From IMG/VR virus record IMGVR_UViG_3300036830_000280, positions 1 to 38,537 of that record: a DNA stretch of 38,537 bases. One strand, written 5' to 3'. The stretch's first letter is position 1, and each line of letters starts with the position of its first letter. The stretch is from a virus. Shown in pieces: positions 1 to 38,537 of this stretch. The position numbers and the translations under genes are program-made. Below the pieces are notes generated by a model. That model saw only the letters and a list, made by a program, of their open reading frames with translations, was not told the DNA's origin and ran no database searches.

Positions 1-127
1 GGTGCAGCTTCGCCTGGACGAGGTCCTCGGGCTGAGCATGGACGAGATCCTCGAGTTGGCAAGCCAGCCGCGACCACGGTTAGTGACGGCGCCGGACGAG
101 GAGTGGAGCTCGAACGACTACCTCGTC
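1..127. repeat. Terminal direct repeat, left copy (circular overlap)
   Basis: Bases 1-127 are identical to 38411-38537. A repeat of exactly 127 bp matches a common assembler k-mer size, and an open reading frame continues across the join. I read it as a circular assembly with a unit length of 38,410 bp, not as a biological terminal repeat. Circular closure fits circularly permuted headful-packaged DNA or an excised circle. Confidence 0.93.
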
Positions 128-1810
128 GAGGTCTGGCAGCGCGCCCAGCACCCCGAGGTCAAACAGCAACCCAATCGGGTAGTTTTTCCTGATTCGACTA
201 GTTTTTCGAAAACAGGCGAATCAAGTGAAAACAGCGGGTTCCCTAGTTTTCCCCTAGGGGAAAAATCAGAAACTACCCTTTCAGACGCTCGGCGGGACCA
301 TGCCATCAGCGTCGCGACGGTCGGACTCATCGCCAGCCACTGGCCTAGCGACCCAGCGCTCAGCCGTCATTCGGACTACCTGCTGCCGCTTGCTGGCTTC
401 CTGAGCCAGCAGATGGACGCCGAGCAGGTCGCTGCGCTGCTGAAGGAGGCCACGCTGCAGGCAGGCGATCAGAGCTTCCTCGAAGATCGAACGCGTCACT
501 GGCAGGACGAGATCGATCGGCTAGCCGTTAGCTCGGCGGCCAAGATCGCCGGTGATCTGCCTGTCGAAGGGCTGCCGACGATCGCCAAGCACTGGCCTGA
601 GCTGGCAGAGCTGCTGAGCACGCTGTTCGTGGTGCGCATCACCCCGCGGCGGGCCAAGAGCTCCACGAACGGCACATCGGCCGGCTTCACCTTCACGCTG
701 CTCGCGGACATGCTCGCCGAGCCGCCCGAGGAGACCGCGTTTCTGGTCGACGGCATGCTGCCCAACGCTGGCCTGTCGTTGTGGGGGGCGAAACCCAAAG
801 TCGGCAAGAGTGTCGCGGTACGCAACCTGGCGATGTCGATCTCGCGAGGCGAGGTCTTCCTCGACCGCGCCTGCATGCAGGGCACCGTCCTGGTCCTCGC
901 GCTCGAGGAGAAGCGAGCCGAGGTCACGAATCACTTCAGGGACATGGGCGGCACCAACGAGTTGATTCACATCCATACCGGCGCCGCGCCGGGCACCAGC
1001 AAGGAGGGCATCGCCGCGCTGGCAGCTGCGATCGTGGTGTACCAGCCGGCGCTGGTCATCGTCGATCCCGTGTTCAAACTGGTGCGCGTCAAGGACTCGA
1101 GCGACTACGCCGAGCTGACCCGCGAGCTCGAGCCGGTCATCGAGCTGGCGCGCAACTCGGGCTGCCACATCGCCGTGACGCATCACCTCGGCAAGATGGT
1201 CAGAGACGGCGGCGACGACGTCCTCGGCTCGACGGCGATCTTCGGCGCCGTCGACTCGCTGGTGATCCTGCGCAAGGTCCACACGGACGGCACGCGGATC
1301 ATGCACACGGTGCAGCGCTACGGCAAAGACCTGCCTGAGACGACCGTGCCGCTGGATGAATTCACGGGGCGCATCGGTCTGGGTAGCGCGATGTTGGAAA
1401 TCAAGACCCTGGAAGCGCGCAAGGCCGTCATCGAGCTGCTCAAAGACTCTGACGGGCTCAACCAGGAGGTTGTGCGCAAAGAGGCTGGGGTCGCTTCACA
1501 GGCTGCGTACCAGGCGCTGATCGGGCTCTTCAAGGAGGGCCTCGTGCTGCGCTCAGGCGGCGGCAAGCCAGGCGACCCGTTCCTCTACCATCTCGCCGCT
1601 GAAGCCTCTGAAAGAAGTTGTTTTCCTGTTTTCCCTACTAGTAATGAAAAACAAGAAAACAGGCAAAACGACCCCGAAAAGGGGGCGCCAGCGACTGAAG
1701 CTGAAACGGCCCGCGGGCTCGACGCCGGACCGCTGATGTGCCGTGTCTGCGGCAATGAGCTGTGGCCTCACGAAGAGGCTCAGGGCGTCCACGAGGACTG
1801 TCGTCGATGA
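2..1810 (+). CDS. Primase-helicase, helicase part (gene begins at 37863 and crosses the circle junction)
   Basis: This is the C-terminal 602 residues of a 785-aa protein whose first 183 codons lie at 37863-38410. It carries a RecA-fold ATPase of the RepA/AAA_25 type, a hexameric replicative helicase family. A P-loop ending VGKS lies near residues 445-453 of the full protein, a strand resembling Walker B (LVIVDP) has its Asp near 538, and an H-H-L-G motif follows. The C-terminus has a short zinc-binding-like segment, CRVCG followed by H-E-D-C. Two Ser/Asn-rich linkers, one before and one after the ATPase, are encoded by AT-rich palindromic DNA unlike the rest of the gene. The apparent start at base 2 is an artefact of linearisation. 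With the N-terminal primase it would open and prime the phage origin. Confidence 0.92.
   Translation: MQLRLDEVLGLSMDEILELASQPRPRLVTAPDEEWSSNDYLVEVWQRAQHPEVKQQPNRVVFPDSTSFSKTGESSENSGFPSFPLGEKSETTLSDARRDHAISVATVGLIASHWPSDPALSRHSDYLLPLAGFLSQQMDAEQVAALLKEATLQAGDQSFLEDRTRHWQDEIDRLAVSSAAKIAGDLPVEGLPTIAKHWPELAELLSTLFVVRITPRRAKSSTNGTSAGFTFTLLADMLAEPPEETAFLVDGMLPNAGLSLWGAKPKVGKSVAVRNLAMSISRGEVFLDRACMQGTVLVLALEEKRAEVTNHFRDMGGTNELIHIHTGAAPGTSKEGIAALAAAIVVYQPALVIVDPVFKLVRVKDSSDYAELTRELEPVIELARNSGCHIAVTHHLGKMVRDGGDDVLGSTAIFGAVDSLVILRKVHTDGTRIMHTVQRYGKDLPETTVPLDEFTGRIGLGSAMLEIKTLEARKAVIELLKDSDGLNQEVVRKEAGVASQAAYQALIGLFKEGLVLRSGGGKPGDPFLYHLAAEASERSCFPVFPTSNEKQENRQNDPEKGAPATEAETARGLDAGPLMCRVCGNELWPHEEAQGVHEDCRR
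177..278. other. AT-rich palindromic island, candidate replication origin
   Basis: About 100 bp of AT-rich DNA sits inside the otherwise GC-rich helicase gene. It is bounded by an inverted repeat, GGGTAGTTT (177-185) and AAACTACCC (270-278). Inside are GATTCG (191-196) with CGAATC (217-222), a perfect 18-bp palindrome TTTTCCCCTAGGGGAAAA (247-264), and two direct copies of GAAAACAG (208-215, 227-234). The encoded linker is low-complexity, so the DNA rather than the protein may be under selection. Origin function is inference from its position in the replication gene, its base composition and its repeats. Confidence 0.45.
1625..1663. repeat. Second AT-rich island with inverted repeat
   Basis: CCTGTTTTC (1625-1633) and GAAAACAGG (1655-1663) form a perfect 9-bp inverted repeat around an ACTAGT hexamer. 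The 9-mer GAAAACAGG also occurs at 208-216 in the first island. It encodes the linker between the helicase and the C-terminal zinc segment. The shared motif suggests both islands bind the same factor. Confidence 0.4.
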
Positions 1811-1847
1811 CCGCGCGGTGAAGACCTCTGTCTCATGCCACCGCGAC

Positions 1848-1853
1848 TACACT
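1848..1853 (+). promoter_or_regulatory. Possible -10 box (TACACT)
   Basis: TACACT lies 12 bases before the ATG at 1866 and matches the TACACT found before the portal gene. No convincing -35 box is visible. It could start a short-leader transcript into the packaging genes. Confidence 0.25.
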
Positions 1854-1865
1854 CGTGCCACTGCC

Positions 1866-2045
1866 ATGACTGACGCCGAGCTGTGCGTGTTCTGTGGCCG
1901 TCCGATTCCGGAGCCGCGTTGGCATGAGCCGACGAGCCGGCCAGTCGTCAAGCACCTGTACTGTTCTCGAAGTTGTGCCGATCGCCAGCAACAAGCCATC
2001 CGCCGTCTGCGCAACACGTCCGCGCCTGAGGCGCTGAGTGACTGA
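1866..2045 (+). CDS. Small zinc-ribbon-like protein
   Basis: This is a 59-aa protein with a C-x2-C pair near the N-terminus (CVFCG) and a second pair, C-x3-C (CSRSC), about 20 residues later, the pattern of a small zinc knuckle. The tail is basic (RRLRN). The ATG at 1866 follows a possible TACACT box. It sits between the primase-helicase and the terminase genes. Phages often place HNH or zinc-finger genes beside terminase, but no HNH His/Asn motif is seen here, so no function is assigned. About 190 bases without a convincing gene follow it. Confidence 0.6.
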   Translation: MTDAELCVFCGRPIPEPRWHEPTSRPVVKHLYCSRSCADRQQQAIRRLRNTSAPEALSD

Positions 2046-2231
2046 CTTTCTCCGTGGAGGCGAGCTGGTGATCCCATCCCCATCGCACGTTGCCGGACAC
2101 GACGAAGGGCCTCACCAGCCCAAGCCGACCCACCGCGCTGCCATATCCCCAAGGCGCGGCGGGTCCACGGCCTCTGTCCTCACCCATCATCGTGCCCCGG
2201 GCATAGCACCCCATGAGTTGCGACTGACCTC

Positions 2232-2609
2232 ATGAGTTACCGTGGGCCCGATAACGAGCACCGGTGTACCGCGCACAACGCGATGGGCTCGCGCTGCTAT
2301 GCGTACGCCATTCGTGGCGGCAAGGTGTGCCGCTATCACGGCGGCTTGGCGCCCCAGGTGCAAGCCAAGGCCGAGGACCGTATCCGCGCCCTGGTCGACC
2401 CGTCGCTCAATCGCATCGCCCGCGCCATCGCCGACGATGCCAACCCGCAGCTGGCGCTCGCCGCGGCCCGCGACATCCTGGACCGCGCCGGCTACAAGGC
2501 GACCGACAAGGTGCAAACTGACGGCCGCACCGTCATCGAGATCGAGTACGTCAAACGCCCACTGACGCCAGCTCAAATCAACGAGAACTTCTTGTTGAAC
2601 GGCCACTGA
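2232..2609 (+). CDS. Terminase small subunit-like protein
   Basis: This 125-aa protein lies directly upstream of the large terminase and overlaps its start (TGATG). The N-terminus holds Cys/His pairs (HRC, SRC) and the sequence CRYHGG, a zinc-type motif common in phage small-terminase-like proteins. The middle is helical, with an Asp/Ala-rich stretch around residues 65-80 like the HTH/coiled-coil part of small terminases. Its likely role is recognition of packaging sites and loading of the large subunit. The assignment rests on the HGG motif and position. Confidence 0.72.
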   Translation: MSYRGPDNEHRCTAHNAMGSRCYAYAIRGGKVCRYHGGLAPQVQAKAEDRIRALVDPSLNRIARAIADDANPQLALAAARDILDRAGYKATDKVQTDGRTVIEIEYVKRPLTPAQINENFLLNGH

Positions 2610-3853
2610 TGCCGCGGATCCAACTTCCCGAACCGCACCCCGCCCAGCAGCAGATCCTGGACGAAGCCCGACGCTGGAACGTGGTCGCCCTAGGTCGCAG
2701 AGCCGGTAAGTCCACGCTCGCACTCCACCTGCTGGCCGAGACGGCACTCCACGCCCAACCGGCCGGCTATTTCGCACCCACCTACAAGCTTCTGGCCGAA
2801 TTCTGGAGAGAACTCCGCACCATTCTGGAGCCGGTGACGCGCATGAAAAGCGAGCAGGACCACCGGCTGGAGTTGATCACTGGCGGAACATTGGAGTGTT
2901 GGTCCCTCGACGACCCGAACCCGGCGCGCGGTCGGAAATACGGCAAGATCGTTGTCGACGAGGCGGCCATGGTGCGCGACCTGCTCGAGATCTGGCAGCT
3001 CGCCCTGCGACCAACGCTGACCGACCTGTCGGGCGGCGCCTGGTTCATGTCGACGCCGCGTGGCTTGAACGACTTCTGGACGCTGTACCAGAACGGTCAG
3101 GACCCGCTCAATGCGGAGTGGATGTCGTGGCAGATGCCCACCAGCGTCAACCCGTTCATCAAGCCTGCTGAGCTCGAGGCGGCCCGCCACGAACTACCCG
3201 AGCGTGCCTGGGCGCAGGAGTACCGCGCCGAGTTCCTCGAGGTCGAGGGCGCCGGCGTGTTCCGCGGCGTACAGGGTGTTGCTCGCCTCGAGCCGCAAGG
3301 ACCGCAACGCGGCCACACGTACGTCATCGGCTGTGACTGGGCACGGAGCAATGACTTCACCGTGTTCAGCATCATGGACGCCAGCACGCTCGAGCAGGTC
3401 GCCATCGACAGGTTCACCCAGATCGACTTCGAGTTCCAGACCGAAAGACTTCACCGCTGGGCCGACCTGTACCAGCCAAGGGTGATCATGGCCGAGGCCA
3501 ACGCCCTGGGCCAGCCACTCGTCGAACGGCTGCAGCAGGGCTACGGCAGGCTGTACGGCGAGTCGCGGCGCGCATTGCCCATCCAGCCGTGGTGGTCGAC
3601 GAATGCCACCAAGGCTGCGCTGGTGCAGCAGTTGAGCGTGGCGATCGAGAACGGCGACGTGGCATTGCTGGACGACGCGGTGCAGACCAGCGAGCTCCAG
3701 GCGTACGAGGTCGAACGGCTGCCGTCAGGCATGCTCAGGTACGGCGCGCCGAGCGGTCAACACGACGATACGGTAATTGCCACCGCCCTGGCGTGGGCCG
3801 CGGCGAGTGTTGAGTCCCAGACCACGCGCTCGAGCTACGCGTTTTCGCGCTGA
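2609..3853 (+). CDS. terL: Terminase large subunit (packaging ATPase-nuclease)
   Basis: This 414-aa packaging motor pumps DNA into the prohead and cuts concatemers. The ATPase has Walker A GRRAGKST (residues 29-36), Walker B IVVDEAA (Asp near 117, Glu 118) and a coupling motif MSTPRG. The nuclease is RNase H-like, with acidic residues in GCDWARS (Asp near 243), AEANALG (Glu near 296) and GQHDDT (near 385). All the expected catalytic residues are present and the length is normal for a compact terminase. The ATG at 2609 overlaps the upstream stop, so the two subunits are translationally coupled. Confidence 0.95.
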   Translation: MPRIQLPEPHPAQQQILDEARRWNVVALGRRAGKSTLALHLLAETALHAQPAGYFAPTYKLLAEFWRELRTILEPVTRMKSEQDHRLELITGGTLECWSLDDPNPARGRKYGKIVVDEAAMVRDLLEIWQLALRPTLTDLSGGAWFMSTPRGLNDFWTLYQNGQDPLNAEWMSWQMPTSVNPFIKPAELEAARHELPERAWAQEYRAEFLEVEGAGVFRGVQGVARLEPQGPQRGHTYVIGCDWARSNDFTVFSIMDASTLEQVAIDRFTQIDFEFQTERLHRWADLYQPRVIMAEANALGQPLVERLQQGYGRLYGESRRALPIQPWWSTNATKAALVQQLSVAIENGDVALLDDAVQTSELQAYEVERLPSGMLRYGAPSGQHDDTVIATALAWAAASVESQTTRSSYAFSR

Positions 3854-3960
3854 TGCTCGGTGGTGTGGAGCTGCCACCCGCGACGCAGCCGGCGATCAGT
3901 TGATTTCGACACTCACCTAGGGTCTGGTGTCTGCAATGCCCGCGTTTTAGCGTTCGGTCC

Positions 3961-4320
3961 ATGCGGCCTCCGAAATTGTGGTGCGAACGCTGCGAATCGC
4001 CGAGGCGACCAGGACCGCAGCGACCAAAGTGTGAATGTGCAGTGGTGGGTCAGCGCATGCGAAGGAGCATCAAGCGTCTGATTCGGCAAGTGAGAGCGAA
4101 CCATCTCGCGGCAGTCGATCGTGGCGTGCTGGGTCCCAATGGCGTGCTGGAGGCGCTGCGGCTTATCACTCTCGCAGGCGCTGCGGCTTATCACTCTCGC
4201 ATCGAAACACGCGCGCGTTTGTTGATTCACAGACTTAGATGGCTCGAGTCAAGTGAGCGGCGCATTCGTCATCAACTCACCGAGCTAATGGGGGTCGACT
4301 GGGAAGCAGGCCAGCCATGA
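3961..4320 (+). CDS. Basic Cys-containing hypothetical protein with internal 25-bp duplication
   Basis: This 119-aa protein starts with CxxC-type pairs (CERC, CEC) and continues as a basic helical segment rich in Arg and Leu. Its stop overlaps the ATG at 4317 (ATGA), which supports real translation. The centre is encoded by two exact tandem copies of a 25-bp unit. Since 25 is not a multiple of three, the full-length frame exists only with the present copy number. I do not recognise the family. Confidence 0.5.
   Translation: MRPPKLWCERCESPRRPGPQRPKCECAVVGQRMRRSIKRLIRQVRANHLAAVDRGVLGPNGVLEALRLITLAGAAAYHSRIETRARLLIHRLRWLESSERRIRHQLTELMGVDWEAGQP
4151..4200. repeat. Perfect 25-bp tandem duplication
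   Basis: The unit at 4151-4175 is repeated exactly at 4176-4200. With one copy, the frame starting at 3961 would run into a TGA soon after the unit. With two copies it continues to 4320. This is a slippage-prone site that could toggle the length of the gene. Confidence 0.9.
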
Positions 4321-4514
4321 GTCGCTTCCGTGGGTGTTGGAGCTGCGGCAGCCATGCGGCGTGCTGGCCAGAGTGCTTGTGCGCGAAGTGCCTCGACGGC
4401 GTCGAGTACCAGCGCTGGCGGCACGACCACCCTGCCCGCTACCAGGCATGGCTCGACAAGCAACTGCTCGTCGGGACTCAGGAGTGCGACTGCCCCGTCT
4501 GTAGCCTGAGATGA
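4317..4514 (+). CDS. Small Cys-rich zinc-binding-like protein
   Basis: This 65-aa protein has eight cysteines grouped as CWSC, C-x4-C-x2-C and a terminal C-x-C-x2-C (CDCPVC). The pattern suggests two zinc sites. The start codon overlaps the preceding stop (ATGA). It is the last gene before the portal promoter. No family is recognised; it may be a small nucleic-acid-binding or adaptor protein. Confidence 0.6.
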   Translation: MSRFRGCWSCGSHAACWPECLCAKCLDGVEYQRWRHDHPARYQAWLDKQLLVGTQECDCPVCSLR

Positions 4515-4522
4515 GACAAGGT

Positions 4523-4558
4523 CGCGTGAAACATACGCGTGAAACATAGCGTTACACT
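4523..4558 (+). promoter_or_regulatory. Late promoter with tandem 13-bp operator-like repeats
   Basis: CGCGTGAAACATA occurs twice back to back (4523-4535, 4536-4548), followed by a TACACT box (4553-4558) 11 bases before the GTG at 4570. The transcript would be nearly leaderless. A related tandem repeat (CGCGCWACATA twice) lies in the divergent promoter at 31731-31752, which suggests the same regulator binds both. Confidence 0.6.
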
Positions 4559-4569
4559 CACGCTCAGCC

Positions 4570-6537
4570 GTGGCTGACAAACCACCGAGCGCGTCGTACC
4601 TCTCGGAGCTCCAGACCGAGATGTACGACCGCTACCGGCGCGACGACGTGCAGATCGACACGTACCGCGCCCAGCGCGAGATGCGCGTGCCGGCCATGCT
4701 CGGCGCCGACGAGAAATACACGCTCGTCAACGTCGACCCCCGCGACCCGGACGTGAGCGAGGAAGCGTTCCAGCAGACGGCCATGCTCACGCTCGAGCGC
4801 CCCAAATTGCACCTGGACGGCGGCGAGTCGGACACGGCGCAGACGGCCGCATCCCAGCGCGAGCACTGGACCGAGGAAACGCTGTGGTCCTGCGGCTCGA
4901 GGACGCCCGGCGCGGACACCATGACGTTCCTGACCGACGCCGCGCTCAACGACGGCGGCGCGTGGTCCAAGATTTTGTTCCTGCCCGACGCCTGGGACAA
5001 GCGCTACGCCTACCCGGTCCCCAACCCAGGGGAATCAGCCGAGGCGTGGACGCACTACGACAAGGCCACCGAGGACGCCAAGCGCGCCGCCGGGCCCCCG
5101 TTCGCCTGGGAGTTTGTCGACACGCGGGCCATCTACCCGGACTACATGGGCGGCCGTGTCGCCGAAGTGCTCGAGGTCACCGACCGACCGGTGCGCACCA
5201 CGTTCCGCCGCTACCGATTAGGCGTCGATGGCGACGGCAACATCGTGCCCGAGGAGATGGGCCAGTCTCAGGCCAGCAATGCGTACGGCGCCAGCGGCCG
5301 TCCGATCCTGCCCACCAGCATCACCATGATCGAGCACTGGGACGAGACTTGGGCCAGTTGGGCCGTAACGGGCACCAACTACAAGTCTGAGCCGACGGGC
5401 GCGATCGTCAAGCAGTTCAAGCACAACTATGGCTTTCTGCCCTACGACTTCGCGCCAGGTTTATGGATGAACCACTGGCGCAACCGCAAGGTCGGCTGGG
5501 GCGTCAGTCAGACCAAGCTCTGGCTGGTCCAGTACCGCCAGTATTTGCGCGCCATGCACGCCCAATACGTGGCAAGAGACCTGCTCAGCCCACTCGTCAC
5601 CTATGGCGACAGCACCGCGGCGCCGGTCATCGGCGACGACGGTAAGCCGCGTGATCGCGACCCAGGCCCACTCCCTGGCGAGGTGATCAACCTCGGTCCA
5701 GGCCGGCAGCTGGCGCGGATCCAGTACCCCGACGCGGCCACGCTGGAAAAGCACATGAGTCTGATCGACGGCGCTATCCGCGAGCTCGAGTCGCCGCGGG
5801 TCACGTCGCTCAGTGGCATGGAAGGCGCCGGCTTCGCCATCAGCCAGGTGCTGTCCTACTCGAGGACCCGCGTGGGCCCGATCGTCAACAACCTGCAGGC
5901 ATTGCTCGGCCGCCAGTCCGAAAAACTGTGGGACCTGGCCCAGAACAAGGTCAAGGAGAAGATCTGGGTCGGGTATAGCGGCTCTGACGCCAAGGGTGGC
6001 ACCGGCTACATCGGCCTCGGGCCCGACGATTTCTCCAGGCCCGTCAAGGTGCGTTGGGAAGTGCAGCAGGAGCTGCCGACCGACGACCTGATCAAAGCGC
6101 GCTATGCCCACGAGCGCTTGCAGGCCGGCACGTGGGGCACCGACGAGGCGGTCGACTACCTCGGGGACAACCCCGACGAGATCCGCCGCAGCAAAGCGCG
6201 CGACCGCATCCGACAATCGCCCGAGTACCAGAAGTGGCTCGACCAGCAGGTGTTTCAATTTGCAGGACGAGGAGACATCCTGGGCGCTGCAGCCCAGGCT
6301 CAGGCCCTGGCTGCCAAGGGCACACTACCCGGACAACCAGGTGCTGGTGGCCCCGGTGGGATGCAGACCCCGGCCCCAGGTGTCTTCGAGGGCGGTGGGC
6401 CAGGTGCAGGAGGGGTTCCGGACCTGGCCGCACTTGCCACCGCACCGAATGGCGCGGGCGCGATGGCGCCACCAGGCGCACAAGTGATGCAGGGCGCCGC
6501 GGCGAATGCGGGCGCACCAGGCGCAGGAGGTTTTTAA
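4570..6537 (+). CDS. Portal protein
   Basis: This 655-aa protein follows the terminase module in the usual portal position. It has long mixed helical regions and a C-terminal tail from about residue 575 made almost entirely of Gly, Ala and Pro, probably disordered. Portals form the dodecameric ring through which DNA enters and leaves. The size suits a podovirus-like portal with an extended barrel or tail. Start GTG 4570 lies just downstream of a -10 box and has no Shine-Dalgarno sequence, as in leaderless genes. The identification rests on size, position and general character rather than a strict motif. Confidence 0.8.
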   Translation: MADKPPSASYLSELQTEMYDRYRRDDVQIDTYRAQREMRVPAMLGADEKYTLVNVDPRDPDVSEEAFQQTAMLTLERPKLHLDGGESDTAQTAASQREHWTEETLWSCGSRTPGADTMTFLTDAALNDGGAWSKILFLPDAWDKRYAYPVPNPGESAEAWTHYDKATEDAKRAAGPPFAWEFVDTRAIYPDYMGGRVAEVLEVTDRPVRTTFRRYRLGVDGDGNIVPEEMGQSQASNAYGASGRPILPTSITMIEHWDETWASWAVTGTNYKSEPTGAIVKQFKHNYGFLPYDFAPGLWMNHWRNRKVGWGVSQTKLWLVQYRQYLRAMHAQYVARDLLSPLVTYGDSTAAPVIGDDGKPRDRDPGPLPGEVINLGPGRQLARIQYPDAATLEKHMSLIDGAIRELESPRVTSLSGMEGAGFAISQVLSYSRTRVGPIVNNLQALLGRQSEKLWDLAQNKVKEKIWVGYSGSDAKGGTGYIGLGPDDFSRPVKVRWEVQQELPTDDLIKARYAHERLQAGTWGTDEAVDYLGDNPDEIRRSKARDRIRQSPEYQKWLDQQVFQFAGRGDILGAAAQAQALAAKGTLPGQPGAGGPGGMQTPAPGVFEGGGPGAGGVPDLAALATAPNGAGAMAPPGAQVMQGAAANAGAPGAGGF

Positions 6538-6542
6538 GAGTG

Positions 6543-6734
6543 ATGGCCAACAAACTCGGTAGCAATCCCTCGAGCGCGGGCTTCAAGCCACCGTCAGGTC
6601 GCGAGCACCCACCCATGGGCGGAGGCAAGGCGTCGTCGATCGGCGGCGTGCACTGCGCTGGACCGCAGACCAACCACGGTGGTGACTCGGGCGGCAACAT
6701 GGGCAACGTGGCCCCACGCAGTCGGCCCAAGTAG
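6543..6734 (+). CDS. Small Gly/Ser/Pro-rich protein
   Basis: This 63-aa protein begins five bases after the portal stop. It is rich in Gly, Ser, Asn and Pro, with no membrane segment and one Cys (VHCAG). It looks disordered. Such short basic peptides are frequent between portal and capsid genes in metagenomic phages, but the function is unknown. Confidence 0.55.
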   Translation: MANKLGSNPSSAGFKPPSGREHPPMGGGKASSIGGVHCAGPQTNHGGDSGGNMGNVAPRSRPK

Positions 6735-6736
6735 CC

Positions 6737-6886
6737 ATGGTGCAGAAGCGCAGCGGCCGCAAGTGGACCGAGGCGGCCGACGCTCGAGCAGACAAGAAGG
6801 CCGGCCTCAAGCCCGGCAGCAAAACGGACAATGCCCTCGACAAGCAGCGCGGTGTGTCGACCAGGACGCCGAAGGGGAAGGCCTGA
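6737..6886 (+). CDS. Small Lys/Arg-rich protein
   Basis: This 49-aa, strongly basic protein (about one residue in three is Lys or Arg) starts two bases after the preceding stop. It has no hydrophobic core. It may bind DNA inside the virion or be a small head-associated peptide. It is kept because it fills the space between two coding genes with consistent strand and spacing. Confidence 0.5.
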   Translation: MVQKRSGRKWTEAADARADKKAGLKPGSKTDNALDKQRGVSTRTPKGKA

Positions 6887-6969
6887 GCAGTGACGCTCTC
6901 TTTCCCCTGGTCTGCTTCGCGCTGATGATCGTGGTTATGGCCGTGGTCCTGCTCAACGAGTGGCGCTGA
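6883..6969 (+). CDS. Possible single-span membrane peptide, start uncertain
   Basis: The frame ending with the TGA at 6967-6969 encodes a hydrophobic stretch (FPLVCFALMIVVMAVVLL) followed by NEWR. Its stop overlaps the next ATG (TGATG), which suggests it is translated. No ATG gives a full span; a CTG at 6883 after a GGGGAAGG purine run is one possible start. The reading is tentative. Confidence 0.35.
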   Translation: MSSDALFPLVCFALMIVVMAVVLLNEWR

Positions 6970-7535
6970 TGCCTAGCCAGAACAATCCGCAGGACCCGAC
7001 CGTTTTGCGGGACGCCCTTACACGGGAAGTGACCAACGACGCCTACAACATCGCCGGCCAGATATTCAAAGGGCCCCAGGGTGACGTCAGCCGCGTCAGC
7101 AACGACCAGCTCGACGAGCGCTACCGCCAGGCGTTTACGAACAACGACCGCGGCTATCTGATGCAGGAGGCGGCGCGCGATCCTGCGCAGTTCCTGGCCG
7201 CGGTGGAGCGTCTCGGCGTGACCATGCCGCCAGGTGAGGAGATCCAGAAGGACCCTCCACTACCCAGCGCTGCGAAGAGCAACGCGCCGATCCCCAAACC
7301 GCCCGAGGGTGTGCAGCCGACGACGTTCGACCAGCCCAGCAACGTGCCGCCACCGCCCGCTCTACCGGCGCCACCGATGCCACCAGGACCGGTAGCCGCA
7401 CCACCGCCGATGGCCATGCCGCAATCAGCGCCCATGGCACCCGCACCCATGGCGCCAGCTCCGCCACCGATGATGCCGCCGCCAGTCATCCTGGGCCCGA
7501 ACGGTCAACCGCTGCCGCCGTCCGTGCCGGCGTAA
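6969..7535 (+). CDS. Proline-rich head-region protein
   Basis: This 188-aa protein has a polar N-terminal half (residues 1-95, predicted helical, with YRQAF and Glu/Asp-rich segments) and a C-terminal half made mainly of Pro, Ala and Met with repeated PMAP units. The ATG at 6969 overlaps the preceding stop; a GTG at 6960 is an alternative in-frame start. It lies just before the giant internal protein, whose N-terminus is also proline-rich. It is probably a virion or assembly protein; no family is recognised. Confidence 0.6.
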   Translation: MPSQNNPQDPTVLRDALTREVTNDAYNIAGQIFKGPQGDVSRVSNDQLDERYRQAFTNNDRGYLMQEAARDPAQFLAAVERLGVTMPPGEEIQKDPPLPSAAKSNAPIPKPPEGVQPTTFDQPSNVPPPPALPAPPMPPGPVAAPPPMAMPQSAPMAPAPMAPAPPPMMPPPVILGPNGQPLPPSVPA

Positions 7536-7538
7536 GTC

Positions 7539-10500
7539 ATGCCATTCCTGCTTGCCGACGACGCACAGAAGGCCTTCACAGACGAGCTGCAGCAGCACCT
7601 CAGTGGCCTGCTCGCGCCGCCCGGCCCGCCACCGCAGCGCTCGCTGACGCCCCCACCGCCGGCGCCCGCGGTGCCGCTCATCCCGCCGACGCCGACCTCG
7701 CCCGTCACCGCGCCCCTGGTCGCTCCCGCGCCGCCGCCACCACCTGAGCCGGCGCCGACGCTCATGCCCCAGCAGCCGGACGAGGGCGTGATGCAGCAGT
7801 TGCAGCAGCACGTCGTCGACCTGACGAGTGGCACCACCCAGGCCGTGCAGGACGGCGCGGTCCAACTGGGCGACGTCAAGGACCAGCTCGCGCAGCACGT
7901 CTCAGACCTGACCAACGGCGTGATCAACCTGAACCAGGCGCCCACGCCGGCCGCGCCAACGCCGTCCGCGAACGCCGGCAGCCAGCCAGCGAGTGATGGT
8001 GGCGGCCCGATCGACTCGAGCTCAGTGCAGAGCTTCGCGCAGACGATGTCGCCGTATGCGCAGTGGGCGGCGCAGCAGTTGGGCATCGACCCCTCGTGGG
8101 TGGTGGCCATGGCCGGTTCGGAGTCGAACTACGGCAAGGCGGCCGGTAACGAGCTCTTCGGTATCAAGGCGCTCCCCGGTCAAGCTGGCACGTCGATGAT
8201 GACGCACGAAGGCGAAAACGGCGGCACGAACATGAACCAGACGTTCGCCAGCTACGACTCGCCGATGGCCGCGACGCAGGCGTTCGTCGATCTGATCAAG
8301 AACCACTACCCCGGCGCGGTTGGCGCCCAGGACCTCGGCTCGTTCGTCCACGGCCTCAAGCAGGGCGGCTACTTCACCGCGGGTGAGGGTGAGTACCGCG
8401 ACATCCTGGGTAGCATTCAGAGCCGCGTCGCACCGTTCGTGGACAGCGCTGGCGGTGCGGCGCAGCAAACTGGCCAGGCCGTCCAGCAGAAGGCACAGGA
8501 GCTTGGCTCCGCCGCCACCAACAAGCTCGGCGACGTGAGCCAGTTCGGCGACAAGCAGCTCACCGCGGCCGAGGCGTACGCGGCCTGCGGACCTGCCGCG
8601 GCAGTCAGGTTCGCGCAGATGTTCGGACGCAACCCGAGCTTGCGCGAGGCCACCGACCTCGCCTCGAAGGTCGGATGGACGGCAGCCTCAGGCATGGCAG
8701 GCCTCGGCTCTGAGTCCCGCCTGTTCGACGAGATGCAGATCCCGCACCGCCAGATCGGGGCGGACTGGACCGCACTCGCCCGCGAGGCGCAATCGGGCAA
8801 CCCGGTCACGATCAGCACGCCCGGCCACTACTTCACCGCGGACAGCTACGACCCGAGCACAGGCGCGTTCCATGTCGGCTCGAGCGGGACCGACCTGCGC
8901 GGTGGCAGCGAGTGGATGACGCCCGACCAGATGGAGTCGAGGATGGGTAAGCTGCAGGGAGGCCTGGCGGCGGACAACCCTGGCGTACCTGGCGCCAGTC
9001 CGCTTAGCCAGGGCTCGGGCCCGGCGGCCCCCTCACCCTCACCCTCACCAAACCCGATCGCGCGCGGCATCGAGATCGTGCACGACCTGCCCCAACAACT
9101 CGACCGTGGCGTGCAGGTCGTCAAGGGCGCGGCCCAGGACACCGTCAACCAGCTGACCAGCGCGGTGCAGAGCGTCGCACAGCCCGTCGCCGCCATCCAG
9201 GCCCCCGGTCCCGACCAGGGCGTTCAGCGTCTGACGCCGGGTTCGCCGGGCGGCCCACCGGACTACACCAACTTCGGTCAGGCGGCCGCGCAGGCCAACA
9301 ATCAGATGCCCGACCTGCTGCGCAATGCCGGCCAGACGGCGCAGGACATCGGCAATGCCGTCGGCCCGAACCTGGGCTTTGACGACGCGGAGCTCGCTCG
9401 TCGCCGCGCTCGAGTCGCGGGCAACGAATCGCCGACCGCGAACGTGTCCTCGACTGGTCAGCCAGGCGACGTGACGCCGCAGTCGGTCATCGGTGGGCTG
9501 GGTCAGACCGTGACCGGGCCGGCGTTCGGCACGGTGCAGTCGCCTGAGCAGATCCGCCAGAACACCGACCAGGTCTCGCAGGCACTGCAGGACCGTAACC
9601 CGGTCCGCAACGTGGTGCTGGTCGGTGGACTGACCAACACGCTGATCGACCAGGTGGTGCAGAACCCGCTCGTGTTCATGCCTGGCGCGCCCATGGGCGA
9701 AGCGTTGACCAGCGCCGGCAGCAACATCCTCCAGGACGTGCTGCCGCAGCTCGGACCCAGGGCAGCCAACATCGGCGCATCCGCTGTCAACGCAGGCGTG
9801 CAGAACGCGATGTACGAGATGGGCAAGCCTGACGCGACACCCGTGTCCGTGGGCACCGCGTTCCTGACCGGCGCCGGCCTGGGCGGCACGCTCGCCGGCG
9901 CACCAACCGTCGCGGCTGACGTTGGACGGGCGGTTGTAGGGCGTGTGCCGGACATCGTCGATGCCGTACGGCCGGCGCTGCAGTCCCGACAATCGGGGCA
10001 GACGACCTCGGGCTTCGCCTCTGGGTTCGACGCGCTCGTCGCGGCTCGCCAGGCGGTGCAGGACATGCGCGACCGCTTTCCCCAGATGTCGGCGGGCGCG
10101 GTGGCAGCGTCGCGCGAAGGCAAGCAGCTCGCGCAGCTCGAGTCGGACGCAACCCAGAACCCAGGTAACTATCGTCCAGAGGCCACGCCAGCACCGCCGA
10201 CCACGACGCCGGCCACACCTGCGGATACTGCCCCGGCCACGACGCCGACGTTGTCGCAGACACTCCGCAAACTCGACACGTATCCCGACGAGGTCGCGCA
10301 GCCGACGGTCACCGGCCGTCCTGTTGGCAGGGGCGTTGTGCCGACGCAACAACCGCTAGGCACCATCCTCGAGCAGGCCCGCGGCAAGCCCGCGTCAGTC
10401 GCCGACAAGGCGATCGCCGTCGGCGTCAATGGCATGCTGGGCAACACCAACGGCTTCTTCAACAACGCCATCAGCGGGCTTGCCGAGAATGCGTACCGCC

Positions 10501-12137
10501 CGATTGGGACCGCGCTCCGCGGCGAGCTCGGGCCGGCGTGGGCTGACGTTCGGGCGCAGGGCGCGGCCATCGGAGACGCCCTGGCCGACGCCGGCAACAC
10601 GTACCTGACCGGCCGACGGGCGTCGCAGATCGGCTCGACGGACTACCCCGAGGCGTTTCCCGGTCTGACTGGCGCACTGCCGTTCACCACCGGGAATATC
10701 CGCGCCAACTCGGCGATGGACGAGATGAACCGCACACTGGCGACAGCTGGTGGTCAGGCCGCGGAGCTCGCGCGTCTCAAGCAATCCAACCCCAACGCGT
10801 CGCTGGACGACATCATCGCGCAGAACGGGCAGCAGCTCCAGGACGCGGGCACGAACGCGGCGAAGGTGGCGACCTTCGAGGCTGGCGGGACGCCGATCGG
10901 CGACGCACTCGCGTCGGCGCGGCGCAAACTCACGTCGCCGGACGCCACTCCTATCCAGAAGCTAGGGGCGCTGGTGACGCAGATGGTCATCCCGTTTTCG
11001 AAGATCCCCGACGTGATCCTCACCCGCGGCGTGCTCGGTCTGCCTGGCATGGCCGAGGGGCGAGCTGGGGTGAACATCAAACGGGCAATCAGTAGTCGGG
11101 ACCTCGCCGCCGCTCGTCAGGCTGTTAGCCAGTTGGTGACGACCGAGGCGGTCAACGCAGCCATCGCCCTCCAGGTTTCGCAGGGCAACATCACCGGCAA
11201 CGGACCAGATGATCCCGCCAAAAAGGCCGCGCTCCAGAACGCGCGGGACGCTGACGGCAATCCGATCTGGCAGGCCAACAGCCTGCGCATCCCGACGCCC
11301 GGTGGTGTGCGCTGGGTCCCATACTCGGGACTGGGCCCGGTCGCTATTCGCATCGCGGCCATCTCCAACGCCATGGAGCAGTACGACGAGCAGGGCAAGA
11401 AGGTGACCCCGGACTTCGTCAAGGCGACCAGCCAGGCCGTCGGCGAGACGATCTCTGACGCCTGGTACCTGCAGGGCGTGAGCCGAATCTTCCAGTCACT
11501 CAAGAACGGGACGATTGCCGATGCCGCCGGCAACACGCTGCTCGACTTCGGCGAGCGGTATGTGCCCGACTCTGGTCTGGCGTACGAGATGCGCCAGTAC
11601 ATCGACCCGACTGTGCGCAACCCGCAGAACCCGCTCGAGGACGTGGCCAATCGTGTACCTGGCCTATCGACGCTGGTGCCGGCGCGGATCAATCCCGCGA
11701 CTGGCCAGCCGACGCAGGCGCCGCGGGACATCCTGTCGGGCATCGTTCGATCATCCGCTCCAGGCACTCCCGACCCGACCAGCCGCGAGCTGGCGCTGCA
11801 CAACCTCGGCGTTGGCGCCGCCCCATCCACGCTCAGTCAGAACAAGGCCACCATCAACATCAAGCCCGATGAGCAGCGCGCTTACCAGCAGACCGCAGGT
11901 GCGGCCATCGCTCAGGACGTGCAGGCCACGGTCAACTCGCCCTCGTACCAGCGCATGACTCCCGACCAGCAACGCACAGTGCTGGAGGATGTCGTGAGGA
12001 AGGCGCGCGACTATGCCGCGGCGCAGACATGGAGACAGGTGCCGCGCGACGAGCTGATCAAGCGTATGGACGCCTACGATGCATCCCAGGCTGCTCAGGC
12101 GCAGCCGCAGTTCCGCTCGCCGGCTACTGTCTCGTGA
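7539..12137 (+). CDS. Giant internal virion protein with glucosaminidase-like and C39-like peptidase domains
   Basis: This 1,532-aa protein has a Pro-rich N-terminus (to about residue 70). A glucosaminidase/FlgJ-like muralytic domain follows (about 160-300), with ESNYGKA and NELFGIKA matching that family. Next is a papain/C39-like peptidase domain (about 335-480), with a nucleophile-type Cys in ACGPAA near 350 and a His in GHYFTAD near 430. The C-terminal 500 residues resemble the late part of phage ejection or polyvalent proteins (hydrophobic VIPFSKIPDVIL, then ITGNGPDD and WVPYSGLGP). Podoviruses eject such proteins to cut the wall and conduct DNA. The gene sits between portal and capsid, not after the tail genes as in T7. 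It overlaps the convergent gene at 12124 by 14 bp. Confidence 0.85.
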   Translation: MPFLLADDAQKAFTDELQQHLSGLLAPPGPPPQRSLTPPPPAPAVPLIPPTPTSPVTAPLVAPAPPPPPEPAPTLMPQQPDEGVMQQLQQHVVDLTSGTTQAVQDGAVQLGDVKDQLAQHVSDLTNGVINLNQAPTPAAPTPSANAGSQPASDGGGPIDSSSVQSFAQTMSPYAQWAAQQLGIDPSWVVAMAGSESNYGKAAGNELFGIKALPGQAGTSMMTHEGENGGTNMNQTFASYDSPMAATQAFVDLIKNHYPGAVGAQDLGSFVHGLKQGGYFTAGEGEYRDILGSIQSRVAPFVDSAGGAAQQTGQAVQQKAQELGSAATNKLGDVSQFGDKQLTAAEAYAACGPAAAVRFAQMFGRNPSLREATDLASKVGWTAASGMAGLGSESRLFDEMQIPHRQIGADWTALAREAQSGNPVTISTPGHYFTADSYDPSTGAFHVGSSGTDLRGGSEWMTPDQMESRMGKLQGGLAADNPGVPGASPLSQGSGPAAPSPSPSPNPIARGIEIVHDLPQQLDRGVQVVKGAAQDTVNQLTSAVQSVAQPVAAIQAPGPDQGVQRLTPGSPGGPPDYTNFGQAAAQANNQMPDLLRNAGQTAQDIGNAVGPNLGFDDAELARRRARVAGNESPTANVSSTGQPGDVTPQSVIGGLGQTVTGPAFGTVQSPEQIRQNTDQVSQALQDRNPVRNVVLVGGLTNTLIDQVVQNPLVFMPGAPMGEALTSAGSNILQDVLPQLGPRAANIGASAVNAGVQNAMYEMGKPDATPVSVGTAFLTGAGLGGTLAGAPTVAADVGRAVVGRVPDIVDAVRPALQSRQSGQTTSGFASGFDALVAARQAVQDMRDRFPQMSAGAVAASREGKQLAQLESDATQNPGNYRPEATPAPPTTTPATPADTAPATTPTLSQTLRKLDTYPDEVAQPTVTGRPVGRGVVPTQQPLGTILEQARGKPASVADKAIAVGVNGMLGNTNGFFNNAISGLAENAYRPIGTALRGELGPAWADVRAQGAAIGDALADAGNTYLTGRRASQIGSTDYPEAFPGLTGALPFTTGNIRANSAMDEMNRTLATAGGQAAELARLKQSNPNASLDDIIAQNGQQLQDAGTNAAKVATFEAGGTPIGDALASARRKLTSPDATPIQKLGALVTQMVIPFSKIPDVILTRGVLGLPGMAEGRAGVNIKRAISSRDLAAARQAVSQLVTTEAVNAAIALQVSQGNITGNGPDDPAKKAALQNARDADGNPIWQANSLRIPTPGGVRWVPYSGLGPVAIRIAAISNAMEQYDEQGKKVTPDFVKATSQAVGETISDAWYLQGVSRIFQSLKNGTIADAAGNTLLDFGERYVPDSGLAYEMRQYIDPTVRNPQNPLEDVANRVPGLSTLVPARINPATGQPTQAPRDILSGIVRSSAPGTPDPTSRELALHNLGVGAAPSTLSQNKATINIKPDEQRAYQQTAGAAIAQDVQATVNSPSYQRMTPDQQRTVLEDVVRKARDYAAAQTWRQVPRDELIKRMDAYDASQAAQAQPQFRSPATVS

Positions 12138-12309
12138 GTTGGCCGTACAGGCTCAGCAGCAGGCCCATGAACACGATGGAGCCGACGAAGGCCAGTGCGC
12201 CGACGACCAGGATGATCAGGCTTGCCAGAATGTCGGATCGCCCGCACCGTTCATACAGCCAGCGGAAGAACGGATCTGCTGTTTCGAAAGGGCTATTGTT
12301 GGGTCGCAT
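12124..12309 (-). CDS. Hidden minus-strand two-span membrane protein
   Basis: This 61-aa protein is encoded opposite the structural operon. It has a polar N-terminus with aromatic residues, one long hydrophobic stretch (about residues 28-56) that can form one or two spans, and a short tail. A strong Shine-Dalgarno sequence (GAGGAGGG on the minus strand) sits about five bases before its ATG at 12309, which argues against a chance frame. The plus-strand genes leave a 280-bp gap here. It ends tail-to-tail with the giant virion gene. Candidates include a superinfection-exclusion or holin-like protein; no family is recognised. Confidence 0.62.
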   Translation of the reverse strand: MRPNNSPFETADPFFRWLYERCGRSDILASLIILVVGALAFVGSIVFMGLLLSLYGQLTRQ

Positions 12310-12333
12310 CGCAGCCCTCCTCTGTGGTGCCGT

Positions 12334-12363
12334 GGCCCCGGCCGCTCGCGGCGGCGCGGGGCC
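12334..12363. other. Strong GC hairpin in the 12.1-12.4 kb gap
   Basis: GGCCCCG (12334-12340) and CGGGGCC (12357-12363) can form a 7-bp stem with more pairing inside. It has no T-run. It could end transcription of the giant gene or structure the leader of the minus-strand gene at 12309. Confidence 0.4.
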
Positions 12364-12379
12364 GTCCTGTTGGCGCGCG

Positions 12380-12387
12380 AGTATATT
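12380..12387. promoter_or_regulatory. Overlapping divergent -10 boxes
   Basis: TATATT (12382-12387) reads rightward toward the gene at 12418. Its overlapping complement reads TATACT leftward (12385-12380) toward the gene at 12309. No clear -35 boxes are visible, so this is tentative. Confidence 0.35.
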
Positions 12388-12417
12388 CAGCCTAAGGTGT
12401 GATGGGGGGACTTTGGG

Positions 12418-14370
12418 ATGACACGCGACGAGCTGAACACCCTCATCAGTCGCCACCAGGGGCTGGCGGGTGAGGCGGTTCCTGTCAATCCGACCATCGA
12501 CAACCCGGACGCTGCCGATGCGCGGATCAACCCCAAGATCCCGAACCCAAACCCTGACTACAAGTACGTGTTCAAGGACGGGACGACCGTCACGCTGCGC
12601 GCCGCGCCGACCACTGATGCCAGCAGCCCGACCGGGTTCGATCAGAACAACCTTCAGGTTATCGATCAGGGCACCGCGCTGAAACCCGATCCCGCCTCGG
12701 CCGCGCAGGTCAGCGCGCCGCCCACCGACAAGTACGTCGTCTCGAAAGACGCCGACGGCAACCTGGTCGCCAAAGACAACCCGAACTACAAGGGCGACGG
12801 CAAGGACCCCAGCTCCGCGACGACGGTGTTCGGCGACCAGCTGATCGGCGTTGCTGACGACGGCAAGGGCAACCTCACCACCAAGGTCCTGCTCACCAAA
12901 GACCCGACGCAGACCTATCAGGCCGTCACGCTGCCCGACGGCTCGCTGGGTAGCTTCGATCCGAAGACGGGTGAGACCAAGACCATTGCCGCCGCCGGCG
13001 CCAAGAACCCAGGCACGCCCATCCTCGGCGGCGACAACAAGTTCTACGTCTGGGACCCGAAGGCCAACAACGGCGCGGGTGGCATGGTCGACTCCGGCAT
13101 CCCCGCCAAGCCGAATGCCAAGCAGGTGGTCGGTACCGACCCGAGCTCCGAGTTCAGGTACGTCGTCGACGACCAGGGCAACGAGATCGAGGGCACGCGC
13201 CAGCCCAACCCGAACTTCAAGAAGCCCGCCAACCAGCTGCTCGGCACGGACGTGAACTCGGAGTTCAGGTATCAGGTCGATAAGGACGGCAACGAGATAC
13301 CGGGCAGCCGCGAAAAGAACCCGAACTTTCAGGCGCCCAAACCGACGGCGCTGAACGGGGACACCATCTCGCCGTCTATTGGGCTGTTGCAGCCCGACGG
13401 CACGATCAAGTGGGCCCGGAACGTCAACCAGGTGACCGTCAACCAGGCGATGACCGACCTGATGAACCAGGCGGGTCTGAAGGTCACCGACAAGTCCATG
13501 AGCATGGACGACGCCAAGAACATGCTCACGGGCGCGGTCAACCTGATGAACGCGCAGACGTCGCAGCAGCAAGCCCAGACTGCGCAGCAACGCCTGGGCG
13601 TCGACGCCGCCAACAACGCGCTGACGCAGACCAATCAGGCGGCTCAGACCGGCGCGGGCCTGCTGCAGAACCGCGTCACCAACGCCATGAGCGGGTTCAA
13701 CACCGCCGTCGGCGCCATCGGCTCGAGCAAGATGACCTCCGCGCCGGCGGGCATGGGCGAGAACCTGGTCAATGGTCTGAGCGAGTGGGTTACTGGCCTG
13801 GGCGGTGGTCAGCCCGTGTACGACTCGGCCGCGGCGATGGTCAACCAGGCCAATCCGGCCATCAAGGGCGACCCGACGATCGCCCAGCAGTCCTACGCCG
13901 CGCTGCGCGGCGCGATGGACCTGTACAAGCAGCAGACCGGCAAGGACTGGCAGCCGCCCCAGCCATCGTTCACCTCGCCGACCACGGCCGACGCGGGCAC
14001 GGCCGGCGGTGGCGCCACACCGGTGCAGACCAATGTCAGCGTCCAGCAGCCGAACGCAGCAGCCAGCGCGGCGAACGTGAACACGCCTGGTGTCTACAAC
14101 CCGCAGGGCAGCACCGCGGCACTCAACGCTCGGGGGCTGATGGACAACCCGCAGGGGCGTGCCATGGCCGCGGGGCAGACGCCCGTGGCCAGCGTCCCAC
14201 CGGTGTACCCCGGCCAGTACAACACCGCGTACCAGCAGGGGGTTATGCAGCCGGCAGGCATGCCAGCCACCGGCCAGGTAGCCGGCGCGATCCGTCCGAA
14301 CCCGATGCTTCCCATTCCGGGCTATTCGCCGTATGGTCCGTTCCAGTTCACGGCTCCAGTGACAGCTTGA
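12418..14370 (+). CDS. Large virion protein with internal repeats
   Basis: This 650-aa protein has a first half of short beta-rich units, each ending in a PNPNF or DNPNY turn. Two units around residues 240-300 are clear duplicates (SEFRYVVDDQGNEIEG and SEFRYQVDKDGNEIPG). The second half is Gln/Ala-rich and helical, with a low-complexity C-terminus. It lies in the block of large genes between portal and scaffold and is probably an internal or ejection protein acting with the 1,532-aa protein. The ATG at 12418 follows a G-rich ribosome-binding stretch. No named family is recognised. Confidence 0.7.
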   Translation: MTRDELNTLISRHQGLAGEAVPVNPTIDNPDAADARINPKIPNPNPDYKYVFKDGTTVTLRAAPTTDASSPTGFDQNNLQVIDQGTALKPDPASAAQVSAPPTDKYVVSKDADGNLVAKDNPNYKGDGKDPSSATTVFGDQLIGVADDGKGNLTTKVLLTKDPTQTYQAVTLPDGSLGSFDPKTGETKTIAAAGAKNPGTPILGGDNKFYVWDPKANNGAGGMVDSGIPAKPNAKQVVGTDPSSEFRYVVDDQGNEIEGTRQPNPNFKKPANQLLGTDVNSEFRYQVDKDGNEIPGSREKNPNFQAPKPTALNGDTISPSIGLLQPDGTIKWARNVNQVTVNQAMTDLMNQAGLKVTDKSMSMDDAKNMLTGAVNLMNAQTSQQQAQTAQQRLGVDAANNALTQTNQAAQTGAGLLQNRVTNAMSGFNTAVGAIGSSKMTSAPAGMGENLVNGLSEWVTGLGGGQPVYDSAAAMVNQANPAIKGDPTIAQQSYAALRGAMDLYKQQTGKDWQPPQPSFTSPTTADAGTAGGGATPVQTNVSVQQPNAAASAANVNTPGVYNPQGSTAALNARGLMDNPQGRAMAAGQTPVASVPPVYPGQYNTAYQQGVMQPAGMPATGQVAGAIRPNPMLPIPGYSPYGPFQFTAPVTA

Positions 14371-14371
14371 T

Positions 14372-15850
14372 ATGGCAGATCCAAGCAGCGCTCAACTCGC
14401 ATCGTTCATCGACCAACTCTCGAGCGCCACGGCCTCGGGCAATGTGCAGGCAGCCCAGGAGGCGATCCGCGAGTACAACCTGACCTACGCCAACAGTGTG
14501 GCTACGCTGTACGGCCAGAACTTCGGCCCAGGCAATCCCGCACCGATTGGCGCGTCGACATTGCCAGCAGGCCAGGCCACCGGTGGCATCGGGTACATCC
14601 CTGGCTACACCGGCGTCAACGCCGGCCAGACCTCGGCCGAGCTCTCGGGCCAGGCGTCCACCGCCCAGGGCGCCGCGGGACTGACGGGCTTCTACGCTGC
14701 GCCGTCTCAGTCGCAGTTCACGCCGGGCACGTTCGTACGCCTCGATCCAGGCACGTACGACACCAGTCAGTACGGCCCGACGCAGATCAGCTACGTGCTG
14801 CCGTCGGGTCAGTTGCAGCGTGTCAGCACCCAGCAGGCGCAGGCGATGGGCTGGAACGGCAACCTCGGGACGATGAGCGTGATTCCGGCCACGCTGGCGC
14901 TCCAGCTCGAGCGCGCACCACCCCAGCAATTGCCGCAGCAGACCATGCAGGGGCAGACGAACTACAGCAACCTGAACACTGCCGCGCAGAACAACGCCAT
15001 CGCCCAGTCGGGCGTGACGGGCATGTACCAGGCGCCGGCGCAGATCCTGCCGCCGGGCACCAACGCGGGCGGCGGCAAGTTCTCTGACCTGCCATCGCAG
15101 ATCCAGCAGAACTATTTCCTGTCCAACGGCTCGGACTGGAACGCGGCGATGGCCAAGTGGGTCGCCGACTCGAATGCCGCGATCCAACAAGCGTCACCCA
15201 ACGGCCAGCTCCCGAACCAACAGGGCGCGCCCACCGAGACGCAGCAGGCGCAGCAGCAGTACTTCACCCAGGCCAACGACCTGGCAACCCAGTACGGCCA
15301 GTACTACGCGCCCAACACACCTGGCGGCGCGGTCCAGGCCGGCGTCAACGCGCCGACGCCCGGCCAGACGACGCAGTCGATGCAGCAGCAGCAGTACGCG
15401 CAGCAGCTCGGCGCGATCAACGCAGCGGCCGCGCTGCAGGCCAATCCGTTCCGTCAGCAGCAGGTCATCGGCCAGCTCGGCAACGTGCTCGGCGGCCAGG
15501 GCGTGGCCGGCTTCTCAGCACCCAACACGGTGGCTGGCGTCGGCACCCAGGGCGGCACGGGTCCGAATACAGGCATGGCCTACATGTCGCAGTTAATTTC
15601 GGATATTCAAAATCCGGGCGCCAACCAGTCCAGCATGCAGAGCGTGCTCGACGCCATCCCGACGCCCGCGAAGCTGAACTCGGTCGAGTTCATGCGCTCG
15701 GCGCCTTCAACGCAGAATTTGCTGCTCACTGGCATGCAAGAGCGTTTCGGACTTGACCCGCAGGATAGTCTGGCCCAGATAAAAAATACGCTTCCGACAG
15801 CTACGTTCCAGAGCCCCACGCCCTCGACGTTCGGGACGATCAAGGGTTAG
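14372..15850 (+). CDS. Gln/Ala-rich virion protein
   Basis: This 492-aa protein begins one base after the preceding stop. It is rich in Gln, Ala, Gly and Asn, with long helical Gln-rich segments (residues 290-370) and few charged residues. Composition and context resemble small podoviral internal or ejection proteins. It could be structural padding around the DNA or part of an ejection channel. There is no enzymatic motif. Confidence 0.65.
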   Translation: MADPSSAQLASFIDQLSSATASGNVQAAQEAIREYNLTYANSVATLYGQNFGPGNPAPIGASTLPAGQATGGIGYIPGYTGVNAGQTSAELSGQASTAQGAAGLTGFYAAPSQSQFTPGTFVRLDPGTYDTSQYGPTQISYVLPSGQLQRVSTQQAQAMGWNGNLGTMSVIPATLALQLERAPPQQLPQQTMQGQTNYSNLNTAAQNNAIAQSGVTGMYQAPAQILPPGTNAGGGKFSDLPSQIQQNYFLSNGSDWNAAMAKWVADSNAAIQQASPNGQLPNQQGAPTETQQAQQQYFTQANDLATQYGQYYAPNTPGGAVQAGVNAPTPGQTTQSMQQQQYAQQLGAINAAAALQANPFRQQQVIGQLGNVLGGQGVAGFSAPNTVAGVGTQGGTGPNTGMAYMSQLISDIQNPGANQSSMQSVLDAIPTPAKLNSVEFMRSAPSTQNLLLTGMQERFGLDPQDSLAQIKNTLPTATFQSPTPSTFGTIKG

Positions 15851-15855
15851 CTAAG

Positions 15856-15996
15856 ATGCCGCTGAAGAAGTCAGCCTCACCGGGTGCGTTCAAGGCCAAC
15901 CTCAAGGCCGAGATGGCCGCGGGCAAAGGCCAGAAGCAAGCGCTAGCGATCGCCTACGCGACCAAACGACGGGCGGCCTCGAGGAAACAGAGATGA
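15856..15996 (+). CDS. Small basic protein
   Basis: This 46-aa protein rich in Lys, Ala and Arg contains GQKQALAIAYA followed by a basic tail. It resembles the short peptides of many phage head operons that share a KxKQAxAIAxA-type motif. Its TGA overlaps the ATG of the scaffold-like gene (ATGA). The role is unknown; it may bind nucleic acid. Confidence 0.6.
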   Translation: MPLKKSASPGAFKANLKAEMAAGKGQKQALAIAYATKRRAASRKQR

Positions 15997-16910
15997 CCAT
16001 CGACGTGACGCGCTCCATCCACCCCGACCTGCTCGACGAGTACCAGGATCAGATGGAGCTCGCCGCGGGTGGCACCGCCGAGACCCCGCAACCTCGGCGC
16101 CGGCGCGGGCGTGGTGCGGCGAATCCTCCTGGTGGCTCCCCTCCCGGTAGCGACCAGGCAGTTGAGCCCTCCGCCGCATCTACTGACGGCTCCGAGGACA
16201 ACGCGCTGCCCTCGGAGCCCGCCGCGCCGCCCGAGTGGCTCACCCAACTCAGGGCCACCGACGACCCGAAAGAGATCCTGGGCCTGCTGACCAGGAACAT
16301 CCCGCGCGAGGACCTGAGCCGTGACGACGTGCTGGCTGGTCTCATCGGCGACCTGGGCAACAAGCGCGCCCGCCAGATGCTCGAGGAGCAGGAGCAGCAG
16401 CGCCAGGGACGCGCTCGCCAGGAGGCGTATGACAAGGGCGACCTGTACACCCTCGGCCAACTCGAGGCCACCAACCTGCAGGCGCAGCGGCAGCAGGTGG
16501 AAGCCCAGATGCGCGCCCAGAACGACCCGTACATGGCTGCTATCCGCAACTTCCAGGCGGGTCTGCCGGAAGCGGTGCAGCGCGAGGTGGGTGGGAAGAA
16601 TTACGATTCGTACGGCGCGTACCTGACGGCCGTCCAGGATGCTGCGATTCGCCACGGCGTCTCGGAAGAAGTCAGGAAGCGCTCGGGAGCTCTGGACAAA
16701 GCAGAGCTTTCTCAAACCGTCGGCAGTGAGCAATCCCCAGAGCTAGACGGAGGACCTGCACAGGCGTACCGCGAGATCACGGATGCCCAGGTCGCCGCCA
16801 TGACGCTCGAGGAATATGACCACTACTTCGACGACAAGGGACGGCCAAAACCCGGCGTTCGTGTACGTCTGGACCGCGGCATCGACATCAACCGCGAAAT
16901 CAGGCGCTGA
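15993..16910 (+). CDS. Scaffold-like head assembly protein
   Basis: This 305-aa acidic protein lies immediately upstream of the capsid gene, the usual scaffold position. It has an Arg-rich patch near residue 37 (RRRRGRG), a Pro/Ser-rich linker, and a long Glu/Gln/Arg-rich coiled coil around residues 125-175. The C-terminal region is charged. These are typical scaffold properties: disordered, helical and without an enzyme motif. It would direct prohead assembly around the portal. Confidence 0.72.
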   Translation: MTIDVTRSIHPDLLDEYQDQMELAAGGTAETPQPRRRRGRGAANPPGGSPPGSDQAVEPSAASTDGSEDNALPSEPAAPPEWLTQLRATDDPKEILGLLTRNIPREDLSRDDVLAGLIGDLGNKRARQMLEEQEQQRQGRARQEAYDKGDLYTLGQLEATNLQAQRQQVEAQMRAQNDPYMAAIRNFQAGLPEAVQREVGGKNYDSYGAYLTAVQDAAIRHGVSEEVRKRSGALDKAELSQTVGSEQSPELDGGPAQAYREITDAQVAAMTLEEYDHYFDDKGRPKPGVRVRLDRGIDINREIRR

Positions 16911-16913
16911 TCT

Positions 16914-16934
16914 CCTCACCCCAAAAGGGTGAGG
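16914..16934 (+). promoter_or_regulatory. Leader hairpin before the capsid gene
   Basis: CCTCACCC (16914-16921) and GGGTGAGG (16927-16934) form a perfect 8-bp stem with a CAAAA loop. It is followed by an AAAGGA ribosome-binding site and the ATG at 16954. There is no T-run, so it more likely stabilises or processes the capsid mRNA than terminates it. Confidence 0.6.
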
Positions 16935-16953
16935 CGCTTGAAAGGACAATCCA

Positions 16954-17231
16954 ATGCCCGTTGGGGCTACAGCATTCGTCGGCAAGACCATTGCGGACGG
17001 CGTTTTCTCGCCCGACTTGTGGTCGAAGCAGGTCCTGCGGGCTACCGAGTCGAATCTCGTCCTCGCCAAGTGCGTCAACCGTGGCTACGAGGACGACGCC
17101 TCGGTCGGCAAGTCGGTCAAGGTCGCCAGCATTGGCAACGTCGCGGCCAGGGCGAAGACCGAGAATACCGCGATCCAGTACGAGACGGTGGCGGAAACTG
17201 CCACGACAATCACCCTCGACCGAAAAGTTAT
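16954..17231 (+). CDS. Major capsid protein, exon 1
   Basis: This exon gives the first 92 codons plus two bases of the capsid gene. It begins with an ATG after an AAAGGA site. The sequence resembles the N-terminal arm and early beta-rich part of HK97-fold capsid proteins (VGKSVKVASIG and a TTITLDRKV strand). Unspliced, the frame stops at 17251-17253, giving a 99-aa product. Removing 17232-17993 joins it in frame to exon 2 (junction DRKV-M-SYAAV) for a 285-aa protein, a normal capsid size. Confidence 0.85.
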
Positions 17232-17993
17232 GGGGGCACGCCTCGCCGCCTAGGCGAGAGTGACAAACACCGGGTGAACTGTCGGGAACCCTAAACATCA
17301 ACCAGATGACAACGAACGTGCCGCACATTCAACGTGATGGAACATACGGATGCGGCGTGGCTCGCTGGTTTTCTGGACGGCGAAGGTTCAATCACGCTTT
17401 ATCGGAGCAGGTGGAAATGGAAGCCGGACGGTCCGAATACGAGGCGACTGCCCAATCACCAGCGGGAGCCAGAACGCTACCGCCCGTTGATTGCGGTGTC
17501 GCATACGGACATGCCGACATGCGCCCACGTGGACGACTTACTGGTGCGGATGGGTGCCAAGCACTACCAGTTGTCGGACCCCAAGGTCGTGAATCCCAGC
17601 AGGTTGGGCAAACGTCCGCAACGCCACATTTCGGTGATGAGCTTCGTTGCAGCACGGCGGGTGCTGGAAGTCGTCATGCCGTACCTCGTGACCAAGCAGG
17701 CGAATGCAGAGGCACTCTGGCGGTTCATCGAAATCGCCCAGTCGCGCGATCCACACCTGCACTACACCGACGAGCAACGCGAGATTGCACTGTTTTTACG
17801 CCGTCACCCGATGCACGGGAATCCGCAGCCAAGCCAGGCCGGGCCAGCCTCGCGCTGGGTAGCCTGGAAGGTTCAGAGACTAGCGGGTGAGTCCCAACAA
17901 TAACCCCGCACTAGCGCCCGGCTCGCTCTTGAGAGAGAGCGATGGTGAGATAGTCCAGTCCGCTCTGAAAGGGGCGGGGAGCTGCAATATTTG
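17232..17993 (+). ncRNA. Group I self-splicing intron
   Basis: This 762-nt intron shows the conserved group I core. The P-type segment is AACTGTCGGGAACCC near 17278. The R element is TTCAGAGACTAG (17872-17883) and the S element GAGATAGTCC (17947-17956); GACTA and TAGTC pair as P7. Exon bases GTTAT (17227-17231) pair with an internal guide GTGAC (17260-17264), leaving the required U-G pair at the 5' splice site. A CTCGCC/GGCGAG hairpin (17242-17258) lies between. A terminal G at 17993 keeps the exons in frame. Exact borders are inferred from pairing and frame. Confidence 0.9.
17337..17903 (+). CDS. LAGLIDADG homing endonuclease in the intron
   Basis: This 188-aa protein has one clear LAGLIDADG motif near the N-terminus (WLAGFLDGEGSITL), including the metal-binding acidic residue. 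One motif implies that it works as a homodimer. It would cut intron-less capsid alleles and so spread the intron by repair. The reading frame runs into the R/P7 part of the ribozyme, so protein and RNA core overlap at the 3' end. A GTG at 17334 is an alternative start. No strong ribosome-binding site is visible. Confidence 0.92.
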   Translation: MEHTDAAWLAGFLDGEGSITLYRSRWKWKPDGPNTRRLPNHQREPERYRPLIAVSHTDMPTCAHVDDLLVRMGAKHYQLSDPKVVNPSRLGKRPQRHISVMSFVAARRVLEVVMPYLVTKQANAEALWRFIEIAQSRDPHLHYTDEQREIALFLRRHPMHGNPQPSQAGPASRWVAWKVQRLAGESQQ

Positions 17994-18573
17994 GTCATAT
18001 GCCGCCGTTGGCATCGAGGACATCGTCAAGGTGCAGAGCATCGTCGACGTCCAGAACGAGTACCAGATGAAGATGGGCTACGCCATCGCCAAGGACATCG
18101 ACTCCAAATTGGCGTCGGACGTTGCCGGCTTCACCCAGACGGTGGGCACCCTCGGCACCGCGCTGGCCGATGTCGACATCATCCGCTCGAATCAGTACCT
18201 GGACGACGCCGATGCGCCCGAAGACGACCGCTTCTGCATCCTGAGCCCAGCCGAGAAGGCCAACAAGCTGACCCTCGACCGCTGGACCAACGCGCTGTAC
18301 ATCGGCAACCCCAAGCCGGTCATGTCGGGCAGCATCGGCGACATGTACGGGCTGAACATCATGGTCACCACCAACCTGGTCAAACCCGCCGGTGGTCAGG
18401 CCAACAACTTCGTGCTCCAGCGCGAGGCCCTGGCGCTCATCGTCCAGCGCTCGCCCAAGATGCACCTCTTCTACGACATCGACTTTTTCACGTGGAAGCT
18501 CGCCTCGGAAGTGATTTATGGGCATCAGATGATGCGGCCAACGTTCGCCGTCTGGGCCAAGGGCGTCGGGTAA
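17994..18573 (+). CDS. Major capsid protein, exon 2
   Basis: This exon gives the last 193 codons of the capsid protein. It starts within the split codon 93 (AT from exon 1 plus G). The sequence GIEDIVKVQS just after the junction and MGYAIAKDID are typical of the HK97-fold spine helix region. The later VQRSPKMHL and WKLASEVIYG segments fit the capsid C-terminal domain. A frame extends upstream to 17887, but that part is intron core RNA and not capsid sequence. Confidence 0.88.
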
Positions 18574-18576
18574 GCC

Positions 18577-19152
18577 GTGGCCAGCGATCTCCTCGAGCGA
18601 CTCGAGCAGCGCGCCGCGCCGTCGCAGGTCCAGCCGCGGCGCGGGCAGAACTACAACTTTCCCCTGCAGTGGTATCGGCGTCCAGATGGCGACGTCGTCC
18701 AGCTGCAATCCGACCCGTACAACCGCACCATGTACGAGGACCTGGGCTTCGTGTACCTGCGAGCGGCCGAGGAAAAGGAGTGGCTGGCTGAGGTTCGACC
18801 GGGCATCGTCGCCGCGCAGAAGAAGCGCGCCCAGCTGATTACCGCCATTCGCAAAATCCAGGCGGTGGCGCCCCAGTACATCATCGATGACGAGGACCAG
18901 CTTGCTTTCGCGACGATGCCGCTCGAGGAGCTCGACCAGTTCTACAAGGACGGCTGCGAGCTGATTGGGCGCAAGGTTCGCTTGCCGGCGATCAGGCCCG
19001 AGAAAGGCGAATCGCTCAAGGATGCCAATCTGAGCGGCGTCGAGACGTCCGACACGACGTCGATGGAAGAACTGGCAGCCAAAAAGGACCGTGCTAGTCC
19101 GACGATCCAGGGTCAGGGGTACGACCCCCTACGGGAGAGTAGACGACGATGA
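18577..19152 (+). CDS. Head protein after the capsid gene, possible connector
   Basis: This 191-aa protein uses a GTG three bases after the capsid stop. It is mainly helical and polar, with a FPLQWYRRPDGDVVQL strand pair near the N-terminus and a charged C-terminus. Its place directly after the capsid suggests a head-completion, decoration or connector role. There is no diagnostic motif. Confidence 0.65.
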   Translation: MASDLLERLEQRAAPSQVQPRRGQNYNFPLQWYRRPDGDVVQLQSDPYNRTMYEDLGFVYLRAAEEKEWLAEVRPGIVAAQKKRAQLITAIRKIQAVAPQYIIDDEDQLAFATMPLEELDQFYKDGCELIGRKVRLPAIRPEKGESLKDANLSGVETSDTTSMEELAAKKDRASPTIQGQGYDPLRESRRR

Positions 19153-19442
19153 GTCAGTGGCTCGACGCGGCGCAACACACAACCGAACCCCTCGGCACGC
19201 CACCTGGCGACCTGTTCTTCGAGTACACCAAGCCCGACGGTGACGTGTTCCTTGGCAGTGCGGCCCACGCCGAGGGCTATCTGCGGCTGGGCTACACGGT
19301 GAGCGGGGAGCAGACGATCAGCGACTCGGACTCGTTTCGAGACCTGGTTAGTCCAGGCACACTCGCGGCTCCGGCCGACGGCACCCTCGCCAGCGAAGCC
19401 ACCGCGACGGCGGGCGTCACGCCGCAAACCGCGCCAGCCTGA
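19149..19442 (+). CDS. Small structural protein
   Basis: This 97-aa protein has an ATGA overlap with the preceding gene. Residues 20-60 are beta-rich and aromatic (DLFFEYTKPDGDVFLG); the C-terminal 35 residues are Ala/Thr/Pro-rich and probably disordered. It is coupled with the following gene by overlap and is likely a minor head or connector component. Family unknown. Confidence 0.6.
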   Translation: MSQWLDAAQHTTEPLGTPPGDLFFEYTKPDGDVFLGSAAHAEGYLRLGYTVSGEQTISDSDSFRDLVSPGTLAAPADGTLASEATATAGVTPQTAPA

Positions 19443-19852
19443 TGCCAGGTAACGCGGGCGGGCTGTTTACTCACACGCCAGTCGATTGGGCGGGCAACGA
19501 GCAGAACCTACCGCAGCAGACGCCACCGGCTGCCTGGCCGACGGATGCGATCCTGGCGACCCCGCCCGCGGGCACGCGACCGAGTACGACGGCGATTACC
19601 GCGGTGTCGGTCACGGGCATCACGGCGACCGCGGCGACGGTCAATTTCACCCTGTCGGCGTCGGGCACGAACCAGGTCGAATACGGCCTGACCAACGCCT
19701 ACGGGCTGACCAATACCGAGGGCTCGGGCACCGGGCCGCAGACGAAGGCCTTAGCCGGCCTGACGACGGCCACCGTGTATCACTACCGCGTCCGAGCCAC
19801 GATCAACGGCGCGACCACGCGCACCGCGGACGCAACGTTTACGACGTCCTGA
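19442..19852 (+). CDS. Fibronectin III-like virion surface protein
   Basis: This 136-aa protein has a Gly/Pro-rich N-terminus of about 45 residues followed by one Ig/FN3-type beta-sandwich. Characteristic features are ATAATVNFTL, NQVEYG and the LTTATVYHYRVRATI strand. Such domains decorate capsids or tails and bind cell surface sugars or proteins. Starts and stops overlap its neighbours by one base on both sides, showing a tight structural operon. Confidence 0.72.
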   Translation: MPGNAGGLFTHTPVDWAGNEQNLPQQTPPAAWPTDAILATPPAGTRPSTTAITAVSVTGITATAATVNFTLSASGTNQVEYGLTNAYGLTNTEGSGTGPQTKALAGLTTATVYHYRVRATINGATTRTADATFTTS

Positions 19853-20274
19853 TGGCCCAGCTCGTACCCGTCTCGGCAGCCAGAGAAGCCCATCGCGAAG
19901 GGTGCACCTTCGGACCTGGTTTTTACCGCGTCGTGCTGGCTGGCGGTGGCACGCGCTACTGCCAGTCGGAGGGCGAGGTCACCTTCGTCCACCACCTGCT
20001 GCCACCGGGGAGTGTGGCACGTGTGCAGCGCGACGGGTACTGCCTGGACGGCTACGTCGGTGGCACGCCGGACGTGGTCAGCGCGGAGGCGTTCTTGGGC
20101 ATGCCACGGGCTGAGGCCATGCGCGAGGTCGGCATCGAAACTGACGCCGACTATGCGCGCACATATCGTGCCGTGGAAAGCGCGGTGCTCGAACGGGATC
20201 GGGCGCAGCACGGTGGCACGCCGCCGAGCATCGTCATCAAAAAACATGGCCGCAAGGTCAACGACATCGTCTGA
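19852..20274 (+). CDS. Structural-operon protein of unknown function
   Basis: This 140-aa protein starts with an ATG overlapping the preceding stop. The N-terminal half is beta-rich with two Cys (GCTFGPG, RYCQSEG). The C-terminal half is helical and acidic, ending in a basic KKHGRKVND tail. Its place suggests a tail or connector role. No family is recognised. Confidence 0.55.
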   Translation: MAQLVPVSAAREAHREGCTFGPGFYRVVLAGGGTRYCQSEGEVTFVHHLLPPGSVARVQRDGYCLDGYVGGTPDVVSAEAFLGMPRAEAMREVGIETDADYARTYRAVESAVLERDRAQHGGTPPSIVIKKHGRKVNDIV

Positions 20275-20453
20275 TGCAGACCAGCACAGCGACCGATAGT
20301 CGCGAGCACCGCACCGGTGGCCTGTGGACGCACACCGGGCAACTCATCCTGAAATTCAAGATGGAGGACGGCACGATCGTCACCGTCACGCTGCCGGACG
20401 ACCTGGTGGCCTTGCAGAAGCGCACGCTCGAAGACATGCACTATGGCCACTGA
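20274..20453 (+). CDS. Small structural-operon protein
   Basis: This 59-aa protein starts with an ATG overlapping the preceding stop (TGATG). It has a short beta-hairpin-like centre (QLILKFKM, then GTIVTVTLP) and a helical end. It is followed by AGGAGT, a good ribosome-binding site for the next gene. Role unknown. Confidence 0.55.
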   Translation: MQTSTATDSREHRTGGLWTHTGQLILKFKMEDGTIVTVTLPDDLVALQKRTLEDMHYGH

Positions 20454-20465
20454 GGAGTCCTGAGT

Positions 20466-21074
20466 ATGGTCCTGGCACATCACCCCATCCGTCAGATCTA
20501 CGCCGCGACTTCGGAGAAACGGTCACGCCTGGGGCGGCTGATTCAGCGCGCGTGCTGCTATCTGCCGGACCAGGTGGCCGCGGAGTTGCTGGACGCGCTC
20601 GAGTCGGTGGTCCTGGTCGAGTCGAGCCTGCGCCTGGAGTCCATTCGCGGTGGCCTGTGGACGGACCACGGCATCGTCTCACGGCGGGTCATCACCGACG
20701 CTGGCGTGGGCCAGGTGGTGAATGCCTTCCGCAACACGTTTGAGCTCGAGCTCTTCAATTTTCACGGGCTGGGGACGGGCGCGACCGCGGAGGCGGTCGG
20801 CCAGACGGCGCTGGTCACCGAGCTGACGACGCAGTATTCGACCGATAACGTACGGCCGACGGGCGCGCAATCAGCGCCGGCGGCCAATCAGTACCAGTCA
20901 GTGGCGACGATTACCGTCGACGCGGCGGCGACCATCACCGAACACGGGCTGTTCTCGCAGGCCGCGGTGCCAGGTGGCTCGTTGTGGGACCGCTCAGTGT
21001 TTACCGGCCTGGCGCTCAACTCGGGAGACAGCATCATCGCGACGTATATCGCCACCATCACCAGCGGCGGGTAA
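20466..21074 (+). CDS. Tail/adaptor protein
   Basis: This 202-aa protein has an AGGAG site just upstream. The N-terminal 70 residues are helical. From about residue 75 it is beta-rich, with FHGLGTGAT and a TITEHGLFSQAAVPGG segment. This GLGTG plus GLF pattern recurs in phage tail and baseplate-type proteins of many metagenomic phages. It is probably a tail component between connector and fibre genes. Confidence 0.62.
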   Translation: MVLAHHPIRQIYAATSEKRSRLGRLIQRACCYLPDQVAAELLDALESVVLVESSLRLESIRGGLWTDHGIVSRRVITDAGVGQVVNAFRNTFELELFNFHGLGTGATAEAVGQTALVTELTTQYSTDNVRPTGAQSAPAANQYQSVATITVDAAATITEHGLFSQAAVPGGSLWDRSVFTGLALNSGDSIIATYIATITSGG

Positions 21075-21081
21075 CCAGTGA

Positions 21082-22740
21082 GTGCCAGTTACCGCCAGCC
21101 TGAACACCTACGCGACGTGGGACAACACCACCAACACGTACGCGACGCTCGAGGCATCGCCGACGTACGGGGTGCTGGAAGGTGGTCGTCTTCAGATCAC
21201 CCGGACACTGCCGTCGTCGGGTTCACTCAGCACCCGGCGCAACCGTGTGTTGTCGATCAGCGGTGGGCTGACGCCGCTCGGCGCACTGCCCAAACAGGCG
21301 ACGCACACGCTCATCGGCACCCTCATCACGGCTGGTGCGTTGCTCGTTCCGCGGACGCTGCGGCGTGCATTTGCTGGAGCGCTCAGTTCGAGCGGCTCGA
21401 TTCTGCTCGGCAAGATTTACACGCGCGCACTCGGCGGGACGCTCGGATCGAGTGGTCTGCTTCGCCGCGGAGTTGGGCGCATCCTGGGCGGGACGCTGGG
21501 GTCGAGCGGCTCGCTGCAGCGGTCACTGCTCCGCACATTGGCGGGGACGTTGAGTTCGAGTGGCTTGCTGCAGCGAGGTATCTCGCGCAGTCTGGGTGGC
21601 AGTCTGGGCTCAAGCGGTCTACTCCAGCGACGGATCGGGCGGGCGTTCGCTGGAGTGCTTGGTTCGACGGGCGTGGTCCTGCTGGGGAAGATCTTCCAGC
21701 GCACGCTGAGCGGTGTCGTTGGTCCGAGCGGTGTGCTGCTACGCGGGGTCAGTCGCAGTCTGGGCGGAACGCTCAGTTCGAGCGGTCTGCTGCAACGGGC
21801 GCTGCCGCGGATACTGGCAGGAACGCTCAGTTCGAGCGGCGCATTCAAGCGGCAGGTGACGCGGGGTCTGAGCGGCGTGCTCGGCTCCAGTGGTGCGGTG
21901 CTGCTCGGGAAGATCTTTACCCGAGCGTTGGGCGGGACACTCACCAGCAGTGGCGTGCTGACCCTCGTCCGCGCGTCTGGCCGTGTACTGACCGGCACGC
22001 TCGGTTCGAGCGGAGCCATCAAGCGCCAGATCACGCGCCAGTTGAGCGGTGTGCTTGGCAGCAGTGGCGCACTGGCGCTCCGGAGCAGTTTGCTGCGGTC
22101 GTTCAGTGGCACGCTGTTCTCGAGTGGCACGCTGCGGACTGTCCAGACGCTGCGACGAACCTGGGCGGGGACGCTGATCACTTCCGGCGCGGTCCTGGTC
22201 GGCAGGACGTTTACCCGTGCGCTGGCGGGTGTGCTGGGCTCGAGCGGCTCCGTCACGTTCGCCGCGCGGCTGCCGATCGTCGTCCAGTCGCTGTTCACGG
22301 GCACGCTGCGGGCGTGGGGGCAGTTCAGCTTCCAGGTCCGCCGTGTACCGCCGCCGGCGCTGGGCCCATTCCCGCCGAGCACAGCACCTCCACTGGACCC
22401 GTTCGACCAACCGCTGTCCCCGCCGCTGGGCGTGTCGCCTGTGGACACGGCACCGGCGCTGGTGGGCGCGACCGCTGGTCACGTGCCGCCGTTCGAGACG
22501 TTCGATCCCGACGCGACACCGGAACTACTCACGGCAGCGACGAGCGCCTCATCCGCGCTGGCCGGGCGCATTACCAACCAGGCACCAGCGCTGAATCCAC
22601 AGGGGGCGTCGCTCGCCGCGTGGTTAGCTGCAAGGGCCGCGCGTTCGGCGCCGTCGTTGGTCCGACAAGCCACCAGCCAGACGCCGTCACTCGAGCCGTA
22701 CGATCCGTCAGACGCACCACCCCTGAGGCCACGACTGTAG
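21082..22740 (+). CDS. Repeat-built tail protein (GTLxSSGxL repeats)
   Basis: This 552-aa protein uses GTG at 21082. From about residue 36 to 415 it is made of roughly 19 units of mostly 18 or 20 residues. Each has the core G-T/V-L-x-S-S-G followed by hydrophobic and then Arg/Lys/Gln residues (for example GTLSSSGLLQRGISRSL). This regularity suggests a solenoid or fibrous stack. The last 130 residues are Pro/Ala-rich with DPFDQP-like turns. It could be an elongated tail spike or fibre shaft. A second frame (21078-22748) is also open but has a random-looking composition and is rejected. Confidence 0.75.
   Translation: MPVTASLNTYATWDNTTNTYATLEASPTYGVLEGGRLQITRTLPSSGSLSTRRNRVLSISGGLTPLGALPKQATHTLIGTLITAGALLVPRTLRRAFAGALSSSGSILLGKIYTRALGGTLGSSGLLRRGVGRILGGTLGSSGSLQRSLLRTLAGTLSSSGLLQRGISRSLGGSLGSSGLLQRRIGRAFAGVLGSTGVVLLGKIFQRTLSGVVGPSGVLLRGVSRSLGGTLSSSGLLQRALPRILAGTLSSSGAFKRQVTRGLSGVLGSSGAVLLGKIFTRALGGTLTSSGVLTLVRASGRVLTGTLGSSGAIKRQITRQLSGVLGSSGALALRSSLLRSFSGTLFSSGTLRTVQTLRRTWAGTLITSGAVLVGRTFTRALAGVLGSSGSVTFAARLPIVVQSLFTGTLRAWGQFSFQVRRVPPPALGPFPPSTAPPLDPFDQPLSPPLGVSPVDTAPALVGATAGHVPPFETFDPDATPELLTAATSASSALAGRITNQAPALNPQGASLAAWLAARAARSAPSLVRQATSQTPSLEPYDPSDAPPLRPRL
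21190..22330 (+). repeat. DNA repeats encoding 18/20-residue units
   Basis: Diverged tandem repeats of mostly 54 or 60 bp encode the GTLxSSGxL units. The recurring DNA core is close to GGGACGCTCAGTTCGAGCGG. The mix of unit lengths, always multiples of three, suggests recombination between in-frame units. Confidence 0.8.
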
Positions 22741-23778
22741 ATGCCTAACCTGGCCGCGTACCGCTCCACCTTCAGCGCGGAAGCAGGTCCGTACATCGGT
22801 CCCGACAGTTATGAGGTTCGCGCGATGGGCGGCTCAGACCTGTCGAATCTGTTCTGTCTGGCGTACCCGATCCAGTCCGGCATCCCGCAGCAGGACCAGC
22901 TCATCGACCGCCCGTTGTACCGACCCCAGGCGGTCCAGCCCGTCGATAAGAACCGCTACATCAAGGGCTACACGCCAGAGACGGGGCTGATCGAGCCCGA
23001 CCTGGTGTGGGCGCTGCCACCGATCGCTCCGGACACGGGCACGCAATACCAGAACCTGGAAGCCTTCACCTACGCCGAGATGGAGACGCAGCTGTACACC
23101 GACCTGGAGAACACCGGGCTGGCCGGCTTTGGCGAGCGCTTCGAGATCCTGGGTCCTTTTGATGCGCCAACGACGCACCGGCTCATCAACGACGGACTCA
23201 AACAGTGCTGGTTGGTGGTCGAGGTGGCGACCATCCCGACGGTGCTCACCTCGCGCCACAACCTGAGCGTGGTGTGCCCCTGGCTGCAAGATCCCAACGA
23301 CGTGCTGCAGGTCGGGGTGATCAAGAACTACGACGACCGCAACCTGACCGACCCGTTCGAGAACGTCGTCCGCGGCATGGTCGAGCGCGACGGTGGCGAC
23401 TTCTACCTGAACACCGGCACGACGACCTTCCTGGACGACGAGGTGCTGTGGCTGCGCGTGCTCAAGCGTGCCTACGACCACTGCCGGCCCAGTGGCGGCA
23501 CCTACGGCCAGCAGTCAGGGCTTACCCTCGAGACGGACGAGGCGCCGTGCGAGCGTGACTGGGTAGCCTCCTCGGCCCTGGTCATTGCCTGGCGGCGCTT
23601 CGCCCACATCCTCGAGGTGCAGGCGAACCAGCGGTTGATCAGAGACCAGGCGGCCGCTGCGGCGTGGTTCACCGACCGCTGCCGCGAGCACTTCACGGCA
23701 CCCTTGCCCCAGCGCACCCTCAGGCGGCGGCGCTACTTCGGGCCACCGCGCCAGCTCGCCGGGCAGTACTGGGGCTGA
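22741..23778 (+). CDS. Tail adaptor/tubular protein candidate
   Basis: This 345-aa protein begins one base after the repeat protein. It mixes beta-rich segments with Asp/Tyr-rich stretches. The C-terminal third is helical (VIAWRRFAHILEVQANQ) and ends in basic residues. Position before a large propeller-like protein parallels the adaptor-nozzle pair of podoviruses (T7 gp11-gp12), but I see no diagnostic motif. It is most likely a head-tail adaptor or tail protein. Confidence 0.62.
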   Translation: MPNLAAYRSTFSAEAGPYIGPDSYEVRAMGGSDLSNLFCLAYPIQSGIPQQDQLIDRPLYRPQAVQPVDKNRYIKGYTPETGLIEPDLVWALPPIAPDTGTQYQNLEAFTYAEMETQLYTDLENTGLAGFGERFEILGPFDAPTTHRLINDGLKQCWLVVEVATIPTVLTSRHNLSVVCPWLQDPNDVLQVGVIKNYDDRNLTDPFENVVRGMVERDGGDFYLNTGTTTFLDDEVLWLRVLKRAYDHCRPSGGTYGQQSGLTLETDEAPCERDWVASSALVIAWRRFAHILEVQANQRLIRDQAAAAAWFTDRCREHFTAPLPQRTLRRRRYFGPPRQLAGQYWG

Positions 23779-23779
23779 T

Positions 23780-25729
23780 GTGAGTCTGTACGCAAAGCGC
23801 GATCCCTGGCCTTTCTCGTTGAAAATTTCAGGGAACGGGTACATCCTGGGCAGCCCCAAACCTGGCGAGCCGGCGCTGCTGTCATCCAAGGCCGAGGACA
23901 TCTCGAGCGTCGACCCGCCTGGCTTTGAGTACGCCAACCTGTCGCCACTGGCCGACCGCGAAGAGCCGTACGAGGCGCTGGTCATGGGCATGGGCATGCG
24001 CCTGCAGCACAAGTGGCAGGACTACCGCTACAGCGAGGCGATGGGCGTCGACTGCAGCGTCACGCCCTGGTGCAAGGGTCCCGAGGTGCTCGACTCGACG
24101 GGCCAGGCCAACGGCGAGATCGTCGACTTCTTTGAGATCGGCAGCACGCTGTACGCCGCCGGCGGCTCGCAGATCCTGCGCTACACGCCCGTCACGAACA
24201 CCTGGGCGGTCAGTCACGACTTTGGCGCTGGTCACACGATTGTCGCCGCGGTCGTCTTCGCGTCCAACTTCGACGGCATCCAGCGCGTGTGGGTTGGCTT
24301 TGGCAACGGCGTGCCAGCCCAGTACTCGAGCGACGGAACAGCGTTCACCGCAATGGCCACCTTCGGCGCGCTGGCGTTCATCAAGATCGCCCGCGAGTGG
24401 TGGTGGGCGGACAACACCAACGTCCTGAGAAAATGCGACACCAACGCCGACCCGACCAACGAGGCGAACTACACCGCGCTCATTTTCCGGGTGGGCGACA
24501 TGAGCTCGCCGATCACCAGTTTGATGGCCACCGCGGGCGGCGTGCTGATCATCGCCAAGACGGACGGCCTGTACACCCTGGACCAGGCCGGCGACGACCA
24601 CCCGTTGTTTCCATTCCTGCAATACGCGCCCAACGCTCGCAACGGCAAGTGCCGCGGCCAGTTCTCCAACGACCTGTACTACGGCTACGGCACCAACCTG
24701 AACCGCCTGGGCACCGACCTGGGGCTCGAGGAGATCGGACCCGAGCGGCTGCCCGATTATGACGGACCCGTCCGCGGCCAGGTGACGTCGTTCACCGGCG
24801 TCGGCAGCATGTACGCGCTCTCAGCCCTGTGGAACCCAGACACCAATACGAGCTACCTGATGAAGTTCGGCGCGTTCATCATCCAGGGCACGTTCTCGAC
24901 GTACCAGACGTTGGCCAACGTGCTGGCCAACCCGGACCGCATCGACGCCTGGCATGGCAGCCTGAACGACGGCTGGGTGGGCAAATATCCGAGTCGGATG
25001 ACGACCACCGCCATCGGCGCCCCAGCTGGCCACACCTTCACCCTGATCGGCTTTTCGGACGGCACCATCGCGCGCCTGATCAACCCGTGCGTCTACAACC
25101 CGCTCGCCTGCTCGGTGTACCGCTTCAACGTCGGCGACGACTGGGTGCGGTTGCCGTTGTGGGATGGCACGTACGCCGCCAGTCGTAAGACGCTGCGCTC
25201 GTGGGGCGTCACCGGGCCCAGGATCGACGCCCAGAACTACCTGACGCTCGAGTACAAGACCGATCCTGCCACGGTAGCGTGGACCGACTTCGGCTACAAC
25301 TTCCAGGCGGGCACGTTCGATCGCCACATCTTCCCGGTCGGCACGGTGGCCATCCTGGCCCAGTTCCGCGTCCACCTCCACAACACCGTCAACACCGCCT
25401 CGCCCGCGGTGTCGTCGGTGTCCATCGGCCACGCGCTGCGCCCGAGTCGCATCATGACCTTCGAGGGCGACATCCTGTGCGCGGATGGCATCGTGCGGCG
25501 CGACGGGGTGCCGATGCGCAAGGGACGGCTGCAGATCAAGAGCGAGGTGGAGGCCGCGGTGGACGACCCCGGCGCGGTGCTGTGCGTATTGCCGGACGAG
25601 ACCAGCATGTACCTGAGCTTCGTCGACTACAAAATGGGCCAAAGCTTCGATGAAGTCGGCCGGCAATGGAGAGGCTCGTTGCATATAAAGGCAGTTCAGT
25701 GGACCGCGGTCGAACCACCGCCCAGCTAA
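23780..25729 (+). CDS. Nozzle-like tail protein with beta-propeller character
   Basis: This 649-aa protein uses a GTG directly after the previous stop. From about residue 110 to 330 it shows repeating blade-like strands (FFEIGSTLYAAGGSQILRY, VWVGFGNGVPAQYSSDG, GGVLIIAKTDGLYTLDQ) as in beta-propellers. The later part is a beta-sandwich type. Podoviral nozzle proteins (T7 gp12, P22 gp10) combine a propeller with other domains and close the tail tube. Together with the absence of a tape measure this supports a short-tailed virion. Confidence 0.75.
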   Translation: MSLYAKRDPWPFSLKISGNGYILGSPKPGEPALLSSKAEDISSVDPPGFEYANLSPLADREEPYEALVMGMGMRLQHKWQDYRYSEAMGVDCSVTPWCKGPEVLDSTGQANGEIVDFFEIGSTLYAAGGSQILRYTPVTNTWAVSHDFGAGHTIVAAVVFASNFDGIQRVWVGFGNGVPAQYSSDGTAFTAMATFGALAFIKIAREWWWADNTNVLRKCDTNADPTNEANYTALIFRVGDMSSPITSLMATAGGVLIIAKTDGLYTLDQAGDDHPLFPFLQYAPNARNGKCRGQFSNDLYYGYGTNLNRLGTDLGLEEIGPERLPDYDGPVRGQVTSFTGVGSMYALSALWNPDTNTSYLMKFGAFIIQGTFSTYQTLANVLANPDRIDAWHGSLNDGWVGKYPSRMTTTAIGAPAGHTFTLIGFSDGTIARLINPCVYNPLACSVYRFNVGDDWVRLPLWDGTYAASRKTLRSWGVTGPRIDAQNYLTLEYKTDPATVAWTDFGYNFQAGTFDRHIFPVGTVAILAQFRVHLHNTVNTASPAVSSVSIGHALRPSRIMTFEGDILCADGIVRRDGVPMRKGRLQIKSEVEAAVDDPGAVLCVLPDETSMYLSFVDYKMGQSFDEVGRQWRGSLHIKAVQWTAVEPPPS

Positions 25730-25739
25730 GGAGGCCGTA

Positions 25740-26834
25740 ATGGCGCGCATTGCCACCGATCCGAACTACAACAGTCCGACATTCCCTCGGGCGACCGCAG
25801 GCTCGGACATCTTCGTTAAAGAAGACGTTCAGGCGCTCGCCGCGGCGATGTCGACGCATACGCACAACGGCGCGGGTACGGGCCTGGCGGTGGCCGCGCT
25901 GGCACCTGGTTCGGTCACCTCGGCGGCGATTGTCGACGGCACGATCACCGCGGCCGACATGGCTGACGCGACGGTCACCAACGCCAAGCTTGGCCCGGAC
26001 GTGGCGCGCGCCAACCTGCTCACCAACGGCGGATTCGAGATCTGGCAGCGCGGCAACGGGCCGTTCGCTGGGGGTAGCTACTCGGCCGACCGCTGGGGCG
26101 CCGGCATCTCCGGCACGGACACGCTCAACGTCAGTCGCGACACGACGAACATGGACATCCGCAGCGTGTGCTGCGCCGTGGCGACCTTCACCAAGGGTAC
26201 TGGCTCAGGCACGAGCCTGGGTCAGGACCTCAAGGAGCAGGTGAACCAACTGCGCGGTCAGACCGTGACGTGCTCGATGCGCGTGAAAACCTCGACTGCC
26301 AACGCGGTGCGCCTGCGTATCACGGACGGCATCAGCGCTACGGCCAACAGCTCCTATCACACGGGTGGCGGCGCATACGAAACGCTGCGCGCGACGTTCA
26401 CGGTCTCCGCTAGCGCCACGACATTCACGTTGGGTGCTCAGCTCGACGCCACCTGTACCGCGTACCTCGATAACGCAATGGTGGTGATGGGCACGCAGGC
26501 GGCGGATTACGTGCCCACGCCCGTGGCCGACGATCTGGCGAGGTGCCTGAGGTACTACGAAGCCAGTCTGGCTGCCGATGGAGTCGAGTTGTTCGCCGGT
26601 ACTCCAGGCGCAGGCTTAATGTTTTTCAACCGTGTTGCTTTTAAGGTGCAAAAGGCGGTGACGCCTACGGTGACGAAAAGCGGAACATGGACCGCATCCA
26701 ATTCGGGACAACCTACAGTCGCCGCATTCTCTACCACCGGATGGCTGATCTCAGCGACCGCAGTTGCTGCCGGTTACGCTTTCGTGCAAGCGAATGCGGC
26801 TGGAAACTCGTGGACCGCGGAGGCGAATCCGTAA
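25740..26834 (+). CDS. Tail fibre / receptor-binding protein
   Basis: This 364-aa protein has a strong AAGGAGG site. Residues 45-85 contain repeats of the IVDGTITAADMADATV type, a known trimeric fibre shaft pattern. The next region (NGGFEIWQRGNGPF, then SADRWG) is the conserved start of a jelly-roll, carbohydrate-binding-like domain found in many phage fibres. The C-terminal 100 residues are a separate beta-rich tip, probably the host-specific part. It would bind cell-surface glycans. Confidence 0.88.
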   Translation: MARIATDPNYNSPTFPRATAGSDIFVKEDVQALAAAMSTHTHNGAGTGLAVAALAPGSVTSAAIVDGTITAADMADATVTNAKLGPDVARANLLTNGGFEIWQRGNGPFAGGSYSADRWGAGISGTDTLNVSRDTTNMDIRSVCCAVATFTKGTGSGTSLGQDLKEQVNQLRGQTVTCSMRVKTSTANAVRLRITDGISATANSSYHTGGGAYETLRATFTVSASATTFTLGAQLDATCTAYLDNAMVVMGTQAADYVPTPVADDLARCLRYYEASLAADGVELFAGTPGAGLMFFNRVAFKVQKAVTPTVTKSGTWTASNSGQPTVAAFSTTGWLISATAVAAGYAFVQANAAGNSWTAEANP

Positions 26835-26837
26835 CCC

Positions 26838-27071
26838 ATGACCATCCGAGTGACTGATACCAGCGATCCCACGGCGTGGGTCATCATCGACGATGTGGCG
26901 CAGCATGAGGGTACGGCCGATCCGAACACGCTGAGCTACGGTCAGAACATGGACGGTAGCGAGAACCCCGACATCATCGTCATCCCCTGTCCCGAACCAG
27001 GCTGCGACTCGGTGTCGTACTGGCCGCGCGAGGCGCTGCCGCCGTTCGTCCACGAGGCGCTACCGTCATGA
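26838..27071 (+). CDS. Small hypothetical protein downstream of the fibre
   Basis: This 77-aa acidic protein has one C-x4-C pair (CPEPGC). It starts shortly after the fibre stop and overlaps the next start (ATGA). It may be a fibre-associated or chaperone peptide. No family is recognised. Confidence 0.55.
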   Translation: MTIRVTDTSDPTAWVIIDDVAQHEGTADPNTLSYGQNMDGSENPDIIVIPCPEPGCDSVSYWPREALPPFVHEALPS

Positions 27072-27256
27072 CCGACCAGGACCAGGACGCGCGCATCACC
27101 CAACTGCAGACGCAACAGTCGCTGATGACGCAGGCGTTGGCCGCGGCGCTCGAGGGCCGCTGGCAGGGCGCCAACTCGGTAGAAGCCTATCTGTACGCGC
27201 TCGATCCGAGCCTGCAGGGACAACTCGAGGCTGACCCGCCCGTGCTGACGTCGTGA
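27068..27256 (+). CDS. Stand-alone copy of the lysin N-terminal domain
   Basis: This 62-aa protein is helical. It aligns along its full length with the first 55 residues of the next gene: QLQTQQSLMTQALAAALEG here against QLDQQQALLTDSLACMLTG there, and both end in LTS. It is a tandem duplicate of that domain without the peptidase. It overlaps both neighbours by four bases. It might regulate or hetero-oligomerise with the lysin. Confidence 0.65.
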   Translation: MTDQDQDARITQLQTQQSLMTQALAAALEGRWQGANSVEAYLYALDPSLQGQLEADPPVLTS

Positions 27257-27906
27257 GCGCTGAGCTCGACCAGCTCGACCAGCAGCAGGCGCTGCTGACC
27301 GATTCGTTGGCGTGCATGCTGACCGGCCACTGGACGGGCTTTCCGTCGCTGCAGGCTGATATTGAGGCACTCTCACCTGGCATCGAGCTCGAGCCGCAGC
27401 CGCCCCTGCTGACCAGCGACGCGGGACCCGAGACGCCGACGGGCTGGTGGGCCAACTATTACCCCGGCGAGGACATGCCGCGGCAGGTCAACTCGTGGAG
27501 CTGCTCAGCGTGCGCGCTGGCATGGGTGCTCAGGGCGACGCAGCTCGATCCTAACGCCAGCGAGGACTCGTGCATCGCGGCGATCGGTCGGCCCGACAAT
27601 ATCAATTCGACCTACGGGCTGATGGACGGCTCCGGCGCCCAGCTACGGCGCGTGATCGGCGAGTACGGCGTCGCGACCCAGCAGGGCTGGCTGGGCTACG
27701 ACAGCGTCTACGCCACGTTCGCCAACACGACGGGGCTCATGTCGGGCGGCGCGATCTATCACTGGGTGTCGATCAGGGGCCGAACCGGCGACGGCCAACT
27801 CTGGATCGCCAATTCGGCGCCAGGCTATTGCGGGGTGTATGACACCCTGTCACGCGAGCAGTTCAACCAGTGGGGGCCCTGGTCTGTGGTCTGGCTGCTG
27901 CACTAG
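27253..27906 (+). CDS. Papain-like cysteine peptidase, probable endolysin
   Basis: This 217-aa protein starts with a GTG overlapping the preceding stop. The N-terminal 55 residues match the small gene upstream. The C-terminal domain has a papain-type layout: Cys84 or Cys87 in SWSCSACALAW at the start of a helix, His170 in GAIYHWVSI, and Asn187 in LWIANSAPG. Phage lysins of this fold cleave peptidoglycan peptides. It is followed by a holin candidate, supporting a lysis role. There is no signal peptide, so release would need the holin. Confidence 0.75.
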   Translation: MSAELDQLDQQQALLTDSLACMLTGHWTGFPSLQADIEALSPGIELEPQPPLLTSDAGPETPTGWWANYYPGEDMPRQVNSWSCSACALAWVLRATQLDPNASEDSCIAAIGRPDNINSTYGLMDGSGAQLRRVIGEYGVATQQGWLGYDSVYATFANTTGLMSGGAIYHWVSIRGRTGDGQLWIANSAPGYCGVYDTLSREQFNQWGPWSVVWLLH

Positions 27907-27916
27907 GGGGAGCGCT

Positions 27917-28087
27917 ATGTCTGTTCAAACAACGCGCACGTACCCGGTCGTGTACGGCGGCTGGATTGGTGGATTGCTCGCCGGGCTGCTGCTGGTCGCG
28001 TGCCTGGTCCTCTGGCTGACGAACAAGATTGACGCGCAGACCGCGGTGCTGATCGGTGGGACCGACCTCGCGATTCTGCTGCGCTGA
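27917..28087 (+). CDS. Holin candidate
   Basis: This 56-aa protein has an AGGGGGAG site just before the ATG at 27917. It has a strong membrane span (GGLLAGLLLVACLVLWL) and a second weaker hydrophobic stretch at the C-terminus. Placement immediately after the peptidase is typical for holins. Other small membrane genes follow, so the assignment is tentative. Confidence 0.65.
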   Translation: MSVQTTRTYPVVYGGWIGGLLAGLLLVACLVLWLTNKIDAQTAVLIGGTDLAILLR

Positions 28088-28111
28088 GTCGCGGTTGCTC
28101 TAATGCTGGAT

Positions 28112-28456
28112 ATGTCTACCAAGCCTGACGTGTACGTCCGCTTCTGGATCGAGCGCGACACAGAGGTCGCCATGCTGACGGCCAGCGACTTCCGCGCCGC
28201 AATGTTGGAACGCGACGAACTCCGCGTCGAGAACGAACGGCTGCAGGCGACGCCGGCTATCGACATCGAGACGCTGTCAGCGCGGTTGCACGATATCTAC
28301 CAGAAAGAGGCTCACAGACGGGGCGACGTACGGCACGAGGATGCGTATGAAAGCCTGCCTGAACCCACCAAAGAATGGGACCGCGTGCTGGCTCGCTGGA
28401 TCGTGCAGCACTGGCGACCAGTGTTCGATCCGATTGATGGATTACCCGAGGCTTGA
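28112..28456 (+). CDS. Small coiled-coil protein, copy A of a local family
   Basis: This 114-aa protein contains the coiled-coil RDELRVENERLQ, which recurs in the genes at 28772 and 28956. The rest is charged with Trp residues. The ATG at 28112 is in a TATGTCTACC context almost identical to that before 28956, so it is preferred over the ATG at 28103. Function unknown. Confidence 0.6.
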   Translation: MSTKPDVYVRFWIERDTEVAMLTASDFRAAMLERDELRVENERLQATPAIDIETLSARLHDIYQKEAHRRGDVRHEDAYESLPEPTKEWDRVLARWIVQHWRPVFDPIDGLPEA

Positions 28457-28461
28457 TTTCT

Positions 28462-28683
28462 ATGGCTGACGAGTTGGTGGTGAGTTACGAGGGCGGTGCG
28501 ATTGCCGACGTGACGCGGGCAGAGCGTGACGCACTCCGCGACGAGGTTGAGTGGTGGAAGTCAGCGCACGATACGTGCTGCTCTGGGGCAGACAAGCTTG
28601 TCACCGTGGTCGAGCGACTGCGGGCGTTGATCGGCAAGCACAACGACGAATGCCGTGAGTGCCCGGTCATTGAGCCAGCATGA
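28462..28683 (+). CDS. Small coiled-coil protein, copy B
   Basis: This 73-aa protein has a helical Glu/Arg-rich N-terminal half and a Cys pair late (CRECP). Its VERLRALIGK segment shares a DNA stretch (GCGACTGCGGGCGTTG) with the gene at 28956. An upstream TTG is possible, but the ATG at 28462 is more likely. Its stop overlaps the next ATG (ATGA). Confidence 0.55.
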   Translation: MADELVVSYEGGAIADVTRAERDALRDEVEWWKSAHDTCCSGADKLVTVVERLRALIGKHNDECRECPVIEPA

Positions 28684-28775
28684 ACGAAGTGGTCGTGTTC
28701 TGGGTAGCCGTGAGCGTGCTGGTGATGATGATGGTGGGCCTGTTGATCTACACCTGGGGCGTGGTGCACCGATGA
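28680..28775 (+). CDS. 31-aa single-span membrane peptide
   Basis: The gene starts with an ATGA overlap and ends with another (28772-28775). Nearly the whole peptide is a membrane span (VVVFWVAVSVLVMMMVGLL) with a short basic tail. The double overlap supports real translation. It could be a holin, antiholin or spanin-like accessory. Confidence 0.6.
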   Translation: MNEVVVFWVAVSVLVMMMVGLLIYTWGVVHR

Positions 28776-28954
28776 CGAGAACGCACACGACGCCCGGCAT
28801 TGACGAACTCCGCGCCGAGAACGAGCGGCTGCGGGCTCGACTCGATGCAGCGGAACGGCTGATTGAGGTCGTGAGGGCGCGTGAAATAGGTACCGCTGGC
28901 GGTGTTGGTGCCGCGTTCGATTACTTCGACTCCGAAGCTGCTGACAACGCTTGA
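28772..28954 (+). CDS. Small coiled-coil protein, copy C
   Basis: This 60-aa protein is dominated by the coiled coil IDELRAENERLRARLDAAE, which is closely related to the gene at 28112 and to the start of 28956. The ATG overlaps the preceding stop. The C-terminus is acidic. It was probably produced by local duplication. Confidence 0.6.
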   Translation: MTRTHTTPGIDELRAENERLRARLDAAERLIEVVRAREIGTAGGVGAAFDYFDSEAADNA

Positions 28955-28955
28955 T

Positions 28956-29297
28956 ATGTCTACCCAACGATGGAACCCACCACACCCGATGGAGTATCGG
29001 CAGGCTGAAGGCTGGAATATGCGTCAACCTGAAATTGACGAACTCCGCGCTGAGGTCAAACTGCGGCTTGATCAGGTCGATGGGTGGAAAGAGCGTTTGC
29101 GGGCGAGCGACCAAGAGAACAAGCGGCTGCGACGCGAGATGGCTAAATGGCAAGCCGACTTTGAGACTGAGGCGCGGGACGGTGAGCGACTGCGGGCGTT
29201 GTTCCAGCAAATCGTTGACAGCGAATCCGAAGATGACGTCCCGACATGGATCGGCAAGCTTGCTCGTCGTGGACTAAGTGCCGTTAGCCTGACCTGA
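28956..29297 (+). CDS. Small coiled-coil protein, copy D
   Basis: This 113-aa protein begins with a short Trp-containing segment, then IDELRAEVKLRLDQ and a long charged coiled coil (about residues 30-85). The ATG at 28956 lies in the same TATGTCTACC context as 28112. Its stop overlaps the next ATG. Function unknown. Confidence 0.6.
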   Translation: MSTQRWNPPHPMEYRQAEGWNMRQPEIDELRAEVKLRLDQVDGWKERLRASDQENKRLRREMAKWQADFETEARDGERLRALFQQIVDSESEDDVPTWIGKLARRGLSAVSLT

Positions 29298-29491
29298 TGT
29301 CCGAAGAGGCACCGTCGTCTGAGCGAGTCACCCTCGTCAAGCTCGCCATCCAGGGCGTGCTCGCCACGGTGGTGCTCGTCGGCATGGTGTGGATCATCCT
29401 CACGCCCAACGCCAGCGACGCGGCCACGAAGGGCGCGCTGGTCATCATCAGCAGCGCGGCGGGCTTCCTGTTTGGCAAGCATTCTGGCTGA
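29297..29491 (+). CDS. Two-span membrane protein, holin-like
   Basis: This 64-aa protein has a charged N-terminus, then one strong span (LATVVLVGMVWIIL) and a second weaker one (GALVIISSAAGFLFG), with a short basic end. The topology matches small class II holins. It starts and ends with one-base overlaps with its neighbours. Confidence 0.6.
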   Translation: MSEEAPSSERVTLVKLAIQGVLATVVLVGMVWIILTPNASDAATKGALVIISSAAGFLFGKHSG

Positions 29492-29721
29492 TGAGTGAGT
29501 CGCCTGAGGTCGGCAATGCTGGAGAGTGGCACGAAGCCGCGTCGGTCACCGTTACGCGGCTGGTCTGTCAGTTCCTGCTGTCGGTCGGCACGCTGCTCGT
29601 GGCTCTGTTCGTGCTCCTCACCCACCCTGAGTATGTGGGGGGTGTTGCATTGATCTCGGGCATCGTCCTGGGTGCCTGGTTTGGGATCGTCCGCGAGCCT
29701 GTCTGGCGTACGAAGCGCTAG
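29491..29721 (+). CDS. Two-span membrane protein
   Basis: This 76-aa protein has an acidic N-terminus and two spans (VCQFLLSVGTLLVALFVLL and VGGVALISGIVLGAWFGIV), followed by a basic tail. It is the next in a row of small membrane genes. It may pair with the 64-aa protein as holin and antiholin. Confidence 0.6.
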   Translation: MSESPEVGNAGEWHEAASVTVTRLVCQFLLSVGTLLVALFVLLTHPEYVGGVALISGIVLGAWFGIVREPVWRTKR

Positions 29722-29841
29722 GTGAAGCGCGGCCAGGACCCGGTCGAGTACGGCATCGTGCTGATCGCGCTGGCGGTGGTGGTGCTCATCCTGCTGAGCT
29801 ATTTCGGCACATCCATCGTCCACTGGGTCACCGGTCACTGA
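29722..29841 (+). CDS. 39-aa Flp-pilin-like membrane peptide
   Basis: The peptide uses a GTG directly after the preceding stop. Its sequence KRGQDPVEYGIVLIALAVV closely follows the N-terminus of mature Flp/Fap pilins (basic residue, G-Q, then V-E-Y and a long hydrophobic helix). The rest is a span and a short polar tail; there is no prepilin leader. It is either a pilin-like mimic or a membrane peptide of the lysis set that looks like one by chance. The resemblance is by eye only. Confidence 0.5.
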   Translation: MKRGQDPVEYGIVLIALAVVVLILLSYFGTSIVHWVTGH

Positions 29842-29956
29842 GTTGTGTGCTCCGGACTGGCTAGACTCATCTGGCATGCACGAGCCCGACGTCGAGATCA
29901 TAGAACGCCACTGGGGTAACTACGTGGAGCGCATCGAGCGGCGCCGAACCAGTCCG

Positions 29957-30556
29957 TCATGCAGCGCCAGCTGGCCGTGGATTGAAGACACTGATCATCG
30001 GCCGGTTCGGTGGGACGGCGACATCACGAAGCTCATCAACAATCCCGAGGCTAACGGCCTCTGCCGCGTGTATGGTCCGTGGCGTGCGGAAGACCTGCTT
30101 GACTATTTTCGGACTCATGCGCGTCCGCTCGACATAGAGCGAACCGATGCGGGTCTCCTCGGCCCGGATGTAGTCCAGGAACCGACGTAATTCGCTTTCG
30201 CCCTGGGGCTGCCCTACCGGCGGGAAGACCGTCACCCCATGGAAAAGAAACGTGGCCTGCGGACACGCGTAGCGTCGCTGGCCTGCGAGGAACGGCATGA
30301 TGCCGGCCGAGTCGACACTACCGATGTTGTAGGTGACAATTTCCATCGGCAACGCGCGCAACAAGTTGTAGAGCGTCAGACCGTACATGGTGTGGCCACC
30401 TGTGGTGGACATGAGCAAGTGCAACTCAGGGGTGTTGACGCTGGCCAATCCCGTCAGCAAGTTCTGGAGTGTCTCGACGGATTGGCTCGTCACGTCGGCC
30501 AAGAAGGCCACGTACACGGGCATGGGCGCGGGTGGAGTGATAGGGTTTGGCTGCAT
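29957..30556 (-). CDS. ClpP-like serine protease
   Basis: This 199-aa protein has the ClpP/crotonase fold pattern: LLMSTTGG (oxyanion strand), GSVDSAGIMPFLAG with the nucleophile Ser, FLFHG with the catalytic His, and a late ALGIVDEL-like segment (VSLGIVDEL). Phage ClpP-like enzymes are usually prohead proteases near the capsid. Here it is the last gene of a leftward operon near the repressors, so a regulatory or host-directed role is as likely. Length is close to ClpP, but no ClpX-docking feature can be judged. Confidence 0.85.
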   Translation of the reverse strand: MQPNPITPPAPMPVYVAFLADVTSQSVETLQNLLTGLASVNTPELHLLMSTTGGHTMYGLTLYNLLRALPMEIVTYNIGSVDSAGIMPFLAGQRRYACPQATFLFHGVTVFPPVGQPQGESELRRFLDYIRAEETRIGSLYVERTRMSPKIVKQVFRTPRTIHAAEAVSLGIVDELRDVAVPPNRPMISVFNPRPAGAA

Positions 30557-30642
30557 CGACGGGTCGTTTCCTTCGGTGTCGAGCCGCCAGCTGTTTCCGC
30601 AGCGTGGCGGCCTTTTGTTGGAACACGCATTCTACGGCGGGA

Positions 30643-31011
30643 TCAGCCCTCGACCCACGCGAGCCATCGGTCGGCAATGACCAGGACGTGGTCGGACTTG
30701 ATGTCTTCGCGCGATTGGCCCCACAACCCGACAAACTCGGCCGCGGCCTTGAGCACCGCCAGCCGCGTGATGCGGTCATCCTTCGCACTCAGAACTGCGG
30801 GAGTTTTCTCCAAGTCCGCCGGCGACAGGTTCACGAGCTCCACGATGTAGCCCTTTGAGTCGACGCGCAGGCGGACGTGGGCCCCACTCTCGGGCAGGTC
30901 GACTGGCTTGAATCGAGACACGTTGACCCAGGCGCCGCCGATCTTGAGGCCGGTCGGATTGACGCTCTCGACGATGCCCTCCACGTCCTCGGTCTGAACC
31001 CTGCCGTTCAC
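30643..31011 (-). CDS. OB-like small protein of the leftward operon
   Basis: This 122-aa protein has a beta-rich N-terminal half (VEGIVESVNPTGLKIGGAWV, then VRLRVDSKGYIVEL) that resembles an OB or SH3-like barrel. A helical C-terminus has Trp and Asp/Glu residues. A GTG at 31011 overlaps the upstream stop by four bases (GTGA), which fits the operon better than the GTG at 31026. It may bind single-stranded DNA; this is inference. Confidence 0.6.
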   Translation of the reverse strand: MNGRVQTEDVEGIVESVNPTGLKIGGAWVNVSRFKPVDLPESGAHVRLRVDSKGYIVELVNLSPADLEKTPAVLSAKDDRITRLAVLKAAAEFVGLWGQSREDIKSDHVLVIADRWLAWVEG

Positions 31012-31265
31012 CACTGCACCTCGCACTCGTCATCGGCGACGAAGGCAGGCCGGCGGTCGCTCGAGCGCACGAGGCCCTCGACCTGGCCGTCCTCGAGCAG
31101 GTACAGCAGCTCGCGCAACTGCGGCACCAGGTCGCACACACGGGCACTGTTGGCGATGGCGGCTCGGCCGCCGGCCTTGTACGCCGCGGCCCAGAGAGCG
31201 CTGGGGTCCTCGGCCTCGTGCGGGTGATAGTGCCGCCAGGCGAAGTAGTCGCTGGACGGGCTCAT
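31008..31265 (-). CDS. Hypothetical protein of the leftward operon
   Basis: This 85-aa protein has an aromatic, His-rich N-terminus (YFAWRHYHPHE), a helical centre and an acidic C-terminus. It is tightly packed, with ATGA overlap upstream and GTGA overlap downstream. No family is recognised. Confidence 0.6.
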   Translation of the reverse strand: MSPSSDYFAWRHYHPHEAEDPSALWAAAYKAGGRAAIANSARVCDLVPQLRELLYLLEDGQVEGLVRSSDRRPAFVADDECEVQW

Positions 31266-31390
31266 GCCACGAGCGCCGCGTGCTGAAAGCTCACCAGCGG
31301 GTCGTGCCCAGGGGCTGGCGCCAGCAGCAGCCAGCCGATGAACAGGAGCAGCGCGAGCATGATCGCCCAGTAGATGATCGAGTCGGTCAT
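31262..31390 (-). CDS. 42-aa single-span membrane peptide
   Basis: This short peptide has one strong span (IIYWAIMLALLLFIGWLLL) after a polar N-terminus, followed by a His-containing tail. ATGA overlaps on both sides place it in the leftward operon. A membrane protein near the repressor could act in superinfection exclusion or membrane anchoring; this is inference. Confidence 0.6.
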   Translation of the reverse strand: MTDSIIYWAIMLALLLFIGWLLLAPAPGHDPLVSFQHAALVA

Positions 31391-31713
31391 CGACCGGTGA
31401 CCAGCGCGACGTGGAGCTGGACGGCCAGCATGTGCTTGCAGTCGTGACGGCGGGCGTCGTAGCAGGAGCAGCTGGTGCGGGTGACGAAGTAGACCTCGTT
31501 GGCGTCGCGGCTCGAGCGGATGCCGTACGCCTTGCGTCCGTCGCGTGTGCGGCACTTGAGCCATTGGCCGGCGTCGGTGGCGATGGCGACCGCCTTGGGG
31601 CCGCGCGGGTCAGTCTCGGGAAGCAGTACGGTGGTCATGGTCGATACCTCGCTCATCGGGGTGTTGGCCTCGAGCGGGTCGGTGGTTAGAACACTGGCCC
31701 GCTCTCTTTGCAT
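31387..31713 (-). CDS. SWIM-type zinc-finger protein
   Basis: This 108-aa protein has a SWIM motif C-x-C-x7-C-x-H in the sequence CSCYDARRHDCKH, the pattern of SWIM zinc fingers that bind DNA or proteins. The N-terminal 40 residues are polar. The start at 31713 lies six bases after a TATACT -10 box, so the mRNA is probably leaderless; a GTG at 31731 is less likely. It is the first gene of the leftward operon and is a candidate regulator or recombination partner. Confidence 0.72.
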   Translation of the reverse strand: MQRERASVLTTDPLEANTPMSEVSTMTTVLLPETDPRGPKAVAIATDAGQWLKCRTRDGRKAYGIRSSRDANEVYFVTRTSCSCYDARRHDCKHMLAVQLHVALVTGR

Positions 31714-31719
31714 GGCCAA

Positions 31720-31756
31720 AGTATATTGCACGCGCTACATACGCGCAACATATAAT
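31720..31756. promoter_or_regulatory. Divergent leaderless promoters with tandem operator
   Basis: Leftward: -35 TTGCGC (complement of 31743-31748), 17-bp spacer, -10 TATACT (complement of 31720-31725), ATG six bases later. Rightward: -35 TTGCAC (31726-31731), a 19-bp spacer, -10 TATAAT (31751-31756), ATG at 31763. Two tandem 11-bp repeats CGCGCWACATA (31731-31741 and 31742-31752) overlap both. Binding there would control both directions. It resembles a lambda-like switch core. Confidence 0.75.
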
Positions 31757-31762
31757 GGGCGA

Positions 31763-31990
31763 ATGCTGAACACAGCCGAACGTGAATTTGTCGGGGAGCT
31801 CGCCGCCCGCGTGCGCAACCTGCGCCTGCGCCACGCCCTCTCCCAGCAGGAGCTGGCCGACACCGCTGACCTGAGCCGCAACGTCATCATCAGCCTGGAG
31901 CAGGGCCACCACCTGGTGCGCCCATTCACCATCCGCAAGCTCGCTGAGGCCTTCGGCGTGCCACTGGTCGAGCTCACCGGCGGCGAGTAA
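31763..31990 (+). CDS. XRE-family HTH regulator (leaderless)
   Basis: This 75-aa protein consists almost entirely of one Cro/CI-type HTH domain (LRLRHALSQQELADTADLS, then ISLEQG and IRKLAEAFGV). Its ATG lies six bases after TATAAT, so the mRNA should start at or next to the start codon. It directly precedes the integrase. It is the best candidate for the protein binding the tandem repeats overlapping its own promoter. Confidence 0.85.
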   Translation: MLNTAEREFVGELAARVRNLRLRHALSQQELADTADLSRNVIISLEQGHHLVRPFTIRKLAEAFGVPLVELTGGE

Positions 31991-32004
31991 AACGGACACA
32001 GAAA

Positions 32005-32035
32005 GCCCCGCACCGAGTGTCGCGTCGGCCGGGGC
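32005..32035 (+). terminator. Hairpin after the XRE gene, possible terminator
   Basis: GCCCCG (32005-32010) pairs with CGGGGC (32030-32035), with CCGA/TCGG pairing inside. It starts 14 bases after the regulator stop. It lacks a T-run, so termination is uncertain; it could instead limit read-through into the integrase. Confidence 0.45.
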
Positions 32036-32036
32036 A

Positions 32037-32108
32037 ATGGCAGATCCAAACAGTTTTGAAAGGACTGAACCTGCAGTGACCACTGTACCCGTGATCGAGC
32101 GTCGATGA
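32037..32108 (+). CDS. Possible 23-aa leader peptide coupled to the integrase
   Basis: An ATG at 32037 opens a 23-codon frame (MADPNSFERTEPAVTTV and six more residues) whose TGA overlaps the integrase ATG (ATGA, 32105-32108). Such overlap suggests translational coupling. A G-rich stretch precedes it, partly within the hairpin. It may only serve to set integrase translation. Confidence 0.35.
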   Translation: MADPNSFERTEPAVTTVPVIERR

Positions 32109-33859
32109 CCTGGTCGACTGATCCTGCACAAACCGCCGCCTCCTATGAACGCGTGAGTCGCCAGGTCCAAGCCCTTTATGGCCGCGGCTTGCGGCGCACC
32201 GAGCGTAACGTCGATGAGATGGCCCAGGATCTCGGGCTGCTGCTGCCTGACGAACTGCGTTTCCGCGACGGTGTCGATGAGGACGCCAGTGGCGCCCGCT
32301 GGGACCTGCCGCAACTCGAGCGCGTCATGGAACTCGCACGAGCTGGCCGATTCAAAACCCTGCTGGTGTCGACTACTGACCGTTGGACCCGCGACACGCC
32401 CAAGGGCCTCGCCTTCACGCGGCAGGTGCGGGACTACGGGGTGCGCGTCGTGTGGGGCGACCTGCCAGACGTGCCCGACCCCGGCGACGGCAACCCCTAC
32501 GCAGCCCACTGGCGTCAGAAAATGGAGTCTGACGCCTTCATGGACTCTGAATTCGAGCGCGCCCGTATCCGCTGGCGAACCATGAACGGCCGCCGCGACA
32601 AAGCCGACGAGGGTCGTATTCCAGGTACTGGCCGCCCGCCGTACGCCTTCCGCTACGTGCGCGACGACACGCCCAAGCATGCCGTCTGCGGTCTCGAGGT
32701 CTACGAACCTGAGGCCACGATCGTGCGCCAGCTGTACCAGCGCGCCATGACTGACTCGGTCGCCGACCTGCTCCTGTGGCTGCAGGCCGAAGCGATCCCG
32801 CCGCCAGGTGCCAGCCTGCGATTCCGCAAGGCCTGGTACACGGCCAGCGCTGGCCGTCACTGGGAGGGCCATAGCGTCCACCGCATTCTCAGCGACCGCG
32901 TGTACGCCGGCACGTACACCTGGGGTGGCCGCACGTTCCCCGTCACACCGATTGTCAGTCCAGAGATGTTCGAGCGAGTCGTCGGAGCGCGCGCCGCGCG
33001 ACGCCGGCGACGTGGCGCTGCCCGGCGCGGCGCGGTGGATGACCCGTACGTGTTCCGCGGGCGCCTGACGTGCGGGCCCTGCTCCGAGCGTGAGGGACAA
33101 CCCGTGGTCTTTCAAACCAGGGTCACTAACGCTGCGCGCAACCGCTATTACGTGTGTCCGCGACACATGACCGAGGCCGACCGTGGCAGCATGCGCGCGC
33201 CGACCGGCCGTGAGCGGTGCCCCGTGCCCGTGGTACGAGCCGACCTGATCGAGGAGCAGGCCTGGGCGGCGCTGGTGCAGGTTCTGGCTGATGGTGACCG
33301 TCTTCGCGCTGAGTTGGAGGCCGCGCGGGAGCGTCGGCGCCGCGACGATCAGGGGCGTGATGACCGCCGCCGCGCGGTCGAGGGCGAGATCGCCAGCTGC
33401 GAGCGTCGCCTGCGCGTTCACGTCAAGCGACTCGCAGAACTCGAGGCCGACGGTGATGACGAGTCCCAGGAAGAGGCCGCCATACACATGGCCGAGCGCG
33501 ACGATGCCAAGGCGCTGCTCGTCCGACTACGGCGGGAGTTGCGGGAGGTCGAAACCGCGCCGGGCGCGGGGCTCAGCGCGGCCGAGGTGGATGAGTTACA
33601 ACGCCTGTCGGCCGACGTTGCCGAGGTTGCCGACTATGCGACGCCGACGGATCGCCGACGGATCATTGGCCTCGTCGATCTGCGCGCCGTGGTCGGCTCG
33701 GACGGCGAGCAGGTCCAGATTCAGACCAGACCGCGGCGCTACCTGCCGATGCGCTGGAGCGGCGCGGTGCGAGTCTCGCTCACAGATAGCAATTGTGAGC
33801 CGTGCTTCTTGAAATACGACATGCAATTGCTATCACCCATGCTGGCCTTCGTCGCCTGA
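32105..33859 (+). CDS. int: Large serine integrase
   Basis: This 584-aa serine recombinase has a catalytic domain at residues 10-150 with YERVSRQVQ (nucleophile Ser18) and LLVSTTDRWTRD. A recombinase domain follows (about 180-310, with GRPPYAFRY and HSVHRILSDRVYAGTY). The zinc ribbon (about 322-360) has CGPC and a later CPRH. A long coiled coil (about 390-490) controls directionality in this class. It would integrate the phage between attP and attB. The last 25 residues look unrelated to the domain and overlap a 50-bp dyad that is a candidate attP. Confidence 0.95.
   Translation: MTWSTDPAQTAASYERVSRQVQALYGRGLRRTERNVDEMAQDLGLLLPDELRFRDGVDEDASGARWDLPQLERVMELARAGRFKTLLVSTTDRWTRDTPKGLAFTRQVRDYGVRVVWGDLPDVPDPGDGNPYAAHWRQKMESDAFMDSEFERARIRWRTMNGRRDKADEGRIPGTGRPPYAFRYVRDDTPKHAVCGLEVYEPEATIVRQLYQRAMTDSVADLLLWLQAEAIPPPGASLRFRKAWYTASAGRHWEGHSVHRILSDRVYAGTYTWGGRTFPVTPIVSPEMFERVVGARAARRRRRGAARRGAVDDPYVFRGRLTCGPCSEREGQPVVFQTRVTNAARNRYYVCPRHMTEADRGSMRAPTGRERCPVPVVRADLIEEQAWAALVQVLADGDRLRAELEAARERRRRDDQGRDDRRRAVEGEIASCERRLRVHVKRLAELEADGDDESQEEAAIHMAERDDAKALLVRLRRELREVETAPGAGLSAAEVDELQRLSADVAEVADYATPTDRRRIIGLVDLRAVVGSDGEQVQIQTRPRRYLPMRWSGAVRVSLTDSNCEPCFLKYDMQLLSPMLAFVA
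33785..33834. other. 50-bp dyad at the 3' end of the integrase gene, candidate attP
   Basis: GATAGCAATTG (33785-33795) and CAATTGCTATC (33824-33834) are a perfect 11-bp inverted repeat with a 28-bp centre, 50 bp in all. Serine-integrase attP sites are about 50 bp with dyad-symmetric arms, and lie beside the integrase gene. No core dinucleotide can be assigned from sequence alone. The long loop makes a terminator unlikely. Confidence 0.4.
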
Positions 33860-33991
33860 CGCTCGCTCGCGCCGTAGCCGTTCGGCGATCTCGCGAATAG
33901 CTGCGTACACGGGTGCCAGCGCGCGAGTCTCTGGCGCCTCGCGAGGTACGGGGCGCAGCACGTCCGGCGGCTCGGGTGCGGGATCGGCCAT
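33833..33991 (-). CDS. Small protein convergent with the integrase
   Basis: This 52-aa protein has a Pro-rich N-terminus (MADPAPEPPDVLRP) and a helical, basic C-terminus (IREIAERLRRERASG). It lies downstream of the minus-strand XRE gene and a 38-bp element. It overlaps the last 27 bases of the integrase gene. It could be an excisionase-type small protein, but no motif supports this. Confidence 0.5.
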   Translation of the reverse strand: MADPAPEPPDVLRPVPREAPETRALAPVYAAIREIAERLRRERASGDEGQHG

Positions 33992-34020
33992 GCACCCAGT
34001 CTGCGGCGCCAGCAGGTGCC

Positions 34021-34058
34021 CCGGCAGGACAAACCGGGACAAACACAAAATTTGTCCG
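34021..34058 (-). promoter_or_regulatory. 38-bp leader element, copy 1 (minus strand)
   Basis: Read on the minus strand it has CGGACAAA, then TGTCC 22 bases in, TTTGTCC ten bases later, and CCGG at the end. It aligns without gaps to copies at 34569 (32 of 38 identical) and 35051 (28 of 38). It lies between the XRE gene and the gene at 33991, in the same direction as their transcription. AGCCCCCAG precedes it, as in copy 3. Confidence 0.8.
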
Positions 34059-34065
34059 CTGGGGG

Positions 34066-34287
34066 CTAGCCCTGCAGCTCTGAGGGGTCGACCTTGAGGG
34101 CTTTGGCGAGCTTTCGCACGGTCTGCGGCCAGGCATCGCGGCCCGCCTCGATCTTGATAATCGTCGTGCGCGACACCTTCGAGAGTGTGGCTAGCTCGTC
34201 CTGCGAGAGGGCGCGCTTCATGCGGAGCTCTCGCAGGCGGGGCACGTGCACGTCCGACGATGATGGTCTGCGGGACTCGGGCTGCAT
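34066..34287 (-). CDS. XRE-family HTH regulator, repressor candidate
   Basis: This 73-aa protein has an Arg/Ser-rich N-terminus followed by a standard XRE domain (LRMKRALSQDELATLSKVS, then TTIIKIEAGRD and VRKLAKALKVDPSEL). It is transcribed leftward, divergent from the rightward control promoter near 34362. A GTG at 34299, nine bases after a TAACCT box, is an alternative start. It may be the main lysogeny repressor, with the leaderless regulator at 31763 as its counterpart. Confidence 0.85.
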   Translation of the reverse strand: MQPESRRPSSSDVHVPRLRELRMKRALSQDELATLSKVSRTTIIKIEAGRDAWPQTVRKLAKALKVDPSELQG

Positions 34288-34361
34288 AGTGATGCCCACG
34301 TAGCACTCAGGTTACACCCTAGTAGCGCCGTGAGTTCGGATAGTCAAGCGCCGGCATGATA

Positions 34362-34392
34362 TTGACACGTTTCGCTTACGTGGCGCTAACGT
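34362..34392 (+). promoter_or_regulatory. Rightward early promoter with 11-bp spaced ACGT operators
   Basis: TTGACA (34362-34367) is a consensus -35 box; TAACGT (34387-34392) is a plausible -10. ACGT cores occur at 34367, 34378 and 34389, exactly 11 bp apart, within two CGCTWACGT repeats (34373-34381, 34384-34392). A repressor bound there would block the polymerase. The leader that follows is about 200 nt long. Confidence 0.65.
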
Positions 34393-34568
34393 AGAGTTTA
34401 CTTAAGCACGTTCCAGGGCCTGGTGCAGAGGCAGCTGCGCTTACCGCCCGAGGTCAGGGGGCGACCTCCCGCCGGCCAACGCGAGCCTGATACCAGAACG
34501 CGCGTTCTATTATCCTTGCTTGGCGTGGGGGTTACACGTGGGTGGCGAATCGTTCGGTTGCCGGCCAT

Positions 34569-34606
34569 CGGACAAATTTCGAATGTGTCCGCGTTTGTCC
34601 TGCCGG
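34569..34606 (+). promoter_or_regulatory. 38-bp leader element, copy 2
   Basis: It has the same layout as copy 1: CGGACAAA, TGTCC at 22 bases, TTTGTCC ten bases on, CCGG at the end. The final CCGGAGG forms the ribosome-binding site of the ATG at 34612. As RNA, GGACAAA can pair with UUUGUCC or GGACA with UGUCC, giving two exclusive hairpins upstream of the start codon. Confidence 0.8.
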
Positions 34607-34611
34607 AGGCC

Positions 34612-35064
34612 ATGCCGGTGGTTCAGGATGAGCAGCAAGTGCCTATGTTCCCCGGCGACGATCCCGGCAGGGAACTGCTCATCAACGTCATCAAGGCCCA
34701 GGCCGACGGCATACGCACGCTCGCCGCGACCGTCCACGTACTGCAGGATGCGCTACGCAACGGCCACGTCGAGTTCGAGCCCGTCCTGCCAGCCACGCCA
34801 GAAAAACCTAGGCGGCGGCATCTCCCGCAGAACAAAGAGCTGCGTTCGTGGCGCACCTTCGTGGCGTATTTCCAGAACCTGGAGCGCATCGTTCGACGTG
34901 AAAATCACCTGCGTCCCGATGATGTGGTGACCAGGGAAATGCTGTATGCCGTAGGTGCGCCGTCACCGAAAACCATCACGCGCATCATGGTCGAAACGCA
35001 CGGCTTGCGCGCCGATCAGTGGCCGCCGTCGAGTTGGTCGGAGCCCCCAGCGGACAAAAAATAA
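34612..35064 (+). CDS. First early-operon protein, possible HTH
   Basis: This 150-aa protein starts with an ATG preceded by a strong GGAGG that belongs to the 38-bp element; the frame is open further upstream to a GTG at 34423. The N-terminal half is helical. The C-terminal half includes TREMLYAVGAPSPKTITRI, which looks like a helix-turn-helix, then WPPSSW. It is the first gene after the early promoter, so a regulatory or replication-initiator role is likely. Family not recognised. Confidence 0.6.
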   Translation: MPVVQDEQQVPMFPGDDPGRELLINVIKAQADGIRTLAATVHVLQDALRNGHVEFEPVLPATPEKPRRRHLPQNKELRSWRTFVAYFQNLERIVRRENHLRPDDVVTREMLYAVGAPSPKTITRIMVETHGLRADQWPPSSWSEPPADKK

Positions 35065-35088
35065 ATCTGTCCCGGGTTGTCGCGCCGG
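35051..35088 (+). promoter_or_regulatory. 38-bp leader element, copy 3
   Basis: It overlaps the TAA of the preceding gene and lies before the gene at 35119. CGGACAAA, CTGTCC, TTGTC and CCGG keep the positions of copies 1 and 2. It is preceded by AGCCCCCAG, the same nine bases that precede copy 1. Confidence 0.8.
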
Positions 35089-35118
35089 AGGGGTTGCCGC
35101 GGATGCACGCTAGGGGGC

Positions 35119-35298
35119 ATGCGATTGCAGGTGGAGGTGCATCCCGAGGATGAGGAGCCACTGCGTCTGTGGCGGCTGGAGCGGGGGTACTCCGCGGTGC
35201 GGCTGCTGGCGAGTGACCTGCTGCACATCAAGGTTCGGGAAGAGGTAGTCCGACTCGGCCTCGCACTCGAGTCGGAGTCGGTGGCGGAGGTCGCCTGA
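35119..35298 (+). CDS. Small early-operon protein
   Basis: This 59-aa protein has an AGGGGG site immediately before the ATG. It has a short beta strand (LQVEVH), an acidic turn and a helical C-terminus rich in Arg, Leu and Glu. It follows the third 38-bp element. No family is recognised. Confidence 0.55.
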   Translation: MRLQVEVHPEDEEPLRLWRLERGYSAVRLLASDLLHIKVREEVVRLGLALESESVAEVA

Positions 35299-35301
35299 GC
35301 C

Positions 35302-35568
35302 ATGGCGACGTCCGAAGACCCGCGGATGGACGACCCGTTGTTTGCGAACGGCTATTCGTCAGGCGTGCTCGCCAGTGCGGACCTCGGGACGCAGGTGCTG
35401 ATCGCGCAGTTGCAGGCCGTGATCGACCTGCAGCAGCAGGTCCTGGCCGAGATGCAGCAAACGATGGGACGGCTCGAGGAGGCCGCCGCGGTGTTCCGCG
35501 AGGCCGAGCTTGGCTCGTCGTACTGGAAGAGCCACGAGAGCGACACGTTCGGCGAGGTCGAAGTCTAG
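35302..35568 (+). CDS. Small coiled-coil protein
   Basis: This 88-aa protein has a long Gln-rich coiled coil in the middle (about residues 30-70, with LIAQLQAVIDLQQQVLAEM). The ends are polar and acidic. It overlaps the Rpf-like gene start by one base. Function unknown; possibly an oligomeric partner of its neighbours. Confidence 0.55.
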   Translation: MATSEDPRMDDPLFANGYSSGVLASADLGTQVLIAQLQAVIDLQQQVLAEMQQTMGRLEEAAAVFREAELGSSYWKSHESDTFGEVEV

Positions 35569-36023
35569 TGGCGTTGAAGGTCATGCTCGTTGGCACGGGC
35601 ATGCTCATCGGCATGACCGTGGGCGCTGCGCTGGGCATTCACGCCCAGGACGAGTCTGACATGGGCGGCAGAGCCGACCTGACGGGTGTGAACGGAAGCG
35701 ACCAGGGGGTCAGCGCCCCCGATGTCGTACCGGACCCGACGGTGGGGAGCTCTGCTGCCCAGCAGCCCATTCCGCATTACGGCGACTGGCTTCGCCTAGT
35801 CGGCTGTGAGGCGAGCGGCAACTGGCACAACGCCTCGAATCGCCTGTACAAGGGCGGGCTCCAGTTCGATCCAACGACGTGGGCCCGCCACGGCGGTCTC
35901 GCGTTCGCGGCGCGCGCCGACTTCGCGACGCCTGAAGAGCAGATGATCGTGGGCGAGCGCACGCTTGCCAGCCAGGGGTGGGGCGCCTGGCCGGCGTGCT
36001 CGAGGCGCCTGGGACTGCGGTGA
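35568..36023 (+). CDS. Secreted Rpf-like muralytic enzyme
   Basis: This 151-aa protein begins with a GTG and a hydrophobic signal-type segment (residues 1-26, ending ALGIHA). A disordered linker follows to about residue 70. The C-terminal domain matches the resuscitation-promoting factor/transglycosylase-like family: LVGCEASGNWHN with the catalytic Glu, GGLQFDPTTWARHGG, FATPEEQMIVGERTL and WGAWPACSRRLGL. Both cysteines of the family disulfide are present. The enzyme cleaves peptidoglycan glycans outside the membrane. It lies in the early operon, away from the lysis genes. Confidence 0.88.
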   Translation: MALKVMLVGTGMLIGMTVGAALGIHAQDESDMGGRADLTGVNGSDQGVSAPDVVPDPTVGSSAAQQPIPHYGDWLRLVGCEASGNWHNASNRLYKGGLQFDPTTWARHGGLAFAARADFATPEEQMIVGERTLASQGWGAWPACSRRLGLR

Positions 36024-36223
36024 GAACGGTTGTTCGTCACCCGAATGGGGTGATGGTCGACGGCAGACTCTTCCTGCGGGACGACTACTACGCCGCGGAG
36101 CACGCCTCGCTGCGCGAATGGGCCGCCCTCGGCGTGCTGGTGGTCGGGCTGGTGATGTGGATCGTGATCATGGTCGGCGGCCTGGTGTGGGTGGTCAGCG
36201 AGGTGCTGCACCGGTGGCGATGA
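36020..36223 (+). CDS. Membrane protein next to the Rpf-like gene
   Basis: This 67-aa protein has a GTG overlapping the Rpf stop (GTGA). It has a polar N-terminus and one or two spans (LGVLVVGLVMWIVIMVGGLVW) near the C-terminus. It is coupled both to the Rpf-like gene and to the nuclease gene. It may help export or localise the muralytic enzyme or act as an early holin. Confidence 0.65.
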   Translation: MRTVVRHPNGVMVDGRLFLRDDYYAAEHASLREWAALGVLVVGLVMWIVIMVGGLVWVVSEVLHRWR

Positions 36224-36576
36224 GACAGCCAGCGCTCTTCCGTCGACTGATGGACCGCTCGCTCAAAGAGCGGTCCTGGCAGAAACAGGTCGAGGAAGCG
36301 CTGGACCTGTGCGGCTGGTGGTGGATGCACGTGCCGCCCAACGTCGTGGTGTGTCCGAAGTGCCGCTGGCGCATCTTCCGCGGCATCAAGAAAGGCTTCC
36401 CCGACATCCTGGCGATCAAGCCGCCGCGCATGCTGTGGATCGAGCTCAAGACCGAGCGCGGCCAGCTTGAGCCGGAGCAGACCGAAGTGGGGCAGATGCT
36501 GCTGGCCTGTGGCCAGACATGGCTGCACGCACGTCCGCGCGACCGCGAAAGCCTGTACGAGCTGATTGCGGCATGA
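36220..36576 (+). CDS. VRR-NUC domain nuclease
   Basis: This 118-aa protein has the PD-(D/E)xK motif of the VRR-NUC family: GFPDILAIKPPRMLWIELKTERG, with catalytic Asp, Glu and Lys, followed by Gln-rich QTEVGQ and the RPRD end. Upstream a CPKC pair may bind zinc. VRR-NUC enzymes cut branched DNA such as junctions. Its place in the replication operon fits resolving recombination or replication intermediates before packaging. It starts with a four-base overlap. Confidence 0.88.
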   Translation: MRQPALFRRLMDRSLKERSWQKQVEEALDLCGWWWMHVPPNVVVCPKCRWRIFRGIKKGFPDILAIKPPRMLWIELKTERGQLEPEQTEVGQMLLACGQTWLHARPRDRESLYELIAA

Positions 36577-36779
36577 GCGGTGTCTGGGTGGTGCGCACCG
36601 CACCGTGGGTTACCGCGCACCCGCTGCTGCGCAAAGACGTCTGGAACGCCATCGTCGCCATTGCTGGCGTGGAGGCGCTGACCGATCTGGAGGTGATCAC
36701 GCCACACACCCTCGATGAGTTTTTGTTGCCCGCCGATCAAAGCCTGGTTCCAGCCAGGACAACGCGAAAGAGGAAGTGA
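36573..36779 (+). CDS. Small replication-operon protein
   Basis: This 68-aa protein overlaps the nuclease stop (ATGA). Mainly helical, it has a Trp-rich N-terminus (VWVVRTAPWV) and a basic tail (RTTRKRK). It may bind DNA. No family is recognised. Confidence 0.55.
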   Translation: MSGVWVVRTAPWVTAHPLLRKDVWNAIVAIAGVEALTDLEVITPHTLDEFLLPADQSLVPARTTRKRK

Positions 36780-36781
36780 AG

Positions 36782-37186
36782 ATGGCAACCGAGAACAACA
36801 TGCGCGCCGAGCTGGCCGCGGACGACGGCAGTCTGCCCGAACGCTGGAACCCTGAGGACGAACCGGGCACCACGCTGATCGGCACACTGCTGCGCTTTGA
36901 AACGATCGTGACCGAATTCGGCGCTTCACCGGTGGCCGTCATCGAAGACGGCGATGACGGCACCGTGTATGGAGTGGCGCTGTTTCGCTCCGTTTTGAAA
37001 AAGAAGTTCGACACGCTCGAGCCGAAGCCCGGCGATGTGGTGGGCTTGAAATACATCGGCCTCATCCCACCGCGGACGAAAGATGGCCGTCCCTACCACA
37101 ACTACGCCATGCGGGTGGATCGGGTCAACGGCACCACGGCAGCCGCGGTGGAGTCACCTGAGCAATCAGAGGAACTCCCCTTCTAG
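36782..37186 (+). CDS. OB-fold single-stranded DNA-binding protein
   Basis: This 134-aa protein has a GAGGAAG site before the ATG. It shows beta-barrel strands typical of phage SSB-like OB folds (TLIGTLLRFETIVTEFG, AVIEDGDD, VYGVALF, VVGLKYIGLI). It ends in an acidic tail, EQSEELPF, like the SSB C-terminus (DDIPF) that recruits host replication proteins. It lies in the replication operon just upstream of the primase-helicase. It would coat ssDNA at the phage fork. Confidence 0.78.
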   Translation: MATENNMRAELAADDGSLPERWNPEDEPGTTLIGTLLRFETIVTEFGASPVAVIEDGDDGTVYGVALFRSVLKKKFDTLEPKPGDVVGLKYIGLIPPRTKDGRPYHNYAMRVDRVNGTTAAAVESPEQSEELPF

Positions 37187-37215
37187 GCTCCGCCTTTTGA
37201 GTTGAAGGAACACCG

Positions 37216-37449
37216 ATGAGCTTCGAGCCGATTTCCTTGCCCGGTGTGCGTATCGACGAGCGCGCACCGGTGGCCAGTTGCAACTTCTGCGGGGGGCCGA
37301 TCTGGTGGGGGCGTACCGCCAGGGGGCGCCGCAATCCGTTCGACGTGCGCCTCGACGGCGGCATGGAGCGCACCACGATCAGCCACTGGTCGACCTGCCC
37401 GGAGCGCGACGCCGCACGTGCCGCCCATGTCCGAAACCGCAATGGCTGA
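37216..37449 (+). CDS. Zinc-binding small protein
   Basis: This 77-aa protein has an AAGGA site before the ATG. It has a CNFCGGPI zinc-knuckle pair and a later C in WSTCPERD with His nearby, so a single zinc site is likely. Proteins of this kind are common beside phage replication genes. Possible nucleic-acid binding; family not assigned. Confidence 0.6.
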   Translation: MSFEPISLPGVRIDERAPVASCNFCGGPIWWGRTARGRRNPFDVRLDGGMERTTISHWSTCPERDAARAAHVRNRNG

Positions 37450-37873
37450 TGAGGGCCTACGCGTCGAGTTTCGGATGAACGTGACACACGCACCGGAGCA
37501 GCGCTTCGACGTCAACGGCAACGACGTGGTGCAGTTCCGCGGCAACGTCGTCGACGCCCAGGTTAGCCATCCACAGGTGGTGGTGCGCTTCGGCGGTCAG
37601 CAGCAGGCCCAGCTGTATCGCTGGGCCACACCTGGCAAGCACATGAGCGTGGTCGGCAACCTCGACGTCAAGTTGTGGACGGACCGCAATGGGCAGTGGC
37701 AGATGGCGCTGCTCGTCGAAGCCAGGGACATCCACCCGCTCAATCCTGACGTGGTCGATCACAGCCACGCGGGCGTGCACGCGGTGATGGGGCGGACCTC
37801 CAGCGAGCTCAAGCCGCGAGCCGACATGGCGCAGCGAGCGAAGCGGATGCGGGAGATGCTGGATGCAGGCTGA
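37442..37873 (+). CDS. Second OB-fold, SSB-like protein
   Basis: This 143-aa protein has an SSB-type barrel: VVQFRGNVVDAQV, QLYRWATPGKHMSVVGNL, DVKLWTDRNGQWQMALLVE and the end strand ARDIHPL. The PGKHMSVVGNL segment resembles the conserved strand of bacterial SSB. The C-terminus is basic, not acidic, so it lacks the usual SSB tail. An ATG at 37427 is an alternative start. It overlaps the primase-helicase start by 11 bases and probably works with it. Confidence 0.72.
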   Translation: MADEGLRVEFRMNVTHAPEQRFDVNGNDVVQFRGNVVDAQVSHPQVVVRFGGQQQAQLYRWATPGKHMSVVGNLDVKLWTDRNGQWQMALLVEARDIHPLNPDVVDHSHAGVHAVMGRTSSELKPRADMAQRAKRMREMLDAG

Positions 37874-38537
37874 CGTGGCCACGACGTACGTGTACGTCGA
37901 CACTGCTCTTGGCGCGCTCAACCGCCGCAATCACGTCAGCCGTCTGAGCGACCTCGATTTTCACAACGACAGCCCGGAGCGCTACATCAGCCACCGTCGG
38001 GCGACGTCGGCGCTGCTGGACTGGGTCAACAATCACCAGAACTCCAACGGCAACCCGACCATCGAGGGCTTCGACGGCGAGGTGTGGGACGCCAGTTTGC
38101 CGTTCGACTTCGACGATCGGCACGATCCCGCGCACGCGCTCGAGTGGGTGCGGCAGTTCTTCGATCGGCTGCAGCACAACGACGTACCGCTGGACGCGCT
38201 GCGGGTGTGCTTCTCCGGCGCAAAAGGCTTCCACGTCGAGATCCCGCACACGCTGTTCGGCGGCTTCGAGCCGTCTGCGGAGTTGCACATCTGGGAGCGT
38301 CGCGCGGCGCTGGAGCTGATGCATGGCATTCCGTTCGACACAGCCGTGTACGACAAATTGCGGCTGTGGCGACTGACGAACACGCTGAACGCCAAGGGGC
38401 AGCGCTTCAAGGTGCAGCTTCGCCTGGACGAGGTCCTCGGGCTGAGCATGGACGAGATCCTCGAGTTGGCAAGCCAGCCGCGACCACGGTTAGTGACGGC
38501 GCCGGACGAGGAGTGGAGCTCGAACGACTACCTCGTC
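37863..38537 (+). CDS. Primase-helicase, AEP primase part (continues at base 2)
   Basis: This is the N-terminal part of the 785-aa protein. Residues 1-183 form an archaeo-eukaryotic-type primase domain: motif I FDFDD (Asp82, Asp84), motif II SGAKGFHVEI (Ser118 to His124), and motif III around PFDTAVYDKLRLWRLTNTLN. All metal- and nucleotide-binding residues of the family are present. The frame leaves the unit at 38410 (codon 183 spans the join) and continues at base 2. Bases 38411-38537 duplicate 1-127. It overlaps the preceding gene by 11 bases. It primes and unwinds the phage genome. Confidence 0.92.
   Translation, partial: MQADVATTYVYVDTALGALNRRNHVSRLSDLDFHNDSPERYISHRRATSALLDWVNNHQNSNGNPTIEGFDGEVWDASLPFDFDDRHDPAHALEWVRQFFDRLQHNDVPLDALRVCFSGAKGFHVEIPHTLFGGFEPSAELHIWERRAALELMHGIPFDTAVYDKLRLWRLTNTLNAKGQRFKVQLRLDEVLGLSMDEILELASQPRPRLVTAPDEEWSSNDYLV
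38411..38537. repeat. Terminal direct repeat, right copy (circular overlap)
   Basis: Exact copy of bases 1-127; see the left copy. It lies inside the primase-helicase gene, so that gene appears twice in part at the contig ends. Confidence 0.93.

Follow-up and report, generated by a model that had tools for sequence, protein, structure and literature searches.

Three gapless copies of a 38-bp element lie in the immunity region of the window, i.e. the whole 38,537-nucleotide stretch of viral DNA analysed here, and the element is read, with a probability of about 0.5, as a DNA operator at promoters lacking a -35 element that would be bound by the product of the p150 gene and would serve as an early-gene switch. 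The copies are located at 34021-34058 on the minus strand and at 34569-34606 and 35051-35088 on the plus strand, and share the layout GGACA-N11-TGTCC-N5-TGTCC. In copy 1 (34058-34021, minus strand, CGGACAAATTTTGTGTTTGTCCCGGTTTGTCCTGCCGG), GGACA occupies 34053-34057 and the two TGTCC half-sites occupy 34037-34041 and 34027-34031, followed by TGCCGG. The half-sites of copy 2 (CGGACAAATTTCGAATGTGTCCGCGTTTGTCCTGCCGG) are at 34570-34574, 34586-34590 and 34596-34600, and those of copy 3 (CGGACAAAAAATAAATCTGTCCCGGGTTGTCGCGCCGG) at 35052-35056, 35068-35072 and 35078-35082. A matrix built from the three copies scored 45-51 on the copies; no other position in the window exceeded 15, the highest of these background scores coming from copies 1 and 2 read in reverse, and the scan gave no other strong matches. 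The two-armed core occurs three times in the window against 0.007 expected, and the full pattern three times against 0.0 in 300 simulated windows. The three copies are real, with a chance expectation of about 0. The scan and the simulation bear out the first-pass annotation, which had placed three gapless 38-mers at these positions and strands, and its statement that each is read in the direction of local transcription is correct. Its description of GGACA, TGTCC and a second TGTCC 10 bp further also holds, except that copy 3 has TGTCG as its third half-site. The repeats are present at the length of 38 bp given there, but copies 1 and 3 are longer, with a fixed-length extension to GCANRCT and a start codon.

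The window is an IMG/VR virus record, and the phages of its group are known only from metagenomes. A search with the window showed no distant DNA matches among GenBank phages, a single-sequence search of IMG/VR with p150 gave no match, and a p150 profile gave none in the genome collection. A p150 alignment search of IMG/VR found relatives. Pattern scans and protein-alignment searches together yielded 16 relatives, all from IMG/VR (L018 (=L013), L019, L020 (=L015), L021 (=L006), L022 (=L016), L023 (=L012), L024 (=L003/L017), L025, L026, L033, L036, L037, L039, L040, L071 and L072), making 17 phages with the window. The pattern matches L002, L004, L005, L007-L011 and L014 were set aside for their differing context or G+C, and the sole match to the DNA pattern in the genome collection (L035) falls in an unrelated coding region of a Dehalococcoidia MAG and was put down to chance.

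Nearly all relatives share a gene order in which xre and the xis-like gene are directed leftward and p150 and rhh rightward. One element site follows xre, a second is close to the 5' end of p150 and a third separates p150 from rhh, and in all copies of all phages the polarity is that of the next gene. The exact two-armed core is absent outside the immunity region in the 10 relatives checked. Copies were thus neither missing from the relatives nor scattered at random: all 16 carry sites at the same place and in the same orientation, supporting the earlier proposal of a polar repeated element tied to the immunity and early genes. Some copies are degenerate, namely copies 2 and 3 in L019, L020 and L033 (copy 1 of these phages being canonical or nearly so), copy 2 in L022 and most of those in L025. 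One relative (L021) has ~1.9 kb between xre and copy 1, and in another (L039) an RHH gene occupies the position of the xis-like gene behind copy 1. L023 has neither xre nor copy 1; at L023:1730-2340 the 5' part of a serine recombinase gene directly joins the LexA-box region of p150, with the xre and xis side missing, an arrangement produced by a deletion or by an assembly chimera. At L025:5420-5445, copy 1 has no third half-site, and a perfect palindrome, CCGCGGACGTCCGCGG, is found at the corresponding promoter position. At L033:5920-5960, a perfect 12-bp inverted repeat of other sequence, CAGATCCGACCA...TGGTCGGATCTG, stands in place of copy 3.

Comparison of copies 1 and 3 among the phages showed that the third half-site is followed after exactly 23 nt by CANNCT in 24 of 24 modules (13/13 copy-1 and 11/11 copy-3 modules). 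The distance from CANNCT to an ATG or GTG is 7 nt in 19 of the 24 and 6-9 nt in the remainder. The 16-nt spacer between GCCGG and GCANRCT is variable in sequence, and the genes behind the modules, xis-like or RHH, are mutually unrelated. The 23-nt distance is kept in L040 despite a one-base shift of GCCGG, and in copy 3 of L025 despite a TGTCC pair 12 bp apart. In the window, the -10-like box of module 1 is CAGACT (33998..34003, minus strand), with the start codon 6 nt on, and that of module 3 is CACGCT (35106..35111, plus strand), 7 nt before the start codon; both are 23 nt past the third half-site. The gene behind module 1 is a 52-aa ORF (33833..33991, minus strand) that adjoins the integrase gene; at this position L013/L018 encodes a Xis-like HTH_17 protein followed by a tyrosine integrase. 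An imperfect inverted repeat, GATAGCAATTG...CAATTGCTATC, spans 33785-33834 at the 3' end of the serine integrase gene of the window and is possibly an attachment-site core or a terminator. Behind module 3 is the gene of a 59-aa RHH protein (35119..35298, plus strand), the first gene of the early operon. A coding role of the element in copies 1 and 3 was rejected, as its frame relative to the downstream start varies among the phages.

No sigma-70 promoter passed a scan with the consensus, and the -10-like CANNCT boxes are poor. CANNCT retains the A and T of the two most important -10 positions. Judged from these constant distances, copies 1 and 3 look like part of a promoter lacking a -35 element, with the element at about -67 to -37. 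Since two of the three sites lie at a constant distance from a -10-like box and a start codon, the polarity of the element would be that of the promoter. The short distance from CANNCT to the start codon points to transcripts that are apparently leaderless, a type described as common in mycobacteria (PMC4633059).

The p150 gene (34525..35064, plus strand) encodes a protein of 179 aa, not the 150 aa of the first-pass annotation, and this protein is the candidate binder of the element. Its start is most likely the GTG at 34525, and ATG or GTG is found in the relatives. A LexA-like SOS box of the GAAC-N4-GTTC type (GAACGCGCGTTC, 34496..34507, plus strand) overlaps the p150 promoter, whose -10, TATTAT (34508..34513, plus strand), ends 11 nt before the start codon; by position, this promoter would also be leaderless. 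The box is a site separate from the 38-bp element. It is kept in the relatives, with GAAC-N4-GTTC at the p150 promoter in 16 of the 17 phages and GCAC in the exception, L026. Its placement over the -10 suggests control of the rightward operon by DNA damage. A second exact GAAC-N4-GTTC lies at 36024-36035, at the end of a transglycosylase-like gene, where 0.5 such boxes are expected per window by chance. Between xre and p150 (34362-34495) there is a conserved promoter-like TTGACA...TAACGT; the ~100 nt after it form a GC-rich leader that can fold, extends to the LexA-like box and is partly conserved in window-type phages. The p150 protein had no match in Pfam or PHROGs, no credible fold match among PDB or viral structures, and no recognised DNA-binding domain. 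In its AlphaFold model, an N-terminal hairpin and a long helix are combined with a helical C-terminal domain that is modelled with confidence; the C-terminal motif is WPPSTW.

Copy 2 lies within this gene and corresponds to codons 16-28 of the 179. In the first-pass annotation, the CCGG end of copy 2 had been taken as a ribosome-binding site. The p150 frame, however, is open and conserved through copy 2 and the GTG start at 34525 is upstream of it; thus copy 2 is not a ribosome-binding site. The protein segment at copy 2, GW..V.LPA.GQ.SNVSA.VLP, is among the best-conserved parts of the family, with W7, P13, G16, N20, V21, A23, V25 and L26 invariant in 13 p150 sequences, and this conservation persists in phages in which the DNA element has decayed. 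In the five phages with an intact copy 2, codons for the same residue are identical in 88% of cases inside copy 2 versus 60% in the rest of the gene, the best other stretch of the gene reaching 77%. Coding and DNA constraints visibly overlap at copy 2. The hexamer CAGGAT (34624..34629, plus strand) of the form xANNNT follows copy 2 after 23 nt and may be an internal -10. Its A and T are kept in 15 of 15 phages, and T-ending codons are the minority choice in the p150 gene (GAT 48 vs GAC 92; CAT 20 vs CAC 60). Four phages have an ATG or GTG 6 nt past the hexamer, and the others have the invariant Met41 codon downstream. An internal promoter for a short p150 starting at Met41 (34645) is possible on these grounds.

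Within one phage, the sequences flanking the half-sites resemble each other more from copy to copy than they do across phages (p=0.0005 for all copies, p=0.002 for copies 1 and 3), as expected if one factor reads all copies, with gene conversion as a possible alternative. The divergence of copy 1 follows that of the p150 C-terminal domain in a Mantel test (r=0.64, p=0.001), a test with small n that is not a phylogenetic correction. When L071 and L072 were included and L022 was omitted, the same comparison gave r=0.52 (p=0.0003); among the phages with a window-type XRE it gave r=0.50 (p=0.003), and for copy 3 and p150 r=0.50 (p=0.002). The signal mainly reflects the split between two phage groups and is gone within the nine window-type phages. 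Further points against the p150 model are the lack of a recognised DNA-binding domain in p150, the poor -10-like boxes, and the canonical or near-canonical copy 1 of L019, L020 and L033 next to altered copies 2 and 3. The genome backbone does not explain the site class, as judged from two relatives: L037 has structural genes 65-71% identical to those of the window together with divergent p150 and sites, and L022, which has almost no structural genes in common with the window and whose terminase is 27% and XRE ~48% identical to those of the window, has window-type copies 1 and 3.

Two neighbouring regulators are serious rivals to p150 as the binder. The XRE-type protein (HTH_3; 34066..34299, minus strand, start GTG 34299 or ATG 34287) is the probable immunity repressor. 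As the obvious lysogenic repressor, encoded between the copies, it could bind at about -67 to -37 and so keep the xis-side and early promoters silent in lysogens, and a site abutting the -35 region could indeed repress. Yet the divergence of copy 1 does not track XRE (r=0.14-0.23, not significant) although copy 1 adjoins xre, and among the phages with a window-type XRE the correlation with site class is r=-0.04. Four phages (L025, L036, L071 and L072) combine a window-like XRE with altered sites, and L022 shows the reverse. Moreover, no such element was found in the xre-p150 intergenic region, where the operator of the repressor would be expected, and a distance of 16 bp (1.5 turns) between half-site centres is not typical of an HTH_3 dimer, so that an XRE operator is considered unlikely. 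A second XRE gene (31763-31987) lies just upstream of the serine integrase gene and also occurs in several relatives. The 59-aa protein, modelled as an extended N-terminus and two helices (mean pLDDT 85.5), is predicted to be a ribbon-helix-helix (RHH) protein, with NikR, CopG, Arc and ParD leading the structure matches (best E 0.18, probability 0.96). It might act as an Arc-like autorepressor that occupies arrays of short subsites in its own promoter, in that of the xis side and within p150. RHH proteins are suited to arrays of short half-sites with helical spacing, and the gene is directly behind copy 3, and behind copy 1 in L039; nevertheless, RHH divergence is no predictor of the divergence of copy 1 (r=0.18-0.29, not significant), which leaves this assignment quite doubtful.

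The two functions suggested by the first-pass annotation, a stoperator and a translational switch, were compared with the same data. A bound repressor that halts elongation at polar sites would agree with the orientation of the sites along transcription, with the position of copy 2 inside a transcribed gene and with the intercistronic positions of copies 1 and 3. However, there are just three sites per genome, confined to the immunity region, and two of them are separated from a -10-like box and start codon by a constant length of DNA, which a block to elongation would not require; the stoperator is thus disfavoured and regarded as very unlikely. As an RNA, the first half could pair with either later half and govern translation. 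The inverted repeat lies in the sense direction with an arm spacing of 19, 21 or 22, and copies 3 of L026 and L033 are perfect, longer inverted repeats of changed sequence; these features also suit a palindromic DNA site under change. The compensatory changes expected of an RNA stem, as opposed to fixed DNA half-sites, were not found: over 19 copy-1 and copy-3 sequences the five outer pairs are practically invariant and two-sided change occurs only at two inner pairs, and the covariation counts were often reached by shuffles (90/500 for pairs changed on both sides). Position 6 is mismatched in most copies 2, and copy 2 sits in coding sequence. The predicted folds differ among the copies (z of -2.4, -0.9 and +0.2), two of the three being no better than shuffles, and an Rfam search gave nothing credible. 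An RNA switch is hence the least credible of the explanations and close to being dismissed, and a DNA operator probably fits better.

In the operator reading with p150 as the most likely binder, the site would consist of three half-sites, an inverted GGACA...TGTCC pair and a further TGTCC about one helical turn on, through which a phage regulator would govern a few promoters around the immunity region. With transcription starting at or next to the start codon, the inverted pair would lie near -57 and the third half-site near -39, positions used by activators of promoters lacking a -35 element. The promoter of module 1 would face leftward to the xis-like gene and that of module 3 rightward to the RHH-led early operon. 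Copy 2 would be the same operator inside p150, where it may either give rise to a shorter p150 or obstruct elongation. On DNA damage, LexA repression at the box-bearing p150 promoter would be lifted, and the p150 then made would activate excision along with the early genes and, through copy 2, feed back on its own gene. The one reason to prefer activation to repression is that the promoters look too weak to function unaided. The fuller proposal, that p150 is the first member of an undescribed, LexA-controlled activator family with a three-half-site operator and leaderless promoters lacking a -35 element, including an internal one yielding a shorter form, is tentative and rather improbable as a whole. 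The module offers a wiring diagram for the lysis-lysogeny decision, with a LexA-like switch, a candidate regulator and three operators whose spacing can be counted. Should p150 prove to bind the element, a family of orphan proteins would acquire both a function and a DNA target, and the element would provide a signature by which more phages of the group could be found and classified.

Activator sites at promoters lacking a -35 element are known from other phages. Lambda CII recognises TTGC-N6-TTGC at -35, with direct half-sites 10 bp apart, and the promoters of P2/186 Ogr-type activators, which also lack a -35 element, carry an inverted pair (dyad) near -55. The element differs from both in the sequence and number of its half-sites, and no CII- or Ogr-like protein was found. 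The stoperators of Cluster A phages (L5, TipsytheTRex) resemble it as asymmetric immunity-region sites whose orientation follows transcription (PMC9283540). They are 13 bp long, number more than 20 per genome and are bound by a two-domain repressor (PMC9283540), whereas the present element is 38 bp long, has three half-sites, occurs at three sites and is tied to promoter-like boxes. The nearest described case is GIL01, a temperate phage under SOS control in which LexA governs the lytic promoters and a small phage activator, gp6, acts at P3; the palindromic binding site of gp6 is centred at -43.5 and overlaps the -35 element of P3, a position like that proposed here (PMC6182141). In GIL01, however, the activator is itself homologous to LexA and acts on a late promoter that has LexA boxes of its own (PMC6182141). 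For p150 no homologue is recognised, and the element, with its three half-sites, occurs at three places. Thus, within a control scheme like that of GIL01, the regulator family of the window is possibly new.
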